Assembly: GCF_947496775.1 (NCBI RefSeq)
Contig: NZ_CANMDU010000002.1
Span: forward strand, 62,001 to 126,000
Direction: 5' to 3'
Length of the DNA stretch: 64,000 nt
Origin: an uncultured Maribacter sp.
GTDB lineage: Bacteria; Bacteroidota; Bacteroidia; Flavobacteriales; Flavobacteriaceae
A program made the position numbers and the translations under genes. Of this stretch, positions 1-64,000 are shown one piece after another (positions within the stretch are counted from its first letter, which is position 1; every line of letters starts with the position of its first letter). Below the pieces are notes generated by a model that searched no databases, was not told the origin of the DNA, and was given only the letters and a program-made list of their open reading frames with translations.

Positions 1-1031
1 TTACAGAAGATTATTTAAGTGTTAAATATCCTATGGTAGAAATGGAGGAGAATATTCTTTTGAATAGTTCTTTTCTTCCAACCAAAGAATTGGTTTTGTT
101 AATAGAAGACTTAAAAGAAAATGAAGCTATTTTTTATGGAGAAGAAGTAGTTGCCTTTTTTACTACGGATTCTCAAGAAAAGGTAGATTTGTCATCTTAT
201 AAACCCATAGATTTTCAAGGAGAATTACTGAGGATAGAAAATACGTGGGATATTTTTTCTAAAAATGAAGCGGCCATAATTGCCGATTTTAAATTTTTAA
301 CGGAAGGAAGAAAAAGTCAGCCCATATCAAAGACCAATAATCTTATTTGCTCAGAGAATATTTTTTTAGAAGAAGGTGCTCAGGTAGAGTATAGCATACT
401 AAATGCTACCGATGGACCAATTTATATTGGGAAAGATGCGCAAATATGGGAAGGAAGTTTAGTTCGTGGACCTTTAGCTTTATGCAATAATGCAACTGTT
501 AAATTAGGGGCCAAAATTTATGGTGGCACTACTGTTGGTCCATATAGTAAAGTGGGTGGAGAGGTTAGTAATTCGGTTATATTTGGGTACTCTAGTAAAG
601 GTCATGACGGTTTTTTAGGTAATTCTGTGTTAGGAGAATGGTGTAATTTAGGAGCAGATACCAATAATTCTAATCTTAAAAATAATTATGCCAAAGTAAA
701 ACTTTGGAGTTATGAGCAAGAAAAATTTCAGGAAACGGGCTTGCAGTTTTGCGGTTTAATGATGGGGGATCATAGTAAAACAGCTATAAATACCATGTTT
801 AACACGGGAACTGTAATAGGTGTAAATACAAATGTTTATGTTCCTGGATTTCCAAGAAATTTTGTCCCAAGCTTTAGTTGGGGAGGTGCAACTGGGTTCA
901 CTACCTATGCTACAAAAAAAGCCTTTGAGGTAGCTAAAGTAGTTATGGATAGGAGGAGTGTTGAGTTTAATGATGTTGAAGCCGATATTTTAACAGCGGT
1001 ATTTGAGCTTACTAAAAAATGGCGTAAATAG
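1..1031 (+). CDS. GlmU-family sugar nucleotidyltransferase-like protein, 5' end outside window
   Basis: Partial gene. The first in-window ATG is at 33, but the frame is already open from base 3 and encodes TEDYLSVKYP before that Met, so the true start lies upstream of the window. The C-terminal half (about residues 105-330) is a left-handed beta-helix of hexapeptide repeats (GKDAQIWEGS, GAKIYGGTTVG, SKVGGEVSNSVIFGYSSKGH), the acyltransferase-like part of GlmU/GlgC relatives. In Bacteroidota this family of about 390 residues is annotated as a putative sugar nucleotidyltransferase; its substrate is not established. Six bases separate it from mtaB, so the two probably share a transcript. Confidence 0.85.
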   Translation, partial: TEDYLSVKYPMVEMEENILLNSSFLPTKELVLLIEDLKENEAIFYGEEVVAFFTTDSQEKVDLSSYKPIDFQGELLRIENTWDIFSKNEAAIIADFKFLTEGRKSQPISKTNNLICSENIFLEEGAQVEYSILNATDGPIYIGKDAQIWEGSLVRGPLALCNNATVKLGAKIYGGTTVGPYSKVGGEVSNSVIFGYSSKGHDGFLGNSVLGEWCNLGADTNNSNLKNNYAKVKLWSYEQEKFQETGLQFCGLMMGDHSKTAINTMFNTGTVIGVNTNVYVPGFPRNFVPSFSWGGATGFTTYATKKAFEVAKVVMDRRSVEFNDVEADILTAVFELTKKWRK

Positions 1032-1037
1032 TTATAG

Positions 1038-2366
1038 ATGAAAAAAAAGGTAGCATTCTACACTTTGGGCTGTAAATTAAATTTTTCTGAAACTTCTACT
1101 ATTGCTAGAGATTTTGAGAAAGAAGGATTTGATCGTGTTGATTTTAAAGAGGAAGCAGATATGTACGTTATAAATACATGTTCTGTTACGGAGAATGCTG
1201 ATAAAAAATTTAAAACGATAGTAAAACAAGCGCAAAAAGCAAACCCTAATGCTTTTGTTGCTGCTGTAGGTTGTTATGCGCAATTAAAACCTGAGGAGTT
1301 GGTTGCCGTGGATGGAGTAGATTTAGTTTTAGGGGCTACTGAGAAATTTAAAATAACGGACTATATAAATGACCTTACTAAAAATGATTATGGAGAGGTG
1401 CACTCCTGTGAAATAGAGGATGCAGATTTTTATGTAGGAAGTTATGCTATAGGAGATAGAACAAGGGCATTTTTAAAGGTGCAAGACGGTTGTGATTATA
1501 AATGTACTTATTGTACTATTCCTTTAGCTAGAGGAATATCAAGAAGTGATTCTGTGGCTAATGTGTTAAAAAATGCTACAGAAATATCGGCAAAAGGAAT
1601 AAAAGAAATAGTGCTTACAGGTGTTAATATAGGGGATTATGGAAAAGGAGAGTTTGGGAATAAAAAACATGAACATACTTTTTTTGATTTAGTACAGGCA
1701 CTCGATAAAGTAGAAGGAATTCATAGGCTTCGAATCTCGTCAATTGAACCTAATCTTCTTAAAAATGAAACTATTGATTTTGTGTCTCGTAGTAATTCTT
1801 TTGTACCTCATTTTCATATTCCATTACAGAGTGGGAGTGATGCTTTGTTGAAATTAATGAAGCGACGTTACCTCACCAATCTTTATATCGACAGAATTTC
1901 TAAAATAAAATCGATGATGCCTCACGCTTGTATTGGTGTGGATGTAATAGTCGGTTTTCCTGGGGAAACAGAAGAGTTGTTTTTAGAAACGTATAATTTT
2001 TTAGCAAACCTGGATATTTCTTATTTGCACGTATTTACTTATTCTGAAAGAGAAAATACCGAGGCTGCAATAATGCCAGGGGTTGTTTCTAAGGAAGTAA
2101 GGCATAAAAGAAGTAAAATGCTAAGAGGGTTATCTGTAAAAAAGCGTAGAGCTTTTTATGAGAGTCAAATAGGAGAGAGTCTGACGGTGTTATTTGAAGG
2201 AGAGAATAAAGAAGGGTATATTCATGGCTTTACAGAGAATTACGTAAAAGTAAAGGCTCCTTGGAATCCGGAATTAGTAAATACCTTGCAAACTGTTACT
2301 TTAACAGAGATTGATGTGGATGGGCTAGTTCGTTTTAATTTTACGTCTGAAAAATATACAGCATAA
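1038..2366 (+). CDS. mtaB: tRNA (N6-threonylcarbamoyladenosine(37)-C2)-methylthiotransferase MtaB
   Basis: Radical-SAM enzyme that adds a methylthio group to t6A37 of ANN-decoding tRNAs, giving ms2t6A. The N-terminal UPF0004 domain carries the three cluster cysteines C12 (TLGCKLN), C48 (NTCSV) and C79 (VGCYAQ). The radical-SAM CxxxCxxC motif is C152-C156-C159 (GCDYKCTYC). A TRAM-like RNA-binding segment occupies about residues 375-440. The length of 442 aa and the lysine after the first cysteine (GCKLN) fit MtaB better than MiaB or RimO. It follows the GlmU-like gene by 6 nt and ends at a strong bidirectional terminator. Confidence 0.95.
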   Translation: MKKKVAFYTLGCKLNFSETSTIARDFEKEGFDRVDFKEEADMYVINTCSVTENADKKFKTIVKQAQKANPNAFVAAVGCYAQLKPEELVAVDGVDLVLGATEKFKITDYINDLTKNDYGEVHSCEIEDADFYVGSYAIGDRTRAFLKVQDGCDYKCTYCTIPLARGISRSDSVANVLKNATEISAKGIKEIVLTGVNIGDYGKGEFGNKKHEHTFFDLVQALDKVEGIHRLRISSIEPNLLKNETIDFVSRSNSFVPHFHIPLQSGSDALLKLMKRRYLTNLYIDRISKIKSMMPHACIGVDVIVGFPGETEELFLETYNFLANLDISYLHVFTYSERENTEAAIMPGVVSKEVRHKRSKMLRGLSVKKRRAFYESQIGESLTVLFEGENKEGYIHGFTENYVKVKAPWNPELVNTLQTVTLTEIDVDGLVRFNFTSEKYTA

Positions 2367-2368
2367 AA

Positions 2369-2408
2369 AATCCCAATAGATGAAATTTCTATTGGGATTA
2401 CTTTTTTT
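2369..2408. terminator. Bidirectional rho-independent terminator
   Basis: A perfect 12-bp stem pairs AATCCCAATAGA (2369-2380) with TCTATTGGGATT (2388-2399) around a 7-nt loop. A T-rich run follows on the plus strand and another (from 2364-2370) on the minus strand. It lies between the convergent mtaB and the GNAT gene and can serve both. Confidence 0.85.
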
Positions 2409-2420
2409 AAAAGACGAGGA

Positions 2421-2714
2421 TTAGATTCTGATTCCTACAGGAAGCATTTCTTTGTACTGTCTATTTTTTCTTAAGAAACCTGCTATTTGGGGGCTAGTAG
2501 GGACAACTCTTAAGTTTTTTTCTTGAATAAGGTGTAAAACAGATTTTATGAAATCCTCTTTAAAACCTTCTTTAGTAACTTCTTCTGGGATAATTAATTT
2601 AGTTAAAAACACTTTTCGTTCTTGAGAAGAGTACTCAATTTTTGCTAAATGTCCTTCAATGGTAGTTTCAAACTGACGTAAAAAACTATTATCATTAATT
2701 TCTACTTCATTCAT
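2421..2714 (-). CDS. Small GNAT-like N-acetyltransferase (YjdJ/GNAT_acetyltr_2-like)
   Basis: This 97-residue protein has the layout of the short YjdJ-type GNAT fold: an N-terminal strand pair (GHLAKIEYSSQERKVFLTKLIIP), a helix with VTKEGFKEDFIKSVLHLIQEKN, and the closing segment VVPTSPQIAGFLRKNRQYKEML, which matches the family pattern of a proline-containing turn and a helix near the C-terminus. Such minimal GNATs lack the first strands of full acetyltransferases, and their substrate is unknown. It is a single gene, convergent with mtaB. The start ATG is the only sensible one. Confidence 0.7.
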   Translation of the reverse strand: MNEVEINDNSFLRQFETTIEGHLAKIEYSSQERKVFLTKLIIPEEVTKEGFKEDFIKSVLHLIQEKNLRVVPTSPQIAGFLRKNRQYKEMLPVGIRI

Positions 2715-2881
2715 ATAGATTAGATTTTAATATTAAATCAGAAAGTTACAATGCTCTCAAATTGTAATTTTCAATACATTTACAAAACGAAATGCTATTT
2801 TACGGAGGAAAAAAATAACACAAGACTCAAAAATAGTGAAAAAAAAGCTAATAACCTAGTTTATAGGATACTCTGCGGTAT

Positions 2882-3544
2882 ATGAAAGAATCTTTAATTC
2901 CTGTTTATTTAATGCCAGGAATGGCAGCAAATCCAAGTATATTTAAAAATATTGATTTACCTAAAACTCACTTCGAGGTGTATTGGTTAGAATGGTTTAT
3001 TCCTGAAAAGGGAATGAGTTTAGAAGACTATGCTCTTGCTATGTGTTCTAAGGTAACACATGCAAACCCTGTTTTATTGGGAGTTTCTTTTGGAGGTATG
3101 CTTGTGCAGGAGATGGCTAAACATATAGTTTGTAGAAAAGTTATCGTGGTTTCTAGCGTAAAAAGTAAAGCAGAGTTACCGAAAAGAATGTTGTTTGCAA
3201 AATATACCAAGGTGCATAAGGTACTGCCTACGGGTTTGGTTAATAATGTAGAATTGTTAGCAAAGTATGCCTTTGGAGAAACAGCGACTAAACGCGTGGC
3301 TTTATATGAAGAATACCTTTCTGTTAGGGATAAACGTTATATAGATTGGGCAATTGACCAAATTGTAAATTGGAATCCAATAAAGAGTCCTGAAGGTTTA
3401 ATACATATTCATGGAGATAAGGACCCTGTTTTTCCTATACACTATATAAAAAAATGTATTCCCGTAAAAAATGGAACGCATACTATGATAATACATAGAG
3501 CAAAATGGTTTAATGAGCGACTGCCTGCAATTATTTTGGAATAA
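2882..3544 (+). CDS. Alpha/beta hydrolase
   Basis: A 220-residue cytoplasmic alpha/beta hydrolase. An oxyanion-hole segment (YLMPGMAANPS, about 9-19) is followed by the nucleophile elbow GVSFGG with Ser69. A later HGDKDPVFP supplies the likely acid, and GTHTMIIHRA the likely His, so the triad looks complete. There is no signal peptide. The substrate cannot be predicted; the family includes esterases and thioesterases. It stands 46 nt before the lytic transglycosylase on the same strand and may be co-transcribed with it. Confidence 0.8.
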   Translation: MKESLIPVYLMPGMAANPSIFKNIDLPKTHFEVYWLEWFIPEKGMSLEDYALAMCSKVTHANPVLLGVSFGGMLVQEMAKHIVCRKVIVVSSVKSKAELPKRMLFAKYTKVHKVLPTGLVNNVELLAKYAFGETATKRVALYEEYLSVRDKRYIDWAIDQIVNWNPIKSPEGLIHIHGDKDPVFPIHYIKKCIPVKNGTHTMIIHRAKWFNERLPAIILE

Positions 3545-3590
3545 GAAAGTTCTATTAATACCTTTGGGTAATAAATATATATGATAGGTT

Positions 3591-4541
3591 ATGAAGATTA
3601 TAAAGAATATATTAATGTTTTTAGGAGTAGTTTTTGTTGTTAGCACATTAATTTTTGCGGTACAAGACGAAAGTAAAATAGAAGAGACTAAAAAAATCAT
3701 TAGTGAAGAGCCAGAGACTCATGTTGCATCTGAATATAGAATAAAGGCTATTGATATACCTGCGGATTTAAATTTTGCAGGAGAACCTGTTCCGCAAGAA
3801 GATCCTGAAATTTTAGAACGCGTAGATCGCGAGTTTTTGGTAAATACCTATTGGCAATCTAATGCTTTGCTATTAATGAAAAGAGCGAACAAATATTTTC
3901 CAGTAATTGAACCTATTTTAGCTAAAAATGGAATTCCGGATGATTTTAAATACTTAGCGGTTGCAGAAAGTGCGCTTACTAATGTAGTTTCTCATGCAGG
4001 GGCTACTGGTTTTTGGCAGATTATGAAGGGAACAGGTAAGGAATATGGTTTGGAAATTAACTCTAATGTAGATGAAAGGTATCATCTAGAGAAATCTACA
4101 CAAGTAGCTTGTAACTATTTAAATAGATGGTATAAGAAATATGGTAGTTGGACGCTTACAGCTGCTGCTTATAATGCAGGACCTGGTGCAATTAATAAAT
4201 ATTTAGGTATCCAAAAGGTAGATGGTTATTATGATTTGTTATTGGGGCAGGAAACTGGTAGATATGTATTTAGAATAATGGCTATTAAAGAAATATTATC
4301 TAATCCTGATAAATACGGGTTTGATATTAAAAAGGAAGACATGTACAAGGCTATACCTACTTTTAAAGTAGAGTTAGAGGAGCCAGTAACTAACTTCGCA
4401 AATTTTGCAGCCAAGTACGAAATTAATTATAAGATTTTAAAACGTCATAATCCTTGGTTAAGGGAAGCTCATTTAAATAATGCTTCTCGTAAAAAGTATG
4501 TTTTGGAGATTCCTAATAAAGGATATTATAAGACCAAGTAG
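3591..4541 (+). CDS. Membrane-anchored lytic murein transglycosylase (SLT domain, MltD-like)
   Basis: Cleaves the MurNAc-GlcNAc bond of peptidoglycan. An N-terminal hydrophobic segment (about residues 5-23) acts as signal or anchor and puts the enzyme in the periplasm. The SLT domain spans about 95-240. Catalytic Glu126 lies in YLAVAESAL, followed by the family motifs GATGFWQIM and AAYNAGPGAINKYLG. The C-terminus (about 280-316) resembles a single degenerate LysM (YEINYKILKRHNPWL). It is shorter (316 aa) than E. coli MltD, which has two LysM repeats. It ends before a long hairpin terminator. Confidence 0.88.
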   Translation: MKIIKNILMFLGVVFVVSTLIFAVQDESKIEETKKIISEEPETHVASEYRIKAIDIPADLNFAGEPVPQEDPEILERVDREFLVNTYWQSNALLLMKRANKYFPVIEPILAKNGIPDDFKYLAVAESALTNVVSHAGATGFWQIMKGTGKEYGLEINSNVDERYHLEKSTQVACNYLNRWYKKYGSWTLTAAAYNAGPGAINKYLGIQKVDGYYDLLLGQETGRYVFRIMAIKEILSNPDKYGFDIKKEDMYKAIPTFKVELEEPVTNFANFAAKYEINYKILKRHNPWLREAHLNNASRKKYVLEIPNKGYYKTK

Positions 4542-4560
4542 ATGTGTTTAAGCAGGTACA

Positions 4561-4598
4561 AAACAATAAAGGCTCCCAGTGGGAGCCTTTATTGTTTT
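4561..4598. terminator. Bidirectional rho-independent terminator
   Basis: A long perfect stem pairs AACAATAAAGGCTCCC with GGGAGCCTTTATTGTT around the 3-nt loop AGT (4578-4580). A-rich and T-rich flanks mean it can work in both directions. It separates the convergent transglycosylase and DUF2892-like genes. Confidence 0.88.
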
Positions 4599-4616
4599 AT
4601 ATAAAAGGAAACTAAA

Positions 4617-5132
4617 CTAGATTTTTTTCATTTGCTGCTGCATCATTTTTATCTGATCTTTTAGCATACTATTCTTATCTAATTTTTTTGCTTCACTCAA
4701 TAACATAGTAGCTTCTCTTTTTCTTCTTTTTTGCATTGCAATACCAGCGAGGCTTAGTTTAGCCATTGCTAAATCATAATCCATGGTTAAACCTAATTTT
4801 ATTGCTTTTTTAAAGAACTTTTCCGCTTTAGTTAAGTTGGTTTGCGAATTTATTATTCCATGTAAATAGTTAAAGTAACCTTGTTGTTTTACTGTAAGAG
4901 CTGCTTCAGGATTTTTAATTTTAGAAAGCCATTTTTCGGTCCCAGCTAAATCTTGTTTTCGCATTCTTAAAAAAGACAATAGTATAATTTCATTTCTAAA
5001 ATATAGAAAAATGAAAATAGAGGAAAGTAAAATAAGGGAAATTCCGTTCCCTATATTTCCTTCAATAAATTGGTAAACAGCGTAAGCTATTATTAAAGCG
5101 GCAATTACAAGTTTAAGATTTTTGTTGAACAT
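4617..5132 (-). CDS. Small membrane protein with TPR-like tail (DUF2892-type)
   Basis: A 171-residue protein. Two closely spaced membrane segments fill about residues 8-45 (LVIAALIIAYAVYQFIEG and GISLILLSSIFIFLYF), the layout of DUF2892 membrane hairpins. The rest is soluble and helical with TPR-like pairs (QQGYFNYLHGIINSQTNLTKAEKFFKKAIKLG, then YDLAMAKLSLAGIAMQ). Such TPR tails usually bind other proteins, but no partner can be named. It starts 3 nt after the DUF6263 gene stops on the same strand, so the two form an operon. Confidence 0.7.
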   Translation of the reverse strand: MFNKNLKLVIAALIIAYAVYQFIEGNIGNGISLILLSSIFIFLYFRNEIILLSFLRMRKQDLAGTEKWLSKIKNPEAALTVKQQGYFNYLHGIINSQTNLTKAEKFFKKAIKLGLTMDYDLAMAKLSLAGIAMQKRRKREATMLLSEAKKLDKNSMLKDQIKMMQQQMKKI

Positions 5133-5135
5133 TTT

Positions 5136-6017
5136 TTATTGTATTAATTCGTAGGTTATTGTAGATTTTATTGTGGTAGGTATTTCTTGATCAGACATTT
5201 GAACCATGGTAGAAACTCCTTTGGTATCTCCTTCAACAGTCATTTTTATGAGCACTCCATTGTTTGGATTAGCGGTAATAAGTGTACTTTGCGTACCTGT
5301 AAGGTTCATAGTGGTTGCTGGTTCGGTAATGTTCATTACAACATCTGCGGTCCCAGTTATAGTGGTTGTGTCCTTAGTGAGGTTTTTTAAAGTCCAAGTG
5401 TTGGTGGTACTAAGTTTTCCTTCATATTTATTTTCCCAAGAATCGCCAATATTTGTTTCTACTGTAGGGTAAATAAAAGTCATTTGCTCGTAACTTTTTG
5501 AAAGAGCATCGGAACCGAATTCTTTTTCTAATGATTTTTTCATCATATTTTTAGAAAAATCATCTTCTAGCCCAGATGCCTTCGTCATTCTAGTTACTAG
5601 ACTATCTCCTCCGGTAACTTCCAAGATATCTCCGGTTTTGGCTAAAATCATTTTAACTGGGGTGTTTAAAAGACTATGAAATATTTTAGATTGCATATCA
5701 CCTTCTTTTATCTCTTTAGCTTGTACATTCATTAATTCTCCTTGAATGCTTGAAGATATTTTTAAATTTAAATCTTTAAAAACCATAGATAATTCATAGT
5801 TATTACCTACCATGTTTTCCACAGTAAATTCTAAAATACCACTAATCTCATTGGTTAAAACATGCGATGCACCATCCAATTCTTGTGTTATTATTTGTTG
5901 GGCGTCTTGTTTTATAGTAAATACGTAATTTTTTTCAAGGTGGTACCCTAATTTATTTTGCCCTAGTAAACTAGTACTAAACAGCGATAAAGTGAGGAGC
6001 AGGGCAAGGTGTTTCAT
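5136..6017 (-). CDS. Secreted protein of the DUF6263 type
   Basis: A 293-residue exported protein. The signal peptide is MKHLALLLTLSLFSTSLLGQ with cleavage probably after LLG. The mature part is rich in beta strands and contains the pattern of DUF6263: a long N-terminal beta region about how the sequence responds to inhibition of strands (VFTIKQDAQQIITQELDG), then VKMILAKTGDILEVTGGDSLV and a closing IKSTITYELIQ. The family is common in Bacteroidota and has no known function. It is first in a two-gene operon with the small membrane/TPR protein and is divergent from rpmH. Confidence 0.7.
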   Translation of the reverse strand: MKHLALLLTLSLFSTSLLGQNKLGYHLEKNYVFTIKQDAQQIITQELDGASHVLTNEISGILEFTVENMVGNNYELSMVFKDLNLKISSSIQGELMNVQAKEIKEGDMQSKIFHSLLNTPVKMILAKTGDILEVTGGDSLVTRMTKASGLEDDFSKNMMKKSLEKEFGSDALSKSYEQMTFIYPTVETNIGDSWENKYEGKLSTTNTWTLKNLTKDTTTITGTADVVMNITEPATTMNLTGTQSTLITANPNNGVLIKMTVEGDTKGVSTMVQMSDQEIPTTIKSTITYELIQ

Positions 6018-6089
6018 TATAAAATGCTTTTGAAAAAAATTATTCTGGCAAAAGTAATAAAAACAATCCTAAATATTTTTTTAATTAGA

Positions 6090-6120
6090 TTTGTCAAAGC
6101 AAAAACTCTTTGTATATTTG
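6090..6120 (+). promoter_or_regulatory. Bacteroidota-type promoter for rpmH
   Basis: TTTG (6090-6093) is followed after exactly 19 nt by TATATTTG (6113-6120), which fits the Bacteroidota housekeeping consensus TTTG-N19-TAnnTTTG. The rpmH start is 57 nt downstream. This is the clearest promoter in the window. Confidence 0.75.
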
Positions 6121-6176
6121 CGCCCATATTTTACGGTTAGGACCGTGATTTTGAAAATAACAAAAAGGATTAAAAA

Positions 6177-6344
6177 ATGCCGGGACAAAAAAGAACATAT
6201 CAGCCATCAAAGCGTAAGAGAAAGAATAAACATGGTTTCAGAGAGCGTATGGCTTCTGTAAATGGAAGAAAAGTTCTTGCTCGAAGAAGAGCTAAAGGAA
6301 GAAAGAAGTTGACTGTTTCATCTGAGACAAGACATAAGAAATAA
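6177..6344 (+). CDS. rpmH: 50S ribosomal protein L34
   Basis: A 55-residue gene that size filters easily miss. The translation begins [20 protein letters not shown], continues with [20 protein letters not shown] and ends [15 protein letters not shown]. This is the complete, highly basic L34 with its diagnostic KRTxQPSxRKRxxKHGFRxRM motif and the GRKxLxxRRxKGRxxL core. L34 lies near the exit-tunnel region of the large subunit. The gene has its own strong promoter upstream and a hairpin terminator downstream, so it is probably a monocistronic unit before carB. Confidence 0.97.
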
Positions 6345-6368
6345 TGATTTTATTATTTTAAAAATATT

Positions 6369-6404
6369 AAGGTGTTACTTTTTTAAGAGTAGCACCTTTT
6401 TTTT
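6369..6404 (+). terminator. Rho-independent terminator after rpmH
   Basis: AAGGTGTTACT (6369-6379) pairs with AGTAGCACCTT (6388-6398) with one G-U-type mismatch, followed by a T run to 6404. carB begins 35 nt further on, so readthrough or an unseen promoter must supply carB. Confidence 0.75.
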
Positions 6405-6438
6405 GACCAAATTTTAGATATACATATAAAGTAGTACC

Positions 6439-9291
6439 ATGCCAAAAAGAGAAGATTTAAAATGCATTTTATTAATTGGTTCTGGCCCAATAGTTATAGG
6501 GCAGGCCTGTGAGTTCGATTATGCTGGTTCCCAGTCCTTACGTTCACTTCGTGACGATGGAATTGAAACTGTTTTAATTAATAGTAACCCAGCAACAATT
6601 ATGACAGATCCGTCTATGGCAGATCATGTTTATTTAAAACCACTTACTACAAAGTCTATTATCGAAATTTTAAAGAAGCATCCCAATATTGATGCAGTTT
6701 TACCTACAATGGGAGGGCAAACGGCTTTAAATTTATGTATCGAGGCGGATGAAAAAGGAATATGGGAAGATTTCAATGTAGAGCTTATTGGAGTAGATAT
6801 AGACGCTATTAATATAACGGAAGATAGAGAGCAATTTCGCGAATTAATGCTTAAAATAGGGGTTGGTATGGCTCCGCAAGCAACGGCAACTTCTTTTTTA
6901 AAAGGAAAAGAAATAGCACAAGAATTTGGTTTTCCTTTAGTAATTAGAGCTTCTTATACCCTAGGTGGAGCAGGAGCTTCTATTGTATATAAGCCAGAGG
7001 ATTTTGATGAGTTGCTTAGTGTTGGTTTAGAAGTATCGCCAATTCATGAGGTAATGATAGATAAAGCCCTGATGGGGTGGAAGGAGTACGAGTTAGAATT
7101 ATTGAGAGATAAAAATGATAACGTAGTTATTATTTGCGCTATAGAGAATATGGATCCAATGGGAATTCATACAGGAGATTCTATTACAGTGGCTCCGGCT
7201 ATGACACTATCGGATAAGACTTATCAAAAAATGCGTGATATGGCTATACATATGATGCGTAGTATTGGAGATTTTGCAGGAGGTTGTAATGTGCAATTTG
7301 CGGTAAGTCCAGACGAAAATGAAGATATTATAGCTATAGAAATTAATCCAAGAGTATCGCGTTCTTCTGCTTTAGCATCAAAAGCAACAGGTTATCCTAT
7401 TGCTAAAATAGCAACTAAATTAGCTATAGGATATAATTTAAATGAATTGGATAATCAAATAACAAAATCTACTTCTGCTTTATTTGAGCCTACTTTAGAT
7501 TATGTTATTGTAAAAATACCTCGTTGGAATTTTGATAAATTTGAAGGTTCTGACCGTACTTTAGGCTTGCAGATGAAATCTGTTGGAGAAGTTATGGGTA
7601 TTGGGCGCTCTTTCCAAGAAGCATTACATAAAGCAACTCAGTCTTTAGAAATTAAAAGAAATGGTTTAGGGGCAGATGGTAAAGGTTATAGAGATTACGA
7701 AAAGATAATAAGTAAACTAACTATTCCTAGTTGGGACAGGGTATTTGTTATTTACGATGCTATTCAGATTGGAATTCCATTAAGTAGAATCCATGAAATC
7801 ACAAAGATAGATATGTGGTTCTTAAAGCAATATGAAGAGCTGCACTTTTTAGAAAAAGAAATATCTACATATACTATAGCATCTTTAACCAAAGATTTAA
7901 TGTTGGAGGCAAAACAAAAAGGTTTTGCAGACAGACAAATAGCACATATGCTAGATTGCTATGAAAGTGAAGTGTATAATAAGAGAGTAGAAATGAATAT
8001 TAATAGGGTTTACAAACTTGTAGATACCTGTGCGGCTGAGTTTAAAGCTATGACTCCTTATTATTACTCTACATTTGAAGCAGAAATAGAAACGCCATTA
8101 GGGGAGCGCTATGTAGCTAATGATAGTGAGGTTACGGATAAAAAGAAAATTGTAGTACTTGGTTCAGGACCAAATAGAATTGGACAAGGGATAGAGTTCG
8201 ACTATTGTTGTGTTCACGGCGTTTTAGCTGCTGCAGAATGTGGTTATGAAACTATTATGATTAACTGTAATCCAGAAACAGTTTCTACCGATTTTGATAC
8301 TGCAGATAAGTTGTATTTTGAGCCGGTATTTTGGGAGCATATTTATGATATAATTCGTCATGAGAAACCAGAAGGTGTTATAGTTCAGTTAGGTGGGCAA
8401 ACCGCTTTAAAATTAGCTGAGAAATTAGAGAAATACGGTGTAAAAATTATTGGAACTAGCTTTAATGCTTTAGATTTAGCAGAGGACAGAGGGCGTTTCT
8501 CTGATTTGCTAACCGATTTAAAAATACCATTCCCTAAATTCGGAATTGCAGAAACAGCTGATGAAGCTTCTACCTTAGCAGATGATTTAGATTTTCCGTT
8601 ATTAATTAGGCCATCTTATGTATTAGGTGGGCAAGGAATGAAAATTGTAATTAACAAAGAAGAGTTAGAGGAGCATGTTGTTAATTTATTAAAATCTATT
8701 CCAGGAAATAAACTGCTATTAGATCATTATTTAGATGGAGCGATAGAGGCAGAAGCAGATGCTATTTGCGATGGGGAAGATGTTTATATTATTGGTATAA
8801 TGGAGCATATAGAGCCTTGTGGTGTGCATTCCGGGGATAGTAACTCTACATTACCTCCCTTTAATTTAGGAGAGTTTGTAATGCAGCAAATAAAAGACCA
8901 TACTAAAAAAATTGCTTTGGCATTGAATACAGTAGGGCTTATTAATATTCAGTTTGCTATTAAAGATGATACAGTTTATATAATAGAGGCTAACCCAAGA
9001 GCATCTAGGACAGTTCCTTTTATTGCAAAAGCATATAAAGAACCTTATGTTAATTTTGCTACTAAGGTGATGATAGGGGATAAGAAATTGAAAGATTTTA
9101 ACTTTAATCCTCAATTAGAAGGGTATGCAATTAAACAACCTGTATTCTCTTTTAATAAATTCCCGAATGTAAATAAGAACTTAGGGCCAGAAATGAAGAG
9201 TACTGGAGAAAGCATCTTGTTTATTGATAGTTTAAAAGATGATGAGTTTTACAACCTTTATTCTAGAAGAAAGATGTACTTGTCAAAATAA
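6439..9291 (+). CDS. carB: Carbamoyl-phosphate synthase large subunit, short form without allosteric domain
   Basis: Makes carbamoyl phosphate from glutamine-derived ammonia, bicarbonate and two ATP, for pyrimidine and arginine synthesis; the small subunit CarA is not in this window. Two homologous ATP-grasp halves are visible: the carboxyphosphate half begins KCILLIGSGPIVIGQACEFDYAG and the carbamoyl-phosphate half begins KIVVLGSGPNRIGQGIEFDY at about residue 573, with an oligomerisation region between. At 950 aa it ends soon after LGPEMKSTGES and therefore lacks the roughly 120-residue MGS-like C-terminal domain through which E. coli CarB (1073 aa) senses UMP, IMP and ornithine. A terminator follows. 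Confidence 0.96.
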   Translation: MPKREDLKCILLIGSGPIVIGQACEFDYAGSQSLRSLRDDGIETVLINSNPATIMTDPSMADHVYLKPLTTKSIIEILKKHPNIDAVLPTMGGQTALNLCIEADEKGIWEDFNVELIGVDIDAINITEDREQFRELMLKIGVGMAPQATATSFLKGKEIAQEFGFPLVIRASYTLGGAGASIVYKPEDFDELLSVGLEVSPIHEVMIDKALMGWKEYELELLRDKNDNVVIICAIENMDPMGIHTGDSITVAPAMTLSDKTYQKMRDMAIHMMRSIGDFAGGCNVQFAVSPDENEDIIAIEINPRVSRSSALASKATGYPIAKIATKLAIGYNLNELDNQITKSTSALFEPTLDYVIVKIPRWNFDKFEGSDRTLGLQMKSVGEVMGIGRSFQEALHKATQSLEIKRNGLGADGKGYRDYEKIISKLTIPSWDRVFVIYDAIQIGIPLSRIHEITKIDMWFLKQYEELHFLEKEISTYTIASLTKDLMLEAKQKGFADRQIAHMLDCYESEVYNKRVEMNINRVYKLVDTCAAEFKAMTPYYYSTFEAEIETPLGERYVANDSEVTDKKKIVVLGSGPNRIGQGIEFDYCCVHGVLAAAECGYETIMINCNPETVSTDFDTADKLYFEPVFWEHIYDIIRHEKPEGVIVQLGGQTALKLAEKLEKYGVKIIGTSFNALDLAEDRGRFSDLLTDLKIPFPKFGIAETADEASTLADDLDFPLLIRPSYVLGGQGMKIVINKEELEEHVVNLLKSIPGNKLLLDHYLDGAIEAEADAICDGEDVYIIGIMEHIEPCGVHSGDSNSTLPPFNLGEFVMQQIKDHTKKIALALNTVGLINIQFAIKDDTVYIIEANPRASRTVPFIAKAYKEPYVNFATKVMIGDKKLKDFNFNPQLEGYAIKQPVFSFNKFPNVNKNLGPEMKSTGESILFIDSLKDDEFYNLYSRRKMYLSK

Positions 9292-9310
9292 ATAAAGTAG
9301 ATTTAAATCA

Positions 9311-9350
9311 AAAAATCCAAGTTTCAATTTTGAAACTTGGATTTTTTTTA
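9311..9350. terminator. Bidirectional rho-independent terminator
   Basis: AAATCCAAGTTTCA (9313-9326) pairs perfectly with TGAAACTTGGATTT (9331-9344) around an ATTT loop. An A tract on one side and a T tract on the other make it usable by both carB and the convergent small gene. Confidence 0.88.
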
Positions 9351-9701
9351 TCAATTAAACCATACGGCGTAGCCTTGTCGCCTTAGTTCTAAAGCTAAAT
9401 TTTCTTCTATTATTAGAGCTTCTTTTCGCGTTATTACCGGGTCGATGTGCTGAAACAAGCTACCACGGAGATATAGTCCGTATTTCTGTACAATGTTTGC
9501 AGAAAGTTTATATCCTTTTTTATTAACGTATCCGGTTTTGTGTTGCTCAAAACGCTCTTTTGGTGTTTTACTTGTTATGCCTACATACAAACATTCTAAA
9601 ACCCCATTAAACTGTGGGTTTGCTTCTCGAAACTTTCGGTTTTCAGTGAAGACCTTTTTAGAAAGTTCTATAACATAAACATGATATATAGTTTTTGGCA
9701 T
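9351..9701 (-). CDS. GIY-YIG-like small protein
   Basis: A 116-residue protein with the opening pattern of GIY-YIG nucleases: a first strand HVYVIEL, a second strand CLYVGIT, then SKTPKERFEQHKTGYVNKKG, in which the Arg of ERFEQH and the following His match the conserved R-x3-H of the fold. A late Glu (EEN, near residue 99) could be the metal ligand. The usual GIY triad is replaced by HVY. It could be a small housekeeping nuclease of the UvrC/YhbQ kind or an inactive relative. It is a single gene bounded by terminators, with no sign of an intron or mobile element. Confidence 0.55.
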   Translation of the reverse strand: MPKTIYHVYVIELSKKVFTENRKFREANPQFNGVLECLYVGITSKTPKERFEQHKTGYVNKKGYKLSANIVQKYGLYLRGSLFQHIDPVITRKEALIIEENLALELRRQGYAVWFN

Positions 9702-9774
9702 AATCCTAAATCTTAGAAAGATTAGGATGTAAAAATATTCTTTACTGCACTTTAAAGCAAAAAATAATAAACAT

Positions 9775-10116
9775 CTAGTTTTCCGAACAATCTATTTCAT
9801 CTCGTTCTTCTCTAGCGGATTTAAGTTCACTATCAAAATCAGATATTCCTGCATAACAATTATCTAGGTCTTCTAAAGAATTTAAATAATTACTTAAAGC
9901 CGATTTGTAGGTGTTACAATTTTCTACTGTCGGGTTTTTATTATAATTTTGAGAAGCATTAGAAAACGCCTCTAAATCATCAGTTATATCGCGAGCCCAA
10001 CTTCCAGTAGCACATTTAAGCGGATTTTTTGAACACTGCGTTAAAAGTGACAGTAGGAGAACAGAAAGTACTGCGGTTAAAATTGATTTGGTTTTACGAG
10101 TATATAATTGTTTCAT
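9775..10116 (-). CDS. Small lipoprotein of unknown function
   Basis: A 113-residue protein with a lipoprotein signal: a basic start (MKQLYTRKTKS), a hydrophobic core (ILTAVLSVLLLSLL) and the lipobox LLTQC with Cys29. The mature part is about 85 residues, probably helical, with Cys at several positions (CATGSW, CNTYKS, DNCYAG, DCSEN) that may form disulfides. I do not recognise the family. It lies 47 nt downstream of the OmpA-family gene on the same strand, so the two may be one envelope operon. Confidence 0.7.
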   Translation of the reverse strand: MKQLYTRKTKSILTAVLSVLLLSLLTQCSKNPLKCATGSWARDITDDLEAFSNASQNYNKNPTVENCNTYKSALSNYLNSLEDLDNCYAGISDFDSELKSAREERDEIDCSEN

Positions 10117-10163
10117 TTTAATGTTTTGAGATGGTTTAGCATGATGAAATTGGTTTTTTAAAC

Positions 10164-11192
10164 TTATTTTAAAACAACTTCAACGCGGCGGTTTAGTGCT
10201 CTGCCTTCTTCTGTACTATTAATTGCGAGTGGCGAAAGCTGACCTACGCCATGAGCAGATATTTGGTCTTTTTTTACGCCATATTTTGAAGTCAATGTTT
10301 CTAAAACTGCTAAAGCTCTTTTTTCGGAAAGAGTTTGGTTTGTTGGTAATGCCCCTACATTGTCTGTATGACCAACTATATAATATTTCTGATTAGGATT
10401 TCCTTTTAAATAGGTAGAGAGTGTTTCTATAATTGCATAGGATTCAAGTGTTAAATCGGCGCTTCCAAAATCAAACAAAATATTATGAAAGACTTCTTTT
10501 CCTTCATTCTTTATTTTTTCTTCAATTGATGCTGCAGAAACTTGTCCTGTTTCCATATCTTCTTGTTCTACAATCTGGGTCATTACAAAAATATTATCCT
10601 TTAATCCCTCCCAAGAAGATCTATTGTAATGTATGAATAATGCTAAAGTGTACATTTTTCCATCTTTTTTACCTTTAGCTACAAAAAACGCATCATCGCT
10701 ATCTATATTACTATTATGATGAGTCATTGCAAACTTAAAATAGCTTTTAGGTTTTTGGTATTGGTATTCTGTAATATAGGACACATCGGCTAAGGATTTA
10801 TAGGCATTTTGAATTCTATACGAACCAGAAATATTCTTTCTGCCAAAAGCAGAATATATTATTTCAAAACCCCCATGTTTTAAGGCTAATTCATAGTTTT
10901 TTTGCACTTCAAGAGTAGTAGCTCTAGAAGAATTTTCAATACCGTAAATGATATTAACTACCTTACCTTCCTCTGTTATTTCTTTTGGTGCTCCTTGGTT
11001 AGAATTTATTTTTGAAATAGGAAAAGTAACGGAATTAAATTTCGATTCTGTATATACTACTATACAGCTGTTATTGTACTTCTCTATAAGAGGATGGTTT
11101 ATTGCTCCTTCTACATCTGGGCAGATGGAACGTTCTTGTGAAAAGCCTAAAAATGTTGCTAAGGATAAAATAATTGAAAAAATAATCTTCAT
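10164..11192 (-). CDS. OmpA-family outer-membrane or periplasmic protein
   Basis: Signal peptide MKIIFSIILSLATFLGFSQ. Residues about 25-215 form an unassigned beta-rich domain (YNNSCIVVYTESKFNSVTFPISK). The C-terminal OmpA domain (about 232-342) starts ILFDFGSADLT and includes the peptidoglycan-binding core YYIVGHTDNVG, LSEKRALAVLETL and NRRVEVVLK, with the Asp and Arg that bind diaminopimelate. It probably ties the envelope to peptidoglycan. Neighbouring genes on the same strand encode lipoproteins, which fits an envelope cluster. Confidence 0.88.
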   Translation of the reverse strand: MKIIFSIILSLATFLGFSQERSICPDVEGAINHPLIEKYNNSCIVVYTESKFNSVTFPISKINSNQGAPKEITEEGKVVNIIYGIENSSRATTLEVQKNYELALKHGGFEIIYSAFGRKNISGSYRIQNAYKSLADVSYITEYQYQKPKSYFKFAMTHHNSNIDSDDAFFVAKGKKDGKMYTLALFIHYNRSSWEGLKDNIFVMTQIVEQEDMETGQVSAASIEEKIKNEGKEVFHNILFDFGSADLTLESYAIIETLSTYLKGNPNQKYYIVGHTDNVGALPTNQTLSEKRALAVLETLTSKYGVKKDQISAHGVGQLSPLAINSTEEGRALNRRVEVVLK

Positions 11193-11214
11193 AGATGATT
11201 TAGTTTTTATATAA

Positions 11215-11784
11215 TTACATATTCTCGAGAACCTTCGTCATGAGTTTAGTCATCTCCTCTGTACTGTAATTACATGGTTCTGTAAGGAAATGATCTTTAA
11301 AATATATTACAGTAACGCTTACAATAACGTTTTTATATTGTATTACTATTGATTTTCTGTAGTTGGCGTAATTTCCTTCAATGATATAACCGTTATGGTC
11401 TCCAATATTAATTTCAGAATAAAAAATTAGATCATCTGCATCTGCATCACTTTGGGCTTTTTCATTTCTAAAATCAAAATTACCTATAGTAATACTAGTA
11501 GATTCATAGGATAAAAAACCTACAGCGGTTGCAACTTCCGTAATTTCATTTAAAGGTGGTATTATATAGTTACAAACAGTTCCATTGCCATCAATGGTGG
11601 AGTCAAATATATTTACTAACTCCGTATCAATAGTGCAATAATTAGTATAATTTCCTTGGTCAAAAAAATTAGTACAATTGTAATAATCTTCAGATTCAAT
11701 CTCTTTTTCCGATTGATCATCATTGTTTGTGCTACAAGAAATAAATGAGAATAGTAAAATAGGTAATAGTAGTGCGGACTTCAT
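11215..11784 (-). CDS. Hypothetical lipoprotein
   Basis: A 189-residue protein with signal MKSALLLPILLFSFISC and lipobox cysteine C17, followed by an acidic linker (STNNDDQSEKEIESED) typical of surface-exported Bacteroidota lipoproteins. The body is beta-rich, with a pattern such as NIGDHNGYIIEGNYANYRKSIVIQY. I do not recognise the family. It ends 22 nt before the start of the OmpA-family gene on the same strand, so co-transcription is likely. Confidence 0.7.
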   Translation of the reverse strand: MKSALLLPILLFSFISCSTNNDDQSEKEIESEDYYNCTNFFDQGNYTNYCTIDTELVNIFDSTIDGNGTVCNYIIPPLNEITEVATAVGFLSYESTSITIGNFDFRNEKAQSDADADDLIFYSEINIGDHNGYIIEGNYANYRKSIVIQYKNVIVSVTVIYFKDHFLTEPCNYSTEEMTKLMTKVLENM

Positions 11785-11904
11785 GAATTAATTTGTTTTG
11801 CGCAAAACTATTATAAAATGTAGCGAACCTAGTGTAACGGAGAGAGTTGTTTTTGCATGATGTTGCGTCATTTCTCGAATTGACCTTTTGTAATTAACCG
11901 ATAA

Positions 11905-13308
11905 CTAGTTGCTTAAGGTGGTAATGAATTTAAATGGTGTTTGGTTATATTTTGTTATGAAAGCTCTTTCAAAACTCTTTTTGGAACCAAAACCGCACTC
12001 TTTAGCAATCTCTTCAATCTTATAATTTCTAAATTGGTGGTCATTTAAAAGACGATCATGAGCAAATTCAATTCTTAAGTCATTCAAAAAAACGGTAAAG
12101 GACTTTTTGTATTTATCATTAATATATTCACTTAAATAGCGCTCAGATTTTATATCATATTTTGTACAAAAAGATTTTCTGCTAATATTGGCCTTTAAAA
12201 ATTGTTGTTTAGATTTTAGCGTTTCAATGGCACTATCTATTTTTTCGATTTCACTGTTATTTATGACAATCTTCTTGGTTGGTGATTTTTTAGAGTTTTT
12301 ACGTTTAGTATTAAAATAAAAAGCTATAAATATAAAAATTACTGAAAGACCACCGATAATATAATTCTTTTTGATTCTAGCAGATTTGGCATTTGCCAGT
12401 TCTCTATCTTTTTCAATAGTATACATATCTCTATATTTCTCTACAGAAAAGCTTAAAGAATCATCTTTGGCCTCATTATATATTTTATGATAGGTATTGG
12501 CTTTTTCTTGCTTGCCTAATTTTTCGTAAACTACAATAAGTTTTTTTGCTGCGACCTTAATTTGTTCAGGATCTTTTGTTTCAAAAGTAAGTTTTAAAAA
12601 TTTTTCGAAATATATACTTGCTTCATTAAGCGAGTCTTGTTTTATTAAACAGTCTCCTATCATAGAATAGGCATAACTTCTGGTGTTTAAAAAACTAGTG
12701 GTATCCTTAATGGTTTTAATATTTTGTTGTTTACATATTTCATAGTTCTTTTTAAAAAAACTATAAACCATAGAAACGTGATCCGTTATCTTACTATTTA
12801 GATTATTGTTCTTCGTAATTTTATACGCCTTAGTAAGTTGCTTTTCTGCAGAGATAGAATCGTTTAAATCCACATGAAGTTCTGATAGCAATAGGTATGT
12901 TTGAACTTTTAAAGAAGGAGAATCACCATAATTAACAACTAGATTAAAGTATTCTATAGATTTCTTATAATCTTTTATCGCGGAGTAAATACAACCTATT
13001 AAAAAATTAAAATTAACTTTTTCATTTTCGTTTTCTATGTTATCTATAGAACTAAAAGCATGCTGTAAAGCTTCTTCATAGGAAGATTGCATAAATAGAA
13101 CTTTTACTAGTTGATAGTTAAGTTTATTCTTATAATTTATATGGTTTTTATCAGCTAAATTAGCTTTAATATATGTTTTAGCGGAGTCTAATTTTACCTG
13201 CGATATGTAATAATTTATTTTTTGCTGAATAGTGTCCTGACTAGTAACGGAACTAGTCAATAGACTTATAAGGATAATACATAAAAAATGTTGGCATTTT
13301 GGAGTCAT
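11905..13308 (-). CDS. Membrane-bound TPR regulator with C-terminal AraC-type DNA-binding domain
   Basis: A 467-residue protein. The signal peptide (about 1-23) is followed by a periplasmic TPR array (about 30-290; for example ALQHAFSSIDNIENENEKVNFNFLIGCIYSA). One membrane segment lies at about 310-330 (IIGGLSVIFIFIAFYF). A cytoplasmic AraC-type helix-turn-helix domain fills about 375-467, with the motif YKIEEIAKECGFGSKKSFERAFITKYNQTP. This architecture is common in Flavobacteriia and is thought to pass periplasmic signals to transcription without phosphotransfer. Its targets are unknown; the neighbouring pentose phosphate genes are candidates only by position. Confidence 0.85.
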   Translation of the reverse strand: MTPKCQHFLCIILISLLTSSVTSQDTIQQKINYYISQVKLDSAKTYIKANLADKNHINYKNKLNYQLVKVLFMQSSYEEALQHAFSSIDNIENENEKVNFNFLIGCIYSAIKDYKKSIEYFNLVVNYGDSPSLKVQTYLLLSELHVDLNDSISAEKQLTKAYKITKNNNLNSKITDHVSMVYSFFKKNYEICKQQNIKTIKDTTSFLNTRSYAYSMIGDCLIKQDSLNEASIYFEKFLKLTFETKDPEQIKVAAKKLIVVYEKLGKQEKANTYHKIYNEAKDDSLSFSVEKYRDMYTIEKDRELANAKSARIKKNYIIGGLSVIFIFIAFYFNTKRKNSKKSPTKKIVINNSEIEKIDSAIETLKSKQQFLKANISRKSFCTKYDIKSERYLSEYINDKYKKSFTVFLNDLRIEFAHDRLLNDHQFRNYKIEEIAKECGFGSKKSFERAFITKYNQTPFKFITTLSN

Positions 13309-13336
13309 AATGTAAATAAAGGGGGAGGTATTTTTA

Positions 13337-14746
13337 CTACCAATCCGTATGGAATATTCCTGGCTTATCTACTCTCTCGTAGGTATGCGACCCAAAATGA
13401 TCTCTTTGCGCTTGTATTAAATTTAAAGGTAAACGGTTAGAGGTATACGCATCAAAATAAGTTAAAGAATTAGAAAGACCAGGAACTGGAATTCCATTCG
13501 TAGCGGCGTAAGCCACTAATTTTCTTGCTGAGCCTACAGTTTCTTGTACCTTAGTAATAAAAGAGGGAGAAAGTAATAAATTAGGTAATTGGCTATCTTC
13601 ATTAAAAGCTTCCGTAATATCTGCTAACAACCCCGCTCTAATAATGCAACCTGCACGCCATATTTTAGCTATTTCCGCAATGTTTAAATTATAGCCATAC
13701 TCTTTCGAAGCATCTGCAAGTTGATGTAGTCCTTGCGCATAGGTAATAATAAATGCAAAGTACAGAGCTTCTTCCGCTAGCTTTTCCAGTTCCTTTTTGT
13801 TCATATGAGTTATAGCAGGACGGCTATAGAGATTATCTGCATGTACGCGCTCTTCTTTTAAAGCAGAAATTTCTCGCATACTAACGGCAATGTCAATAGA
13901 AGGTACAGGAATGCCTAAATCCATGGCATTTTGGCTAGTCCATTTCCCAGTTCCTTTTTGCTTGGCTTTATCCAATATTTTATCTACAAGATCACCATCT
14001 GTAATTTCATCTTTTTGTTTAAAAATTTCTGAAGTTATTTCTACTAAAAATGATTGTAACCTACCAGTATTCCACGAGCTATAGGTTTGGTGCAATTCTT
14101 TATTATTAAAATCGCCGCCTTTTTTTAATAAATCATATATTTCAGAAGTAAGTTGCATTAGTCCATATTCAATACCATTATGCACCATTTTTACGTAATT
14201 ACCTGCGGATTTTGGACCTAAATATGCCACGCACGGCTCCCCCTGGTATTTTGCAGAAACAGCCTCGAAAATAGGTTTTACATGTTGGTAAGCTTCTCTG
14301 TTACCGCCAGGCATAATACTTGGCCCTAAACGAGCTCCTTTTGCGCCGCCCGAAACTCCAGAGCCAAAAAAGTGTATTCCTTTTTCCGCTAAATATGCTT
14401 CCCTACGATCAGTATCTGTAAAAAAAGAATTTCCGCCATCAATGATAATGTCTTCTTTATCTAAAAGAGGTAGTAAGCCATCTATAACAGCATCTACAAT
14501 TTTTCCGGCAGGAACCAGTAACATAACTTTTCTTGGCTTTGATAGAGCTTTAATGAAGGTAGCGGCATCCGAAGAAGCGTCTATTATTGTATTAGGGTTA
14601 ACTGCACCTTCTTCCTTAAGCGCTAATACTTTTTCAGTATCTAAGTCATGGCCAAAAGCAGAAAAGCCGTTATCCGCCACGTTTAGTATAAAATTGCGTC
14701 CCATAACTCCTAGTCCTACTAATCCAAAATCGTATGCTTTTTCCAT
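13337..14746 (-). CDS. gnd: 6-phosphogluconate dehydrogenase (decarboxylating)
   Basis: Converts 6-phosphogluconate to ribulose 5-phosphate, CO2 and NADPH, the third step of the oxidative pentose phosphate pathway. The N-terminal Rossmann fold has GLVGLGVMGRNF; the substrate signature GVSGGAKGARLGPSIMPGG and the catalytic Lys segment NYVKMVHNGIEYGLMQ follow. The all-helical dimerisation domain runs to the C-terminal RDHFGSHTYERVDKPG. Length 469 aa is normal. It is divergent from zwf-pgl, which encode the two preceding steps. Confidence 0.96.
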   Translation of the reverse strand: MEKAYDFGLVGLGVMGRNFILNVADNGFSAFGHDLDTEKVLALKEEGAVNPNTIIDASSDAATFIKALSKPRKVMLLVPAGKIVDAVIDGLLPLLDKEDIIIDGGNSFFTDTDRREAYLAEKGIHFFGSGVSGGAKGARLGPSIMPGGNREAYQHVKPIFEAVSAKYQGEPCVAYLGPKSAGNYVKMVHNGIEYGLMQLTSEIYDLLKKGGDFNNKELHQTYSSWNTGRLQSFLVEITSEIFKQKDEITDGDLVDKILDKAKQKGTGKWTSQNAMDLGIPVPSIDIAVSMREISALKEERVHADNLYSRPAITHMNKKELEKLAEEALYFAFIITYAQGLHQLADASKEYGYNLNIAEIAKIWRAGCIIRAGLLADITEAFNEDSQLPNLLLSPSFITKVQETVGSARKLVAYAATNGIPVPGLSNSLTYFDAYTSNRLPLNLIQAQRDHFGSHTYERVDKPGIFHTDW

Positions 14747-15025
14747 TTTATTCTATTCTAAGGCTTGTAATTTTTATTTAATGGTGTTCACTCTTCAGAT
14801 GAAAAGCAAATCAAAAGTAAGAGAAAAAAATTAGTTTTAGAATTATTTACATTTTTGAAACTATATGGAGAAAGTTGTTTTAAATAGGTATTTATTGCAT
14901 CTATTTTAATAAGCATTATGCCTTATTACGGAATAATGTTTATTTTTCGCAATCAAATATAATAGTAGCCTTAAGGAGTAGTTTTGGCTATTTATGAACC
15001 ATAAAAAATAGTCTGAATTTAGATT
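14747..15025. promoter_or_regulatory. Divergent gnd / zwf control region
   Basis: This 279-bp AT-rich region separates gnd (minus) from zwf (plus). On the minus strand a TATATTTG box (complement of 14954-14961) fits the Bacteroidota -7 element about 205 nt before gnd, although no matching TTTG sits 19 nt upstream of it. I see no perfect -7 box for zwf. There is no open frame or RNA gene worth calling. Confidence 0.35.
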
Positions 15026-16558
15026 ATGAATGATACAAAAAATCAAATGCTCATTATTTTTGGAGCTTCTGGAGACTTAACGGCAAGAAAATTAGTGCCT
15101 GCACTTTTTAATCTTTTTAGAGATAGTCATGTGCCAGAAAATTTCGTTGTGTTAGGAGTTAGTAGAAGTAATTTAACAGACATAGAATTTAGAGAAAAAG
15201 TTGTTTTAGAGAGTGAATACCTGAAAGAAAAAGTTACGGTTAAAGATTATGGGCTAATTGATACATTTTCTAAAAAGATTTACTACGAGGATCTAGGGGA
15301 AAATTATGATACAAATTACGAGAAATTGGCTAAAAAAATATCAGACCTTAATTCAGCGTATAATACAGAGGAAAACTATATCTTTTATTTGTCTACTCCG
15401 CCTAATTTATTTGAAGCTATTTCTAAGAATTTGGCAAATCAGAACCTTAATGATGAAACTCAAGGTTTTAAACGCTTAATTGTGGAAAAGCCTTTTGGTT
15501 ATAATTTAGAAAGTGCGCAAAAGTTAAATAAAGGAATTCAAAATTATTTTAAGGAATCTCAGATATATCGAATAGATCATTATTTAGGAAAGGAAACAGT
15601 ACAAAATTTACTAGTTACTCGTTTTGCTAATAGCATCTTTGAACCTCTATGGAATAGAAATTATATAGATTATATTGAGATTACCAATGCAGAAAAAGTA
15701 GGAGTAGGTGTACGGGGAGGTTATTATGATAATTCTGGAGCTTTGCGAGATATGTTTCAAAATCATTTATTACAAATAGTTTCTTTAATTGTAATGGAAC
15801 CACCAATAGCGGCAAATTCTAGGGAAATACGCAATGAAAAAGTAAAGGCATTACGGTCTTTACGAATAATGCGAGACGAAGAAACCATAAAGCAAAATAC
15901 TATTAGAGCGCAATATATAAGCTCTAATGTAGGAGGTAAAACGATAAATGGATATAGAGAAGAAGAGGGTGTAAATCCTGAATCTACAACAGAAACATAT
16001 GCCGCGATTAAATTTTTTGTGGATAATTGGCGTTGGAAAGATGTTCCTTTTTATGTGCGAACGGCAAAAAGAATGCCAACCAAAGTAACAGAAGTAGTTA
16101 TTCATTTTAAAGCTCCTCATCATCAAATTTTTCAAGATTCTGATGCATTGAATAAAGATAATAAACTAATTATCCGTATTCAGCCAGATGAAGGTATTTT
16201 GGTTAAGTTTGGAGTTAAAGTGCCGGGTCAAGGTTTTAAAGTAGAACGTGCTAATTTAGATTTCTATTATTCCGATTTAGAAGAGACCAATGTTATGGAA
16301 GCTTATGAGCGGTTGTTGTTAGATGCCATGCAGGGCGATGCTACCCTTTATGCAAGAGCCGATGAAGTGGAAGCTGCTTGGAAATTTGTAGACCCAATTT
16401 TAAACTACTGGAAGAACGGAAAGGATGTTCGAATGTATGGTTACTCTGCAGGTGCTTGGGGTCCGGAAAATGCGGATGACCTTATAGATGGCACAGGAAT
16501 TTGGAGAAACCCGGGAGCTAATTTAGTAGACGATCCTAGCTATTGCGTTATTTGTTAA
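15026..16558 (+). CDS. zwf: Glucose-6-phosphate 1-dehydrogenase
   Basis: Oxidises glucose 6-phosphate to 6-phosphogluconolactone, making NADPH; entry step of the oxidative pentose phosphate pathway. The N-terminal dinucleotide fold has IIFGASGDLTARKLVPALF. The catalytic motif RIDHYLGKETVQN is at about residues 182-194, and EKPFGYNLESA supplies the conserved substrate lysine. The 510-residue length is typical. pgl follows after 41 nt on the same strand, giving a zwf-pgl operon. Confidence 0.96.
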   Translation: MNDTKNQMLIIFGASGDLTARKLVPALFNLFRDSHVPENFVVLGVSRSNLTDIEFREKVVLESEYLKEKVTVKDYGLIDTFSKKIYYEDLGENYDTNYEKLAKKISDLNSAYNTEENYIFYLSTPPNLFEAISKNLANQNLNDETQGFKRLIVEKPFGYNLESAQKLNKGIQNYFKESQIYRIDHYLGKETVQNLLVTRFANSIFEPLWNRNYIDYIEITNAEKVGVGVRGGYYDNSGALRDMFQNHLLQIVSLIVMEPPIAANSREIRNEKVKALRSLRIMRDEETIKQNTIRAQYISSNVGGKTINGYREEEGVNPESTTETYAAIKFFVDNWRWKDVPFYVRTAKRMPTKVTEVVIHFKAPHHQIFQDSDALNKDNKLIIRIQPDEGILVKFGVKVPGQGFKVERANLDFYYSDLEETNVMEAYERLLLDAMQGDATLYARADEVEAAWKFVDPILNYWKNGKDVRMYGYSAGAWGPENADDLIDGTGIWRNPGANLVDDPSYCVIC

Positions 16559-16599
16559 ATGTTTTATATTGAAAAAAAGAATAAAGAATAGAGTTAAGA

Positions 16600-17313
16600 A
16601 TGAAATTAAATATATATAATACAAAGGAAGAGGTTGCAATACGGTTTTCCACATATTTTTCTAATTTGATAGGAAAAAAAAAGAATTTACATATTGCGTT
16701 ATCTGGTGGCAGTACACCAAAAATTGTTTTTGATGAATTGGCAACTAACTTTTTAGAAATAGATTGGAGTGGAGTTCATTTATATTGGGGAGATGAACGC
16801 TGTGTATCCCCCTCGGATAATGAAAGCAATTACAAGATGACTGTTTCTCATTTAATTTCTAAAATAAATATACCAGAAGAAAATATACATCGTGTTCTTG
16901 GAGAAAATGAACCCCTGAAAGAAGCAGTAAGATACAGTAATTTATTAGATGCTCTTTTGCCTAGAGAAAACAATTTTCCTAAGTTCGATTTGGTTGTTTT
17001 AGGCATGGGAGATGACGGGCATACAGCATCGATATTTCCACATGAGATACATTTATGGAATTCAGAGAATAACTGTGAAGTCGCCGTTCATCCAGATTCT
17101 GGGCAAAAAAGAATTACTATTACCGGTAAGGTAATAAATAATGCCAAAGAAGTAGTTTTTTTGGTAACAGGAGAAAATAAAAAGGATAAAGTAACCGAAA
17201 TTTTAAATAAAAACGGCTCATATACAGATTATCCAGCGAGTTTGGTGGCACCAAAATCAGAAAAATTAATATGGTTTTTAGATGTTGATGCCGCTCAAAA
17301 AATAGATGTGTAA
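16600..17313 (+). CDS. pgl: 6-phosphogluconolactonase
   Basis: Hydrolyses 6-phosphogluconolactone, the middle step between Zwf and Gnd. The 237-residue protein shows the SugarP_isomerase/NagB-like motifs: LHIALSGGSTPKIVFDEL, VHLYWGDERCVSPSDNESNY and FDLVVLGMGDDGHTASIFP, with the His-containing GDDGHTAS loop expected at the active site. It is the second gene of the zwf-pgl operon and converges with the thioesterase gene with a single base between stop codons, leaving no room for a conventional terminator. Confidence 0.95.
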   Translation: MKLNIYNTKEEVAIRFSTYFSNLIGKKKNLHIALSGGSTPKIVFDELATNFLEIDWSGVHLYWGDERCVSPSDNESNYKMTVSHLISKINIPEENIHRVLGENEPLKEAVRYSNLLDALLPRENNFPKFDLVVLGMGDDGHTASIFPHEIHLWNSENNCEVAVHPDSGQKRITITGKVINNAKEVVFLVTGENKKDKVTEILNKNGSYTDYPASLVAPKSEKLIWFLDVDAAQKIDV

Positions 17314-17314
17314 A

Positions 17315-17860
17315 TTAGTTTAAATCTAATTTTACATTTTCATTATCTAGCAGCTCTAAATGCTCTTCTATTTTAAATTGAGAAGCTTTAAAGCTGCTTT
17401 TTCTTTTAATAGCCTGTTCTTTGCGCTTTAAGCTTCTGGAAAAACGACGTATTCCTTGCTCAGAATCAATTATTAATCCAGGAATGTCTACATTTTCTCC
17501 CTTAGGCCCTTTGGCTACCATAGTAAAGTAGGAAGAATTGCAGTGTTTTTTAACCCCCGTAGTAATGTTTTCAGATTCTACTCTAACGCCAACAACCATA
17601 GAAGTTTTTCCGGTATAATTTACAGAGGCTTTTAGCGTAACTAATTCACCTACTTCAATAGGGTTTAAAAAATCTACTTTGTTTACAGATGCTGTTACGC
17701 AATAGTGTTGCGAATGCTTGGAGGCACATGCAAAAGCTATTTGATCCATTAAATTTAAAATATGTCCTCCATGCACTTTTCCACTAAAATTAGAATGTGA
17801 TGGTAACATTAACTCTGTTATAGAAACTCTAGAGTCTTTAGTGTTTTTATACTTTTTCAT
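17315..17860 (-). CDS. Acyl-CoA thioesterase (hotdog fold)
   Basis: A 181-residue single-hotdog thioesterase. The hotdog core HGGHILNLMDQIAFACASKHS carries the family Asn-Asp pair after the GG turn, and VTASVNKVDFLNPIEVGELVTLKASV completes the core. I place the start at the ATG at 17860 (MKKYKNTKDS) because the extra upstream residues depend on a TTG and run toward the next gene. A basic C-terminal tail (RRFSRSLKRKEQAIKRKSS) follows the domain. It acts on acyl-CoA in the cytoplasm; chain-length preference is unknown. Confidence 0.88.
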   Translation of the reverse strand: MKKYKNTKDSRVSITELMLPSHSNFSGKVHGGHILNLMDQIAFACASKHSQHYCVTASVNKVDFLNPIEVGELVTLKASVNYTGKTSMVVGVRVESENITTGVKKHCNSSYFTMVAKGPKGENVDIPGLIIDSEQGIRRFSRSLKRKEQAIKRKSSFKASQFKIEEHLELLDNENVKLDLN

Positions 17861-17891
17861 GTAATTATTTTTGTGAAGAATGTTATGGCTT

Positions 17892-18257
17892 TTAATTACC
17901 AAAATGTGGTGATTTTTCGGATTCTACTTCCGTAATAAAATACTTCGTATCTCCTAGCCAAAAGAAAGTAGCATAACGCTCAACATATACCAATTTTACA
18001 TACTTTCCTTGGTATTCTTTTAGCTTTCTAATTACTTCTTTGTCTTTGTCTAATACAGAAAAAGAGAAAATTTGAGCGCCAGAAATTCCTTGGCTAATTT
18101 CTCCTTCCCATGTTTTTGCCATTACTCCTTTTCTACTTATTTTTATGAGTTCTCCCGAACGAACACCTTCGCTGTAAGGAACAAAATAAATAAAAGCGTA
18201 ATAGGCAGCTAATACAACAACAATACTTAGGATAATAAGGCTAATAATCTTTTTCAT
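17892..18257 (-). CDS. Small single-pass membrane protein
   Basis: A 121-residue protein with start at the ATG at 18257 (MKKIISLIILSIVVVLAAYY), chosen because a longer start would overlap rmuC and put charged residues before the membrane anchor. After the anchor comes a beta-rich domain (GVRSGELIKISRKGVMAKTWEGEIS, then YVKLVYVERYATFFWLG). Similar Bacteroidota proteins are sometimes given the name 6-phosphogluconate dehydrogenase in databases, as I recall; nothing here resembles that enzyme, and the name should not be carried over. Function unknown. It lies between rmuC and the thioesterase on one strand. Confidence 0.7.
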   Translation of the reverse strand: MKKIISLIILSIVVVLAAYYAFIYFVPYSEGVRSGELIKISRKGVMAKTWEGEISQGISGAQIFSFSVLDKDKEVIRKLKEYQGKYVKLVYVERYATFFWLGDTKYFITEVESEKSPHFGN

Positions 18258-18297
18258 TTGTAGGTAATTTCTCGTTTGTGTAGTATTTAATTCGTGG

Positions 18298-19623
18298 TTA
18301 TTTAAAATCATCTTCTTGTGCTCTTTTTAATAAAGGTTCTGGAATAGATTTTTTGGCTTTAGCACCCATTTTTTTAAGCTTTTCTATACTAGTAATAATA
18401 TTTCCTCTTCCTTCCACCAGTTTATTCATGGCGCCTTTATATTCCCCTTTAGCTTCATCAATCTTTTTACCTACTTTAAGCAAATCATTTGTAAAACCTT
18501 CGAATTTATCATATAAAGCCCCTGCTTGTCTAGCAATTTCAATGGCATTTCGTTGTTGTTTTTCGTTATTCCACATACTATCAATTGTACGTAAGGTGGC
18601 TAATAGGGTAGAAGGAGTAACAATAACAATATTTTGCTCAAAAGCTTTATTGTATAACGCATTATCAGAATTTACAGCAATGGCGAAGGCAGGTTCAATA
18701 GGTACAAACATTAGTACAAAGTCAGGGCTTTCCATTGCGTATAAGTCTTCATATTTCTTTGCAGATAATTGGTCTACATGCCTTTTTAAAGAATTTATAT
18801 GATCTTTTAAGAATTTTTCTTTGTTCTCTTCTTCAGCATTGATATAGCGTTCATAGTCGGTTAAAGAAACTTTAGAGTCAACTATCATTTTTTTACTGTC
18901 CGGAAGGTTAATAATAACATCTGGTAGCACTCTGGAGCCGTCTTCTCTAGTAAAACTTTGTTGTACGGTATATTCTCTGTCTTTTTCTAATCCAGATTTT
19001 TCTAAAACGCGTTCTAAAACCAATTCCCCCCAATTACCTTGCATTTTACTATCTCCTTTTAGGGCTTTGGTTAAATTTTCTGCTTCTTGGGTTATTTTTA
19101 AATTTTGACTTTGAAGATTTAAAAGTTGTTCTTTTAGTGCCGAATGAATACTAATATTCTCTTTTTGACTGTCTTCGACTTTTTTCTCGAATAATTGAAT
19201 TTTATCTTGTAAAGGAGAAAGAATATTCTTTATATTTTTTTGATTTTGTTCCGTAAATTTTAAACTTTTTTCATCTAAAATTTTGTTTGCTAAGTTTTCA
19301 AACTCTTTAGTGAATTTTTCCTGAAGCTTTTCAACTTCTTCTTTTTGTACTGTGTTTTTCTCTTGTAAATTCTCTATATCGGACTGATAGCGAACAATCT
19401 GATTACTCATTTGTTCTTTTTCTTGTTGCAAATGTCTTTTATGTTCTACTTCATCTACTAACTTAGCTTCCATAGCAGATAAATTGTTTTGTAGTTGTTT
19501 TTCTCTTTCTTCCAGAGTACTCTGGCTAGATTTAGTTTTAAGAGTTTGTATATAGTTGCCCAAAAAGTAACCTATGGCAATACCTACTAATCCAATAATT
19601 ATAAAAATAAAATATGTGTTCAT
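18298..19623 (-). CDS. rmuC: DNA recombination protein RmuC
   Basis: A 441-residue RmuC homologue. One N-terminal membrane segment (FIFIIIGLVGIAIGYFLGNYI, about 4-24) is followed by a long coiled coil (about 30-180) and the RmuC domain (about 185-400) with GNWGELVLERVLEKSGLEKDREYTVQ, the PDVIINLPDSKKMIVDSKVSL strand carrying a PD-(D/E)XK-like pattern, and FVLMFVPIEPAF. RmuC limits inversion at short inverted repeats in E. coli and is thought to be a nuclease. The length is typical for the group. Confidence 0.93.
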   Translation of the reverse strand: MNTYFIFIIIGLVGIAIGYFLGNYIQTLKTKSSQSTLEEREKQLQNNLSAMEAKLVDEVEHKRHLQQEKEQMSNQIVRYQSDIENLQEKNTVQKEEVEKLQEKFTKEFENLANKILDEKSLKFTEQNQKNIKNILSPLQDKIQLFEKKVEDSQKENISIHSALKEQLLNLQSQNLKITQEAENLTKALKGDSKMQGNWGELVLERVLEKSGLEKDREYTVQQSFTREDGSRVLPDVIINLPDSKKMIVDSKVSLTDYERYINAEEENKEKFLKDHINSLKRHVDQLSAKKYEDLYAMESPDFVLMFVPIEPAFAIAVNSDNALYNKAFEQNIVIVTPSTLLATLRTIDSMWNNEKQQRNAIEIARQAGALYDKFEGFTNDLLKVGKKIDEAKGEYKGAMNKLVEGRGNIITSIEKLKKMGAKAKKSIPEPLLKRAQEDDFK

Positions 19624-19687
19624 GTAAAATTTAAAATATGCTAGTAAAGATAAAGGTTTGTCTTTTAATTATAAGAACCAAATAGGG

Positions 19688-20497
19688 TTACTTTTTAACT
19701 CTAAATGTACCCGTAGAAGCATCAAACATAACAGTGTCTTGTGGAAATAGACTGTCAAAGTGTTTTTGTTCTATTAATTCGCACGGCTGTCCAAAGGGAT
19801 TATCCTTGCCATTTATAAGAAGCATTTTATCGCACAGTTGAATGGCTAATTCGATTTCGTGTGTAGTAAAAAGAATGGTTTTTTGAGTGGTGTATGCAAT
19901 TGATTTTAAAAGCTTTAATATGTTTGCCTTGTGGTAGAGGTCTAAATGTGTTGTAGGTTCATCTAACAACATAATAGAGGTGTCTTGCGAAAGAGCTCGT
20001 GCAATCATTACACGTTGCATTTGGCCGTCGCTGAGCTCGTAGCATTTTTTATGTTTAAGGTCTTGTAAACCTACTTTTGTTATAGCGTCTTGTATTGCGT
20101 TTGTATCTTTATCGCTTAAACTACCTATCCAATTAGTGTAAGGTTGTCTTCCCAGAGCTATTAGTTCTAATACTGTTAAATTTTTAGAAGCAATTTTCTC
20201 CGTAAGGACTAAACTAATTTCCAAGGCTAGTTCTTGCGGCGTATGCTTACTTATGTTTTTGTTACGTATATGAAGTTCTCCTGCTAATGCTTTTTGAACG
20301 TTCCCAATAGTTCTTAAAAGGGTAGATTTTCCTGCGCCATTAACACCAATAATTGCAATAAGTTCTCCTGTATTAGCAGTAAAACTAATAGAAGATCCAA
20401 TTTGTGTATGCTGCTTTTTTGCGGTATACCCAATTTTAAGGTTTTGAGCAGAAAGGACGCTATGTTGATCAGGATTATTTATAAGTTTATTTTTTAT
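19688..20497 (-). CDS. btuD: B12-type ABC transporter ATPase with no canonical start codon
   Basis: Cytoplasmic ATPase of the cobalamin importer. The frame opens right after the permease stop (20503-20501, same frame) and encodes 269 residues if translation starts at the ATA at 20497-20495. Walker A GVNGAGKST is at residues 51-59, the signature LSDGQMQR near 150, Walker B SIMLLDEPTTHLD and the H-loop TTHEIE follow. No ATG, GTG or TTG occurs in the first 91 codons; the first TTG (20224) lies behind Walker A, so a conventional call would give a 178-residue, non-functional fragment. Symbol by locus context and homology; iron-siderophore FecE is the alternative. Confidence 0.82.
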   Translation of the reverse strand: MKNKLINNPDQHSVLSAQNLKIGYTAKKQHTQIGSSISFTANTGELIAIIGVNGAGKSTLLRTIGNVQKALAGELHIRNKNISKHTPQELALEISLVLTEKIASKNLTVLELIALGRQPYTNWIGSLSDKDTNAIQDAITKVGLQDLKHKKCYELSDGQMQRVMIARALSQDTSIMLLDEPTTHLDLYHKANILKLLKSIAYTTQKTILFTTHEIELAIQLCDKMLLINGKDNPFGQPCELIEQKHFDSLFPQDTVMFDASTGTFRVKK

Positions 20498-20500
20498 AGA

Positions 20501-21532
20501 TTAAAAAATCATTTTTCGTTTACGTACTAATAACCAAATAACTACTGGAGCTCCAATAATAGAGGTAATAGCATTTATAGGTAATACACTAGCCGAACTC
20601 GGTAATTGAGCAACGGTATCGCAAAGCAACATTAAAATTGCCCCATAAAGTAAAACAGCAGGCACTAATATTTTGTGGTTTGTAGTGTCAAAAATTTGTC
20701 TTGTTAAATGCGGTACTGCTAAACCTATAAAAGCTATAGGGCCTGCAAATGCGGTTATACCACCGGCTAATAATCCCGTAGCAAGGATTATTAAATATCT
20801 CATTTTTTTTATGTTTATCCCCAAACTACGGGCATAGTTTTCTCCAAGTAACAAGGCGTTTAGTGTTTTAATAGAGACAATACTTAAAATTATTCCCAAA
20901 AGGCATAAGCATAACAGAATGCCGAGTTGTTCCCATGTTAAATTACCAATACTACCAAACGACCAATATACATATTGTTGTAATTTTTCAGCATTAGTAA
21001 AATAAGACAAAACACTTACAATTGCTGCCGTAATACTTCCAAACATAAGCCCTATAATTAGTAGAGTCATAGAATCCTTTACTCTAGAAGCTACAATTAG
21101 TACAGAAAGTAATACCATAAAGCTACCAATACTAGAAGTAATGGCTAAAGAAAGGTTAGAGATTATACTAAAAGAAAATAAACTAGTGAATAAAGAAGAC
21201 CCCATTATTAAAAAAGCAACCCCTAAACTTGCTCCGGAGCTTATACCTAATACAAAAGGACCAGCTAAAGGATTTCTAAAAAGAGTTTGCATAAGCAATC
21301 CGCTTAAAGCCAGTCCGCTACCCACTATAATTGCAGTAAACGCTTTAGGAATTCTGTAATTCCAGATTATATAATTCCAAGAATTGTTGGTTGTAGTACC
21401 ACCGAAAACAGAATTTATAGTATCGGAAAAAGGAATAGAAACAGAACCTAAGCTAATATTTATTCCAAAGAATACTACTAATAGCAAAGACAATACTAAG
21501 AAAGCACTTATGTATGTTTTGTTTGGTTTCAC
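20501..21532 (-). CDS. btuC: FecCD/BtuC-family ABC transporter permease
   Basis: A 343-residue polytopic inner-membrane protein with about ten membrane segments. Family markers are NYRIPKAFTAIIVGSGLALSGLLMQTLFRNPLAGPFVLGISSGAS (about 53-97) and the coupling-helix and late-loop region GPIAFIGLAVPHLTRQIF (about 273-290). It starts at the base after the binding-protein stop and ends 3 nt before the ATPase frame. The cobalamin riboswitch and BtuB/BtuG-like genes next door point to vitamin B12, not iron, as cargo; sequence alone cannot separate the two. Confidence 0.88.
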   Translation of the reverse strand: MKPNKTYISAFLVLSLLLVVFFGINISLGSVSIPFSDTINSVFGGTTTNNSWNYIIWNYRIPKAFTAIIVGSGLALSGLLMQTLFRNPLAGPFVLGISSGASLGVAFLIMGSSLFTSLFSFSIISNLSLAITSSIGSFMVLLSVLIVASRVKDSMTLLIIGLMFGSITAAIVSVLSYFTNAEKLQQYVYWSFGSIGNLTWEQLGILLCLCLLGIILSIVSIKTLNALLLGENYARSLGINIKKMRYLIILATGLLAGGITAFAGPIAFIGLAVPHLTRQIFDTTNHKILVPAVLLYGAILMLLCDTVAQLPSSASVLPINAITSIIGAPVVIWLLVRKRKMIF

Positions 21533-22678
21533 TTATTGCAAAGGTTGATAAAAAAACGGTTTATAGTTTGGTAAAATTTCTGGGTGAAATATAGAAATTA
21601 AATCTTTTAGGACAATATCCGGTCGGCTAGGGGCTAGTTCAAAAAATAATAAGCCTCCAGTTTGGCCTTTGGTATTTCCAAAAGTATATATGTTTTTATT
21701 CTTATAAGCTTTAAATTGGGAGTAATGAGGGCTACTTTCTTCCATTTGCTTGTAGGATGTAAATTGAGAAGGAGAAACCCAATAGTCAGCGTTTTGCCCA
21801 ATAGCTAGTACTTTTTCCCAACTCAAAGAGAGGCTGCCAGTCTCTTGATTGTCTTTCCATAAGTAATTCGTGTTTGCATCTTTTAAGTATTGCGCAGCCC
21901 AACTTTTTCCTCCCGGTAAATACCATATATCTTTAAACATGGCACCACTTAAAACGGTACTTTTTTTATCCGCTTTAGATGCTAAAGATTTTACCTTAAG
22001 ATATTCTTTTTCAATAGTGTTAAAAATACTATCTGCTTTTTTTTCTTGATGAAAGAAAGGAGCAAAAAATTTAATCCATTCTGCCTTTCCCAAAGGTGTT
22101 TGCTCTGTCCAATCTCCATTGTAAACAATAGGTATATTGGCTGTTTCTAAGGTTTTATATGCTTTATTTTGGTTATCTATTCCAAAGCCAATGACTACAT
22201 CTGGTTGTAACTCTAACGCTATTTCTGTATTCATAGATTCGTTTTTTCCTAACTCTTTAACTTTTTTACTATCTATTCTTTTTCTAGTAGATAAAGAAGA
22301 TACATAATCGGTATTAGGGAAACCTACTAAGGTAGATTCTACACCTAAGGATTCTAATATCGGAATATGGGTGGTAGAGGTAACAATAATTTTTTTTATT
22401 GGAGTAGGAATAATGGCATCGAATTCTTCTTTATTTAAGGAGACGGAGGCCATTTTTTCTTTTGGAACAAGAGCATATTTAAACCCATTTTCGGCATTTG
22501 GCCATGGAGAGGTAACTTCGAGTATTGTATGCCCAGAATCTTGTTTTTTTATGGTAAATCCATTTGCATAACGTAGTGTTGATTTTGTTTCTGTGAGCTC
22601 TACATTGGTTGTTTTGTCTACTTGCCGCTTACAGGAAAAAGTAATTAAAAACAATGTAATTAATATGTAATTTTTCAT
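21533..22678 (-). CDS. btuF: ABC transporter substrate-binding lipoprotein (BtuF-like)
   Basis: A 381-residue lipoprotein: signal MKNYILITLFLITFSC with lipobox Cys16. Two Rossmann-like lobes (periplasmic-binding type III) are visible: IIVTSTTHIPILESLGVESTLVGFP in the first and VLSGAMFKDIWYLPGGKSWAAQYL with the ALELQPDVVIGFG strand between. It hands corrinoid to the permease. First gene of the btuF-btuC-btuD unit, with a minus-strand TAATTTTG -7 box (22701-22708) before it. It is not itself preceded by a riboswitch on its own strand. Confidence 0.88.
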   Translation of the reverse strand: MKNYILITLFLITFSCKRQVDKTTNVELTETKSTLRYANGFTIKKQDSGHTILEVTSPWPNAENGFKYALVPKEKMASVSLNKEEFDAIIPTPIKKIIVTSTTHIPILESLGVESTLVGFPNTDYVSSLSTRKRIDSKKVKELGKNESMNTEIALELQPDVVIGFGIDNQNKAYKTLETANIPIVYNGDWTEQTPLGKAEWIKFFAPFFHQEKKADSIFNTIEKEYLKVKSLASKADKKSTVLSGAMFKDIWYLPGGKSWAAQYLKDANTNYLWKDNQETGSLSLSWEKVLAIGQNADYWVSPSQFTSYKQMEESSPHYSQFKAYKNKNIYTFGNTKGQTGGLLFFELAPSRPDIVLKDLISIFHPEILPNYKPFFYQPLQ

Positions 22679-22700
22679 AAAATTTGAAATAATAAGGAGC

Positions 22701-22708
22701 CAAAATTA
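22701..22708 (-). promoter_or_regulatory. Possible -7 element for the btuF-btuC-btuD unit
   Basis: On the minus strand TAATTTTG fits TAnnTTTG and ends 22 nt before the btuF ATG. No TTTG lies 19 nt upstream of it, so the promoter is only half supported. Confidence 0.35.
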
Positions 22709-22789
22709 GATTATCCTTTTGTTGCGATATGTGACAAATGTCAGTTTTTTATATGGTTAAACATTATAATTTTGATAAAAATTATTCTT

Positions 22790-22906
22790 TTGAGGGGAGA
22801 ATCTAATATACTATTCTACATAATTGCAGGGATAATAATACTGCATTTTTCGGCGGGTTTTATTTGGTTGGTTTATAAACTCAACAAGAAAAAAGAGGAT
22901 AAATAA
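22790..22906 (+). CDS. Candidate 38-residue membrane microprotein
   Basis: An open frame of 38 codons lies in the gap between btuF and the riboswitch. Its translation, ILFYIIAGIIILHFSAGFIW followed by LVYKLNKKKEDK, is one clean membrane helix with a positively charged C-terminal tail, the pattern of a real single-pass microprotein. The start is uncertain: TTG at 22790, or ATA at 22808 placed 7 nt after the Shine-Dalgarno-like GGGGAGA (22794-22800). There is no ATG. It is divergent from btuF and upstream of the riboswitch. No family is recognised. Confidence 0.4.
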   Translation: MRGESNILFYIIAGIIILHFSAGFIWLVYKLNKKKEDK

Positions 22907-22917
22907 TTTATTAATGC

Positions 22918-22925
22918 TATTTTTG
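22918..22925 (+). promoter_or_regulatory. Possible -7 element for the riboswitch-btuB-btuG transcript
   Basis: TATTTTTG fits TAnnTTTG and ends about 13 nt before the first riboswitch bases. A convincing TTTG 19 nt upstream is not present. Confidence 0.45.
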
Positions 22926-22937
22926 CAAAGAATTTGG

Positions 22938-23130
22938 TTTTATCGCTTTCACGGTGATTAAATTAAAAGGGAATCCGGTTAAATTCCGGAACTGTTCCCG
23001 CAACTGTAAGCTTAGTTTTGCTATTGTATTGAATATGCAAGTGTAAAATGGCTACTATTTCTTCAATACCACTGTTAGTAAATAACGGGAAGGTGAATAG
23101 TAGTACGCAAGTCAGGAGACCTGCCAAATT
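22938..23130 (+). ncRNA. Cobalamin (AdoCbl-class) riboswitch
   Basis: The conserved core is easy to read: GGGAATCCGGT (from 22970), a matching CCGGAACTGTTCCCGCAACT (from 22986) ending in GTAAGC, then CCACTG (23069-23074) and the B12 box ACGCAAGTCAGGAGACCTGC (23104-23123). The variable P6-like arm lies between 23012 and 23065. It precedes the BtuB-like gene by about 45 nt; a short hairpin (GACTTT...AAAGGTC, 23149-23167) just before the start codon could be the expression platform. Cobalamin binding should shut down the uptake genes. Confidence 0.95.
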
Positions 23131-23173
23131 CCTAATAAAGATTCGATTGACTTTCGGGTAAAAGGTCGTTGGT

Positions 23174-25003
23174 GTGATGAAAAATATATTTTCAATTTTA
23201 GTACTATTCAGTCTAGCTATAGTAACGGCGCAGAAAGATTCCATTATTACTCTGGATGAAGTTGTAGTGTCTGATGTTCGAGTAAAACGTTATGCCGATG
23301 GGCATAAAGTAACAGTTATTAAGGACAGTATTATACAACGCGATAATGTGTTTTTAACTTCATTGTTGACCTTTAACTCTAATATTTATTTTAAAGAAAA
23401 TGGTTTTGGAATGGTTTCTTCCCCTGCTTTTAGAGGAACCAATGCCTCGCATACAGCTGTCATTTGGAATGGAATTAATATAAACTCTCAATTAAACGGA
23501 CAAGTAGATTTTAATACAATAAATCCTTTTAATTATAATTCTTTAGGCATTCGAAGTGGTGGAGGAAGTGTACAATATGGTTCTGGTGCAATAGGCGGCA
23601 GTGTTCATTTAAATAATGATTTAAAATTTGAAAAACACTTTGAGAATCAAGTTTCTGTTGGTTATGGTAGTTTTGAAACTAAAAAAGTAAACTTCAATCA
23701 AAGTTTTGGAAACAAAAAAGCATCATATAGTTTTGGAATTAATTATAATAGATCAAATAATAATTACAGGTATATAAAGACTGATGAAATAAACAAAAAT
23801 GGGGAATTTGAAAATCTTAATGTAAATTTAAATGCAGGCTATGTGCTTACAGAAAAACAGGTTGTAAAACTGTACCACCAAAGTTTTATAGGGGATAGAA
23901 ATTTATCAGGAAATATTTTTGTCTTAGGAAGGAGTAAGTATAAGGATAATCACTATCGTACACAACTAGAATGGGGGCGGTTTGAAAAAAAAACCATTTC
24001 AAAATTTAAATTGGCTTATCTACAAGAGGAATTTAAGTTTTTTGAAAACAAAGATTCGGATATTTATTCTTTTGGGAAAGTATCTAATTTTTTAGCAAGG
24101 TATTCCTTAGATGTAAATTTTTCAAGAGCTTTTAGGTTAAATGGATTTTTAGAGTACAATAATTTTCTGGGTAAAGGAGGAAGTTTTGGGAATCCCAAAC
24201 GAAATGACTTTTCGGCTACAGCACTTATAAAACATACTATTTCTCCAAAGTCTTCTTATAATTTTAGTTTAAGACAAGATTTTTCTTCGGATTTTTCTAG
24301 TCCATTGGTTTTTTCTTTAGATGGTAGGTATGATGTAAGCCCTCATTATAAACTGCAATTGAATGCCTCCAAAAATTATAGAACACCAACATTTAATGAT
24401 CTTTATTGGCAACCAGGAGGTAATTTAAATTTGATTCCTGAAAAATCTTACCAGATAGATATTGGGAATCGATTAGATTTACGAAGAGTGTCAATGAATG
24501 TTAACGGTTATTACATTGCCACGAAAGATATGATTAAATGGCTTCCTAGTAATGAAGGATTTTGGACACCAATAAATATTGACGATGTACAAATTTATGG
24601 GGTAGAAGGGGAAATTTCAGCTACTTATCCTATTCAAAGAAAGCACCAAATAGATTTTAAAGCTCATTATTCATATACAGTTTCTGAGGATAAAGAAACA
24701 AAGCAACAATTAATTTATGTGCCTTTTCATAGAGGAAATGCCTCTGTTACATATAAAATAGCTGGTATAAACTTGTTTTATCAACATTTGTATACTGGCG
24801 GTGTCTCTATTATTGGAGGAAAATTAGATGAATATCAAATAGCAAATATTGGAGTAACATATTCAAATAAGCGGGTTAATAAGGCTTTAACCTATACTTT
24901 GGGAGTTACTATAAATAATATTTATAATACGTATTACGAAAATATAGCATTACGTCCAATGCCAAACAGAAACATTCAAACACAATTAATTTTAAATTTT
25001 TAA
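23174..25003 (+). CDS. btuB: TonB-dependent receptor, BtuB-like
   Basis: Outer-membrane receptor of 609 residues. Signal MKNIFSILVLFSLAIVTAQ (starting from the second codon). The TonB box region ITLDEVVVSDVRV is followed by a plug domain (about 45-150; SSPAFRGTNASHTAVIWNGININS, then GSVQYGSGAIGGSVHLNN) and a 22-strand barrel ending in the aromatic C-terminus NRNIQTQLILNF. The upstream cobalamin riboswitch and the downstream BtuG-like protein make cobalamin or another corrinoid the likely ligand. Two bases separate it from the next gene. Confidence 0.9.
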   Translation: MMKNIFSILVLFSLAIVTAQKDSIITLDEVVVSDVRVKRYADGHKVTVIKDSIIQRDNVFLTSLLTFNSNIYFKENGFGMVSSPAFRGTNASHTAVIWNGININSQLNGQVDFNTINPFNYNSLGIRSGGGSVQYGSGAIGGSVHLNNDLKFEKHFENQVSVGYGSFETKKVNFNQSFGNKKASYSFGINYNRSNNNYRYIKTDEINKNGEFENLNVNLNAGYVLTEKQVVKLYHQSFIGDRNLSGNIFVLGRSKYKDNHYRTQLEWGRFEKKTISKFKLAYLQEEFKFFENKDSDIYSFGKVSNFLARYSLDVNFSRAFRLNGFLEYNNFLGKGGSFGNPKRNDFSATALIKHTISPKSSYNFSLRQDFSSDFSSPLVFSLDGRYDVSPHYKLQLNASKNYRTPTFNDLYWQPGGNLNLIPEKSYQIDIGNRLDLRRVSMNVNGYYIATKDMIKWLPSNEGFWTPINIDDVQIYGVEGEISATYPIQRKHQIDFKAHYSYTVSEDKETKQQLIYVPFHRGNASVTYKIAGINLFYQHLYTGGVSIIGGKLDEYQIANIGVTYSNKRVNKALTYTLGVTINNIYNTYYENIALRPMPNRNIQTQLILNF

Positions 25004-25005
25004 AA

Positions 25006-26421
25006 ATGAAAATCAAACACTTTATGTTAACAGCGGCTTTAGCCTCATTAGTACTTTCATCTTGTAGTGAAGACGATGAGCAAATGCCAGGAACAATAGG
25101 AATAACTACTGCACAAGATTCTTATGAAGAAGGAGCTGGTACTGTTGCAGTAGTCATTACAGCTTCGGATGTTTATGATGAGGATGTAACCATTAATTAT
25201 GAAGTCTCTGGTACAGCTACGTCTAATGAAGATTTTACTGCTTTGTCTGGTACAGCTATTTTGGTTGCAGGAGAAACAAGTGTAGAGGAAAGTTTAGTTC
25301 TTATAGATGATGAAGATGTAGAGCCATCAGAAGACCTTATTTTAACAATTACATCTACAAGTAGCTTACAAGGTATTATCGGAACTAATAATACAGTAAC
25401 TTTAACAATTACGGATAATGATTCTTATCCTTTTGAGAATGGTATATTGGTTAGTCATGAGGGTAATTTTGGACAAGGAAATGCATCTATTTCTTTTGTA
25501 TCCAGCGATTTAGAAAATATAGAAAACGGTATTTATAAATCTGTTAATGGAGTCGATGCCTGGGGAGATAATGCTCAAAGTATAGCTTTCAATGGTGATA
25601 TGGCCTACGTGATTATGAACGGTTCTCAAAAAATAGAAGTGGTTAATCGTTATACTTTTGAATCGGTAGCAACTATTGGAGGTCCAAGTGAATCTGATTT
25701 CTTAAACCCGCGTTATATGGCTATTGCTAATGGGAAAGGTTATGTAACAAACTGGGGAGATGGTTCTAGTACAGAAGATGATTATGTTGCAGTAATTAAT
25801 TTAGAAACTAATACTGTTGAATCTACAATTTCTGTGGTAGAGGGACCAGAAAAAATTGTTGCTTACAATAGTACAGTTTATGTTGCTCAACAAGGAGGTT
25901 GGGGAGAAAACAATGTTGTTACAGTTATAGATGCCACTACAAATACAGTGGAGACAACAATTACAGTTGGTGATAGACCAAATTCTTTACGGTTAGATGC
26001 TGATAATAATCTTTGGGTTATTTCAGGAGGAAACCCTTCTTGGACAGGAAATGAGACAGCTGGGCAAATGGATAAAATTAATACAACTGATAATACCGTT
26101 ACAAGCACATTAAACTTTGCCGTAACAGAGCACCCAGGAAATTTAGAGGTAGATGGGGCTAATCTTTATTATTATATGTCTGGTTCTGTTTATGAAATGG
26201 AAGTTACTAGTACAACACTACCAACTGCTTCAGAAATTACAGGACTTAGCTTTTATGATATGGCAGTTATTAATGGGAAACTCTATGGTGTAGATGCTAA
26301 AGATTTTGTTAGTAATGGTTCTTTAGAGGTATATGACCTTACAGATAATTCTTTGTTAGCTTCTAAAGAAGTATCTATTATTCCTGGAGGAATTTATTAT
26401 AATGGTTCCGCGGAAAGATAG
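25006..26421 (+). CDS. BtuG-like surface lipoprotein: Calx-beta domain plus YncE/DUF5074-type beta-propeller
   Basis: A 471-residue lipoprotein. The signal ends in LVLSSCS (Cys20) and an acidic EDDEQ stretch, typical of surface export. A Calx-beta-type immunoglobulin-like domain fills about 30-140 (YEVSGTATSNEDFTALSGTA, then VEPSEDLILTI). A beta-propeller follows from about 150 to the end, with repeats such as AVINLETNTVESTISV and TVIDATTNTVETTITVGDRP. Propellers of this kind next to BtuB in gut Bacteroides (BtuG) bind cobalamin very tightly and pass it to BtuB. Here it is downstream of btuB under the same riboswitch, so the same role is inferred. The added Calx-beta domain probably acts as a spacer. 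Confidence 0.82.
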   Translation: MKIKHFMLTAALASLVLSSCSEDDEQMPGTIGITTAQDSYEEGAGTVAVVITASDVYDEDVTINYEVSGTATSNEDFTALSGTAILVAGETSVEESLVLIDDEDVEPSEDLILTITSTSSLQGIIGTNNTVTLTITDNDSYPFENGILVSHEGNFGQGNASISFVSSDLENIENGIYKSVNGVDAWGDNAQSIAFNGDMAYVIMNGSQKIEVVNRYTFESVATIGGPSESDFLNPRYMAIANGKGYVTNWGDGSSTEDDYVAVINLETNTVESTISVVEGPEKIVAYNSTVYVAQQGGWGENNVVTVIDATTNTVETTITVGDRPNSLRLDADNNLWVISGGNPSWTGNETAGQMDKINTTDNTVTSTLNFAVTEHPGNLEVDGANLYYYMSGSVYEMEVTSTTLPTASEITGLSFYDMAVINGKLYGVDAKDFVSNGSLEVYDLTDNSLLASKEVSIIPGGIYYNGSAER

Positions 26422-26452
26422 GTGGTGTCTTTAGATATAATGTTATAAAAAT

Positions 26453-26486
26453 AAAGAGGGCTCTACCGATATAGAGCCCTCTTTTG
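26453..26486. terminator. Bidirectional rho-independent terminator
   Basis: AAAGAGGGCTCTA (26453-26465) pairs perfectly with TAGAGCCCTCTTT (26472-26484) around a 6-nt loop. It closes the B12 plus-strand operon and the convergent S41 peptidase gene. Confidence 0.85.
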
Positions 26487-26502
26487 TGTATTTATCCTTT
26501 TT

Positions 26503-27987
26503 CTATCGCATATTAATGTCAATATTTAAAGGTTTATCTAAAAACATATTGTCTTTAATTGGAGTAAACATTTTAGAACTAGTCATAATGGTGGCAGGCG
26601 TTTTCACCGTAAAATCTCTTTTACTAGATATACCAGTAATCTCTTGAATTGCCCTTGCTAATAAAGGTTCGTTTTGCTCTCCTAACACACCTAAGTTTTC
26701 TAAGTCTTCTTCTAATTCAATATCAGGAACTAAGCCAGAGGTATAATCATAAAAACCATCTGCATTTTCGTTTCTTCCCACTAATGGTTGAATTGCCCAT
26801 TTATTTTTTGGATTAATTTTATTTTCTCTTGATTTATGATAAATATTATTATTATCAAAATCATCCACCATGGTAATAGAAAATTCATTTTTACCCGTGG
26901 TGGTTTCTCCAATATGTACCACATCTATATATGGAGCAAGCCCATTTATTAGTAATTCACTAGAAGAAGCAGAACTGTTTGTTGCTAATACGTATACTTT
27001 GGATAAGTTTAACCTGTTTAAGTCTGTTCCAGCGGTAGTTTTGTCGGCGAATTTGTCTACTAATTGATCTTCGGAAAATTCGGATTGCCATCTACTGTTC
27101 CAACGTTGTCTTAGAAAGATATCTGTAGTGTTATCTCCAGATATCATACTAGAAAGTAAACGAGCCGAATTAACAGAGCCTCCTGGGTTGTAACGTAGAT
27201 CTAAAATCAAATTTGTAATTCCAGCTGATTTAAAATCTCCAAAAGCATTGTTTAAGTCTTCATCAAATTCATTGGTGAATCCATTATATACAAGGTATCC
27301 TATTTTTTCACCATTAACTTCGAAAGTCTTAGATAAGAATACTGGGTTTTCAGAAAGCCCTTCTATTTTAGTTAAACTAACTTCTTTATCTATAGGGTTT
27401 ATTTCATTGTTAGTTATGGTGGCCATATTTAGGGTATAAGTATCCGCATCACCAAAAAGTAAATCTATATAATTATCAAGGGTAAGAATATTGCCGTTTA
27501 CCCCTGTGAATAGCTCTCCTCTGCTAATGTCTTTTGTAGCAGCATCTGAATTAGGAATTATGTAACGAACATAGCCCAAAACCTTATCAGTATCATAAAG
27601 AACTAAACCAAATTCTAGTCCATTACTTTTTGATATTCCAGAAAGTACTTGCGTAAGTTCCGTATAATCTTCGGCATAAAAACTAAAACGATCATCCGAA
27701 TGTAGAAGATGTTTGTCAAAGAAATCTCCAGGATTTTCTTCTTTAGCTAAAAAGTCATTATAGGCCTGTATTCCTACTTCTGTATTTGGGAATTTGTCAT
27801 CCGCTAAATCGGCAACGTCTTCCTGCCAAAAATACCAAAAATTCATTGTTTTCCACATAAAATCTTGAACGATAAGATCATCGGACTCAATTTTTATGCC
27901 TCTTTTCATAGTTAGGGCATCATCATCTTTATTGCAGGAGTTAAATAAGATTCCCATAGCAAGGAATAGTACAAAATACTTTTTCAT
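26503..27987 (-). CDS. S41-family (C-terminal processing type) peptidase lipoprotein, copy 1
   Basis: A 494-residue lipoprotein. I start it at the ATG at 27987 (MKKYFVLFLAMGILFNSC, lipobox Cys18), which shares the leader ACAAAACCT with its paralogue; a longer start has no signal sense. A PDZ-like region sits at about 155-210 (ISRGELFTGVNG). The S41 core has LDLRYNPGGSVNSARLL, the nucleophile Ser in ATNSSASSSELLINGL (about 340) and the Lys base in TTTGKNEFS (about 364). These enzymes cut exported proteins near their C-termini. It is a tandem paralogue of the next gene. Confidence 0.88.
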   Translation of the reverse strand: MKKYFVLFLAMGILFNSCNKDDDALTMKRGIKIESDDLIVQDFMWKTMNFWYFWQEDVADLADDKFPNTEVGIQAYNDFLAKEENPGDFFDKHLLHSDDRFSFYAEDYTELTQVLSGISKSNGLEFGLVLYDTDKVLGYVRYIIPNSDAATKDISRGELFTGVNGNILTLDNYIDLLFGDADTYTLNMATITNNEINPIDKEVSLTKIEGLSENPVFLSKTFEVNGEKIGYLVYNGFTNEFDEDLNNAFGDFKSAGITNLILDLRYNPGGSVNSARLLSSMISGDNTTDIFLRQRWNSRWQSEFSEDQLVDKFADKTTAGTDLNRLNLSKVYVLATNSSASSSELLINGLAPYIDVVHIGETTTGKNEFSITMVDDFDNNNIYHKSRENKINPKNKWAIQPLVGRNENADGFYDYTSGLVPDIELEEDLENLGVLGEQNEPLLARAIQEITGISSKRDFTVKTPATIMTSSKMFTPIKDNMFLDKPLNIDINMR

Positions 27988-28330
27988 AGGTTTTGTTTTA
28001 TCATAAAAATACAATCAAATATTACTCCAATAACTAAATTAAGAAATTCAAGGTATTATTTAATTTGTATACTTACGTATAAAATAACGTAAATAGACGT
28101 CTAATATTTGGAAGATAAATAGAAACGTAAAAATTGCGAAAAGAAAAATAACCGTGGGAACTTTTTCTTTTTAGGTATTCAATAGTTTAGCCTGTTCCCA
28201 ATTAAAATGCACTAAGCAAAATTTGTTGCTTATGAATGCCATTTAAAGACAAGCTTTTTAGATCATCCATAGGTTAGTTGTTTTTTAATTAGGAAACAGA
28301 ACATTAAGTTTAGAGGAAATTATTTATTCT
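27988..28330. other. Intergenic region, paralogous to the S41-2/sigma promoter region
   Basis: This 343-bp stretch holds the promoter region of S41 copy 1 and the sigma remnant. Blocks such as TCAAATATTA.TCCAATAA, TATACTTACG and ATAAATAGAAA recur in the same order at 29877-29995, between S41 copy 2 and the intact sigma gene. The 70 bases after the remnant (28263-28330) show nothing I recognise. Confidence 0.7.
28207..28262 (+). pseudogene. 5' remnant of an ECF sigma-factor gene
   Basis: The last 28 bases (28235-28262) are identical to 30101-30128 inside the intact ECF sigma gene and encode its MPFKDKLFR segment. An ATG at 28207 sits at the place of the sigma start (30072), but a stop follows after two codons and the spacing differs by one base, so the copy is dead. 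The distance from the 28-nt block to the S41 start codon is 248 nt here and 247 nt at the intact copy, which shows a duplicated S41-promoter-sigma module whose second sigma gene decayed. Confidence 0.85.
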
Positions 28331-29854
28331 CTATTCAGATGCAATAGGTTTTAATAAACCATCCATTAACATAAGATTATTCATAGGTTTTGCTTCTATA
28401 GAACTACCCATTAGTTTTGCAGGATATTTTGGAGTAAAATCTATTTTAGAGGAAGTTCCTGAAATAGTATTTAATGCTAGTTCTAATAAAGGTTCATTGG
28501 TTTCTCCTAAGACTCCTAAGTTAGCTATATCTTCAAATAATTCATAATCAGGAATTAAACCACTTGTGTAATCAGAAAAACCATCCGCATTTTCATTTCT
28601 TCCTAAAAGTGGTTGTATTGCCCATTGATTGTCCGGATTAATTTTATCTTCACGTTCTGGGGAGTAGAAGTAATTATTTTCTATATCGTCTACAAATGTA
28701 TTGGAGAATTCATTTTTTCCAACTGTATTTGTGCCAATTTGGATTACATCAATATATGGTTCTAAGCCATTAATAACTAACTCACTAGAAGAAGCTGTAG
28801 ATCCAGAGGTTATTATATACACCCGATTTAAGTTTAGGGTATTTACTTGGCTTCCTCCTAAGGTTTTATCTATAAAATTATTTTCCCCTTGTCCTGGATT
28901 AAATGAAGCTTGGATTTTATCATTATATCTTGCCTTTAGAAAAAGATCTTCCGTTTTTGTTCCATATACAGAACTGGCGATTTGAATTGCAGAAGAGACT
29001 CTACCACCTCCATTATACCTAAAATCCAAAATAAGGTCATCAATATTTTCTGCTTTAAAGTCACCAAACACGTCATTTAATTGTTCATCATAATTAGCGA
29101 TAAAGGAGTTGTACATTAAATAGCCAATTTTAAGTCCATTATGTTCAATCACTTTTTTTACTAAAATAGGATCTTCTTGTAAATTTTCTTCTTTAGTTAA
29201 GTCTACAGATTTATTATTACTACTAATAACATTGTCGTTAATATCTGCCATATTTAGGGTGTAACTGTCATTAGTACCAAAAAGTAAATCTCTATAATTA
29301 CTTGTTGTTATCGTTGTTCCATTTACTCCTGTGAATAAATCACCACGTTTAATATCCTTAGTAGCAGCATTAGAATTAGGAATTATATAGGTTACATACC
29401 CAAAAACATTTTCACTATCGCTGAATCTCAATAACCCAAATTCCAAACCATTACTTTTAAAAATACCTGCAAAACGAGACACTAAATCTTCATAATCTTC
29501 ACTAACAAAACTAAAACGATCTGTAGCTGCTGCATTACCAACAATTTGAGCATGGTTATTACATATTTTATAGAAAAATTCTTCTGGATTAGAGTTTTTA
29601 GATAAATAATCAATATAATCATTTTCAGAAGCAAAGCGATTATCCGCTAAATCACTAACATCCCCCTGCCAAAAATAAAAACTATTCATTGCTTTCCACA
29701 TAAAATTTTGAACCGGATAGTCTGTAGCTAATTTAACTACAGGTATTTCTTCCGGTTTCTTTTTATTTTCTTCAATTGGGGTAGCGTTATCATCATTGTT
29801 ACACGAGTTAAATAAGATTCCAATTGCAAAGAATAGTAAAAAGTACTTTTTCAT
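28331..29854 (-). CDS. S41-family peptidase lipoprotein, copy 2
   Basis: A 507-residue lipoprotein with signal MKKYFLLFFAIGILFNSC (lipobox Cys18), almost the same leader as copy 1. A long acidic and lysine-rich linker follows (NNDDNATPIEENKKKPEEIP). The S41 core includes LDFRYNGGGRVSSAIQIAS, the nucleophile segment TSGSTASSSELVINGL and the Lys in TVGKNEFSN. Sequence similarity to copy 1 runs along the whole length, including the C-terminal PQPLLGRNENADGFYDYTSG-type block. Tandem duplication is clear; different substrates are possible but cannot be read from sequence. It is divergent from the ECF sigma gene. Confidence 0.88.
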   Translation of the reverse strand: MKKYFLLFFAIGILFNSCNNDDNATPIEENKKKPEEIPVVKLATDYPVQNFMWKAMNSFYFWQGDVSDLADNRFASENDYIDYLSKNSNPEEFFYKICNNHAQIVGNAAATDRFSFVSEDYEDLVSRFAGIFKSNGLEFGLLRFSDSENVFGYVTYIIPNSNAATKDIKRGDLFTGVNGTTITTSNYRDLLFGTNDSYTLNMADINDNVISSNNKSVDLTKEENLQEDPILVKKVIEHNGLKIGYLMYNSFIANYDEQLNDVFGDFKAENIDDLILDFRYNGGGRVSSAIQIASSVYGTKTEDLFLKARYNDKIQASFNPGQGENNFIDKTLGGSQVNTLNLNRVYIITSGSTASSSELVINGLEPYIDVIQIGTNTVGKNEFSNTFVDDIENNYFYSPEREDKINPDNQWAIQPLLGRNENADGFSDYTSGLIPDYELFEDIANLGVLGETNEPLLELALNTISGTSSKIDFTPKYPAKLMGSSIEAKPMNNLMLMDGLLKPIASE

Positions 29855-30071
29855 AGGTTTTGTTTTGTTAATAACATCAAATATTATTCCAATAAAATAA
29901 TTTTAAAGGATAAAGAATATTTATAAGTTTATACTTACGCATGTATTGTAAGTAAATAGTACTCCGAAAATAGGGACATAAATAGAAATAAAAAATTTTT
30001 TGTAACAAAATTCGTTGTACTTCGTCTTCCTTATGTAGACCAATAAATAGGTTTATAAACAACCAACTAAA

Positions 30072-30581
30072 ATGAAACAGTCAGAATTTACTAATCTGGT
30101 AATGCCATTTAAAGACAAGCTTTTTAGACTTGCAAAGCGTTTACTAGTATCTACAGAGGAGGCAGAGGATGCTACTCAAGAGGTGTTATTAAAGCTTTGG
30201 TCTAAGAATAATAAAATGGATAACTATAATAATGTTGAAGCATTTGCGATGACCATGACTAAGAATTTCTGTTTGGATAGATTAAAATCGAAACAGGCAT
30301 CTAATTTAAAGTTAGTGCATAGTAATTACGGCGATGATAATAATTCGCTTCAAAAAAAAATAGAGGCGAAAGACAGTGTCAACTGGGTAGAAAAGATAAT
30401 GGATGAATTACCTGAACAACAAAAAATGGTATTGCAATTAAGGGATGTGGAGCAATATACTTTTGAAGAAATAGAAAAATTATTAGATATGAAACCAACG
30501 GCAATACGAGTGGCATTATCTAGAGCAAGAAAAACGGTTAGAGAAAAATTAACACAAAAGCATAACTATGGAATTAAATAA
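30072..30581 (+). CDS. ECF-type RNA polymerase sigma factor
   Basis: A 169-residue group 4 sigma factor. Region 2 is at about 8-75 (FKDKLFRLAKRLLVSTEEAEDATQEVLLKLW and the DNA-melting NVEAFAMTMTKNFCLDRLK). Region 4 is at about 108-160 (LPEQQKMVLQLRDVEQYTFEEIEKLLDMKPTAIRVALSRARKTV). Its last 14 nt overlap the start of the next gene, so the two are translationally coupled. Targets probably include its own operon of DUF4252 genes. A dead partial copy lies at 28207-28262. Confidence 0.93.
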   Translation: MKQSEFTNLVMPFKDKLFRLAKRLLVSTEEAEDATQEVLLKLWSKNNKMDNYNNVEAFAMTMTKNFCLDRLKSKQASNLKLVHSNYGDDNNSLQKKIEAKDSVNWVEKIMDELPEQQKMVLQLRDVEQYTFEEIEKLLDMKPTAIRVALSRARKTVREKLTQKHNYGIK

Positions 30582-31002
30582 CATAGAAGAATTATTAGAA
30601 AAGTATTTTGATGCTACCACCACGGTTGCAGAAGAAGAAACGTTACGAACGTATTTCTCTCAAGAAAGTGTAGCTACACATCTAGAGCAATACAGGTCTA
30701 TGTTTACTTATTTTTCTACGGCTAAAGAAGAACGGTTTACAAAGAAGCTACCATTAAAACCAAGATATAATTATAATAAATGGATTAGCGTTGCAGCAGT
30801 GGCGGTTATTGCTTTTGGCCTATATTTTGGTAATACATACCATGAACAAAAATTAGCAGAGCAAAAAGAGGCAGAGTATGCATATAATGAAACAAAAAAA
30901 GCATTAGACCTTTTAGCTCAAAACTTTAGTAAGGGTACACAAAAGGTAGCTTACTTAAATGAATTTGAAGCAACAAAACAAAAAATTTACAATCACAAAT
31001 AA
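30568..31002 (+). CDS. Small membrane protein, candidate anti-sigma factor
   Basis: A 144-residue protein whose gene overlaps the sigma gene by 14 nt. Residues 1-65 are soluble and acidic (NNIEELLEKYFDATTTVAEEETLRTYF), one membrane segment lies at about 71-90 (KWISVAAVAVIAFGLYFG), and about 50 residues follow on the other side (HEQKLAEQKEAEYAYNETKKAL). Cytoplasmic N-terminus, one helix and a short periplasmic tail is the usual layout of an anti-sigma factor, though I see no ZAS zinc motif or FecR domain. The role is inferred from position. Confidence 0.6.
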   Translation: MELNNIEELLEKYFDATTTVAEEETLRTYFSQESVATHLEQYRSMFTYFSTAKEERFTKKLPLKPRYNYNKWISVAAVAVIAFGLYFGNTYHEQKLAEQKEAEYAYNETKKALDLLAQNFSKGTQKVAYLNEFEATKQKIYNHK

Positions 31003-31011
31003 TTAAAAATC

Positions 31012-31557
31012 ATGAAAAAGTTCCTAATAATAGCAGTAATAGCACTAATACCTTTAACAGGTTTCTCTCAGTCTTTGTTTGATAAATACGAAGATTTAGA
31101 TAACGTAAGTGCTGTAGTAGTAAACAAAAGTATGTTTAATCTATTAAGTAAAATAGATGTAGAGGTAGATGATCCCGAAGCAAAAGACTTTATGGATATA
31201 GCAAAGAGTCTTAATAATTTAAAAGTATTTGTTACAGAAGATAAAGCAGTATCTGCAGATATGCTTAAATCTATGAATGCATATTTAAAGACAGCAAAGT
31301 TAGAAGAGTTAATGCGGGTAAAGGATAAAGACGCTAACATAAAATTCTATATAAAAGAAGGTAAAGACGCGGACCATGTGAGTGAACTTCTTATGTTCGT
31401 AACTGGTATGAAAAACGTAGATGTAGACGTAAACGGAAGAAAATTTGAAACGGTACTTTTATCCCTTACAGGTGATATAGATTTAAATAAAATAGGTTCA
31501 CTAACAAATAAAATGAACTTACCACAAGAATTAAATAAGGCAGGAAAAAAACAGTAA
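31012..31557 (+). CDS. DUF4252 protein 1
   Basis: A 181-residue exported protein: signal MKKFLIIAVIALIPLTGFSQ, then the DUF4252 body starting SLFDKYEDLDNVSAVVVNKSMF and including KVFVTEDK, MRVKDKDANIKFYIKEG and the closing FETVLLSLTGDIDLNKIGSLTNKM. DUF4252 proteins are restricted to Bacteroidota, often come in pairs behind an ECF sigma gene, and have no known function. It is clearly paralogous to the next gene. Confidence 0.8.
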   Translation: MKKFLIIAVIALIPLTGFSQSLFDKYEDLDNVSAVVVNKSMFNLLSKIDVEVDDPEAKDFMDIAKSLNNLKVFVTEDKAVSADMLKSMNAYLKTAKLEELMRVKDKDANIKFYIKEGKDADHVSELLMFVTGMKNVDVDVNGRKFETVLLSLTGDIDLNKIGSLTNKMNLPQELNKAGKKQ

Positions 31558-31562
31558 TGAAA

Positions 31563-31651
31563 AGCCTGAATAATCAGGAATAACAAATATCATCAATCTA
31601 TTTAATAATCTATCCTAATAAAAGCCCCTTATTAATCAAAGGGGTTAGGAT
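31563..31651 (+). repeat. Two hairpin-forming repeats between DUF4252 genes
   Basis: CCTGA-ATAA-TCAGG (31565-31578) forms a short hairpin right after the first DUF4252 gene. A second structure pairs CCTAA...CCCCTT (31614-31630) with AAGGGGTTAGG (31639-31649), with a six-base bulge. Neither is followed by a T tract, so they look like RNA-processing or stability elements more than terminators. Confidence 0.4.
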
Positions 31652-31669
31652 TAAAAAAACAAAACAGTC

Positions 31670-32206
31670 ATGAAAAAATTTAGTTTAATTGTAGCAATTG
31701 CATTATTACCAGTATTTGGATTTTCACAATCTATCTTCGACAAATATGAGGATATGGATAATGTAGGAACCGTAGTCGTTAATAAAGGAATGATTGATTT
31801 GGTCAGCAAAGTTGGTAGTATGACTGATGACCAAGAAGCAAAAGATTTTGCCGATGTAGCAAAAGGTATTAAAGGTATTAAAGTATTTATTACTGAAGAT
31901 AAAGGTGTTTCTGCAAATATGGCTTCTACAGTTAAAAAATATTTAAGGTCATCCTCTATGGAAGAGTTGATGCGTGTTAAGGACAAAGATGTTAATGTAA
32001 AATTTTATATTAAAAATGGAAAAGACAAAGATCATGTAAAAGAACTTTTAATGTTCGTTTCCGGTATGAGAAATGTCGATGTCGATGGTAGAAAGTTCGA
32101 AACTGTTTTGGTTTCCATGACAGGAGATATAGATTTAAATAAAATTGGTGCAATTACCAATAAGATGAATCTACCAAAAGAACTAAACAAAGCAGGAAAA
32201 AAATAA
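31670..32206 (+). CDS. DUF4252 protein 2
   Basis: A 178-residue exported protein with signal MKKFSLIVAIALLPVFGFSQ. It follows protein 1 residue by residue in the mature part: SIFDKYEDMDNVGTVVVNKGM, VFITEDKGVSANM, MRVKDKDVNVKFYIKNGKDKDHV, FETVLVSMTGDIDLNKIG. The two differ by small indels only, so they arose by recent tandem duplication. The signal-cleavage site SQ-S is shared. The function is unknown; co-expression with the ECF sigma operon is likely. Confidence 0.8.
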   Translation: MKKFSLIVAIALLPVFGFSQSIFDKYEDMDNVGTVVVNKGMIDLVSKVGSMTDDQEAKDFADVAKGIKGIKVFITEDKGVSANMASTVKKYLRSSSMEELMRVKDKDVNVKFYIKNGKDKDHVKELLMFVSGMRNVDVDGRKFETVLVSMTGDIDLNKIGAITNKMNLPKELNKAGKK

Positions 32207-32270
32207 TAAAAATTAAATTGCAGTTATTCCTTTTAAATGGATAATTGCAATTTTTAAATCAACCAAAAAA

Positions 32271-32810
32271 ATGATAACAATAATAAAAAAAGCATTAGTT
32301 CTAGGATTTTTTTTAGTACTGGGTGCGTGCTCCTCAACCCAGAGCCTTCAAGAGTACTACGTAGATAATTATGAAAATCCTAATTTTATTTCTTTTGATG
32401 TACCAGCAAGTGTTTTGAATTTGGAGGAGGTAGATTTATCAGCTACTCAGAAAGAAGCAGTAAGCTCCTTGAAGAAGTTAAATATTTTAGCTTTTAAAAA
32501 AACACCTAAAAATGTGGAGGATTACACTGCTGAAAAGCTAAAAGTTAAAGCTATTTTAAAGAATAAAAAGTATACAGAGTTAATGAAAGTAAATACTAGT
32601 TTTGGAAAAGGTACTATTACCTATTTGGGAGATGATGATGCTATTGACGAGGTTATAGTTTATGGAGATAACAAAGAAAAAGGATTTGCTTTAATTAGGG
32701 TTTTAGGGAATAATATGAACCCAGCACATTTGGTGGAGTTAATAAAAGCCATGGAAAAATCTAATTATAAAGGAGAAGGCTTAGGAAAGCTTAAGGAACT
32801 TTTGGAATAG
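32271..32810 (+). CDS. DUF4252-like lipoprotein
   Basis: A 179-residue relative of the two preceding proteins with a lipoprotein signal (IIKKALVLGFFLVLGACSST, Cys20), so unlike them it is membrane-tethered. Shared traits are the length, the strand LNILAFKKTPKNVEDYTAEKLKVKA and a late FALIRVLGNNMNPAHLVELIKAM segment. It is more diverged than proteins 1 and 2 are from each other. It is the last gene of the ECF sigma operon, and a strong terminator follows. Confidence 0.72.
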   Translation: MITIIKKALVLGFFLVLGACSSTQSLQEYYVDNYENPNFISFDVPASVLNLEEVDLSATQKEAVSSLKKLNILAFKKTPKNVEDYTAEKLKVKAILKNKKYTELMKVNTSFGKGTITYLGDDDAIDEVIVYGDNKEKGFALIRVLGNNMNPAHLVELIKAMEKSNYKGEGLGKLKELLE

Positions 32811-32830
32811 CTATTATGTATAGCATAATT

Positions 32831-32870
32831 AAAAAACCTGTTGTGATGTAAATTACAACAGGTTTTTTTT
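32831..32870 (+). terminator. Rho-independent terminator of the ECF sigma operon
   Basis: AAAAAACCTGTTGT (32831-32844) pairs perfectly with ACAACAGGTTTTTT (32855-32868) around a 10-nt loop, followed by further T. Confidence 0.85.
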
Positions 32871-33023
32871 ATTTCCATTAGTAGCTTTAATTTTTCGATA
32901 GCTCATTTCGAAAAGGTTTACTATTAAATAATGATAAATTTAATATGTAAAATTTTATATTTTAGTGACCTTCTGTATATATTCGTGTCTAAAATACTAA
33001 ACACTAAAAATTTTTGAATTATT

Positions 33024-33839
33024 ATGGAGAACACAGACGTTAGCTCTTGGATGAGTAAAGGAATGGAATTTGTTATGGAATATGGCCCTAAAGTTATAGG
33101 AGCTATTATTATTTATATTATTGGTTCCTGGGTTATAGGTAAAATTGTTAAAATTGCCCGTAAGGCAATGAATAAAAGTAATTACGAGGAATCTTTACAA
33201 AAGTTCTTATTGAACCTTATTGGCTGGGGATTAAAAATATTTTTAATTATCATGGTAATATCTAAACTTGGAGTGGAAACAACAAGTTTTGCAGCTATTA
33301 TTGCAGCAGCTGGTTTGGCTATAGGTTTAGCTTTACAGGGGTCTTTATCTAATTTTGCAGGAGGAGTTCTTTTAATGATTTTTAAACCTTATAAAATTGG
33401 AGATTTGGTTGAGGCGCAAGGAACTTTAGGAGTAGTTAAAGAGATAGAAATTTTTACTACGAAATTAGTAACACCAGATAATAAATTAGCAATAGTGCCT
33501 AATGGAGCAATGGCTAATGGTAACATTATAAACTATACGGCAGAAGGTAAAATGCGTGTAGATCTTACTATTGGAGTTGGTTACGGAGAAGATATTAAAA
33601 AAGCAAAAGAAGTTTTAATGAATGTTTTAACGTCGGATCCTAAAGTGTTAAAAGATCCAGCTCCGTCTGTAAATGTTTCAGAATTGGCTGATAGCTCTGT
33701 GAATTTTGCAGTGCGCCCTTATTCTACTCCGGATGATTACTGGGATGTTTATTTTGGAACTTTAGAGAATTGTAAAATTGCATTAGATAATGCAGGTATT
33801 GAAATTCCTTACCCGCACGAAGTACAAATTAATAAGTAA
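33024..33839 (+). CDS. mscS: Small-conductance mechanosensitive channel
   Basis: A 271-residue MscS-type channel that releases solutes during hypo-osmotic shock. Three membrane helices are visible: VIGAIIIYIIGSWVIG (about 24-40), a second near 67-88, and the pore-lining TM3 with FAAIIAAAGLAIGLALQGSL and SNFAGGVLLMIFKPYKIGDL. The beta domain (VVKEIEIFTTKLVTPDNKLAIVPNG) and C-terminal alpha/beta domain follow. The length is close to E. coli MscS (286). It is monocistronic between two terminators. Confidence 0.94.
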   Translation: MENTDVSSWMSKGMEFVMEYGPKVIGAIIIYIIGSWVIGKIVKIARKAMNKSNYEESLQKFLLNLIGWGLKIFLIIMVISKLGVETTSFAAIIAAAGLAIGLALQGSLSNFAGGVLLMIFKPYKIGDLVEAQGTLGVVKEIEIFTTKLVTPDNKLAIVPNGAMANGNIINYTAEGKMRVDLTIGVGYGEDIKKAKEVLMNVLTSDPKVLKDPAPSVNVSELADSSVNFAVRPYSTPDDYWDVYFGTLENCKIALDNAGIEIPYPHEVQINK

Positions 33840-33860
33840 TATTAATTTATTTTTATAATT

Positions 33861-33889
33861 AAAAAGACCGCAAATTGCGGTCTTTTTTA
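33861..33889. terminator. Bidirectional rho-independent terminator
   Basis: AAAAAGACCGC (33861-33871) pairs with GCGGTCTTTTT (33877-33887). On the minus strand the hairpin touches the stop codon of the small membrane-protein gene. Confidence 0.8.
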
Positions 33890-34069
33890 GTTTTTCTTTT
33901 TTGATTCAAGAAGTAAAGTAATTATAGCTATAAAAAATATAACATAGGCTATATTCATTAAAAGATTTCCTGTTATAAAATTTAGGAACACCCAATGTAA
34001 AATTCTAACAGTACGTCCTATAAGATAAAATGCTAAAGCAATTACTACTAAATAATGCCCAGCTTTCAT
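33887..34069 (-). CDS. Small two-helix membrane protein
   Basis: A 60-residue protein that is almost entirely hydrophobic: helix one HYLVVIALAFYLIGRTVRIL and helix two LLMNIAYVIFFIAIITLLLE, ending in SKKKN, so both ends should be cytoplasmic. I do not recognise a named family; similar short two-helix proteins are frequent in flavobacteria. It begins one base after the purB stop and is certainly part of the purB transcript. A terminator overlaps its stop. Confidence 0.65.
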   Translation of the reverse strand: MKAGHYLVVIALAFYLIGRTVRILHWVFLNFITGNLLMNIAYVIFFIAIITLLLESKKKN

Positions 34070-34070
34070 G

Positions 34071-35414
34071 TTAAATACCAGTATAGTTACTAGGAGTAAT
34101 TGCTTTTAATTCTGTTTTAATAGCATCGGAAACTTCTAGAGAATCTATAAAGTTTGCCATAGAATTTTTAGTTATTTTCTCATTGGTTCTGGTTAAGCCT
34201 TTTAAAGCTTCGTAAGGATTAGGGTAAGCCTCTCTCCTTAAAATGGTTTGTATTGCTTCTGCAACAACGGCCCAATTATTTTCTAAATCTTGTTCAAATT
34301 TTTCTTTGTTTAAAAGTAATTTGTTTAATCCTTTTAAGGTAGATTGAAAAGCAATTAAAGTATGCGCAAAAGGTACACCAACGTTTCTAAGAACGGTGCT
34401 ATCTGTTAAATCTCTCTGTAGTCTAGAAACGGGTAGTTTGGCGGATAAATGCTCAAAAATAGCATTTGCTATACCTAAATTTCCTTCCGAATTTTCAAAA
34501 TCAATAGGGTTTACTTTATGGGGCATTGCGGAAGAACCAACTTCTCCTTTTTTAATTTTTTGTTTAAAATAATCCATAGAAACATAAGTCCAAAAATCTC
34601 TATCTAAATCTAGGATAATTGTGTTAATTCTCTTCAATCCATCAAACAAGGCAGCCATATGATCATAGTGTTCTATTTGCGTGGTAGGAAAAGAATGGTG
34701 TAATCCTAATTTTTCTTGTACAAATTTTTCTCCAAAAGCTTTCCAATCAATAGAAGGGTAGGCAACTAAGTGGGCATTGTAGTTACCGGTAGCGCCACCA
34801 AATTTTGCAGCACTTGGAATATCATTTAACAAGTTAAACTGTTCTTTTAAACGAGTAACAAAAACATTAATTTCTTTTCCTAGACGAGTAGGGGAAGCAG
34901 GTTGTCCATGTGTTCTTGCTAATAGAGGAATAGCATCCCACTCTTTAACTAATGCTTCAAGCTTTGCTATAACCTCTAGGTATAGAGGAACATAAACATC
35001 ATTCATAGCCTCTTTTATAGAAAGTGGTATTGCTGTGTTGTTTATATCTTGAGAAGTTAATCCAAAATGAATAAATTCTTTATGTTCACTTAAGCCTAAA
35101 GTATCAAAGGCCTTTTTAATAAAGTACTCTACCGCTTTAACATCGTGGTTGGTTACTTTCTCTATGTCTTTTATTTCTTGTGCGTCTTTGGCATTGAACT
35201 TTTTATAAATATCTCTTAAAGCATCAAATTTAGAAGTATCAAAACCATCTAATTGCGGTAATGGAATTTCACATAAAGCAATAAAGTATTCAATTTCTAC
35301 TCGTACTCTATATTTAATTAGTGCTTCTTCGGAAAAGAATGGAGATAAAGAATTAGTTTTACTACTATACCTTCCGTCTATAGGGGAAATTGCATTTAGT
35401 TGCGTAAGTGACAT
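34071..35414 (-). CDS. purB: Adenylosuccinate lyase
   Basis: Cleaves SAICAR in de novo purine synthesis and adenylosuccinate in AMP synthesis, releasing fumarate both times. The 447-residue protein shows the fumarase/aspartase-superfamily regions FGLTSQDINNTA, TRTHGQPASPTRLGKE (general-acid His) and the signature GEVGSSAMPHKVNPIDFENSEG with the catalytic Ser in the flexible loop. A TATATTTG -7 box lies upstream (35448-35455). Confidence 0.96.
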   Translation of the reverse strand: MSLTQLNAISPIDGRYSSKTNSLSPFFSEEALIKYRVRVEIEYFIALCEIPLPQLDGFDTSKFDALRDIYKKFNAKDAQEIKDIEKVTNHDVKAVEYFIKKAFDTLGLSEHKEFIHFGLTSQDINNTAIPLSIKEAMNDVYVPLYLEVIAKLEALVKEWDAIPLLARTHGQPASPTRLGKEINVFVTRLKEQFNLLNDIPSAAKFGGATGNYNAHLVAYPSIDWKAFGEKFVQEKLGLHHSFPTTQIEHYDHMAALFDGLKRINTIILDLDRDFWTYVSMDYFKQKIKKGEVGSSAMPHKVNPIDFENSEGNLGIANAIFEHLSAKLPVSRLQRDLTDSTVLRNVGVPFAHTLIAFQSTLKGLNKLLLNKEKFEQDLENNWAVVAEAIQTILRREAYPNPYEALKGLTRTNEKITKNSMANFIDSLEVSDAIKTELKAITPSNYTGI

Positions 35415-35447
35415 TTGCTTATGAATTGATTAGTAAATTACAAGGCG

Positions 35448-35455
35448 CAAATATA
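35448..35455 (-). promoter_or_regulatory. Possible -7 element for purB
   Basis: On the minus strand TATATTTG, followed by CGCC as in the rpmH promoter, ends 33 nt before the purB start. No TTTG lies 19 nt upstream. Confidence 0.4.
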
Positions 35456-35532
35456 CTTATAAGTTAAGGAGTTTAAAAGTCTATAAAAGTTTAATCTGAT
35501 GTTGTTTTTTGAGTATCTGTTATAAGAAAAGC

Positions 35533-36093
35533 TTACTTTATTTTTTCTAATGTCATTCTTGCTCTTGCTTTATAGGCAGCACTTCCATTGGCGTAATTTT
35601 GTTCTAGCACTATGCGCAGTTCTGGGTAAATCCAATCGTACTTACGACCCAATAATAATAAGCAAGTCATTGAATAGGCTTGTGCAGCTACTTTGTGGTC
35701 TCCAATAAGCCAATCGAAACAATTGGCCGTAATGCGTTCTAAATGTTCATTAGTTAGGTGCTTTTTAGTTGCTGTTTTTTTTTGCGAGAAATAAGATGTT
35801 ATTAAGTACTCGCAAATTTTGGCCATAGGACGAACGGCAGAATCAAAATGTACTTTATGCAAAGAAGCGGTAAAAGAATCTAAATAAGGAAAAAGATAAT
35901 CTAGTTGTTTTTTGGCGGTAAATTCTAGTACCCAACATGCTCTACAGGAAATAGGATTGTCTATTGTAAGGGCAATAGAGAGTAGATGGGGTATTAAATG
36001 TGGGTTAGTAAGAATTAAAGTAGCCATTTCTTGTCTTTTTTCTCTAGAGTGGTTAACATAATCTAAGGATTTAAAAAGAGCTTCTTTATTCAT
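35533..36093 (-). CDS. Helical-repeat protein of unknown function
   Basis: A 186-residue, all-helical protein with a HEAT-like look: paired helices such as EKRQEMATLILTNPHLIPHLLSIAL, CRACWVLEFTAKKQLDYLFPYLDSF and HFDSAVRPMAKICEYLITSYF. No signal peptide or catalytic motif is visible. Proteins of this type lie next to purB in several Flavobacteriaceae, and I recall database entries that call them adenylosuccinate lyase; the sequence has none of that enzyme's motifs. It could be a scaffold or adaptor. It is divergent from the haem-binding protein gene with 37 nt between starts. Confidence 0.65.
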   Translation of the reverse strand: MNKEALFKSLDYVNHSREKRQEMATLILTNPHLIPHLLSIALTIDNPISCRACWVLEFTAKKQLDYLFPYLDSFTASLHKVHFDSAVRPMAKICEYLITSYFSQKKTATKKHLTNEHLERITANCFDWLIGDHKVAAQAYSMTCLLLLGRKYDWIYPELRIVLEQNYANGSAAYKARARMTLEKIK

Positions 36094-36130
36094 AAAAAAT
36101 TGTATTTTTAAGGGAAATTTGTTTCCCCAA

Positions 36131-36601
36131 ATGAAAATACTAAAAAAAACTGCAATTATCCTACTGGTTGCTTTTGTTGCTATCCAGTTTTTTAGACCAA
36201 CTCAGAACATATCACATGGTGATCATACCAAACAATTTCTTGTTGAGACTAACCCTTCAAAAGAAGTGAAGGTTATTTTAGAACAAACGTGTTATGACTG
36301 TCATAGCGATAATACCAATTATCCCTGGTATAATAATGTTGCTCCTGTCTCTTATTGGTTATCCAACCATATTAAAGATGGTAAAAAACATTTAAATTTT
36401 TCAGAATGGGAGAACTATTCTAATAAGAAAAAAGACCATAAATTAGAAGAGGTTTTAGAAACTATAGATACTAGTGAAATGCCTCTAAAAGAATATATTT
36501 GGACACATGAGCAAGCCAAACTTTCTGAAGAGCAAAAAAAGTTGATAAAAGAATGGGTGCTTCGTTCTAGAGCATTGTATCAATTAGAGAATTTACAATA
36601 G
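36131..36601 (+). CDS. Haem-binding domain protein (single CxxCH)
   Basis: A 156-residue protein. I start it at the ATG at 36131 because it opens directly with an export signal (MKILKKTAIILLVAFVAIQF); the longer frame starts at TTG. The CxxCH motif is C54-C57-H58 (EQTCYDCHSDNT), followed by YPWYNNVAPVSYWLSNHIKDGKKHLNFSEW, the signature of the Haem_bd family found in Bacteroidota. It probably is a periplasmic c-type monohaem protein anchored by its N-terminus; its redox partner is unknown. Its 3' end overlaps the sirtuin gene by 35 bp tail to tail. Confidence 0.82.
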   Translation: MKILKKTAIILLVAFVAIQFFRPTQNISHGDHTKQFLVETNPSKEVKVILEQTCYDCHSDNTNYPWYNNVAPVSYWLSNHIKDGKKHLNFSEWENYSNKKKDHKLEEVLETIDTSEMPLKEYIWTHEQAKLSEEQKKLIKEWVLRSRALYQLENLQ

Positions 36602-37262
36602 TAGGAACTCCTTTTGTTGCAGAATCTTTTATAATTGTAAGCAAAGGAAAGTCATTTTCTGTAATGCTAGGTTTTGGGTCTACAAAATAAATCGGAGTTT
36701 TTCCGGGAATGTAATTTATTAACCCAGCGGCAGGATATACTTGCATAGAAGTGCCTATAATGATTAAAATATCGGCATTTGCAGTAATTTCTATTGCATC
36801 TTCCATCTTGGGAACATCTTCTCCAAACCATACAATATGTGGTCTTAATTGGGAGCCTTTACTACAAAAATCTCCTATCTCAACATTTTCTTTCCAAGGA
36901 AGTATTACGTTTTTATCTATGGTACTCCTTACTTTTAATAGTTCTCCATGTAAATGGGTAACATGTTTACTTCCAGCACGTTCATGTAAGTCATCTACAT
37001 TTTGAGTTATAATATGTACATGAAAATAATCTTGTAAAGAAGCTAATGCATAATGTGCAGTATTCGGTAGTACTTGCAATAATTGTTTTCTTCTTTGATT
37101 ATAAAATTCTAATACAAGAGACGGGTTATTCTTAAAGCCTTCTGGGGTGGCTACCTCCATAATATCATGGCCTTCCCATAAGCCATCTGCATCTCTAAAA
37201 GTTTTTATACCACTTTCGGCACTTATTCCGGCACCAGTAAGAACAACTATATTTTTCTTCAT
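36567..37262 (-). CDS. cobB: Sir2-family NAD-dependent protein deacylase (CobB-like)
   Basis: A 231-residue sirtuin. The NAD-binding GAGISAESGIKTFRD (10-24), TQNVDDLHERAGS and the active-site His in HLHGEL (about 105) are intact. Tyr54 and Arg57 (FYNQRRKQ) match the Y-x-x-R pair of desuccinylase-type class III sirtuins. The zinc module is degraded: where E. coli CobB has paired cysteines, only the lone Cys in GDFCSKGSQL remains. It removes acyl groups from lysine, probably including succinyl. It is not an ST/defence-type SIR2; the neighbours are metabolic. Confidence 0.9.
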   Translation of the reverse strand: MKKNIVVLTGAGISAESGIKTFRDADGLWEGHDIMEVATPEGFKNNPSLVLEFYNQRRKQLLQVLPNTAHYALASLQDYFHVHIITQNVDDLHERAGSKHVTHLHGELLKVRSTIDKNVILPWKENVEIGDFCSKGSQLRPHIVWFGEDVPKMEDAIEITANADILIIIGTSMQVYPAAGLINYIPGKTPIYFVDPKPSITENDFPLLTIIKDSATKGVPTIVNSLIDTML

Positions 37263-37358
37263 AAAGAAGCACTTTTTAATTCAATAATTTATCTATTACA
37301 GAATTACAAAAAAAATGATAATAAAACCTAACTTTTATAGTAATACGGATTAAATACT

Positions 37359-38540
37359 TTACAAGTCTTCTAATTTCCAAGTTCTTACCCAATCATACTT
37401 TGTAGTTCTTTGCTCTTCAGTTCCAGTAGCAGTTAAATCGTTCTCTGGCTCAATAGGGTTCCAATCATAAGTTTCCATTGCCATGGTTATGTGACCTTCT
37501 AAATCAAAATCTGTTGAAGGCTTAATCGTATAAACATACTCTCCATCTAAGTAAAATAATATTTCTGTAGGCGATTTCCACCAACATCCATATACAAAAT
37601 ATCTGGAATGATTTTTATCCTCTAAATCTTTTTTTCCTGGTCTTTGCACGGAGCTATTAATATCACAAGTTCTTGCGTGTCTCCAGGTATTAGAGTGATA
37701 TATATTATCCCATTCTTTTGCCCATGAATCTGTTCCACTATGTGTTCTTCCTACACATTCTTGAATATCTAGTTCAAGTTTTCTGAAAGGTCCTGAATTA
37801 CAATTTTGAGGAAAAGCTATCCAAAATGTTGAAGACATTACTGTTTCATTAGCTTTCATCCTAGCCTCATAGTAATAACCAGATATAGCTTTAGTTTTGG
37901 AACGTAAAATTGCACCTCCATGAGTCCAATTACGACTATTACTAGTTATTGGTGTTTGTAATTTTTTTACCATTACATTTAAGGATCCACCTCCTACAGA
38001 AACATTATCAGGTTGAAAAAGTGCTGGTTCTCTACCATACCACCCAAATTGATCTTGAGAAGGGTCTCTAAACCACTTAGAATCATCGAAAATATCCGTA
38101 TTAAATTCATCTGACAATTCTGCTACAGAAGTCCATTTTTTTCCTGTTGGCGTTGGATCATCTCCTATAAAATAAGGCATGTTTTCTGAAGGATTATTTC
38201 TTGCTACTATTACATCAAAACTACAAGAAGTAGTGTTTCCGGCTGCATCAGTAACAACAAAAGTATTTGTAGTTGTTCCTACAGGAAATGATTCTCCCGA
38301 CGCTAAACCAGAGGTTTGTCTTGTTACTGCACCAGCAATATTATCTGTTCCTTCTGGAGTAGTATAAGTTACCATAGCATCTTTAGCTGTAGTATCTATA
38401 TTTACATTTATGGGGTCTAAACATGTTATAGAAGGAGCTATAGCGTCTTTTTGCTCTTCTTCTTTTTCATCATTACTACAAGAGATACTAGATATAAATA
38501 AAAGCGTCAGTAAAATTTGCGAAAAATTATTTTTAAACAT
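37359..38540 (-). CDS. GH16 glycoside hydrolase lipoprotein with HYR domain (agar/porphyran-type)
   Basis: A 393-residue lipoprotein (lipobox LFISSISC, Cys21). A HYR-type immunoglobulin-like domain lies at about 33-110 (DNIAGAVTRQTSGLASGESFPVG). The GH16 domain follows from about 128 to the end. The catalytic motif ExDxxE is present as ELDIQE (about 255-260): nucleophile and acid/base Glu with the assisting Asp. Family features include FVYGCWWKSPTEILFYLDGEYV and TTKYDWVRTWKLE, close to marine agarases and porphyranases. It probably cuts red-algal galactans at the cell surface. No SusC/SusD pair, sulfatase or other CAZyme adjoins it. The exact galactan cannot be told. Confidence 0.82.
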   Translation of the reverse strand: MFKNNFSQILLTLLFISSISCSNDEKEEEQKDAIAPSITCLDPINVNIDTTAKDAMVTYTTPEGTDNIAGAVTRQTSGLASGESFPVGTTTNTFVVTDAAGNTTSCSFDVIVARNNPSENMPYFIGDDPTPTGKKWTSVAELSDEFNTDIFDDSKWFRDPSQDQFGWYGREPALFQPDNVSVGGGSLNVMVKKLQTPITSNSRNWTHGGAILRSKTKAISGYYYEARMKANETVMSSTFWIAFPQNCNSGPFRKLELDIQECVGRTHSGTDSWAKEWDNIYHSNTWRHARTCDINSSVQRPGKKDLEDKNHSRYFVYGCWWKSPTEILFYLDGEYVYTIKPSTDFDLEGHITMAMETYDWNPIEPENDLTATGTEEQRTTKYDWVRTWKLEDL

Positions 38541-38664
38541 TGGAAGAGAGCTTTAATTAAATTGTAAAGTAATATAACTAAAAGAGATTAGTTTTTCTCA
38601 TATGTTCTATAAAAAGTAATAAATGTTCCGTTTTCTTAAAAGAACTTTTTTATACCTTAGATGT

Positions 38665-39321
38665 ATGATAGATGAAAAACTCTTGGCTTATTTAGAGGAA
38701 ATTGTAACTCCGGAACGCGTAGAGCGTTTTAAAGTAATATTAGAGGAACGAACAAAGTATATAACGGTAGCTATTGAAGATGTTTTTCAAAGACACAATA
38801 TGAGCGCTGTAATACGTAGTTGTGAAGTTTTTGGAATTCAAGATGCGCATGTTATAGAGAATAGAAATGCAAAATGTTTGGATGAAGAAATTTCTATGGG
38901 AGCCCAAAATTGGGTAGATATTCACGAGTATAAAGATACTTCTAGTTGTATTGATAGTTTACGTAAAAATGGATATAAAATAATAGCGACAACGCCACAT
39001 AATGATTCTTGTTATTTGGATGATTTTGAATTAGACAGTAAAACAGCTCTCTTTTTTGGGACTGAAAAAGACGGGTTGAGTCAAGAAGTCATTGAGAGTG
39101 CAGATGGCTATTTAAAAGTACCTATGGTTGGTTTTACGGAGAGCTTAAATATATCTGTTTCTGCTGCTATAGTATTACAAAGTTTAACTAATAAGCTTAA
39201 AAATAGCAACTTAGATTGGAAGCTAACTGAAGAAGAAAAATTAGAAAAACGGTTAGATTGGAGTAAAAAATCCATTAAAAGTATTGATGCTATTTTAAAG
39301 CGTTATTCTGAAAAAGGTTAA
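38665..39321 (+). CDS. trmH: tRNA (guanosine-18-2'-O)-methyltransferase TrmH
   Basis: SPOUT-class methyltransferase for Gm18 of tRNA. I start it at ATG 38665 (MIDEKLLAYLEEIVTPERVERF), the typical TrmH N-terminus; 14 extra codons upstream look non-conserved. The SPOUT motifs are HNMSAVIRSCEVFGIQDAHVIE (motif 1, with the catalytic Arg), ALFFGTEKDGLSQEV (motif 2) and VPMVGFTESLNISVSAAIVL (motif 3), which form the AdoMet-binding knot. The protein is 218 residues, the usual size. It is a single plus-strand gene. Confidence 0.92.
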   Translation: MIDEKLLAYLEEIVTPERVERFKVILEERTKYITVAIEDVFQRHNMSAVIRSCEVFGIQDAHVIENRNAKCLDEEISMGAQNWVDIHEYKDTSSCIDSLRKNGYKIIATTPHNDSCYLDDFELDSKTALFFGTEKDGLSQEVIESADGYLKVPMVGFTESLNISVSAAIVLQSLTNKLKNSNLDWKLTEEEKLEKRLDWSKKSIKSIDAILKRYSEKG

Positions 39322-39364
39322 ATTTTTATTACTTTTAAAGGAAACCACTAAAACCAACACAAAA

Positions 39365-39895
39365 ATGAATACACTAGTTTATATCATCGTAGGGATTGTA
39401 GTACTGTTGCTAATTTTAAGTTTAATAGCACCAAAAAGGTATAATGTTTTTAGAAGCATTGAAATTAACAAGCCTAAATCTGACGTTTTTGAGAATCTTA
39501 AATACTTGCAAAAGCAGCAAGAATGGTCGCCATGGGCAAAAAAAGACTCAAATATGGAGAAGAAACTAACAGGAAAGGATGGCGAAGTTGGCGCTATTAG
39601 TTATTGGAATGGTAATAAAGAAGTAGGGGAAGGGGAACAAGAAATTACTAAAATTATTGAAGGGGAGAGAATAGAAGGTGAGCTTCGTTTTCTAAAACCT
39701 TGGAAGTCTACTTCAGATTGTTATTTTGATGTGGCAGATGCTGGTCAAGGAAGTACAAAGGTTACATGGGGATTTTCAGGAAAAAATAAGTTTCCAATGA
39801 GTATTATGATGCTATTTATGAATATGGATAAGGCTGTTGGTAAAGATTTTGAAGACGGTTTAAGAGCTTTAAAAGAGCAATTGGAGGAAGAATAG
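39365..39895 (+). CDS. SRPBCC-family protein
   Basis: A 176-residue protein with an N-terminal membrane segment (LVYIIVGIVVLLLILSLIA, about 4-22) and a START/SRPBCC ligand-binding domain: VFRSIEINKPKSDVFENLKYLQKQQEWSPWAKKD is the family opening, and EGRIEGELRF-like strands and a final long helix (MDKAVGKDFEDGLRALKEQLEE) follow. Such proteins bind hydrophobic small molecules; the ligand is unknown. The gene starts 43 nt after trmH and may belong to its transcript. Confidence 0.82.
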   Translation: MNTLVYIIVGIVVLLLILSLIAPKRYNVFRSIEINKPKSDVFENLKYLQKQQEWSPWAKKDSNMEKKLTGKDGEVGAISYWNGNKEVGEGEQEITKIIEGERIEGELRFLKPWKSTSDCYFDVADAGQGSTKVTWGFSGKNKFPMSIMMLFMNMDKAVGKDFEDGLRALKEQLEEE

Positions 39896-40130
39896 GCATA
39901 TATAGTTTAGGTTTAAAACTTTAATAGCCGAAGTAATTGTAATTTTCTTATCCAGATGAGGTTAAAGATTACTATAATATTGCTTTTTTTTTGATATGAA
40001 GATTAGCTATAAGATTCAGCAACTCTATTAAGAGTAACAAACCTTTTGCTCGTGGTATAAAATTTAAAACCGCAATTTTATCGAAATTTTAAAGTTATAC
40101 TTAAAGTTTTGTTTCCTTTAATTCCCGAAT

Positions 40131-42239
40131 ATGAAAAAAATAGTTATTCTAGTATTACTGTTGGTATTTTCAAAAGCTGTGAAAGCTCAAAGTACCGATT
40201 TAGACCGAGAAACTATAAAAGTTTCTTATGTTAAATTACCAACAAACCCTGTAAAAGATAAAAACTTACGAACCTATTCTGTAAACACAAATAGTGTACC
40301 TACTGCAGAAAGTGCCTACCCTAGTAAAGTAATAAATGAGAGCATAATTATAGAAGGGTTTGAGAAAATCAATAGGAACGGTACTATTGATGTTCAAATT
40401 CAGGTAAACGATATAATTATTGAAGGAGTAAAGTATTACGAGACTGAGGATATAAAGAAAAATAAAGAAGGTAAGGTAATTAGCAGTCAGAAGTATTACC
40501 AACCTATTATTCATTATAGAACAACAGCTTCTTATTATGTGAAAGATCAGAATGGCAAACGTGATGAATATACTATTTCTGATAAAGGGAATTTTAAGGC
40601 ATCTAAATATAAAACAAAAAAAGAAGGAGAAAATTACGTGTCCACTAATATAGAATCCCTTAAAAGCCAATTTATAAAGAAATTTGCAAGAAATATTCCT
40701 TCCTCCGTAAACTATGAACTTAACAACCAATTTGGTTATCATGCACAAGAACAGGTTGGAACTAATTTATGGATACTAGATTCAAAAAAACATCCCGAAT
40801 ATACTGCACATAAAAAGGCTTTAAAACAAGCCCAGGAAATTTTTGCTACAAGTAAATATAATCAGTCTATTAGTGGGTTAAAAGAAAAATTAGAACCCGT
40901 AATGGTATATTTTAAAAGTGTTATTCCTAAATATACCGACCCCAAAAAAAATAAGCATAAAAAAATGAGATATGCCAGTTACTATAACTTGGCAAAAATG
41001 TATTATTATTTGGATATGCCAGACGAAACCTCAAAGTATGCTAATAAGCTTATTGAGAACGGGTACGACAAATCTGACGGTAAACAATTAGCGGAAATGG
41101 CCGAAAATTTAAAAGAAAAATTTATTGTGAATAACGTTACTTCAAGGCATTTTGAGGTAAACACGGCGGATAGCACATTCGATGATACTGTAGTAGAAAC
41201 AGAAACTGTTATTGAAGCATTACCTATTGTTAAAGAGTTTGAAACCGCATATGAATCAACAGGTTCCTTGGAAGAAGATAATAAAATGTCTATTTCCATT
41301 TTACGAACGTTAAAGAATGTATTTGCAGGTGAAGGTAGTTATTTGGGATATTATCCAATTGAAGCAGAAATTATTACCGATGCTGCATCAGGGAAAGTAA
41401 CAGGGCAAAAATTCATAGTACCTACTAATGATCAGGCCTATAAGTATATTACTTTTGTTTGGGATGGTAATTTCTTAGCACATGCACTTGTAGATACATA
41501 TAGGATTGATTTATTCTGGAAAAACAATCAATTAGCAGGAGTAAGAATTGATAGCTTTCAAAATTTTGATTTCACTATTCGTTACGACATGGATAATAAC
41601 CCAATTTACTTAGAAGGTCACCAGGCAAGTAATAATGATATACCAAGTAATTTTGATATAACCTATATCGATGGAAAAATAACAGAAAGTGTTAGAAATA
41701 CGCAAGGTATGTTTAAAAATTACGTTAGTACAGCCAAAATATTTAAATATAACGAAGATGCTATTGAGGTAAATACAACAGTATATAAAAGGGGAAAGGC
41801 TCGGGAAACTAAAAATGAAGTGAGCAGTTTAACTATGACATATAATGTGGTTTCTGATAGTGAGCTACAAATCACTACGAATTTTGGAAAGTCTGGGAGT
41901 ACACGTGTTAAAAGCTTTATTTATAGACCAGATGGAAAAATGAGAAGAGTAAGTAACAATGAACAGCCCTATAATTCTATAAATACAACGGATAACATAT
42001 ATGAAGGTGATAAGCGGGTGAAGCAAATATTTTTTTCAACGTTTAAAGGGGAATTTCACACGAAATCAATAATTAATTATAAAGATTTTGACAAGAAACC
42101 TGGGGAAACGGAAGATAAGTGGAGGAATGGTAAATACTTTTACGATTCCAATGGCATTCTTGTTGAGGAAATACGTGACGGCAAGTACAGGGAGAAAATA
42201 AATGGACTATGGTCTGGCTGGAAATATATGAGTTATTAA
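40131..42239 (+). CDS. Large secreted protein of unknown function
   Basis: A 702-residue exported protein with signal MKKIVILVLLLVFSKAVKAQ. Residues about 30-210 are beta-rich, about 215-330 form helical TPR-like pairs (YASYYNLAKMYYYLDMPDETSKYANKLIENG), and the C-terminal half is again beta-rich with repeated strand-turn patterns such as DNNPIYLEG, DGKITESVRN and YRPDGKMRRVSNNEQP that resemble MORN/YD-like strand repeats. No catalytic motif is visible and I do not recognise the family. It is isolated: 235 nt before it and about 100 nt after it are non-coding. Confidence 0.65.
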   Translation: MKKIVILVLLLVFSKAVKAQSTDLDRETIKVSYVKLPTNPVKDKNLRTYSVNTNSVPTAESAYPSKVINESIIIEGFEKINRNGTIDVQIQVNDIIIEGVKYYETEDIKKNKEGKVISSQKYYQPIIHYRTTASYYVKDQNGKRDEYTISDKGNFKASKYKTKKEGENYVSTNIESLKSQFIKKFARNIPSSVNYELNNQFGYHAQEQVGTNLWILDSKKHPEYTAHKKALKQAQEIFATSKYNQSISGLKEKLEPVMVYFKSVIPKYTDPKKNKHKKMRYASYYNLAKMYYYLDMPDETSKYANKLIENGYDKSDGKQLAEMAENLKEKFIVNNVTSRHFEVNTADSTFDDTVVETETVIEALPIVKEFETAYESTGSLEEDNKMSISILRTLKNVFAGEGSYLGYYPIEAEIITDAASGKVTGQKFIVPTNDQAYKYITFVWDGNFLAHALVDTYRIDLFWKNNQLAGVRIDSFQNFDFTIRYDMDNNPIYLEGHQASNNDIPSNFDITYIDGKITESVRNTQGMFKNYVSTAKIFKYNEDAIEVNTTVYKRGKARETKNEVSSLTMTYNVVSDSELQITTNFGKSGSTRVKSFIYRPDGKMRRVSNNEQPYNSINTTDNIYEGDKRVKQIFFSTFKGEFHTKSIINYKDFDKKPGETEDKWRNGKYFYDSNGILVEEIRDGKYREKINGLWSGWKYMSY

Positions 42240-42340
42240 ATTAGGAGATTTCCTTAACTATGTAAGTCTATTTGTGTATAGCATAAGTATAAAATAAATA
42301 GTAGTGTTAGTGCGGATTAATTGTATTTTATGAAGAAGTT

Positions 42341-42874
42341 TTAAGCTGTTTTTTCTTGGTTCAACGTAAGACACATGCGTTCCATTCCTTTTAATTCTTC
42401 TTTGAAAAGTGGTATTTCTAATCGTGTTTTGCTGTGAAATTCGAATCCTAGTTTTTGATAGAAAGCAATCGCGTTTTTATTGGAGTCTATTACACAAAGA
42501 AAAATCAACCTCTTTCCTTTTTTCTGAATTCGATTTATTATTTCGGTTAACGCTATTTTCCCGATACCCATTCCGCTATATTTTGGAAGGATATATATTT
42601 TTTCCAATTCGCTATTAGCTAATTCAGATAATTTTAATGATGATTTATTATTAACCTTTGCAAAACCAATGTTTTTTGAATGCTTGCAAATAAAGAAATA
42701 TTCATAATTTGTATTATTTAATTCGGCTTTTAGTCGTCTTTCACCAAACTCTTGTTCTAGATAAAGTTCTAATCCATTTTCAGTCCAATGGTCTGCAAAT
42801 ATGTGAGAATACGAACTTTTACATACTTCTTGCAACTCGAAAATATCACTTTGATTAACTTTTTTTAACTCCAT
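42341..42874 (-). CDS. GNAT-family N-acetyltransferase
   Basis: A 177-residue GNAT. I prefer the ATG at 42874 (MELKKVNQSDIFELQEVCKS), the normal opening strand-helix; a start six codons upstream is possible. Motif A, which binds acetyl-CoA pyrophosphate, is LEKIYILPKYSGMGIGKIALTEI (Q/RxxGxG/A type), and motif B is NKNAIAFYQKLGFEFHSKTRLEIPLF. The substrate is unknown. It lies at the edge of a loosely packed, gene-poor patch. Confidence 0.85.
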   Translation of the reverse strand: MELKKVNQSDIFELQEVCKSSYSHIFADHWTENGLELYLEQEFGERRLKAELNNTNYEYFFICKHSKNIGFAKVNNKSSLKLSELANSELEKIYILPKYSGMGIGKIALTEIINRIQKKGKRLIFLCVIDSNKNAIAFYQKLGFEFHSKTRLEIPLFKEELKGMERMCLTLNQEKTA

Positions 42875-42892
42875 ATAATCCTCATTACGCAT

Positions 42893-43386
42893 AGATTTTG
42901 TTGTTGCGCGTTTATTTATCTGTTTGTAATTCTTATATTCTTGAACCTTTAATCAGAAGCCAAAGCATAAATACTAATTCGCCCAATGCTGTAAATATAC
43001 TAAAGCTTGTATTGAGTTCGGAATATAAAAATTTAATAGGACTAAACCGAAAAACCATTCTTGTTTATACGATTTTACATAAAACAACATACGTTCCGAA
43101 ATATGTTCCGGAGAACTTGTTTGAAAGTAGGAATTCCCCTTTGTCAGGGTAAAAACCTTTACCCAATTCGTTACGGCCAGAAGATAAATCGCAGTGTATA
43201 GTAACCGAAATCAAGCCGTTACTAAATATACAAAACTTTTTTAGTTAACACGTAGTAGCTTTGTTTTAGATACGATGTTTTGTGCCGTAGTAACACGTTG
43301 GAGTAAGTACTGTTAGGTTCCTTTTTTTTCTAGGAGTAAAGTCTATTTATACGACAGTTTCGCAAGATATAATTAACAATAGACGA
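42893..43386. other. Gene-poor stretch
   Basis: Nothing convincing is encoded in these 494 bases. A plus-strand frame of 84 codons (42898-43152) has no signal, motif or ribosome-binding site and reads like chance. Composition is somewhat less AT-rich than the other intergenic regions. It may hold decayed sequence, but I see no repeat, attachment site or RNA gene. Confidence 0.5.
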
Positions 43387-43878
43387 TTAGTTTAAAATAT
43401 CCTTTTTATGAATATTATACATTTCTAATAAACCAATAAATCCTTTTTTTATTTTATTCACTTCAGTCTGTGGTGAATTCTTTTCCAGAAAAATTGTTAT
43501 ACTAGATGCGGCTTCTCCACTAAAATGTTCTCCAGTTTTTATGTTAATTTTTTTCGTTTCAATAGAATTGTTCGGGAAAAATATTTGAAAGTATTTACTT
43601 TTATCTGTTTGTTTGATTGTTATTCTTGAATACTCTTTCGCGGTCAAATAACATGCTGTTGAACAAAGTTCGCCTGCTGTACAGAATTGTATCAATTTAA
43701 TTGTTTTCTTATTATTAAAGTCTACCTCTTCCAGTAAGTAGTTGTAATTTTTTTTGATATCATATAGCTTATGTATGTCTATTTTTTTACTTAAAGATAG
43801 GAGCGCCTCTGCTTTAGTTTGACTTGAACATTTTGCGTAAACAGATAATAAAAAGAATGCAATAAAGAAATTTTTCAT
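43387..43878 (-). CDS. Exported protein of unknown function
   Basis: A 163-residue protein, started at the ATG at 43878 (MKNFFIAFFLLSVYAKCSSQ), which gives a proper signal peptide. The mature part contains IQFCTAGELCSTACYLTAKEYSRI with three closely spaced cysteines, and a strand-rich YFQIFFPNNSIETKKINIKTG. No family is recognised. It sits alone between the gene-poor patch and a carboxypeptidase-regulatory-domain protein, and could be a recent arrival. Confidence 0.6.
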   Translation of the reverse strand: MKNFFIAFFLLSVYAKCSSQTKAEALLSLSKKIDIHKLYDIKKNYNYLLEEVDFNNKKTIKLIQFCTAGELCSTACYLTAKEYSRITIKQTDKSKYFQIFFPNNSIETKKINIKTGEHFSGEAASSITIFLEKNSPQTEVNKIKKGFIGLLEMYNIHKKDILN

Positions 43879-43997
43879 AGTACAGGATAATGTTTTTTGC
43901 GTATTGTTTAGAATAGTAGAAGACAAATCATTAGAGCAAGCTATACGGCATTTAAGAAACCTATTAGTGGGTTTTAAACTTACAAAAGACTTGTAGA

Positions 43998-44780
43998 TTA
44001 TTTTCTTTTTTTACCTCTATTAAGGACTTTAAAATCCTCATAGCATCCGCTTATGGCATCTAAAATTTGCAAATCATTAGCAGTAGTTATAAAAGATTTA
44101 GAATAATTGCAGTTGTTTAATATGTCTTGTATATCTACTTTTTCAATTTGTAATAACTCCATTAACGTTTCTCTATCAAATTTAGATGCGAGGAGGTTTC
44201 TAATCTCGTCGTCTTCTTTCATTTGTCTAAGTTTCTTCATTTGGTTTGGTTTTTTTCCAAATAAATTACGAAGTAAGTCAGCCGGGTTTAAGATCGCCCC
44301 AAGTACTTTTGTAACGGCACTAGGATTTTTATTTCCGGCTTCATATCCAACAGATAAACCAGAGATGCTATATTGGTATGCATTGTTAATGGGTAAGTTT
44401 TTTATGTCTATTTCTAAATATCCTGTAAGTTGGTATGGTGTTACAATTACTTCTTCTAAAGCGTATGCTAGTTCTGTAAGAGAAACTTTGGTATTCTTGA
44501 ACTTAAACATATCATTTGTTACTCTAATTTTTTGAGATTTAAAACCTAAGAAAGAAAAATACAAGGTGTCATTTACTGTAGCGGCAATAGTAAACTCTCC
44601 TTTATTGTTTGTGATGGTTCCTTTTACTTTATTTAGGTTTACAATATGCACACTTTCCATAGCGGCATCTGTTTGGGCATTAATAACAATGGCTTTAATT
44701 TCAGTTTCGGTATTTGTTTCTTCTTGGCTATAAGCGATGCAAGAAATAAAACAAAAAATAATAAGCAACTTTTTTCCCAT
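43998..44780 (-). CDS. Carboxypeptidase-regulatory-like (CarboxypepD_reg) domain protein
   Basis: A 260-residue exported protein; start at 44780 gives the signal MGKKLLIIFCFISCIAYSQ. The CarboxypepD_reg-like domain (about 25-110) includes IKAIVINAQTDAAMESVHIVNLNKVKGTITNNKGEFTI and LYFSFLGFKSQKIRV, the same beta-sandwich found at the N-terminus of SusC-type receptors, here without a receptor barrel. The rest is helical and basic (KKPNQMKKLRQMKEDDEIRNLLASKF). The function is unknown; it is probably periplasmic or outer-membrane associated. Confidence 0.72.
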   Translation of the reverse strand: MGKKLLIIFCFISCIAYSQEETNTETEIKAIVINAQTDAAMESVHIVNLNKVKGTITNNKGEFTIAATVNDTLYFSFLGFKSQKIRVTNDMFKFKNTKVSLTELAYALEEVIVTPYQLTGYLEIDIKNLPINNAYQYSISGLSVGYEAGNKNPSAVTKVLGAILNPADLLRNLFGKKPNQMKKLRQMKEDDEIRNLLASKFDRETLMELLQIEKVDIQDILNNCNYSKSFITTANDLQILDAISGCYEDFKVLNRGKKRK

Positions 44781-44810
44781 AGTTCTAAAATACGGCAATA
44801 TACACGCAAA

Positions 44811-44841
44811 CAAAAAAAAAATACGCCGAAGCGTATTTTTT
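44811..44841 (-). terminator. Rho-independent terminator of the DEAD helicase gene
   Basis: AAAATACGC pairs with GCGTATTTT around CGAA; on the minus strand the hairpin is followed by a run of nine or more T (complement of 44811-44820). It is 14 nt past the helicase stop. Confidence 0.8.
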
Positions 44842-44854
44842 AATATAGGTTTAA

Positions 44855-46666
44855 CTAAAAGAAGTCGGTATTTCTCTTTTTGCTTCTTCTTTTTCCAGAG
44901 AATGTTCCTCCTCCGCCTTGCGAAGAACCACCATCTCTTCTTTTGTTTCTTCCTCCGCTACGGTCTCTATCTCTTCCACGATCACGACCGCCGCCACCGC
45001 CGAATCTTCTTCCTCCGCCGCCTCTTCTTCCGCCACCAGGATTTTTAGAAACTTCCACATTTACAAAACGGCCATCTACCTTAAATTCTGTAAAAGTAGA
45101 AAGTACTTGTTCTGTTACAGATGCATCTGTATTAAAGAATGAAAAGCTCTCTTTAACATCTACTTTAAAAACATCTTCTTTTCCTAAATTAGCTGTTTCT
45201 CTAATAAAATCTTTTAAAGACATCCAATCGTAATCGTCTTTTTCTCCTACGTTGATAAAGTAACGTACAGAACCACTTGTTGGTACTTCTCCACCGCGTT
45301 GTCCTCTTTCGCGACGTTCACCTCTTTCTCCTCGGTCGCTAGAACTTGAGTTTAAGTCTTTAGCTTTGTTGTAGTAGTTATAGAATCTGGTAAATTCTGC
45401 AGAGACAATCTTTTTAATAAGTTCTTCTCTTTCTATACCAGCGAAAACATCATTTATAGCAGGAAGATAGCTTTCTATTTCTTCATTAATTTCTGCATCT
45501 TTTATTTTATTAGCTAAGTGGTACAGTTGAATTTCACAAATTTCCATTCCAGTAGGAATAGTTTTAAGGATAAATTTTTGATTTATCTTATTTTCAATTG
45601 CTCTAATTTTCCTAGTTTCACTTCTGGTAACAAGAACCATGGAGATACCAGATTTGCCTGCTCTACCTGTACGACCACTACGGTGGGTATAGGTTTCTAT
45701 TTCATCCGGTAATTGGTAATTAATTACGTGGGTAACATCGTCTACATCAATACCACGAGCGGCTACATCTGTAGCAACAAGCATTTGTATTTGCTTTTTA
45801 CGGAAAGAGTTCATTACCAAATCTCTCTGGTTTTGACTTAAATCTCCGTGTAAAGCTCCGGCGTTATAACCATCTTCAATAAGCATTTCTGCAACGCGTT
45901 GCGTATCTCTTTTAGTTCTGCAAAAAACAACAGAAAATATACCCGGATTTGTATCTGCTAATCTTTTTAAAGCAGGGTAGCGGTCTCTTCCGCTAACTTG
46001 GTAATACTCATGTTGCACTGTAGATGCTCCAGAATTTTTTGCACCAACCGTAATTTCTTTAGGAGAATGCATAAATTTTTTGGCAATAATAGATACTTCT
46101 CTAGGCATAGTTGCAGAAAACAACCATGTAGATTTTTCGTCAGGAGTATTAGATAAGATGTCTTTAATATCTTCAAAGAATCCCATATTAAGCATTTCAT
46201 CTGCTTCATCTAAAACACAATAATCTATTTTGGTAATGTTTACCAAACCACGATTAATCATATCTTTCATACGACCAGGAGTAGCTACAACAATTTGAGC
46301 GCCTCTTTTTATTTGTCTGGCTTGGTCTGTAATGCTAGCTCCTCCATATATGGCTACTACATTTACATTTTTTTCGTATTTAGAATATAGTTTTAATTCG
46401 TTAGTTATTTGCAAGCACAATTCTCTCGTCGGAGATAAAATTAATCCTTGCGTAGTTCTACTGTTGCTATCTATTTTTTGAATAAGTGGAAAACCAAAAG
46501 CAGCTGTTTTTCCTGTTCCAGTTTGCGCTAAGGCAACTAAATCGGTTTCATCTTCTAATAGAATTGGAATTGCTTTTTCTTGAACTTCAGAAGGTTTCTC
46601 AAAACCTAAATCTGAAACAGCGTCTAATAAGGACTGATCTAGTCCTAAATCTGTAAATTTTGTCAT
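44855..46666 (-). CDS. DEAD-box RNA helicase with DbpA-type RNA-binding domain and RGG tail
   Basis: A 603-residue ATP-dependent RNA helicase. The Q motif (FTDLGLDQSLLDAVSDLGFEKPSEVQ), Walker A AQTGTGKTAAF, DEAD (VLDEADEML), SAT and HRSGRTGRAG motifs cover about 1-370. A DbpA/CsdA-type RRM lies at about 470-550 (VRYFINVGEKDDYDWMSLKDFI). The tail (about 552-603) is glycine- and arginine-rich (GGGRRGGGGRRFGGGGGRDR), suited to RNA binding. Likely roles are ribosome assembly and mRNA unwinding, often at low temperature. CsdA/DeaD is the closest named relative. Confidence 0.93.
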   Translation of the reverse strand: MTKFTDLGLDQSLLDAVSDLGFEKPSEVQEKAIPILLEDETDLVALAQTGTGKTAAFGFPLIQKIDSNSRTTQGLILSPTRELCLQITNELKLYSKYEKNVNVVAIYGGASITDQARQIKRGAQIVVATPGRMKDMINRGLVNITKIDYCVLDEADEMLNMGFFEDIKDILSNTPDEKSTWLFSATMPREVSIIAKKFMHSPKEITVGAKNSGASTVQHEYYQVSGRDRYPALKRLADTNPGIFSVVFCRTKRDTQRVAEMLIEDGYNAGALHGDLSQNQRDLVMNSFRKKQIQMLVATDVAARGIDVDDVTHVINYQLPDEIETYTHRSGRTGRAGKSGISMVLVTRSETRKIRAIENKINQKFILKTIPTGMEICEIQLYHLANKIKDAEINEEIESYLPAINDVFAGIEREELIKKIVSAEFTRFYNYYNKAKDLNSSSSDRGERGERRERGQRGGEVPTSGSVRYFINVGEKDDYDWMSLKDFIRETANLGKEDVFKVDVKESFSFFNTDASVTEQVLSTFTEFKVDGRFVNVEVSKNPGGGRRGGGGRRFGGGGGRDRGRDRDRSGGRNKRRDGGSSQGGGGTFSGKRRSKKRNTDFF

Positions 46667-46776
46667 AATGAATATATGTTAATCGCAAATATGAATGTTG
46701 CATAGAGCGATTTACCATTGTAACCCATTTAGACTCAGCGCAACACATGCTATACCAGCGGCGTTTAATAAAGGTG

Positions 46777-46784
46777 CAAATGTA
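46777..46784 (-). promoter_or_regulatory. Possible -7 element for the DEAD helicase gene
   Basis: On the minus strand TACATTTG fits TAnnTTTG and would give a 5' untranslated region of about 100 nt, as is common for cold-induced helicases. No good -33 element is visible. Confidence 0.3.
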
Positions 46785-46878
46785 CTGTAATTAATTAGAT
46801 TGAGAAAATACTACTTTTAAATTAAGTTAGAGAGCTATGAAAGAGCTATAAACACTGGGTTTTGCTGCTTTTTTTGTA

Positions 46879-47460
46879 TTAATAAAGAGCCTTGTTTAAG
46901 TGTTCTATTAATTGTGCTATAGCTTTTCCTCTGTGACTTATTTGGTTTTTAGTTGTTAAAGGAAGTTCAGCAAAAGTTTTGTTATAACCTTCGGGTTTAA
47001 AAATAGGGTCGTAACCAAAACCTTCTAAACCATCTTTGGTTTTTGTTATTTCTCCTTTTGCTATTCCCTGAAAAAGAGTTTGGGTATTGTTTATGTTTAG
47101 AGCAATTACAGTTTTAAAATATGCAGAGCGATTTGTTTTTTCTTTTAGTTTTTTTAGAAGTAAATTCATATTGTCTTCAGAAGACTTTTGTTCTCCTGCG
47201 TATCTTGCAGAATATACACCGGGCTCTCCGTTTAAACTATGTACTAATAAACCTGTATCGTCAGCAAAGCAAGGTAGATTGTATTTTTTTGTAATATAAT
47301 CTGCTTTTAGTTGGGCATTGCCTTCTAAAGTGTTTGCTGTTTCTGGTATGTCTTCTATGCAACCTATATCTTTTAAGGAGAGTAGGGTTATATCTTCTGG
47401 AACTAAAAGTTGTACTTCTTTTAGTTTATTTAAATTATTAGTAGCAAATACAAGTTTCAT
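46879..47460 (-). CDS. rdgB: Non-canonical purine NTP pyrophosphatase (RdgB/HAM1)
   Basis: A 193-residue house-cleaning enzyme that hydrolyses dITP, ITP and XTP to monophosphates. It shows LVFATNNLNKLKEVQ (substrate phosphate loop), CFADDTGLLVHSLNGEPGVYSARYAG (metal-binding DD and the SARYAG signature) and GFGYDPIFKPEGYNKTFAEL. SHRGKAIAQL closes the active site. The length is normal. It is upstream of the DEAD helicase on the same strand, 212 nt away, so it probably has its own promoter. Confidence 0.95.
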   Translation of the reverse strand: MKLVFATNNLNKLKEVQLLVPEDITLLSLKDIGCIEDIPETANTLEGNAQLKADYITKKYNLPCFADDTGLLVHSLNGEPGVYSARYAGEQKSSEDNMNLLLKKLKEKTNRSAYFKTVIALNINNTQTLFQGIAKGEITKTKDGLEGFGYDPIFKPEGYNKTFAELPLTTKNQISHRGKAIAQLIEHLNKALY

Positions 47461-47533
47461 AAGGATAAAATATGGAGAGCAAAATTTGGGTTAGATGTTC
47501 TTGTTCTAGAATCAAAAATAGTAATTTTATGAA

Positions 47534-47986
47534 ATGAAATTAAAAATTCCTCCAGTAGTTGTCCTTTTTGTTTTTGGATTACTAATGTATCTTCTTGCTA
47601 AATTCTTGCCTTTTGGATATTTTCATTTTTTTGGAAGAATGTATATGGTGTATTTTTTATTTACGATTGCTTTTTTGATTGGACTTTTTGCCATAATTCA
47701 ATTTTTTGTGAATAAAACTACTATAGATCCAAGGAATCCAGATAAAGTGTCTAGTTTAGTTGTTTCTGGTTTGTATAGGTATTCTCGTAATCCTATGTAT
47801 TTAGCTTTGTTGTTAATTCTTTTTGGATGGTGTATTATTTTAGGAAATGCGTTTAACTATATTCTTGCAGTAATTTTTGTGCGTTATATGAACCGTTTTC
47901 AGATTTTTCCGGAAGAGAGAGCTCTTCGTAAAAAATTTGGAAAGGAATATGCATTGTACTGCTCTAGAGTAAGAAGATGGTTTTAG
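47534..47986 (+). CDS. Isoprenylcysteine carboxyl methyltransferase-family membrane protein
   Basis: A 150-residue inner-membrane protein with four hydrophobic segments (for example IPPVVVLFVFGLLMYLLAKF and YFLFTIAFLIGLFAIIQFFV). The PEMT/ICMT signature is VSGLYRYSRNPMYLALLLILFGWCI, which binds AdoMet, followed by EERALRKKFGKEYALYCSRVRRW. The methyl acceptor in bacteria is unknown. It is a single gene between rdgB (divergent) and the SatD/DUF3307 pair. Confidence 0.87.
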   Translation: MKLKIPPVVVLFVFGLLMYLLAKFLPFGYFHFFGRMYMVYFLFTIAFLIGLFAIIQFFVNKTTIDPRNPDKVSSLVVSGLYRYSRNPMYLALLLILFGWCIILGNAFNYILAVIFVRYMNRFQIFPEERALRKKFGKEYALYCSRVRRWF

Positions 47987-48056
47987 AAAGCTTATATTTT
48001 TGCTTTATTAGCAATTTTGCTTATATTTTTATATATTAGCATTTTAACTTATAATT

Positions 48057-48680
48057 ATGATAGCAATTATAACAGGAGACATAATAAATTCAGGGGATTA
48101 TAACTCTGAAGAATGGATACCTATACTAAAGAGTCACTTGAGTACAATAGGTAATACACCTGTAGATTGGGAGGTTTACCGCGGAGATGAATTTCAGGTT
48201 AAACTTCCTGTGGAAAATGCATTAAAAGAAGCTATTCATCTAAAAGCATTACTTAAATGTGTTAAGAATTTAGATGTACGCATGGGGATAGGTTTTGGTG
48301 ATGAAACTTATGTAGGTAATGGGGTTACAGAGTCTAATGGATTAGCTTATCAACGCTCCGGAAGAACATTAAATCTGTTAAAGCAGGCAAAAACTAATAT
48401 AGCGGTTGCTACAGGGAATACAGGAATTGACGAGACATTAAATTTAATGCTAAAACTAGCATTAGATTTTATGGATGATTGGAGTGTTGTTTCTGCTGAA
48501 ATCGTTAGTATAGTTCTAAATAATAAAACAACATCACAGAAAGAAATAGCAAAACAATTAGATATACGGCAATCCGCTGTTAGTCAAAGATTAAAAAGGG
48601 CTAGGTTAGATTTGGTTTTGAATCTGCTTAACTATTACACAAAAATTAGTAAAGAAATAAAGTATGATACTTTGGATTAA
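48057..48680 (+). CDS. SatD-family protein with C-terminal helix-turn-helix
   Basis: A 207-residue protein. The N-terminal part (IITGDIINSGDYNSEEWIPIL, VYRGDEFQVKL, RMGIGFGDETYVG, NGLAYQRSGRTLNLL) has the pattern of SatD proteins and of nucleotidyl-cyclase-like folds (GD and GDEF-like stretches). A winged-helix-like region at about 158-190 (TSQKEIAKQLDIRQSAVSQRLKRARLD) would bind DNA. SatD is known from Streptococcus mutans acid-stress operons with unclear function. Its last 17 nt overlap the DUF3307 gene, so the pair is coupled. Confidence 0.78.
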   Translation: MIAIITGDIINSGDYNSEEWIPILKSHLSTIGNTPVDWEVYRGDEFQVKLPVENALKEAIHLKALLKCVKNLDVRMGIGFGDETYVGNGVTESNGLAYQRSGRTLNLLKQAKTNIAVATGNTGIDETLNLMLKLALDFMDDWSVVSAEIVSIVLNNKTTSQKEIAKQLDIRQSAVSQRLKRARLDLVLNLLNYYTKISKEIKYDTLD

Positions 48681-49365
48681 ATTATTCTTAGCGCATTTAA
48701 TAGGAGATTTTATTATACAGCCATCTAAGTGGGTAATACATAAGGAGGCTAATAAAATAGCTTCTAAATTTTTGTACACTCATACATTGGTACATTTTGT
48801 AGTTACAATGCTCCTTTTATGGGATATTAGTAAATGGTACATAGCATTAATTATAGCTTTTTCTCACTTAATAATAGATGCAACTAAGTTATATATAGCA
48901 CCAAGATTTAAGAATAATAGTATTCCCTTTTTTGTGGACCAATTTTTTCATTTGTTAGTTCTTTACGTTTGTGTTTTTTATGATGATTTGTATGGACAAA
49001 CATGGAGCTTTTTTCAAAACTTAGATTGGGGGTTGATAACAGCTATAGTATTTGTTAGTTTTCCGGCGGCAATAATTATGTCTAAATTGTTGGAGAGTAT
49101 GTCTAACCAAATACCCGTAGATCATAAATCCCTTCCCAACGCGGGAAAGTACATTGGTATTATAGAACGGCTATTTGTATTGTTGTTTATTATTTTGGGT
49201 AGATGGGAAGTTATAGGTTTATTAATAACAGCTAAATCGGTCTTTCGTTTTAATGATTTAAAAGAAAGTAACAATAGAAAACTTACAGAGTACATTTTAA
49301 TAGGAACACTAATAAGTTTTGGACTTGCTATTTTAACAGGATTAGCTTATTTACACATAAAGTAA
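48664..49365 (+). CDS. DUF3307 integral membrane protein
   Basis: A 233-residue polytopic membrane protein. The family opening is LFLAHLIGDFIIQPSKWVIHKEANKIASKFLYTHTLVHF, and FSHLIIDATKLYIAPRF supplies a second conserved His/Asp block. About six membrane segments are present. DUF3307 has no known function but repeatedly appears beside SatD, as here, where the two genes overlap by 17 nt. The conserved His-Asp pairs in the membrane suggest an enzyme or metal site, which is only inference. The alpha/beta hydrolase gene follows after 6 nt. Confidence 0.82.
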   Translation: MILWIKLFLAHLIGDFIIQPSKWVIHKEANKIASKFLYTHTLVHFVVTMLLLWDISKWYIALIIAFSHLIIDATKLYIAPRFKNNSIPFFVDQFFHLLVLYVCVFYDDLYGQTWSFFQNLDWGLITAIVFVSFPAAIIMSKLLESMSNQIPVDHKSLPNAGKYIGIIERLFVLLFIILGRWEVIGLLITAKSVFRFNDLKESNNRKLTEYILIGTLISFGLAILTGLAYLHIK

Positions 49366-49371
49366 TAGGTA

Positions 49372-50151
49372 ATGAGGGGTAAAATAATAATTATTATAAT
49401 CTTTTTTATGACTTACGTTGGCTATTGTCAAACACAGTATCTAGAATCGTTTGATGGTACCCAAATTGCTTATACAGATGAAGGGAAAGGAAAAGTAGTT
49501 TTGTTAATTCACGGATTTATCAATTCTGGCGCTTCTTGGGAAAAAACACTTTTAAAACCAATGCTTTTAAAAGAAGGTTACCGCGTTATTGTACCAGATT
49601 TGAGAGGAACAGGTTCGTCCGATAAGCCTCAGAAAGATTCAGGGTATATAAATGATGCCGAAGTAAGAGATTTAGTATTACTGATAAATAAGCTAAATAT
49701 TAAAAAATATAAAGCTGTTGGTTATTCTAGGGGAAGTATAATACTGGCGGAATTGTTGACTCAAGATAAGCGAATTAAGAAAGCTGTTATTGGGGGAATG
49801 GGATTAGATTTTACGAACAAAGATTGGTCAAGACGTATATTGTTTGCTAATGCTTTTAGAGGGGATACAAACTCAGAAACAAAAGGTGCAGTAGATTATG
49901 CAAAATCTATTAATGCAGATTTACAATCTCTCCATTTGCAACAAAAGCACCAGCCATGCACTAGCTTAGAGGAACTTTCAAAAATAAAAGCTAAAGTTTT
50001 AATTATAGCGGGGGATTTAGATACAGATAATGGCAGTCCGTTAGACTTGCAAAAAGAAATACCTAAGAGTGCTATAAAAATTGTAAACGGAGGGCATAAC
50101 GACACTGTAAAAACATTAAATTTTGCAACAGAAATCCTTGATTTTTTATAG
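49372..50151 (+). CDS. Exported alpha/beta hydrolase
   Basis: A 259-residue hydrolase with an N-terminal signal (IIIIIIFFMTYVGYCQ), placing it in the periplasm, unlike the hydrolase at 2882. The fold elements are VLLIHGFINSGASWEK (oxyanion hole), VPDLRGTGSSDKP, the nucleophile elbow GYSRGS, the acid in IIAGDLDTDNGSP and the base in NGGHND. The triad Ser-Asp-His is complete. The substrate is unknown. It is third in the SatD-DUF3307-hydrolase row with only 6 nt between genes, so the three probably act or are expressed together. Confidence 0.85.
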   Translation: MRGKIIIIIIFFMTYVGYCQTQYLESFDGTQIAYTDEGKGKVVLLIHGFINSGASWEKTLLKPMLLKEGYRVIVPDLRGTGSSDKPQKDSGYINDAEVRDLVLLINKLNIKKYKAVGYSRGSIILAELLTQDKRIKKAVIGGMGLDFTNKDWSRRILFANAFRGDTNSETKGAVDYAKSINADLQSLHLQQKHQPCTSLEELSKIKAKVLIIAGDLDTDNGSPLDLQKEIPKSAIKIVNGGHNDTVKTLNFATEILDFL

Positions 50152-50428
50152 GATTATTAAAGATAGGCTAGTCATATTGATGCATAAGCTAAGGCCTAAA
50201 AGTATGCTTTACTAGGTAGTAAAATAACTTAATAGGCCTTCTCTAACTAACTTCGTAGTATATTCAGGATGCACATCTGAATATAATTTTATGTCTATTT
50301 ATTCGCTAGGGCGATAGTTCATTAGGTTTTATTTTCTTAACGATTGCGTCGAAATAATAAAGGATATTTCCATTTGTCTTGGCTAGATAATTTTTATTAA
50401 TGTGGAAAATCCTTATTGCAAAATACAA

Positions 50429-50445
50429 TGTGTTATATTGATACA
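50429..50445 (+). promoter_or_regulatory. Operator candidate 1 (17-bp palindrome)
   Basis: TGTGTTATATTGATACA. Its sequence matches the reverse complement of operator candidate 2 at 15 of 17 positions. The shared pattern is TGTnTCATnATGAnACA, a near-perfect palindrome. Site centres are 38 nt apart. Confidence 0.5.
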
Positions 50446-50466
50446 ACATTACGAAAATTATTTCAA

Positions 50467-50483
50467 TGTATCATTATGACACA
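50467..50483 (+). promoter_or_regulatory. Operator candidate 2 (17-bp palindrome)
   Basis: TGTATCATTATGACACA, an imperfect palindrome with only one off-pair per arm. It overlaps the region where the -33 element of the following gene would lie, so binding would block or position RNA polymerase. Likely ligand: the Nudix-type regulator itself (inference). Confidence 0.5.
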
Positions 50484-50506
50484 ATAAAATATTTATATTT
50501 GTTTTT

Positions 50507-51295
50507 ATGAAAGATGAGTTTTTTAAAAGTATGAATGCCGTAATATCTAAGTGTTTGCCTGGAAACTCAATAGATTGTGTAGTTTTTGGGTATGAGAATT
50601 ATCAGTTAAAAACATTGCTTTTAAAATGGAAACAAGAAGATTTGTGGTCATTGCCTGGCGGCTTTATTTATTTGGATGAAGATTTAGACGCTGCAGCTGT
50701 GCGTGTTTTAAAGGAAAGAACGGGGGTAACTTCTATGTTTTTAGATCAGTTCTATACATTCGGAGAAAAAGAAAGGTCCAAAATGAATTCTAAGATTATT
50801 TCTGCAAGATTTAGTAATTATACACAGCAAGATTTATTTGGCAAAAATAACTTTGTAGAATGGATAGATAAAAGATTTATAACTACAGGTTATTTGGCAC
50901 TTGCAAATATTGAGAAAACTCTTGTAAATCCAGATGTTTTTAGTGAAAAGTATGCGTGGGTTAATGTACATAATTTACCAGAACTGCTTTTGGATCATAA
51001 TAAAATAATAGAAAGAGCATTGCATCAATTGCGCATTCAGTTAAACTACATGCCAATTGGCATATCCTTATTACCAGAAAAATTTACCATGCAAGATGTT
51101 CAAAAGCTATATGAGGCTATTTTACAAAAGCCTTTAGAGCGTAGTAATTTTCAGCGTAAAATGTTGAAATTAGATATTTTTAAAAGAGAAGAAAAACAAC
51201 TAACAGGAGCTGCAAATAAAGCGCCATATTTGTATAGCTTTAACAAAGAAAAATATAACGAGTTGCTTACCCGCGGAATTGGTTTTAATTATTAA
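50507..51295 (+). CDS. Nudix-related transcriptional regulator (NrtR/AraR-like) with ruined Nudix box
   Basis: A 262-residue protein. The Nudix-like domain (about 20-160) carries LWSLPGGFIYLDEDLDAAAV followed by RVLKERTG. Compared with the catalytic box Gx5Ex7REUxEExGU, the first Glu of REU is Val67 and the second Glu of the EE pair is Arg71, so hydrolysis should be lost. A winged helix-turn-helix fills about 180-262 (LPEKFTMQDVQKLYEAILQK, then RSNFQRKMLKLDIFKREEKQ). This is the layout of the Nudix-type sugar regulators of Bacteroidota, such as AraR. The effector is unknown; two palindromes upstream suggest autoregulation. Confidence 0.82.
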   Translation: MKDEFFKSMNAVISKCLPGNSIDCVVFGYENYQLKTLLLKWKQEDLWSLPGGFIYLDEDLDAAAVRVLKERTGVTSMFLDQFYTFGEKERSKMNSKIISARFSNYTQQDLFGKNNFVEWIDKRFITTGYLALANIEKTLVNPDVFSEKYAWVNVHNLPELLLDHNKIIERALHQLRIQLNYMPIGISLLPEKFTMQDVQKLYEAILQKPLERSNFQRKMLKLDIFKREEKQLTGAANKAPYLYSFNKEKYNELLTRGIGFNY

Positions 51296-51412
51296 CCTTT
51301 AAGGAGCTTTTTTAAATAAATTACATCAAATTGTAATCATTTTGTTTTATTTACCTTTTCGATTAACATCGGACAGATTTTATTTTTATTTTTACAGCTT
51401 AATTTTTTTTAA

Positions 51413-53308
51413 ATGAATACTGCTTTGGAAAGAAAATACGTTTTCGATTTTGATAGTACTTTAACAAGGGTAGAAGCTTTAGATGTTTTAGCTGAAATGA
51501 CTCTAGAAGGACAATCTAATCGTGAAGAGGTAATAGATGAGATTCAGAAAATAACCAACTTAGGAATAGATGGGGATATTTCATTTACAGAGTCGTTAGA
51601 AAGACGAATAAAACTTTTAAATGCGCACAAGGATGATTTAGCGCCTTTAGTAGAAGAGTTAAAGCAAAAGATCTCGAAATCTATTGAATCTAATAAAGAA
51701 TTTTTTGAAAAATTTTCGAAAGATATCTATGTAATTTCTTGTGGGTTTAAAGAATTTATAGATCCCATCGTGGCAGAGTATAATATCCCTGCTGATAGAG
51801 TTTATGCTAATACATTTAAATTTAATGCGGAAGGAAAAATAATTGGTTTTGATAATGATAATGTATTATCACAACACAATGGAAAAATAGATTGTCTAAA
51901 ACAAATGAACCTGGAAGGAGAAGTTCAGGTGATTGGAGACGGCTATAGCGATTATGTAATGCGCGAAGCAGGAATAGCAGATAAATTTTTTGCTTATACC
52001 GAAAATGTGCATAGAGAAAAAGCAGCAAATAATGCTGATTATATTACACCTAACCTAGATGAATTTTTATTTGTGAACGATTTGCCAAGAAATATCTCAT
52101 ACCCAAAGAATAGAATTAAGATTTTATTGTTAGAAAATGTGCACCCAGATGCTTTTAAAAACCTTTCTGAAGAAGGTTTTTCGGTAGAATTGGTAAAGCA
52201 TAGTATTCCTGAAGAAGAATTAATAGAGAAAATTAAAGGAGTACATGTGTTAGGAATACGTTCTAAAACACAGGTAACAAAGAAAGTGTTAGATGCTGCG
52301 GATAAGCTATTAGTTGTTGGTGCCTTTTGTATAGGAACAACCCAAATAGATTTGTTGCATTGTAAGAATAAAGGTGTAGTTGTCTTTAATGCTCCTTATA
52401 GTAATACGCGATCTGTTGTGGAGTTAGCAATTGGGCAAATAATTATGTTAATGCGCTCTGTTTTTCAAAGAAGTTCAGAAATTCATTCTGGTCAATGGAA
52501 TAAAACAGCTGCTAATTCTAGAGAGGTAAGAGGAAAAAACCTTGGAATTGTTGGCTACGGAAATATAGGAAAACAACTTTCTGTTTTAGCTGAAGCTCTT
52601 GGTATGCGTGTTTATTATTATGATGTGGATGATAAGCTAGCACTAGGTAATGCTACAAAATGCAATACTCTAGAAGATTTGTTGTCTATATCAGATGTAG
52701 TTACTCTTCATATTGATGATAATAAAGCGAATAAAAATTTCATTGGAGAAAGGGAAATTAACCAAATGAAAAAGGGTGCAATGTTAATTAATCTTTCTAG
52801 AGGGTTTGTAGTAGATATTAAAGCTTTGGTGGCATCTCTTAAAAGCGGAAAACTAGGAGGAGCCGCTGTAGATGTTTATCCTGAAGAACCTAGAAGTAAT
52901 GGAGACTTTCTTACAGAATTACAAGGGTTACCAAATGTTATATTAACTCCTCATGTTGGTGGTAGTACAGAAGAGGCGCAGCGAGATATAGCTGATTTTG
53001 TTCCTAATAAAATAATGGATTATATAAATTCGGGAAACACAGTGGATGCGGTGAATTTCCCTAATATAAGACTGCCAAAGCAAAATAAGGCACATAGGTT
53101 CTTACATATTCATAAAAATGTGCCTGGCATTATGGCTAAAATAAATGAAGTGTTAGCGAAGTATGAAATGAATATATCGGCACAGTATCTTTCGACGGAT
53201 AATGAAGTTGGTTATGTAATTTCTGACTTAGATAAAGAATATGATAAAGAAGTTCTTAAAGCACTTAAAAAAGTAGACAACACAATTAAATTTAGGGTTC
53301 TGTACTAA
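51413..53308 (+). CDS. serA: Bifunctional SerB-like phosphatase / D-3-phosphoglycerate dehydrogenase
   Basis: A 631-residue fusion of two serine-synthesis enzymes. Residues about 1-210 form a HAD phosphatase of the phosphoserine-phosphatase kind: nucleophile motif DFDSTLT (12-18), VISCG with the motif II Ser (near 110) and GDGYSD (near 175). Residues about 225-560 form the dehydrogenase, with GIVGYGNIGKQ (near 380), LINLSRGFVVD and the catalytic His in TPHVGGSTEEAQ (near 512). A C-terminal ACT domain (about 560-631, HKNVPGIMAKINEVLAKYEM) may bind serine. The first and third steps of the pathway are thus in one chain; SerC is elsewhere. Confidence 0.94.
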   Translation: MNTALERKYVFDFDSTLTRVEALDVLAEMTLEGQSNREEVIDEIQKITNLGIDGDISFTESLERRIKLLNAHKDDLAPLVEELKQKISKSIESNKEFFEKFSKDIYVISCGFKEFIDPIVAEYNIPADRVYANTFKFNAEGKIIGFDNDNVLSQHNGKIDCLKQMNLEGEVQVIGDGYSDYVMREAGIADKFFAYTENVHREKAANNADYITPNLDEFLFVNDLPRNISYPKNRIKILLLENVHPDAFKNLSEEGFSVELVKHSIPEEELIEKIKGVHVLGIRSKTQVTKKVLDAADKLLVVGAFCIGTTQIDLLHCKNKGVVVFNAPYSNTRSVVELAIGQIIMLMRSVFQRSSEIHSGQWNKTAANSREVRGKNLGIVGYGNIGKQLSVLAEALGMRVYYYDVDDKLALGNATKCNTLEDLLSISDVVTLHIDDNKANKNFIGEREINQMKKGAMLINLSRGFVVDIKALVASLKSGKLGGAAVDVYPEEPRSNGDFLTELQGLPNVILTPHVGGSTEEAQRDIADFVPNKIMDYINSGNTVDAVNFPNIRLPKQNKAHRFLHIHKNVPGIMAKINEVLAKYEMNISAQYLSTDNEVGYVISDLDKEYDKEVLKALKKVDNTIKFRVLY

Positions 53309-53331
53309 TAGTTTAATTGTAATTAAAATTA

Positions 53332-53369
53332 AAAGCTAGATAACGTAATTCGTAATCTAGCTTTTTTTT
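53332..53369 (+). terminator. Rho-independent terminator after serA
   Basis: AAAGCTAGATAACG pairs with CGTAATCTAGCTTT with a single A-A mismatch, around TAATT, followed by a run of T. Confidence 0.82.
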
Positions 53370-53473
53370 ATGCTCTTTAATCGGTACACATTGAAAAAGT
53401 AGAATTACACAACATTTTCTTGTCTCTAGGAAATTATCCCTGTAAATTGTACGAAAAATCTGATTTAATAAGA

Positions 53474-54307
53474 ATGAACATTATAATTAGCATAATAAAA
53501 AAGTTTTTTAAAAGGAATTATAAAAAGGGATTTAACGCGTATTACTTGTTAGTGTTAACTATAATTCTTTTAACAATAGGAACACAATCTATTGTTCAAT
53601 ACTCTTTGGCTAAACAAAGTTCCGATACGGTAGTGGTTAATATTGCGGGTAGGCAGCGTATGTTGTGTCAAAAAGTGGTAAAAGAATTTTATAATTGTAA
53701 ATATGGGGATAAATGTGAGTACGGAGATTTAAAATCCGCATTGACATCTTTAAAGAGAATAGATGATGATTTGCAAAATGGTAATGAAAACATAGGGATT
53801 CTTCCTTTGAGAAATGATGATATTAAAATAAATTTTGTTTTATTAAAACCGTATTTGAATGGGATATATGAGGCATTAAATAATGAGAAGAATTTTGATG
53901 ATGTTTCCATTAGTGATTTAAAATATAATGAAGAAAATTTCATTAAAGTGATGGATGAGATAGTTTGGCAATTTCAAAAAGAGTCAGAAAAGGATATTAA
54001 AAATATGATGATTTTAGAAAAATATTTAGCCATATTGTCCGTGATAGTAGTTTTAATCGAAATTGTTTTTATAGTAAACCCAATAATAAATAGAATAGTT
54101 AAGCAAAATAAAAAGTTAGAAGAAATAGCTTGGCACCAATCACATGCTTTTGCTAATCATGTTAAAAATATTAAAGACCATCAATACGTATTAAAGGTAG
54201 AAAAGGATACAGAAAGACAAAAAGAAATAATAAAATTTGTGGTAGAAGAATTGGATGGGGTAGAGGAGGTTTCTCAATTTATGGTAAAAGCTTTAAAGAA
54301 GGCATAA
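53474..54307 (+). CDS. PilJ-type membrane sensor ending in a DHp-like helix, without kinase domain
   Basis: A 277-residue protein; start at the ATG at 53474 puts a basic stretch before the first membrane helix (YLLVLTIILLTIGTQSIVQY). The PilJ/type IV pili chemoreceptor-type N-terminal domain (about 45-180) has the signature VNIAGRQRMLCQKVVKEF. A second membrane helix lies at about 185-207. The tail LEEIAWHQSHAFANHVKNIK resembles the dimerisation helix of flavobacterial histidine kinases (IAWxQSHxxRAPV), His224 being the phospho-acceptor position, but the HATPase domain is absent. It may be a phosphotransfer partner or a dead kinase. Confidence 0.75.
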   Translation: MNIIISIIKKFFKRNYKKGFNAYYLLVLTIILLTIGTQSIVQYSLAKQSSDTVVVNIAGRQRMLCQKVVKEFYNCKYGDKCEYGDLKSALTSLKRIDDDLQNGNENIGILPLRNDDIKINFVLLKPYLNGIYEALNNEKNFDDVSISDLKYNEENFIKVMDEIVWQFQKESEKDIKNMMILEKYLAILSVIVVLIEIVFIVNPIINRIVKQNKKLEEIAWHQSHAFANHVKNIKDHQYVLKVEKDTERQKEIIKFVVEELDGVEEVSQFMVKALKKA

Positions 54308-54392
54308 TTTTCTCTCGCTAATTGGTTTAATTGTTCCATAAAATATGCTAAAGTCTATTTTTACTATTGTCTACAAGGCCATCGGAAATACC

Positions 54393-54866
54393 TTATTTAT
54401 GGTGATAAGGCTCATTTTTTAAAATAGTGAAACCTCTGTAGATTTGTTCCACTATAAATAAACGTACCATCTGGTGCGAAAAAGTCATTTTGGAAAGACT
54501 TATTTTGTCATTCGCTTTTTTATATACAGAATCACTAAAACCATAAGGCCCTCCGATAACAAATACTAATTGCTTGTTACCTGCATTCATTTTTTTCTGT
54601 AAATACGAAGAAAAGTCTACAGACGATAATTGTTTCCCGTTTTCGTCTAATAAAACTAATACATCAGTAGGAACTATTTTTTTTAGTATAAGCTCTCCTT
54701 CTTTTTCTTTTTGTTGTTTTTCAGATAAGTTTTTTGCATTTTTTATATCCGGAATAATGTCTAAATCAAACTTAACATAGTGTTTTAAACGTGTGGTGTA
54801 ATTGGTGATTAGCTCTTGGAGTTGTTCGCTATCCGTTTTTCCAATTGTTATTAGTTTTATTGTCAT
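54393..54866 (-). CDS. rlmH: 23S rRNA (pseudouridine1915-N3)-methyltransferase RlmH
   Basis: A 157-residue SPOUT methyltransferase that acts on helix 69 of assembled 70S ribosomes. The AdoMet knot is formed by VLVLLDENGKQLSSVDFS, QLVFVIGGPYGFSDSVYKKA and LSKMTFSHQMVRLFIVEQIYRGFTI. The C-terminal HK of PYHHK fits the family end, which contacts AdoMet. Length normal. A minus-strand TAACTTTG box (54871-54878) lies directly before the start. Confidence 0.95.
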   Translation of the reverse strand: MTIKLITIGKTDSEQLQELITNYTTRLKHYVKFDLDIIPDIKNAKNLSEKQQKEKEGELILKKIVPTDVLVLLDENGKQLSSVDFSSYLQKKMNAGNKQLVFVIGGPYGFSDSVYKKANDKISLSKMTFSHQMVRLFIVEQIYRGFTILKNEPYHHK

Positions 54867-54870
54867 GTTT

Positions 54871-54878
54871 CAAAGTTA
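54871..54878 (-). promoter_or_regulatory. Possible -7 element for rlmH
   Basis: On the minus strand TAACTTTG fits TAnnTTTG and ends 5 nt before the ATG, which would give a very short leader. No -33 element is seen. Confidence 0.35.
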
Positions 54879-55031
54879 AATTATTTTAGTAAATAACCAT
54901 GATATGGTATAAAGACAGAAAAAAGAATATAAAAAAATCAATTCAATCGAAGTATCTTGGAATTAAACCTACGAGGGGGGATTGAATGGTATATGTTTTT
55001 TAGTAATTTAGCATAAAGCAATATTATTTAA

Positions 55032-55889
55032 ATGATTTCAGAAGCACAATTTAATTTAGAGATAGATAGTATTATAGAAAATGCCATTAGAGAGGATGTA
55101 GGAGACGGTGACCATAGTTCTTTGGCTTGTATTCCAGAAGCGGCAACAGGTAAAGCTAAACTTTTGGTGAAAGATGATGGTATAATTGCCGGAGTAGAAT
55201 TTGCAAAGCAGGTTTTTAATTATGTAGATTCTAACTTAAAAGTAGAAACTCTTATAGAAGATGGAGCAAACGTAAAGTACGGAGATATTGTTTTTTATGT
55301 TGAAGGAAGTTCTCAGAGTATCCTTAAATCAGAAAGATTAGTGCTAAATGCCATGCAACGTATGAGTGCAATAGCCACAAAAACTAATTATTTTGTACAA
55401 CTTTTAAAAGGAACAGGAACCGAAATTTTGGATACCAGAAAAACAACACCTGGAATTAGAGCTTTAGAAAAGTGGGCGGTAAAAATTGGTGGTGGTGTAA
55501 ATCATAGATTTGCTTTGTATGATATGATTATGCTTAAAGATAATCATATAGATTTTTGTGGAGGTCTTACACAGGCTATTGAGAAAACAAAACAATATTT
55601 AAAAGAAAATAATAAAGACTTAAAAATTATCGTGGAAGCCCGTAATTTAGATGAAATTAAAGAAATTCTAAAAACGGAAGGTGTCTATCGAATTTTAATT
55701 GATAATTTTAACTATGAAGATACCCGTACCGCCGTTAAGTTAATCGGAGATACATGTTTTACAGAGTCATCCGGAGGGATAAATGAAGAGACTATAAGGT
55801 TGTATGCGGAATGTGGTGTAAATTGCATTTCATCAGGAGCATTAACACATTCTGTTTATAATATGGACTTGAGTCTTAAAGCGGTATAA
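55032..55889 (+). CDS. nadC: Nicotinate-nucleotide pyrophosphorylase (carboxylating)
   Basis: Makes nicotinate mononucleotide from quinolinate and PRPP in de novo NAD synthesis. The 285-residue protein has the type II phosphoribosyltransferase features EDVGDGDHSSLACIPE, the substrate-binding ERLVLNAMQRMSAIAT, DTRKTTPGIRALEKWAVKIGGG (Arg and Lys contacts) and GGVNHRFALYDMIMLKDNHI. The final IDNFNYEDTR and SSGGINEET close the barrel. yihY starts at the very next base after its stop, so the two are one operon. Confidence 0.96.
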   Translation: MISEAQFNLEIDSIIENAIREDVGDGDHSSLACIPEAATGKAKLLVKDDGIIAGVEFAKQVFNYVDSNLKVETLIEDGANVKYGDIVFYVEGSSQSILKSERLVLNAMQRMSAIATKTNYFVQLLKGTGTEILDTRKTTPGIRALEKWAVKIGGGVNHRFALYDMIMLKDNHIDFCGGLTQAIEKTKQYLKENNKDLKIIVEARNLDEIKEILKTEGVYRILIDNFNYEDTRTAVKLIGDTCFTESSGGINEETIRLYAECGVNCISSGALTHSVYNMDLSLKAV

Positions 55890-56870
55890 ATGTCTATAGA
55901 GATAGAGGAAAAACTACATAAAATCCCCATTATTAATTGGTTGGTTTCTCTATTGAAAAAAATTAAACTACCTGGTTTTGAAGGTTTGTCTATCTATGAT
56001 TTAATAGAAATGTATATCGTAGGCATTGGACAGGGAGCCCTTTCTACAAGAGCTAGTTCAATTGCCTTTAGTTTATTTATGGCATTATTTCCGTTATTGA
56101 TATTTTTATTGACTCTTGTGCCTTGGATTATACCCTATGCTAGTGTGGGAAACGAAAATTTTGATGCTCAATTTTTAATGTTTTTAGAATCCTTTTTGCC
56201 ATCCGCAACAAGTGATTATTTTGGGGATATTTATCAGCAAATAAAAGATCAAAAGCAAGGGGGGATCCGTTCTTCTGCTTTTTTAGTTTCTATTTTTTTA
56301 ATGGCAAACGGGGTGAATGCTATTTTTGGAGGCTTTGAAAATTCGTATCATGTAAGTTTAACACGTAATTTTTTTAGACAATATGCCTATGCCTTATTGG
56401 TTGGTTTATTACTCTCGGTATTATTGATTATTGGTGCTGTGGCTTACGTGTATTTTGAGTTTTATATTATAGATTACTTAAGTGAATGGGCAGCTAAAAC
56501 AAGAGGATATGATTTGTCGGAGAATGATATTGTTGGAGCGCGAATAGGTAAAATATTATTTTTTATAATTCTATCATACTTTACAACAGCTATCCTGTAT
56601 TATTTTGGTACTGCAGAAGGTAAAAAAGCGCGTTTCTTTTCTCTAGGTGCGTTAATGACAACTTTGTTGTTTATGGTAACCTCCTATTTATTTGGTGTTT
56701 ATGTGGAAAAATTTGCTCGTTATAACGAATTATATGGTGCCTTAGGAGGTTTACTTATATTAATGGTGTATATATGGTTAAATTCTAATATATTGTTGCT
56801 CGGGTTTGAACTAAACGCTTCCTTAAACTCCTTACGAAAAATATCTAAAAAGAATGTTGAAATTGAATAA
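55890..56870 (+). CDS. YihY/BrkB-family inner-membrane protein
   Basis: A 326-residue polytopic protein with about six membrane segments. Family motifs are STRASSIAFSLFMALFPLLIFLLTLVPW and GVNAIFGGFENSYHV, plus late FARYNELYGALGGLLILMVYIWLNSNILLLGFELNA. The family was once thought to be ribonuclease BN, which has been disproved; its real function is unknown, although relatives are linked to envelope lipid transport. It directly abuts nadC and overlaps the DUF2147 gene by 17 nt. Confidence 0.88.
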   Translation: MSIEIEEKLHKIPIINWLVSLLKKIKLPGFEGLSIYDLIEMYIVGIGQGALSTRASSIAFSLFMALFPLLIFLLTLVPWIIPYASVGNENFDAQFLMFLESFLPSATSDYFGDIYQQIKDQKQGGIRSSAFLVSIFLMANGVNAIFGGFENSYHVSLTRNFFRQYAYALLVGLLLSVLLIIGAVAYVYFEFYIIDYLSEWAAKTRGYDLSENDIVGARIGKILFFIILSYFTTAILYYFGTAEGKKARFFSLGALMTTLLFMVTSYLFGVYVEKFARYNELYGALGGLLILMVYIWLNSNILLLGFELNASLNSLRKISKKNVEIE

Positions 56871-57294
56871 AGAGTTGGTGCTTGTTGTGTTTCTGTTAAT
56901 GGTTAATTTGAGTCAATCTCAAAACATTTTTGGTAAATGGAAGACGATAGATGATAGAACAGGTTTACCAAAAGCTGTTATAGATATTTATGAAAAAGAT
57001 GGTTTAATGTATGGAAACGTGATAAAGATTCTAGAACCGGGAAAGGAAGATTCCGTTTGCAGTAAGTGCGAAGGAGATTTAAAAGATAAGCCAGTTTTAG
57101 GTATGACAATAATTGAAGCGGCGGAGAAACAGGATAACGGGTATTGGAAAGGTAAAAAGCTTTTTGACCCAGAACAGGCAATGACTTTTCGATGTAAAAT
57201 ATGGTTAAATCCTGAAAATAGTAATGAATTAAAAGTTAGAGGGTATTTAGCTTTTATATATCGTACGCAAACATGGATTAGAGTGGAAGGATGA
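56854..57294 (+). CDS. DUF2147 exported protein
   Basis: A 146-residue protein that overlaps the end of yihY by 17 nt. A signal segment (LVLVVFLLMVNLSQSQ) is followed by the DUF2147 body: IFGKWKTIDDRTGLPKAVIDIYEKDGLMYGNVIKIL, CSKCEGDLKDKPVLGMTII (two close cysteines) and a closing LKVRGYLAFIYRTQTWIRV. Members are periplasmic beta-barrel-like lipocalin-size proteins without known function. Operon position links it to yihY and priA expression. Confidence 0.85.
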   Translation: MLKLNKELVLVVFLLMVNLSQSQNIFGKWKTIDDRTGLPKAVIDIYEKDGLMYGNVIKILEPGKEDSVCSKCEGDLKDKPVLGMTIIEAAEKQDNGYWKGKKLFDPEQAMTFRCKIWLNPENSNELKVRGYLAFIYRTQTWIRVEG

Positions 57295-57298
57295 TGGT

Positions 57299-59755
57299 AT
57301 GGAGTATTTTATTAATGTAATTCTACCAATACCTTTAGAAAAACTATTTACTTACAGTATTTCTAAGGATGAAGCACAAATTCTGCAACCAGGAATACGC
57401 GTAGCAGTTCCGTTTGGAAAATCTAAAATATATACAGGATTAGTGCATGCGGTACATACTAAAGCACCGGAAGTTTATGAGGCTAAAGAGATTCATCAAA
57501 TTTTAGATGATACCCCTTTGGTAACCCCATATCAAATTAAACATTGGATGTGGTTAGCGGACTATTATATGTGTACTATAGGAGAGGTATTTCGTAGCGC
57601 CGTTCCTAGTGCTTTTTTGTTGGAAAGTGAAACACTCATTTTAAAAAATGAAAATGTAGAAATTAAAGATTCAGAATTAAAAGATGAAGATTTTTTGGTT
57701 TTTGAGGCTTTACAACATCAGCCTATATTAAAGGTGCATGAAGTTGCGGCTATAGTGGACCGTAAAAATGTGCTCCCTATTTTAAATAGACTACTTGCTA
57801 AAGAAGTAATATTATTAAAGGAAGAAATATACGCTCAGTACAAGCCAAAATTAATTGCATATGTAGCCTTGGGAGATGCTTATAGTACAGAAAAGGAGTT
57901 AGAAGCTTTGTTGGGCTCTTTAACAAGGGCACCAAAGCAAAGTCAGGTAGTATTGTCTTTATTTCAATTACAAGCAGTTACTAAAAAACCAGTAAAAGTA
58001 TCCGATTTGGTAGAGCGTAGCGGAAGTTCTACAGCTATAATTAAATCGCTAATAAAAAAAGGAATACTTAAGGATTATAAAATACAAACCGATAGGGTTT
58101 CTTTTGATAAGGATGCTCCTCTTTCTAATTTAAAAGAACTAAACCAATATCAAAAAACGGCCTTAGATAGTATAACTACATCTTTTAAAGAAAACAAAGT
58201 CACTTTGTTGAAGGGGGTAACCTCTTCGGGAAAGACAGAGGTATATGTAGAGTTAATTCAAAAATGTTTAGAAAAAGGGGAACAAGCATTGTACCTGTTG
58301 CCAGAAATTGCATTAACGACACAGCTCATAAGTAGACTGCAAAATTATTTTGGAGAACAGGTTTCCGTGTATCACTCCAAATATAGTATACATGAGAGGG
58401 TAGAAGTATGGAATAATGTTTTGGAAAATAAATCGAAAGCGCAAGTGGTAATCGGAGCAAGGTCTTCTTTGTTTTTACCATTTTCTAACTTAGGTTTGGT
58501 TTTAATAGATGAGGAACATGAAAGCTCCTTTAAGCAATTTGACCCGGCTCCAAGATATCATGCCAGAGATGCTGCTATTGTTTTAGGAAAGTTACATAAA
58601 GCCCATATTCTATTAGGTTCTGCAACTCCAAGTATAGAGAGTTATTATAACGTGCAAATAGGAAAGTATGGCTATGCAGAAATAAATAAACGTTTCGGTA
58701 ATGTTTTAATGCCAGAAATTGAATTGGTTGATATTAAGGAAGAGAGTCGCAAACGAAAAATGAAAGGCCATTTCTCCGAGCGCATGCTAGAGAAAATAAC
58801 AGAAACTTTAGATTTAGGGGAACAGGTAATATTATTTCAAAATAGAAGAGGTTATGCTCCTATAATGGAGTGTAATAGTTGTGGCCACACACCGCAATGT
58901 CCTAACTGCGATGTTAGTTTAACCTATCATCAGCATAGAAAACAATTGCGTTGCCATTATTGTGGACATTATATTCCTTTACAAGAAAGTTGTCAGGCCT
59001 GTGGTAGTTCTGAGTTAGATACAAAAGGTTTTGGTACGGAACAGGTAGAAAAAGAACTAAATACATTATTTCCGGAAACTAAAGTTGGAAGAATGGATTT
59101 AGATACTACTAGAGGAAAGTATGGGTATCAAAAAATAATAACTTCTTTTGAGCAACAAGAAATAGATATTTTAGTGGGCACTCAAATGCTGACGAAGGGA
59201 TTAGATTTTAGGAATGTAAGCCTAGTTGGTATTATGAATGCGGATTCTTTATTAAATTTTCCAGATTATAGGGCACACGAACGTACTTTTCAATTGTTAA
59301 CGCAGGTCGCAGGTAGGGCGGGGCGAACAAAGAAAAGAGGAGAAGTTCTTATTCAGACGTATAATCCATATCATCAAATACTAAAACAAGTTTCCGTGCA
59401 TGATTATGATGGAATGTACAAAGAACAGTTATACGAGCGCAGGCAATTTAAATATCCGCCTTTAAATAGAATATTAAAAATAACTTTTAAGCACAAGGAT
59501 TATAATAAGCTTAATGAAGCTGCAGAATGGTTTGGAAAAGGGCTGCGTAATATTTTTGGAGAAAATGTCCTGGGACCGGAGTATCCGGCAGTAGCAAGAA
59601 TACGTAATCAGTATATAAAACATGTTACTGTAAAAATAGGTAAAGAAGCTTCATTGGGTAAAACAAAAAATAGCATTAAAAGAATTGAAAAATCTTTTAA
59701 TGCTATTGCACACTTTAGAAGTGTAAGGGTAATCTACAATGTAGATCACATATAG
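57299..59755 (+). CDS. priA: Primosomal protein N' (replication restart helicase PriA)
   Basis: An 818-residue 3'-5' DNA helicase that restarts stalled replication forks. The N-terminal 3' binding domain starts YFINVILPIPLEKLFTYSI. The helicase core has Walker A GVTSSGKTEVY, DEEH (LVLIDEEHES), GSATPS and the late QVAGRAGRTKKRGEVLIQT. Eight cysteines form two zinc sites (CNSCGHTPQCPNCDVSL, then CHYCGHYIPLQESCQACGS). Length is usual for Bacteroidota. It is the last gene of the nadC-yihY-DUF2147-priA row and stops 2 nt before the convergent regulator gene; no terminator is seen. Confidence 0.96.
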   Translation: MEYFINVILPIPLEKLFTYSISKDEAQILQPGIRVAVPFGKSKIYTGLVHAVHTKAPEVYEAKEIHQILDDTPLVTPYQIKHWMWLADYYMCTIGEVFRSAVPSAFLLESETLILKNENVEIKDSELKDEDFLVFEALQHQPILKVHEVAAIVDRKNVLPILNRLLAKEVILLKEEIYAQYKPKLIAYVALGDAYSTEKELEALLGSLTRAPKQSQVVLSLFQLQAVTKKPVKVSDLVERSGSSTAIIKSLIKKGILKDYKIQTDRVSFDKDAPLSNLKELNQYQKTALDSITTSFKENKVTLLKGVTSSGKTEVYVELIQKCLEKGEQALYLLPEIALTTQLISRLQNYFGEQVSVYHSKYSIHERVEVWNNVLENKSKAQVVIGARSSLFLPFSNLGLVLIDEEHESSFKQFDPAPRYHARDAAIVLGKLHKAHILLGSATPSIESYYNVQIGKYGYAEINKRFGNVLMPEIELVDIKEESRKRKMKGHFSERMLEKITETLDLGEQVILFQNRRGYAPIMECNSCGHTPQCPNCDVSLTYHQHRKQLRCHYCGHYIPLQESCQACGSSELDTKGFGTEQVEKELNTLFPETKVGRMDLDTTRGKYGYQKIITSFEQQEIDILVGTQMLTKGLDFRNVSLVGIMNADSLLNFPDYRAHERTFQLLTQVAGRAGRTKKRGEVLIQTYNPYHQILKQVSVHDYDGMYKEQLYERRQFKYPPLNRILKITFKHKDYNKLNEAAEWFGKGLRNIFGENVLGPEYPAVARIRNQYIKHVTVKIGKEASLGKTKNSIKRIEKSFNAIAHFRSVRVIYNVDHI

Positions 59756-59757
59756 TT

Positions 59758-60450
59758 TTATACGTTACTAAGCGCTTCTGCTAGTTCTGTTTTCTTGTTT
59801 CTACTTAAAGGTATAGATCTACCGCTAACTTCAACATTTTTACTATTAAACTTTTCAACTTTTTCTAAATTCACAATGTAGGATTTGTGAATTCTAAGAA
59901 ATTTATCTTCTGGCAATTGCTTTTCAAAAGATTTCATTGTTGATAAGATTACGATATTAGCTTCATCTGTAACTAATTTTATGTAGTCACCAAGAGCTTC
60001 TATCCACTTAATGTCGTTAAGTATAACTTTTCTCTTTTTAAGATTACTTTTAACAAAGATATGCTCTTCATCTTCATGAACTCTGTTCGCTTGTTCAAAT
60101 TTTGCTACGGCTCTTTTTACAGAAGCATCAAAACGAGCCATAGTAATTGGCTTGTGTAAATAATCTGTTACGTCGTAGTCAAAAGCTTTAAGAGCGTAAT
60201 CTGGTTTTCCGGTAATCAATATTACCTGAGGACTGTTTTCTAGGGACTCTAGTAGGTCGAACCCAGTTATTATTGGCATTTCAACATCAAGAAAAATTAA
60301 ATCAATCTCGTTGTTCTTAATACCATTCTTTGCCTCAATTGCGTTGCTGTATTCGGCCACTAATGCAAGGTTCGGATGGTTGTTTACCAATTTGGCAACG
60401 GCCATCCTCTGCATAGAGGAATCGTCTACAATAATACTTCTTAATTTCAT
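59758..60450 (-). CDS. LytTR-family response regulator
   Basis: A 230-residue two-component regulator. The start at ATG 60450 (MKLRSIIVDDSSMQRMAVAK) gives a normal receiver; an upstream start would add an unlikely hydrophobic tail. The receiver (1-120) has VDD acid residues and the phospho-acceptor Asp55 in LIFLDVEMP. The LytTR DNA-binding domain (about 135-230) has IFVKSNLKKRKVILNDIKWIEALGDYIKLV and FLRIHKSYIVNLEKVEKF. No sensor kinase adjoins it; such orphans in Bacteroidota are usually paired with a YehU-type kinase elsewhere. Confidence 0.93.
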   Translation of the reverse strand: MKLRSIIVDDSSMQRMAVAKLVNNHPNLALVAEYSNAIEAKNGIKNNEIDLIFLDVEMPIITGFDLLESLENSPQVILITGKPDYALKAFDYDVTDYLHKPITMARFDASVKRAVAKFEQANRVHEDEEHIFVKSNLKKRKVILNDIKWIEALGDYIKLVTDEANIVILSTMKSFEKQLPEDKFLRIHKSYIVNLEKVEKFNSKNVEVSGRSIPLSRNKKTELAEALSNV

Positions 60451-60681
60451 AAAACGGCTGATTTGTGGGGTTAAATCATCGACAAATAACAGAAAAAACA
60501 AAATGAATTGCAACAAAAGATGTAAACAATGCATTGTTTATTGTATATTTTACAATGACCATATATTAAAGATTTGGTTAAGTTTTATTTTTATGATTCC
60601 TAGTAATAACGCAAGATTTTCTGTTTTCGTGTAATAAAACGTAAATATTATTAATAAATGTGATATGTTAAATAATATTAT

Positions 60682-60689
60682 TATTTTTG
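60682..60689 (+). promoter_or_regulatory. Possible -7 element for rpsF-rpsR-rplI
   Basis: TATTTTTG fits TAnnTTTG and ends 22 nt before the rpsF start. The base four at -33 is TGTG rather than TTTG, 19 nt upstream (60659-60662). Confidence 0.5.
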
Positions 60690-60711
60690 CAGTCCTAAAA
60701 AATAAAGTATT

Positions 60712-61053
60712 ATGAATCATTACGAAACTGTTTTCATTTTGAATCCCGTTCTATCTGATGTTCAGATAGAGGAAACAGTTAAGAAATTTGAGGATTTCTT
60801 AATTAAGAATGGTGCCAAAATGGTAGCCAAAGAAAATTGGGGGCTAAAAAAATTAGCTTACCCTATTCAACACAAGAAAAGTGGTTTTTACCATTTGTTC
60901 GAATTTTCTGGTGAAGGAGATATAGTTACTCCTTATGAGCAAGAATTTAGACGTGACGAACGTGTTATGCGTTTTTTAACTGTTAAGTTAGATAAGCACG
61001 CAATTGCATGGGCAGAAAAAAGAAGAACAAGAAACAAAACTACTAAAGCGTAA
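60712..61053 (+). CDS. rpsF: 30S ribosomal protein S6
   Basis: A 113-residue S6 of the small subunit. The sequence [46 protein letters not shown] and [19 protein letters not shown] is diagnostic. S6 binds S18 on the platform of the 30S subunit, and rpsR follows after 5 nt. Bacteroidota lack the ssb/priB gene that lies between rpsF and rpsR in some other bacteria, as seen here. Confidence 0.97.
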
Positions 61054-61058
61054 GGACT

Positions 61059-61355
61059 ATGGCATCTATAGAACAACAGGCAAAAGGAAAAAAAGACGGA
61101 GAAATTAGATATTTAACTCCTCTTAATATTGAAACCAATACTCGTAAGAAGTATTGTCGTTTTAAGAAATCAGGTATCAAGTATATAGATTATAAAGATG
61201 CAGATTTCTTAATGAAATTAGTAAACGAACAAGGTAAATTGCTTCCGAGAAGACTTACAGGAACTTCCTTAAAGTATCAAAGAAAAGTGGCCCAAGCTGT
61301 TAAAAGAGCACGTCATATAGCATTAATGCCTTATGTTGGTGATTTATTAAAATAA
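61059..61355 (+). CDS. rpsR: 30S ribosomal protein S18
   Basis: A 98-residue S18: an N-terminal leader of about 25 residues, then the conserved [25 protein letters not shown] and [33 protein letters not shown]. It forms a heterodimer with S6 on the 30S platform. The single cysteine in KYCRF is the usual one. Lies between rpsF and rplI with short gaps (5 and 15 nt), in one operon. Confidence 0.97.
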
Positions 61356-61370
61356 TAAAGAAAAAGGACC

Positions 61371-61823
61371 ATGGAACTTATATTGAAAGAAGACGTACAA
61401 AACTTAGGTTTTAAAGACGACATAGTTGATGTGAAAAATGGATATGGAAGAAATTTCCTTATTCCTCAGGGTTTAGCTTCTTTAGCAACACCATCTGCAA
61501 GGAAGGTATTGGCTGAAAATTTAAAGCAAAGAGCACATAAAGAAAAGAAAATTGTTGATGCTGCAAATAAAACAGCAGAGGCTCTTAAAGGATTGGAATT
61601 AAAAATAGCTGCTAAAACTGGTGCTGGAGACAAATTATTTGGATCTGTTACTACTATTGATTTAGCTGCTGCTTTAGAAAAAGAAGGCCAGTCAATTGAC
61701 AAGAAATACATTAGTATTAATGGTGGTGCTGTTAAAAGAACCGGACCATATAACGCTCAGATAAGATTACATAGAGAAGTTATTGTTGATTTTTCTTTTG
61801 AAGTTGTTGCTGAGAAAAAATAG
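61371..61823 (+). CDS. rplI: 50S ribosomal protein L9
   Basis: A 150-residue L9: N-terminal domain MELILKEDVQNLGFKDDIVDVKNGYGRNFLIP (with the conserved GYGRNFLIP), a long connecting helix (about 40-75, AKVLAENLKQRAHKEKKIVDAA) and a C-terminal domain (FGSVTTIDLAAALEKEG). Last gene of the rpsF-rpsR-rplI operon, ended by a perfect palindromic terminator. Confidence 0.97.
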   Translation: MELILKEDVQNLGFKDDIVDVKNGYGRNFLIPQGLASLATPSARKVLAENLKQRAHKEKKIVDAANKTAEALKGLELKIAAKTGAGDKLFGSVTTIDLAAALEKEGQSIDKKYISINGGAVKRTGPYNAQIRLHREVIVDFSFEVVAEKK

Positions 61824-61846
61824 TATTAACAAAACGTTAATAACTT

Positions 61847-61880
61847 AGAGAGCTATGCATGCATAGCTCTCTTTTTTTTT
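61847..61880 (+). terminator. Rho-independent terminator after rplI
   Basis: AGAGAGCTATGCA is followed directly by its complement TGCATAGCTCTCT, a perfect palindrome, and then a T tract to 61880. Confidence 0.9.
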
Positions 61881-61915
61881 GGGTAAATTTGCCTGACTCA
61901 AAAATATAAATACTT

Positions 61916-64000
61916 ATGAAAAAACTGATGTTTACAGCCTTGTTGCTGCTGTTTGCTTTTACTTCTGTAATAGCACAAGTAACAACTTCTAATATTAGAG
62001 GTAGTGTTTTAGATAACGAAGGGCTTCCTTTATTTGGAGCAAATATTGTGGCTGTGCATGGGCCTACAGGAACCAAATATGGTTCAATTAGTAATGAAGA
62101 TGGTCGTTATAACTTACTGAACCTTAGAGTAGGTGGGCCTTATGAAGTTACTATTTCTTATGTAGGATTTCAAGAACATAAACAGAATGATATATATTTA
62201 AGTTTAGGGAAAACTTTTAATTTAGATGTAAAATTGTCTAGTGCGGCTCAATCTTTAGATGAGGTTGTGGTTGTTTCTGATCGTAGTGGTACTTTTGGTA
62301 GTGATCGTACCGGTGCAGAAACAAGTATTGGTCGTAGGGAATTAACACGACTACCTACTATTTCTCGTTCTGCTCAGGATTTTACAAGATTAGAGCCTAC
62401 GGCAAGTGGAAATTCTTTTGGCGGTCGTAATGATCAGTATAATAATTTTTCTTTAGACGGCGCAATTTTTAATAATCCTTTTGGATTAGATTCTCCAACA
62501 CCGGGAGGGCAAACAGGATCACAACCAATTTCTTTAGACGCTATTGAGCAAATACAAGTATCAACAGCTCCTTACGATGTTACACAATCTGGATTTACCG
62601 GGGCATCTGTAAATGCAGTAACGAAGAGTGGTACAAATGAATTTCATGGTACTGTGTATGGTTTTACAAGAAGCGAAAGTTTGACTGGTGGTAAAATAAA
62701 AGGAGAAGATGTTACCAAGCCGGATCTTAACCAAAGTCAATATGGTATTAGTATTGGTGGACCAATAGTAAAAGACAAATTATTTTTCTTTGCTAATTTT
62801 GAAAAAGATGAAAGAGATGATTTAGGTTCTAATGGTTGGATTCCTAACACAGGATCTGGAGCAATCAATGAGACAAGAGTATTGGAAAGTGATTTGCAAG
62901 CGGTACAGGCCGGCTTAGCTGGTTTAGGTTATGATACGGGCGCTTATGAAGGTTTTACGTACGCGTCTGAATCTACAAAAGGTATATTTAAATTAGATTG
63001 GAATATTAATGATAAGAATAGATTAGCAGTAATTTACAATTTTTTAAATGCTTCTCAAGAAAAACCTGCTCACCCAACCGCAATAACTGCACGAGGACCT
63101 AATTTTACAACCTTACAATTTCAAAATTCTGGATATCAGATTAATAACAAATTAAATTCTGTTCAACTAGAATTAAATTCTACTTTATCTGATGAAGTGA
63201 CTAATAAATTACAAGTAGGGTATACCCATTTTGATGATTTTAGAAACCCTCTATCTGCGCCGGCTCCGTCTATTAATATCACAAAGGATGGTATTAATTA
63301 TATTATTGCTGGTCATGAACCTTTTTCTGTTCACAATAGATTAGATCAAAAGGTTTTTCAGGTAACTAATAATATGAATATTTTTAAAGGAAATCATACC
63401 TATACGGTAGGTTTTTCTTTTGAAAAATTTCAATTTGATAATTCGTTTAACTTAACAAATTATGGGTTTGACTTATTTGGTAGTGTAGATATTGCAGATT
63501 TTGACGCTAATAGTTATGCAGGTGCTTTTTCAGGTGCTCAAGCAACCTTTGATGATAATAATAACTTTCCTGATGGAGAACCTGGAAAATGGTCTCTAGC
63601 AGAAACTAATGTAGGTCAACTTTCTTTCTACTTGCAAGATGAGTGGAGTGCTACGGATAACTTTAAGCTAACTTACGGCGTTCGTTTTGATAAACCTTTA
63701 TATTTTGATACTCAAGATAAGATTAGAGATAATATAGAGAGAAAAGGAACGTACCAAGCAGATAATCAATATTTTAATCCAAATACCGGAGAGCCTACAA
63801 CTATTGACTCGGAGCAATTACCAAGTAATGATTGGTTGATTTCGCCAAGAGTTGGTTTTAACTGGGACGTTAAAGGAGATAATACAACTCAATTACGCGG
63901 TGGTACAGGTGTTTTCACAGGGAAGCTTCCTTTTGTATGGTTAGGGAACCAAGTGCAAGGCGTGGATTTCTTCTTTTACCAAGCAGTTGACCCTGAATTT
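61916..64000 (+). CDS. TonB-dependent receptor, Oar-like, 3' end outside window
   Basis: A partial gene: 695 codons are open to the last base, with no stop. Start ATG at 61916 gives the signal MKKLMFTALLLLFAFTSVIAQ. A CarboxypepD_reg-like domain (about 25-110) includes IRGSVLDNEGLPLFGANIVAV and YEVTISYVGFQ, followed by a plug domain (about 120-250) with FGGRNDQYNNFSLDGAIFNNPFG, IQVSTAPYDVTQSGFTGASVN and an early barrel (ISIGGPIVKDKLFFFANFE). The plug style matches Oar-type receptors, which carry peptides or other cargo; the ligand is unknown. No SusD is in the window. TAAATTTG (61884-61891) is a -7 candidate before it. Confidence 0.88.
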   Translation, partial: MKKLMFTALLLLFAFTSVIAQVTTSNIRGSVLDNEGLPLFGANIVAVHGPTGTKYGSISNEDGRYNLLNLRVGGPYEVTISYVGFQEHKQNDIYLSLGKTFNLDVKLSSAAQSLDEVVVVSDRSGTFGSDRTGAETSIGRRELTRLPTISRSAQDFTRLEPTASGNSFGGRNDQYNNFSLDGAIFNNPFGLDSPTPGGQTGSQPISLDAIEQIQVSTAPYDVTQSGFTGASVNAVTKSGTNEFHGTVYGFTRSESLTGGKIKGEDVTKPDLNQSQYGISIGGPIVKDKLFFFANFEKDERDDLGSNGWIPNTGSGAINETRVLESDLQAVQAGLAGLGYDTGAYEGFTYASESTKGIFKLDWNINDKNRLAVIYNFLNASQEKPAHPTAITARGPNFTTLQFQNSGYQINNKLNSVQLELNSTLSDEVTNKLQVGYTHFDDFRNPLSAPAPSINITKDGINYIIAGHEPFSVHNRLDQKVFQVTNNMNIFKGNHTYTVGFSFEKFQFDNSFNLTNYGFDLFGSVDIADFDANSYAGAFSGAQATFDDNNNFPDGEPGKWSLAETNVGQLSFYLQDEWSATDNFKLTYGVRFDKPLYFDTQDKIRDNIERKGTYQADNQYFNPNTGEPTTIDSEQLPSNDWLISPRVGFNWDVKGDNTTQLRGGTGVFTGKLPFVWLGNQVQGVDFFFYQAVDPEF

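Follow-up and report, generated by a model that had tools for sequence, protein, structure and literature searches.

The 64,000-nucleotide window (the whole stretch of DNA that was analysed, from an uncultured Maribacter of a genus that has Maribacter vaceletii and uncultured Maribacter as its closest named relatives) carries on its minus strand three adjacent genes whose products contain, in a row, ABC_tran, FecCD permease and Peripla_BP_2 binding protein domains (Table 1). Because a cobalamin riboswitch and the gene for a BtuB-like receptor adjoin this binding protein/permease/ATPase row, the operon is likely to be a B12 importer, its substrate being assigned from the genomic context. In gene order (binding protein, permease, ATPase), in domain content and in the adjacent riboswitch and receptor it resembles the BtuCDF/FecBCDE importers, but its proteins fall below every NCBIfam equivalog cut-off: none of the three reaches that for BtuC, BtuD or BtuF, the permease matching best to BtuC (NF003001; 219 of the 334 bits needed), the ATPase to FecE (181.5 of 375 bits), and the binding protein giving 22.2 of 234 bits against BtuF. 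The permease GTG follows the binding-protein TAA directly and in the same frame (21530-21535), and all three operon genes lie in one frame. Directly behind the receptor gene is that of a DUF5074 beta-propeller protein with a Calx-beta domain (25006-26421, plus strand), possibly a surface partner in B12 uptake.

Table 1. Features of the putative B12 uptake locus, in window coordinates
Feature	Position	Strand	Evidence or remark
ABC ATPase (BtuD/FecE type), 264 aa from the proposed start, plus stop	19688..20482	-	
TTH (H-loop)	19867-19859	-	
Walker B with DEPT	19975-19952	-	
ABC signature LSDGQMQ	20035-20015	-	
TTG, first standard-type codon in frame	20222..20224	-	After Walker A; unlikely start
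Walker A GVNGAGKS	20347-20324	-	
Proposed near-cognate start ATA	20480..20482	-	Column -8 conservation among relatives
Spacer of 18 nt, permease stop to proposed start	20483..20500	-	Holds the ATA (20497-20495) of the first-pass annotation
A run at -13 to -8 before the proposed start	20490..20495	-	Flavobacterial initiation context
BtuC/FecCD-type permease	20501..21532	-	GTG start directly behind binding-protein stop
Periplasmic binding protein, BtuF-like	21533..22678	-	PF01497, 95.5 bits
Cobalamin riboswitch RF00174	22918..23142	+	Upstream of divergent TonB receptor; 104.9 bits, E 3.2e-25
TonB-dependent receptor, BtuB-like	23174..25003	+	TIGR01779, 95 bits (below cut-off); PF00593

The ATPase frame (20500-19688 of the minus strand, closed by a TAA at 19690-19688) is open, its product scores 108.6 bits against ABC_tran (PF00005; curated cut-off 25), and all four motifs are present. 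It contains no ATG, GTG or TTG before Walker A, and the frame, the motifs and the Pfam score uphold the description in the first-pass annotation of an intact ATPase without a standard start; the window holds no conventional in-frame start upstream of Walker A that would remove the anomaly. The permease stop (TAA, 20503-20501) is followed, in the same frame, by TCT ATA AAA AAT.

Where, then, would translation of this gene, here called btuD, begin? We compared 216 junction loci, 204 of them distinct, from three sets as follows: a genus set of eight genomes (the Maribacter vaceletii clade), a family draw of the 130 best-matching of 164 genomes with a match (the weakest 34 were left out, and two belong to the genus set as well), and the 80 top-ranking of 517 named relatives, of which 68 are distinct from the other sets. 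Codon columns were counted from the conserved Val of VLSAQNL (GTC, 20458-20456 in the window). The gene is found in all eight genus genomes, in the other seven at 62-83% identity, and none of the eight has a standard start before the ATPase domain; the comparison of the junction in related strains that had been proposed earlier thus leaves the anomaly standing. Among the 204 distinct relatives, 59 have no ATG, GTG or TTG from column -16 to column +1 (19 of the 130 family genomes, 34 of the 68 distinct named relatives and all 8 of the genus, with two rows shared). Because the named relatives were ranked by their similarity to the window, the proportion 59 of 204 should not be read as a frequency in the family, to which the 19 of 130 from the family draw comes closer.

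These 59 rows were picked regardless of what stands at column -8, and at that column 57 of them have AT[ACT] (24 ATC, 17 ATA and 16 ATT) and two have GTC; such AT[ACT] codons occur in six of the rows at column -9 and in two at column -7. Base 1 of column -8 is A in 57 rows and G in two, base 2 is T in all 59, and base 3 is C in 26, A in 17 and T in 16 (a third-base G being excluded by how the rows were picked), and the codons on either side have no comparable base pattern in the same rows. The same column holds a standard codon in 94 of the 204 relatives (66 ATG, 19 GTG and 9 TTG), out of 145 that have a standard-type codon in the stretch. We considered the alternative that column -8 is a conserved hydrophobic residue (Ile, Met, Val or Leu) and not a start, and rejected it from codon choice: across the 204 rows the Val codon at -8 is mostly GTG (19 of 22), unlike that at -10 (1 of 24) or at 0 (4 of 53). 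Column -8 is therefore taken as the start column, and the putative near-cognate start that it holds is homologous to the ordinary starts of other genera. The GTC at this column in two genomes (L014 and L032), a codon known from Streptomyces sigR, is uncertain in both.

Within the genus, bases 1 and 2 of the start codon are invariant and base 3 differs in 0.57 of pairs, and codons -13 to -9 and -7 to -4 vary freely at every position. The corresponding invariance of bases 1 and 2 among the 62 near-cognate rows is circular, those rows having been assigned by an ATH there, and the independent base figures are those of the eight genus members and of the 59 rows picked only for having no standard codon. 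Five of the rows assigned a near-cognate start, additional to the 57, also hold a standard-type codon nearby and are ambiguous; with these included the start codons are ATC in 26, ATA in 19 and ATT in 17, which departs from the usage of Ile codons inside the gene (ATT 0.54, ATA 0.29, ATC 0.18), the rows being related. The nearest in-frame stop upstream lies 1-36 codons away (median 6), and is one codon away in 8 of 57. Starts at columns 0 or +1 (L041, L059 and L155) were assigned by rule and are possibly wrong, and L155 has ATC at -9. The rows are phylogenetically related.

The same examination of btuC, btuF and rmuC, under a rule that is lenient in that their anchors lie deeper inside the protein, found no row lacking a standard codon before the anchor (0 of 188, 0 of 60 and 0 of 93, respectively, against 59 of 204 for btuD); 10, 123 and 1 control rows were skipped, as their alignments start too deep or there is no upstream stop in the locus. 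We also scanned 240 ortholog-like ORF pairs, from 380 kb of the source genome and 400 kb of a congener, and in both genomes btuD is by a wide margin the ORF whose first standard codon lies deepest in the conserved alignment (86 and 65 codons). In 52 of the 240 pairs this codon lies at least 5 codons inside the alignment in both members, most of these being an ATG shortly after a conserved upstream stretch. The first 61 codons of ORF 212998 (67 and 32 codons) lie over an opposite-strand frame, which we take to be panB; ORF 241347 is presumably prfB, whose frame is normally split; and in ORFs 328737 and 98061 an ATG follows after 26 and 24 codons. With two of the other cases set aside by these presumed names, btuD alone remains unexplained among the 240 pairs. 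A class-wide search of 247 genomes gave 37 with a match, and the 29 loci examined (6 of them from the same family, and some with a long stretch examined) all have a standard-type codon.

These observations make it very probable that btuD is intact and that its translation starts at the near-cognate ATA at 20482-20480. An ATA start had been suggested in the first-pass annotation, and that part of its proposal stands; its position, 20497-20495, is five codons too early. The earlier ATA is not conserved, being CTA in the nearest relative, and we prefer 20482-20480 because it is homologous to the ATG, GTG or TTG of other genera and is ATA, ATT or ATC in relatives. It is from position, conservation, homology to standard starts, upstream context and a parallel in infC (the last two are described below) that we infer production of the protein from this codon.

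The alternatives fare poorly against the same comparison. The assembly is a draft in 69 contigs, and an error at 20495 turning an ATG into ATA had been entertained, yet we give it almost no credence, because all eight genus genomes and 59 of 204 relatives, from separate assemblies, are without a standard codon at the same place. A permease-ATPase fusion, which had also been proposed by way of reading through the permease TAA, could arise in that way or by a programmed frameshift, and in the window the two genes do share a frame with a single TAA between them. Relative to the permease, however, 56 near-cognate genes lie in frames 0, 1 and 2 in 18, 27 and 11 cases, so about one third share the permease frame, which is the chance level. 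Within the genus the frame is 0 in the window and +1 in L002-L005, and in L006-L008 another in-frame stop precedes the ATPase. The spacing, moreover, exceeds 35 nt in 27 of the 56, and a fusion would give column -8 no reason to be AT[ACT]; we regard it as very improbable. We think it just as hard to accept that a truncated ATPase is made from the internal TTG at 20224, the first standard-type codon in frame, or that the gene is decaying: the truncated product would be without Walker A, the region from the conserved Val to Walker A is, in the genus, most variable at codon position 3 and least so at position 2, and the three nearest relatives are 76-83% identical.

Tight coupling of the ATPase start to the permease stop, another suggestion made from the window, is not general, since only 1 of 56 near-cognate starts lies less than 10 nt from that stop, with 28 at 10-34 nt, 22 at 36-130 nt and 5 beyond (distances above 200 nt may reflect a misplaced permease end). 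Most Arenibacter loci (L145, L146, L153, L154, L158, L159, L164, L167 and others) have about 100 nt between the permease stop and the near-cognate start, and a stretch 'aataacttag' recurs in their spacers. Standard ATG starts mostly adjoin or overlap the permease stop: at spacings of 4 nt or less there are 71 ATG, 9 TTG, 2 GTG and 1 near-cognate start, and at larger spacings 30 ATG, 19 GTG, 6 TTG and 53 near-cognate starts. We rejected an argument from these spacings for selection of weak starts, because the difference is not significant on independent pairs (7.8 versus 2.1 of 14, median p 0.11; 4.9 versus 2.1 of 10 when overlaps are removed) and because a -1 overlap with TAA itself imposes ATG.

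The nucleotides upstream of the near-cognate starts are rich in A. Of 57 near-cognate genes, 0.89 have A at -12, 0.79 have A at -11 and 0.79 have a purine at -3; the share with A-12 is 0.88 among the 43 genes whose start stands 14 nt or more from the permease stop. With the ambiguous rows included, A-12 at such spacings occurs in 0.89 of 46 near-cognate and 0.37 of 43 standard starts, a difference that is not significant on independent pairs (3.0 versus 0.2 of 5), as is also the case for two or more A at -13 to -11 (2.1 versus 0.9 of 5). In the window leader the positions -13 to -8 and -6 to -4 are all A, and -3 is C, not a purine. In Flavobacterium johnsoniae, A at 0, -3, -6, -12 and -13 is reported as a positive determinant of initiation in the consulted parts of PMC6847099; the near-cognate btuD starts share with that context A at -12/-13 and -3 and an A as the first base of the codon; near-cognate starts are absent from the same parts (PMC6847099). 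The A-rich leader may be the counterpart, by analogy, of an extended Shine-Dalgarno sequence in bacteria without that pairing.

The gene for initiation factor IF3 offers a parallel within the family and served as a positive control. We collected 51 infC loci (the 30 best-scoring of 98 matches, 20 chosen loci and that of the source genome), and in Flavobacteriaceae ATA stands at the start motif (N-terminal IAIR) in 49 of the 51, with no other codon there; of the remaining two, the stretch retrieved for L316 was too short, and in L318 the motif was missed. The infC of the source genome itself (contig C12 near 2592) opens with AAT ATT GAA GTC ATA GCA ATT AGA after a stop, and in locus L222 a TTG lies in frame upstream of the ATA. 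Flavobacteriaceae ribosomes thus probably initiate at AUA for infC. Elsewhere infC starts with ATT in E. coli and ATC in Streptomyces (PMC5472188, in part) and with AUA in Staphylococcus aureus (PMC13009471, in part). Like infC, whose flavobacterial version itself has ATA, btuD has a conserved near-cognate AUH start, but infC has one codon in all scored loci and encodes the discriminating factor IF3, whereas the product of btuD is the ATPase of a transporter, and the third base of the btuD start codon varies between A, C and T. We also considered, and rejected, an IF3 variant restricted to the near-cognate species, because in the infC loci inspected the N-terminal type of IF3 goes with the clade whatever the btuD start codon; the standard-start genomes G057 and G018 share this type, and G087 nearly so.

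How has the start evolved? On a FastTree tree of ATPase and permease there are at least 19 changes between near-cognate and standard starts, against a mean of 54.8 with shuffled labels; the putative near-cognate start is heritable, with repeated gains or losses. Sorted by genus, the named rows that lack a standard codon are Arenibacter (14), Maribacter (4), Cellulophaga (3), Galbibacter (2), Kordia (2), and Ulvibacterium, Muriicola and Cerina (1 each), with the others unclassified, and the ambiguous rows add Zhouia, Pelagihabitans and Maribacter thermophilus. Standard-type starts are assigned to 9 named Maribacter rows, and other Maribacter, for example M. luteus and M. polysiphoniae, have ATG. 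The predicted near-cognate start is an inherited feature of btuD across a large section of the Flavobacteriaceae around Maribacter, Arenibacter and Cellulophaga, and it occurs in scattered other genera. Parsimony over 128 ATN rows gives about 17.7 changes among A, C and T at the third base, 5.0 to G and 2.3 from G, and the share of G at four-fold sites is 0.148. As reconstructed, the third base is almost neutral within near-cognate lineages, and ATG lineages hold their G.

Mechanistically, the ordinary initiator tRNA would read ATA as fMet through the first two bases; initiation at AUA, AUU or AUC would be weak and, as with infC, subject to IF3 discrimination; and the A-rich upstream context would probably compensate in part, like the extended Shine-Dalgarno sequences of Staphylococcus. 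It is possible, and we advance it tentatively as the less likely course, that btuD and infC form a small IF3-gated set in which the AUH codon keeps ATPase synthesis low and ties it to the ratio of IF3 to ribosomes. There is about an even chance that the codon is a real start whose third base is merely tolerated, translation need being low and the codon drifting among AUA, AUU, AUC and AUG without selection or IF3 control, which is a variant of the near-cognate start and not an alternative to it. The 17.7 changes among A, C and T against 5.0 to G are, by our own estimate, near the expectation from the G share of 0.148. AUG rows, on the other hand, keep their G (2.3 changes from G in the 128 rows), so such tolerance would be confined to certain lineages, and the A-rich upstream context suggests compensation. 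The third-base pattern supports tolerance as much as selection for weakness.

On its sequence btuD would be a near-cognate-start gene of a known kind, with no standard codon at the homologous position and one conserved column, and would join infC, ccpN, cvfC1, rnhC and sigR; what the open-access literature matches listed do not report is the gene itself, the breadth across genera and the drifting third base. In the consulted parts of PMC13009471, conserved starts in Staphylococcus include AUA in ccpN (also in Bacillus subtilis) and AUU in cvfC1; the conserved AUA and AUU starts of S. aureus come with extended Shine-Dalgarno motifs, and in reporters for three such starts expression in poor medium was roughly one tenth of that from AUG. 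These genes and btuD have in common a conserved AUA or AUU outside infC and an upstream sequence that aids, or in btuD would aid, a weak codon; in ccpN and cvfC1, as far as those parts go, translation was demonstrated and help comes from an extended Shine-Dalgarno motif, whereas the btuD start is a prediction from sequence and has an A-rich context in bacteria that do not pair through Shine-Dalgarno sequences. Listeria has, in the sections consulted of PMC13068326, fixed non-canonical starts in six conserved genes, among them rnhC with ATC; these too are fixed ATH starts in a few core genes, but within one species, and btuD is one gene in many genera with a changing third base. Streptomyces sigR, from the consulted portion of PMC5472188, starts with GTC in 32 of 34 species and GTT in 2 and is repressed by IF3. 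Like btuD it is an operon gene other than infC with a conserved non-standard start; it differs in its extensive ribosome-binding site, in its GUC/GUU codon, and in that its repression by IF3 was shown, whereas that of btuD is a conjecture. Neither a near-cognate btuD start nor ATA in flavobacterial infC is reported among the open-access literature matches listed.

Few near-cognate starts outside infC have been characterised in bacteria, and those described in the sources consulted in part are aided by Shine-Dalgarno sequences or lie within one genus or species. Gene-finding programs that accept only ATG, GTG and TTG as starts would probably shorten or overlook btuD in many marine Flavobacteriaceae. 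A transporter gene with AUA, AUU or AUC in dozens of species from a group without Shine-Dalgarno initiation, its third base able to drift, would be a natural experiment in start-codon fidelity. If the proposals above are true, the A-rich leader would do the work of the extended Shine-Dalgarno motif elsewhere, and gating by IF3 would be a translational layer beside riboswitch control of B12 uptake.
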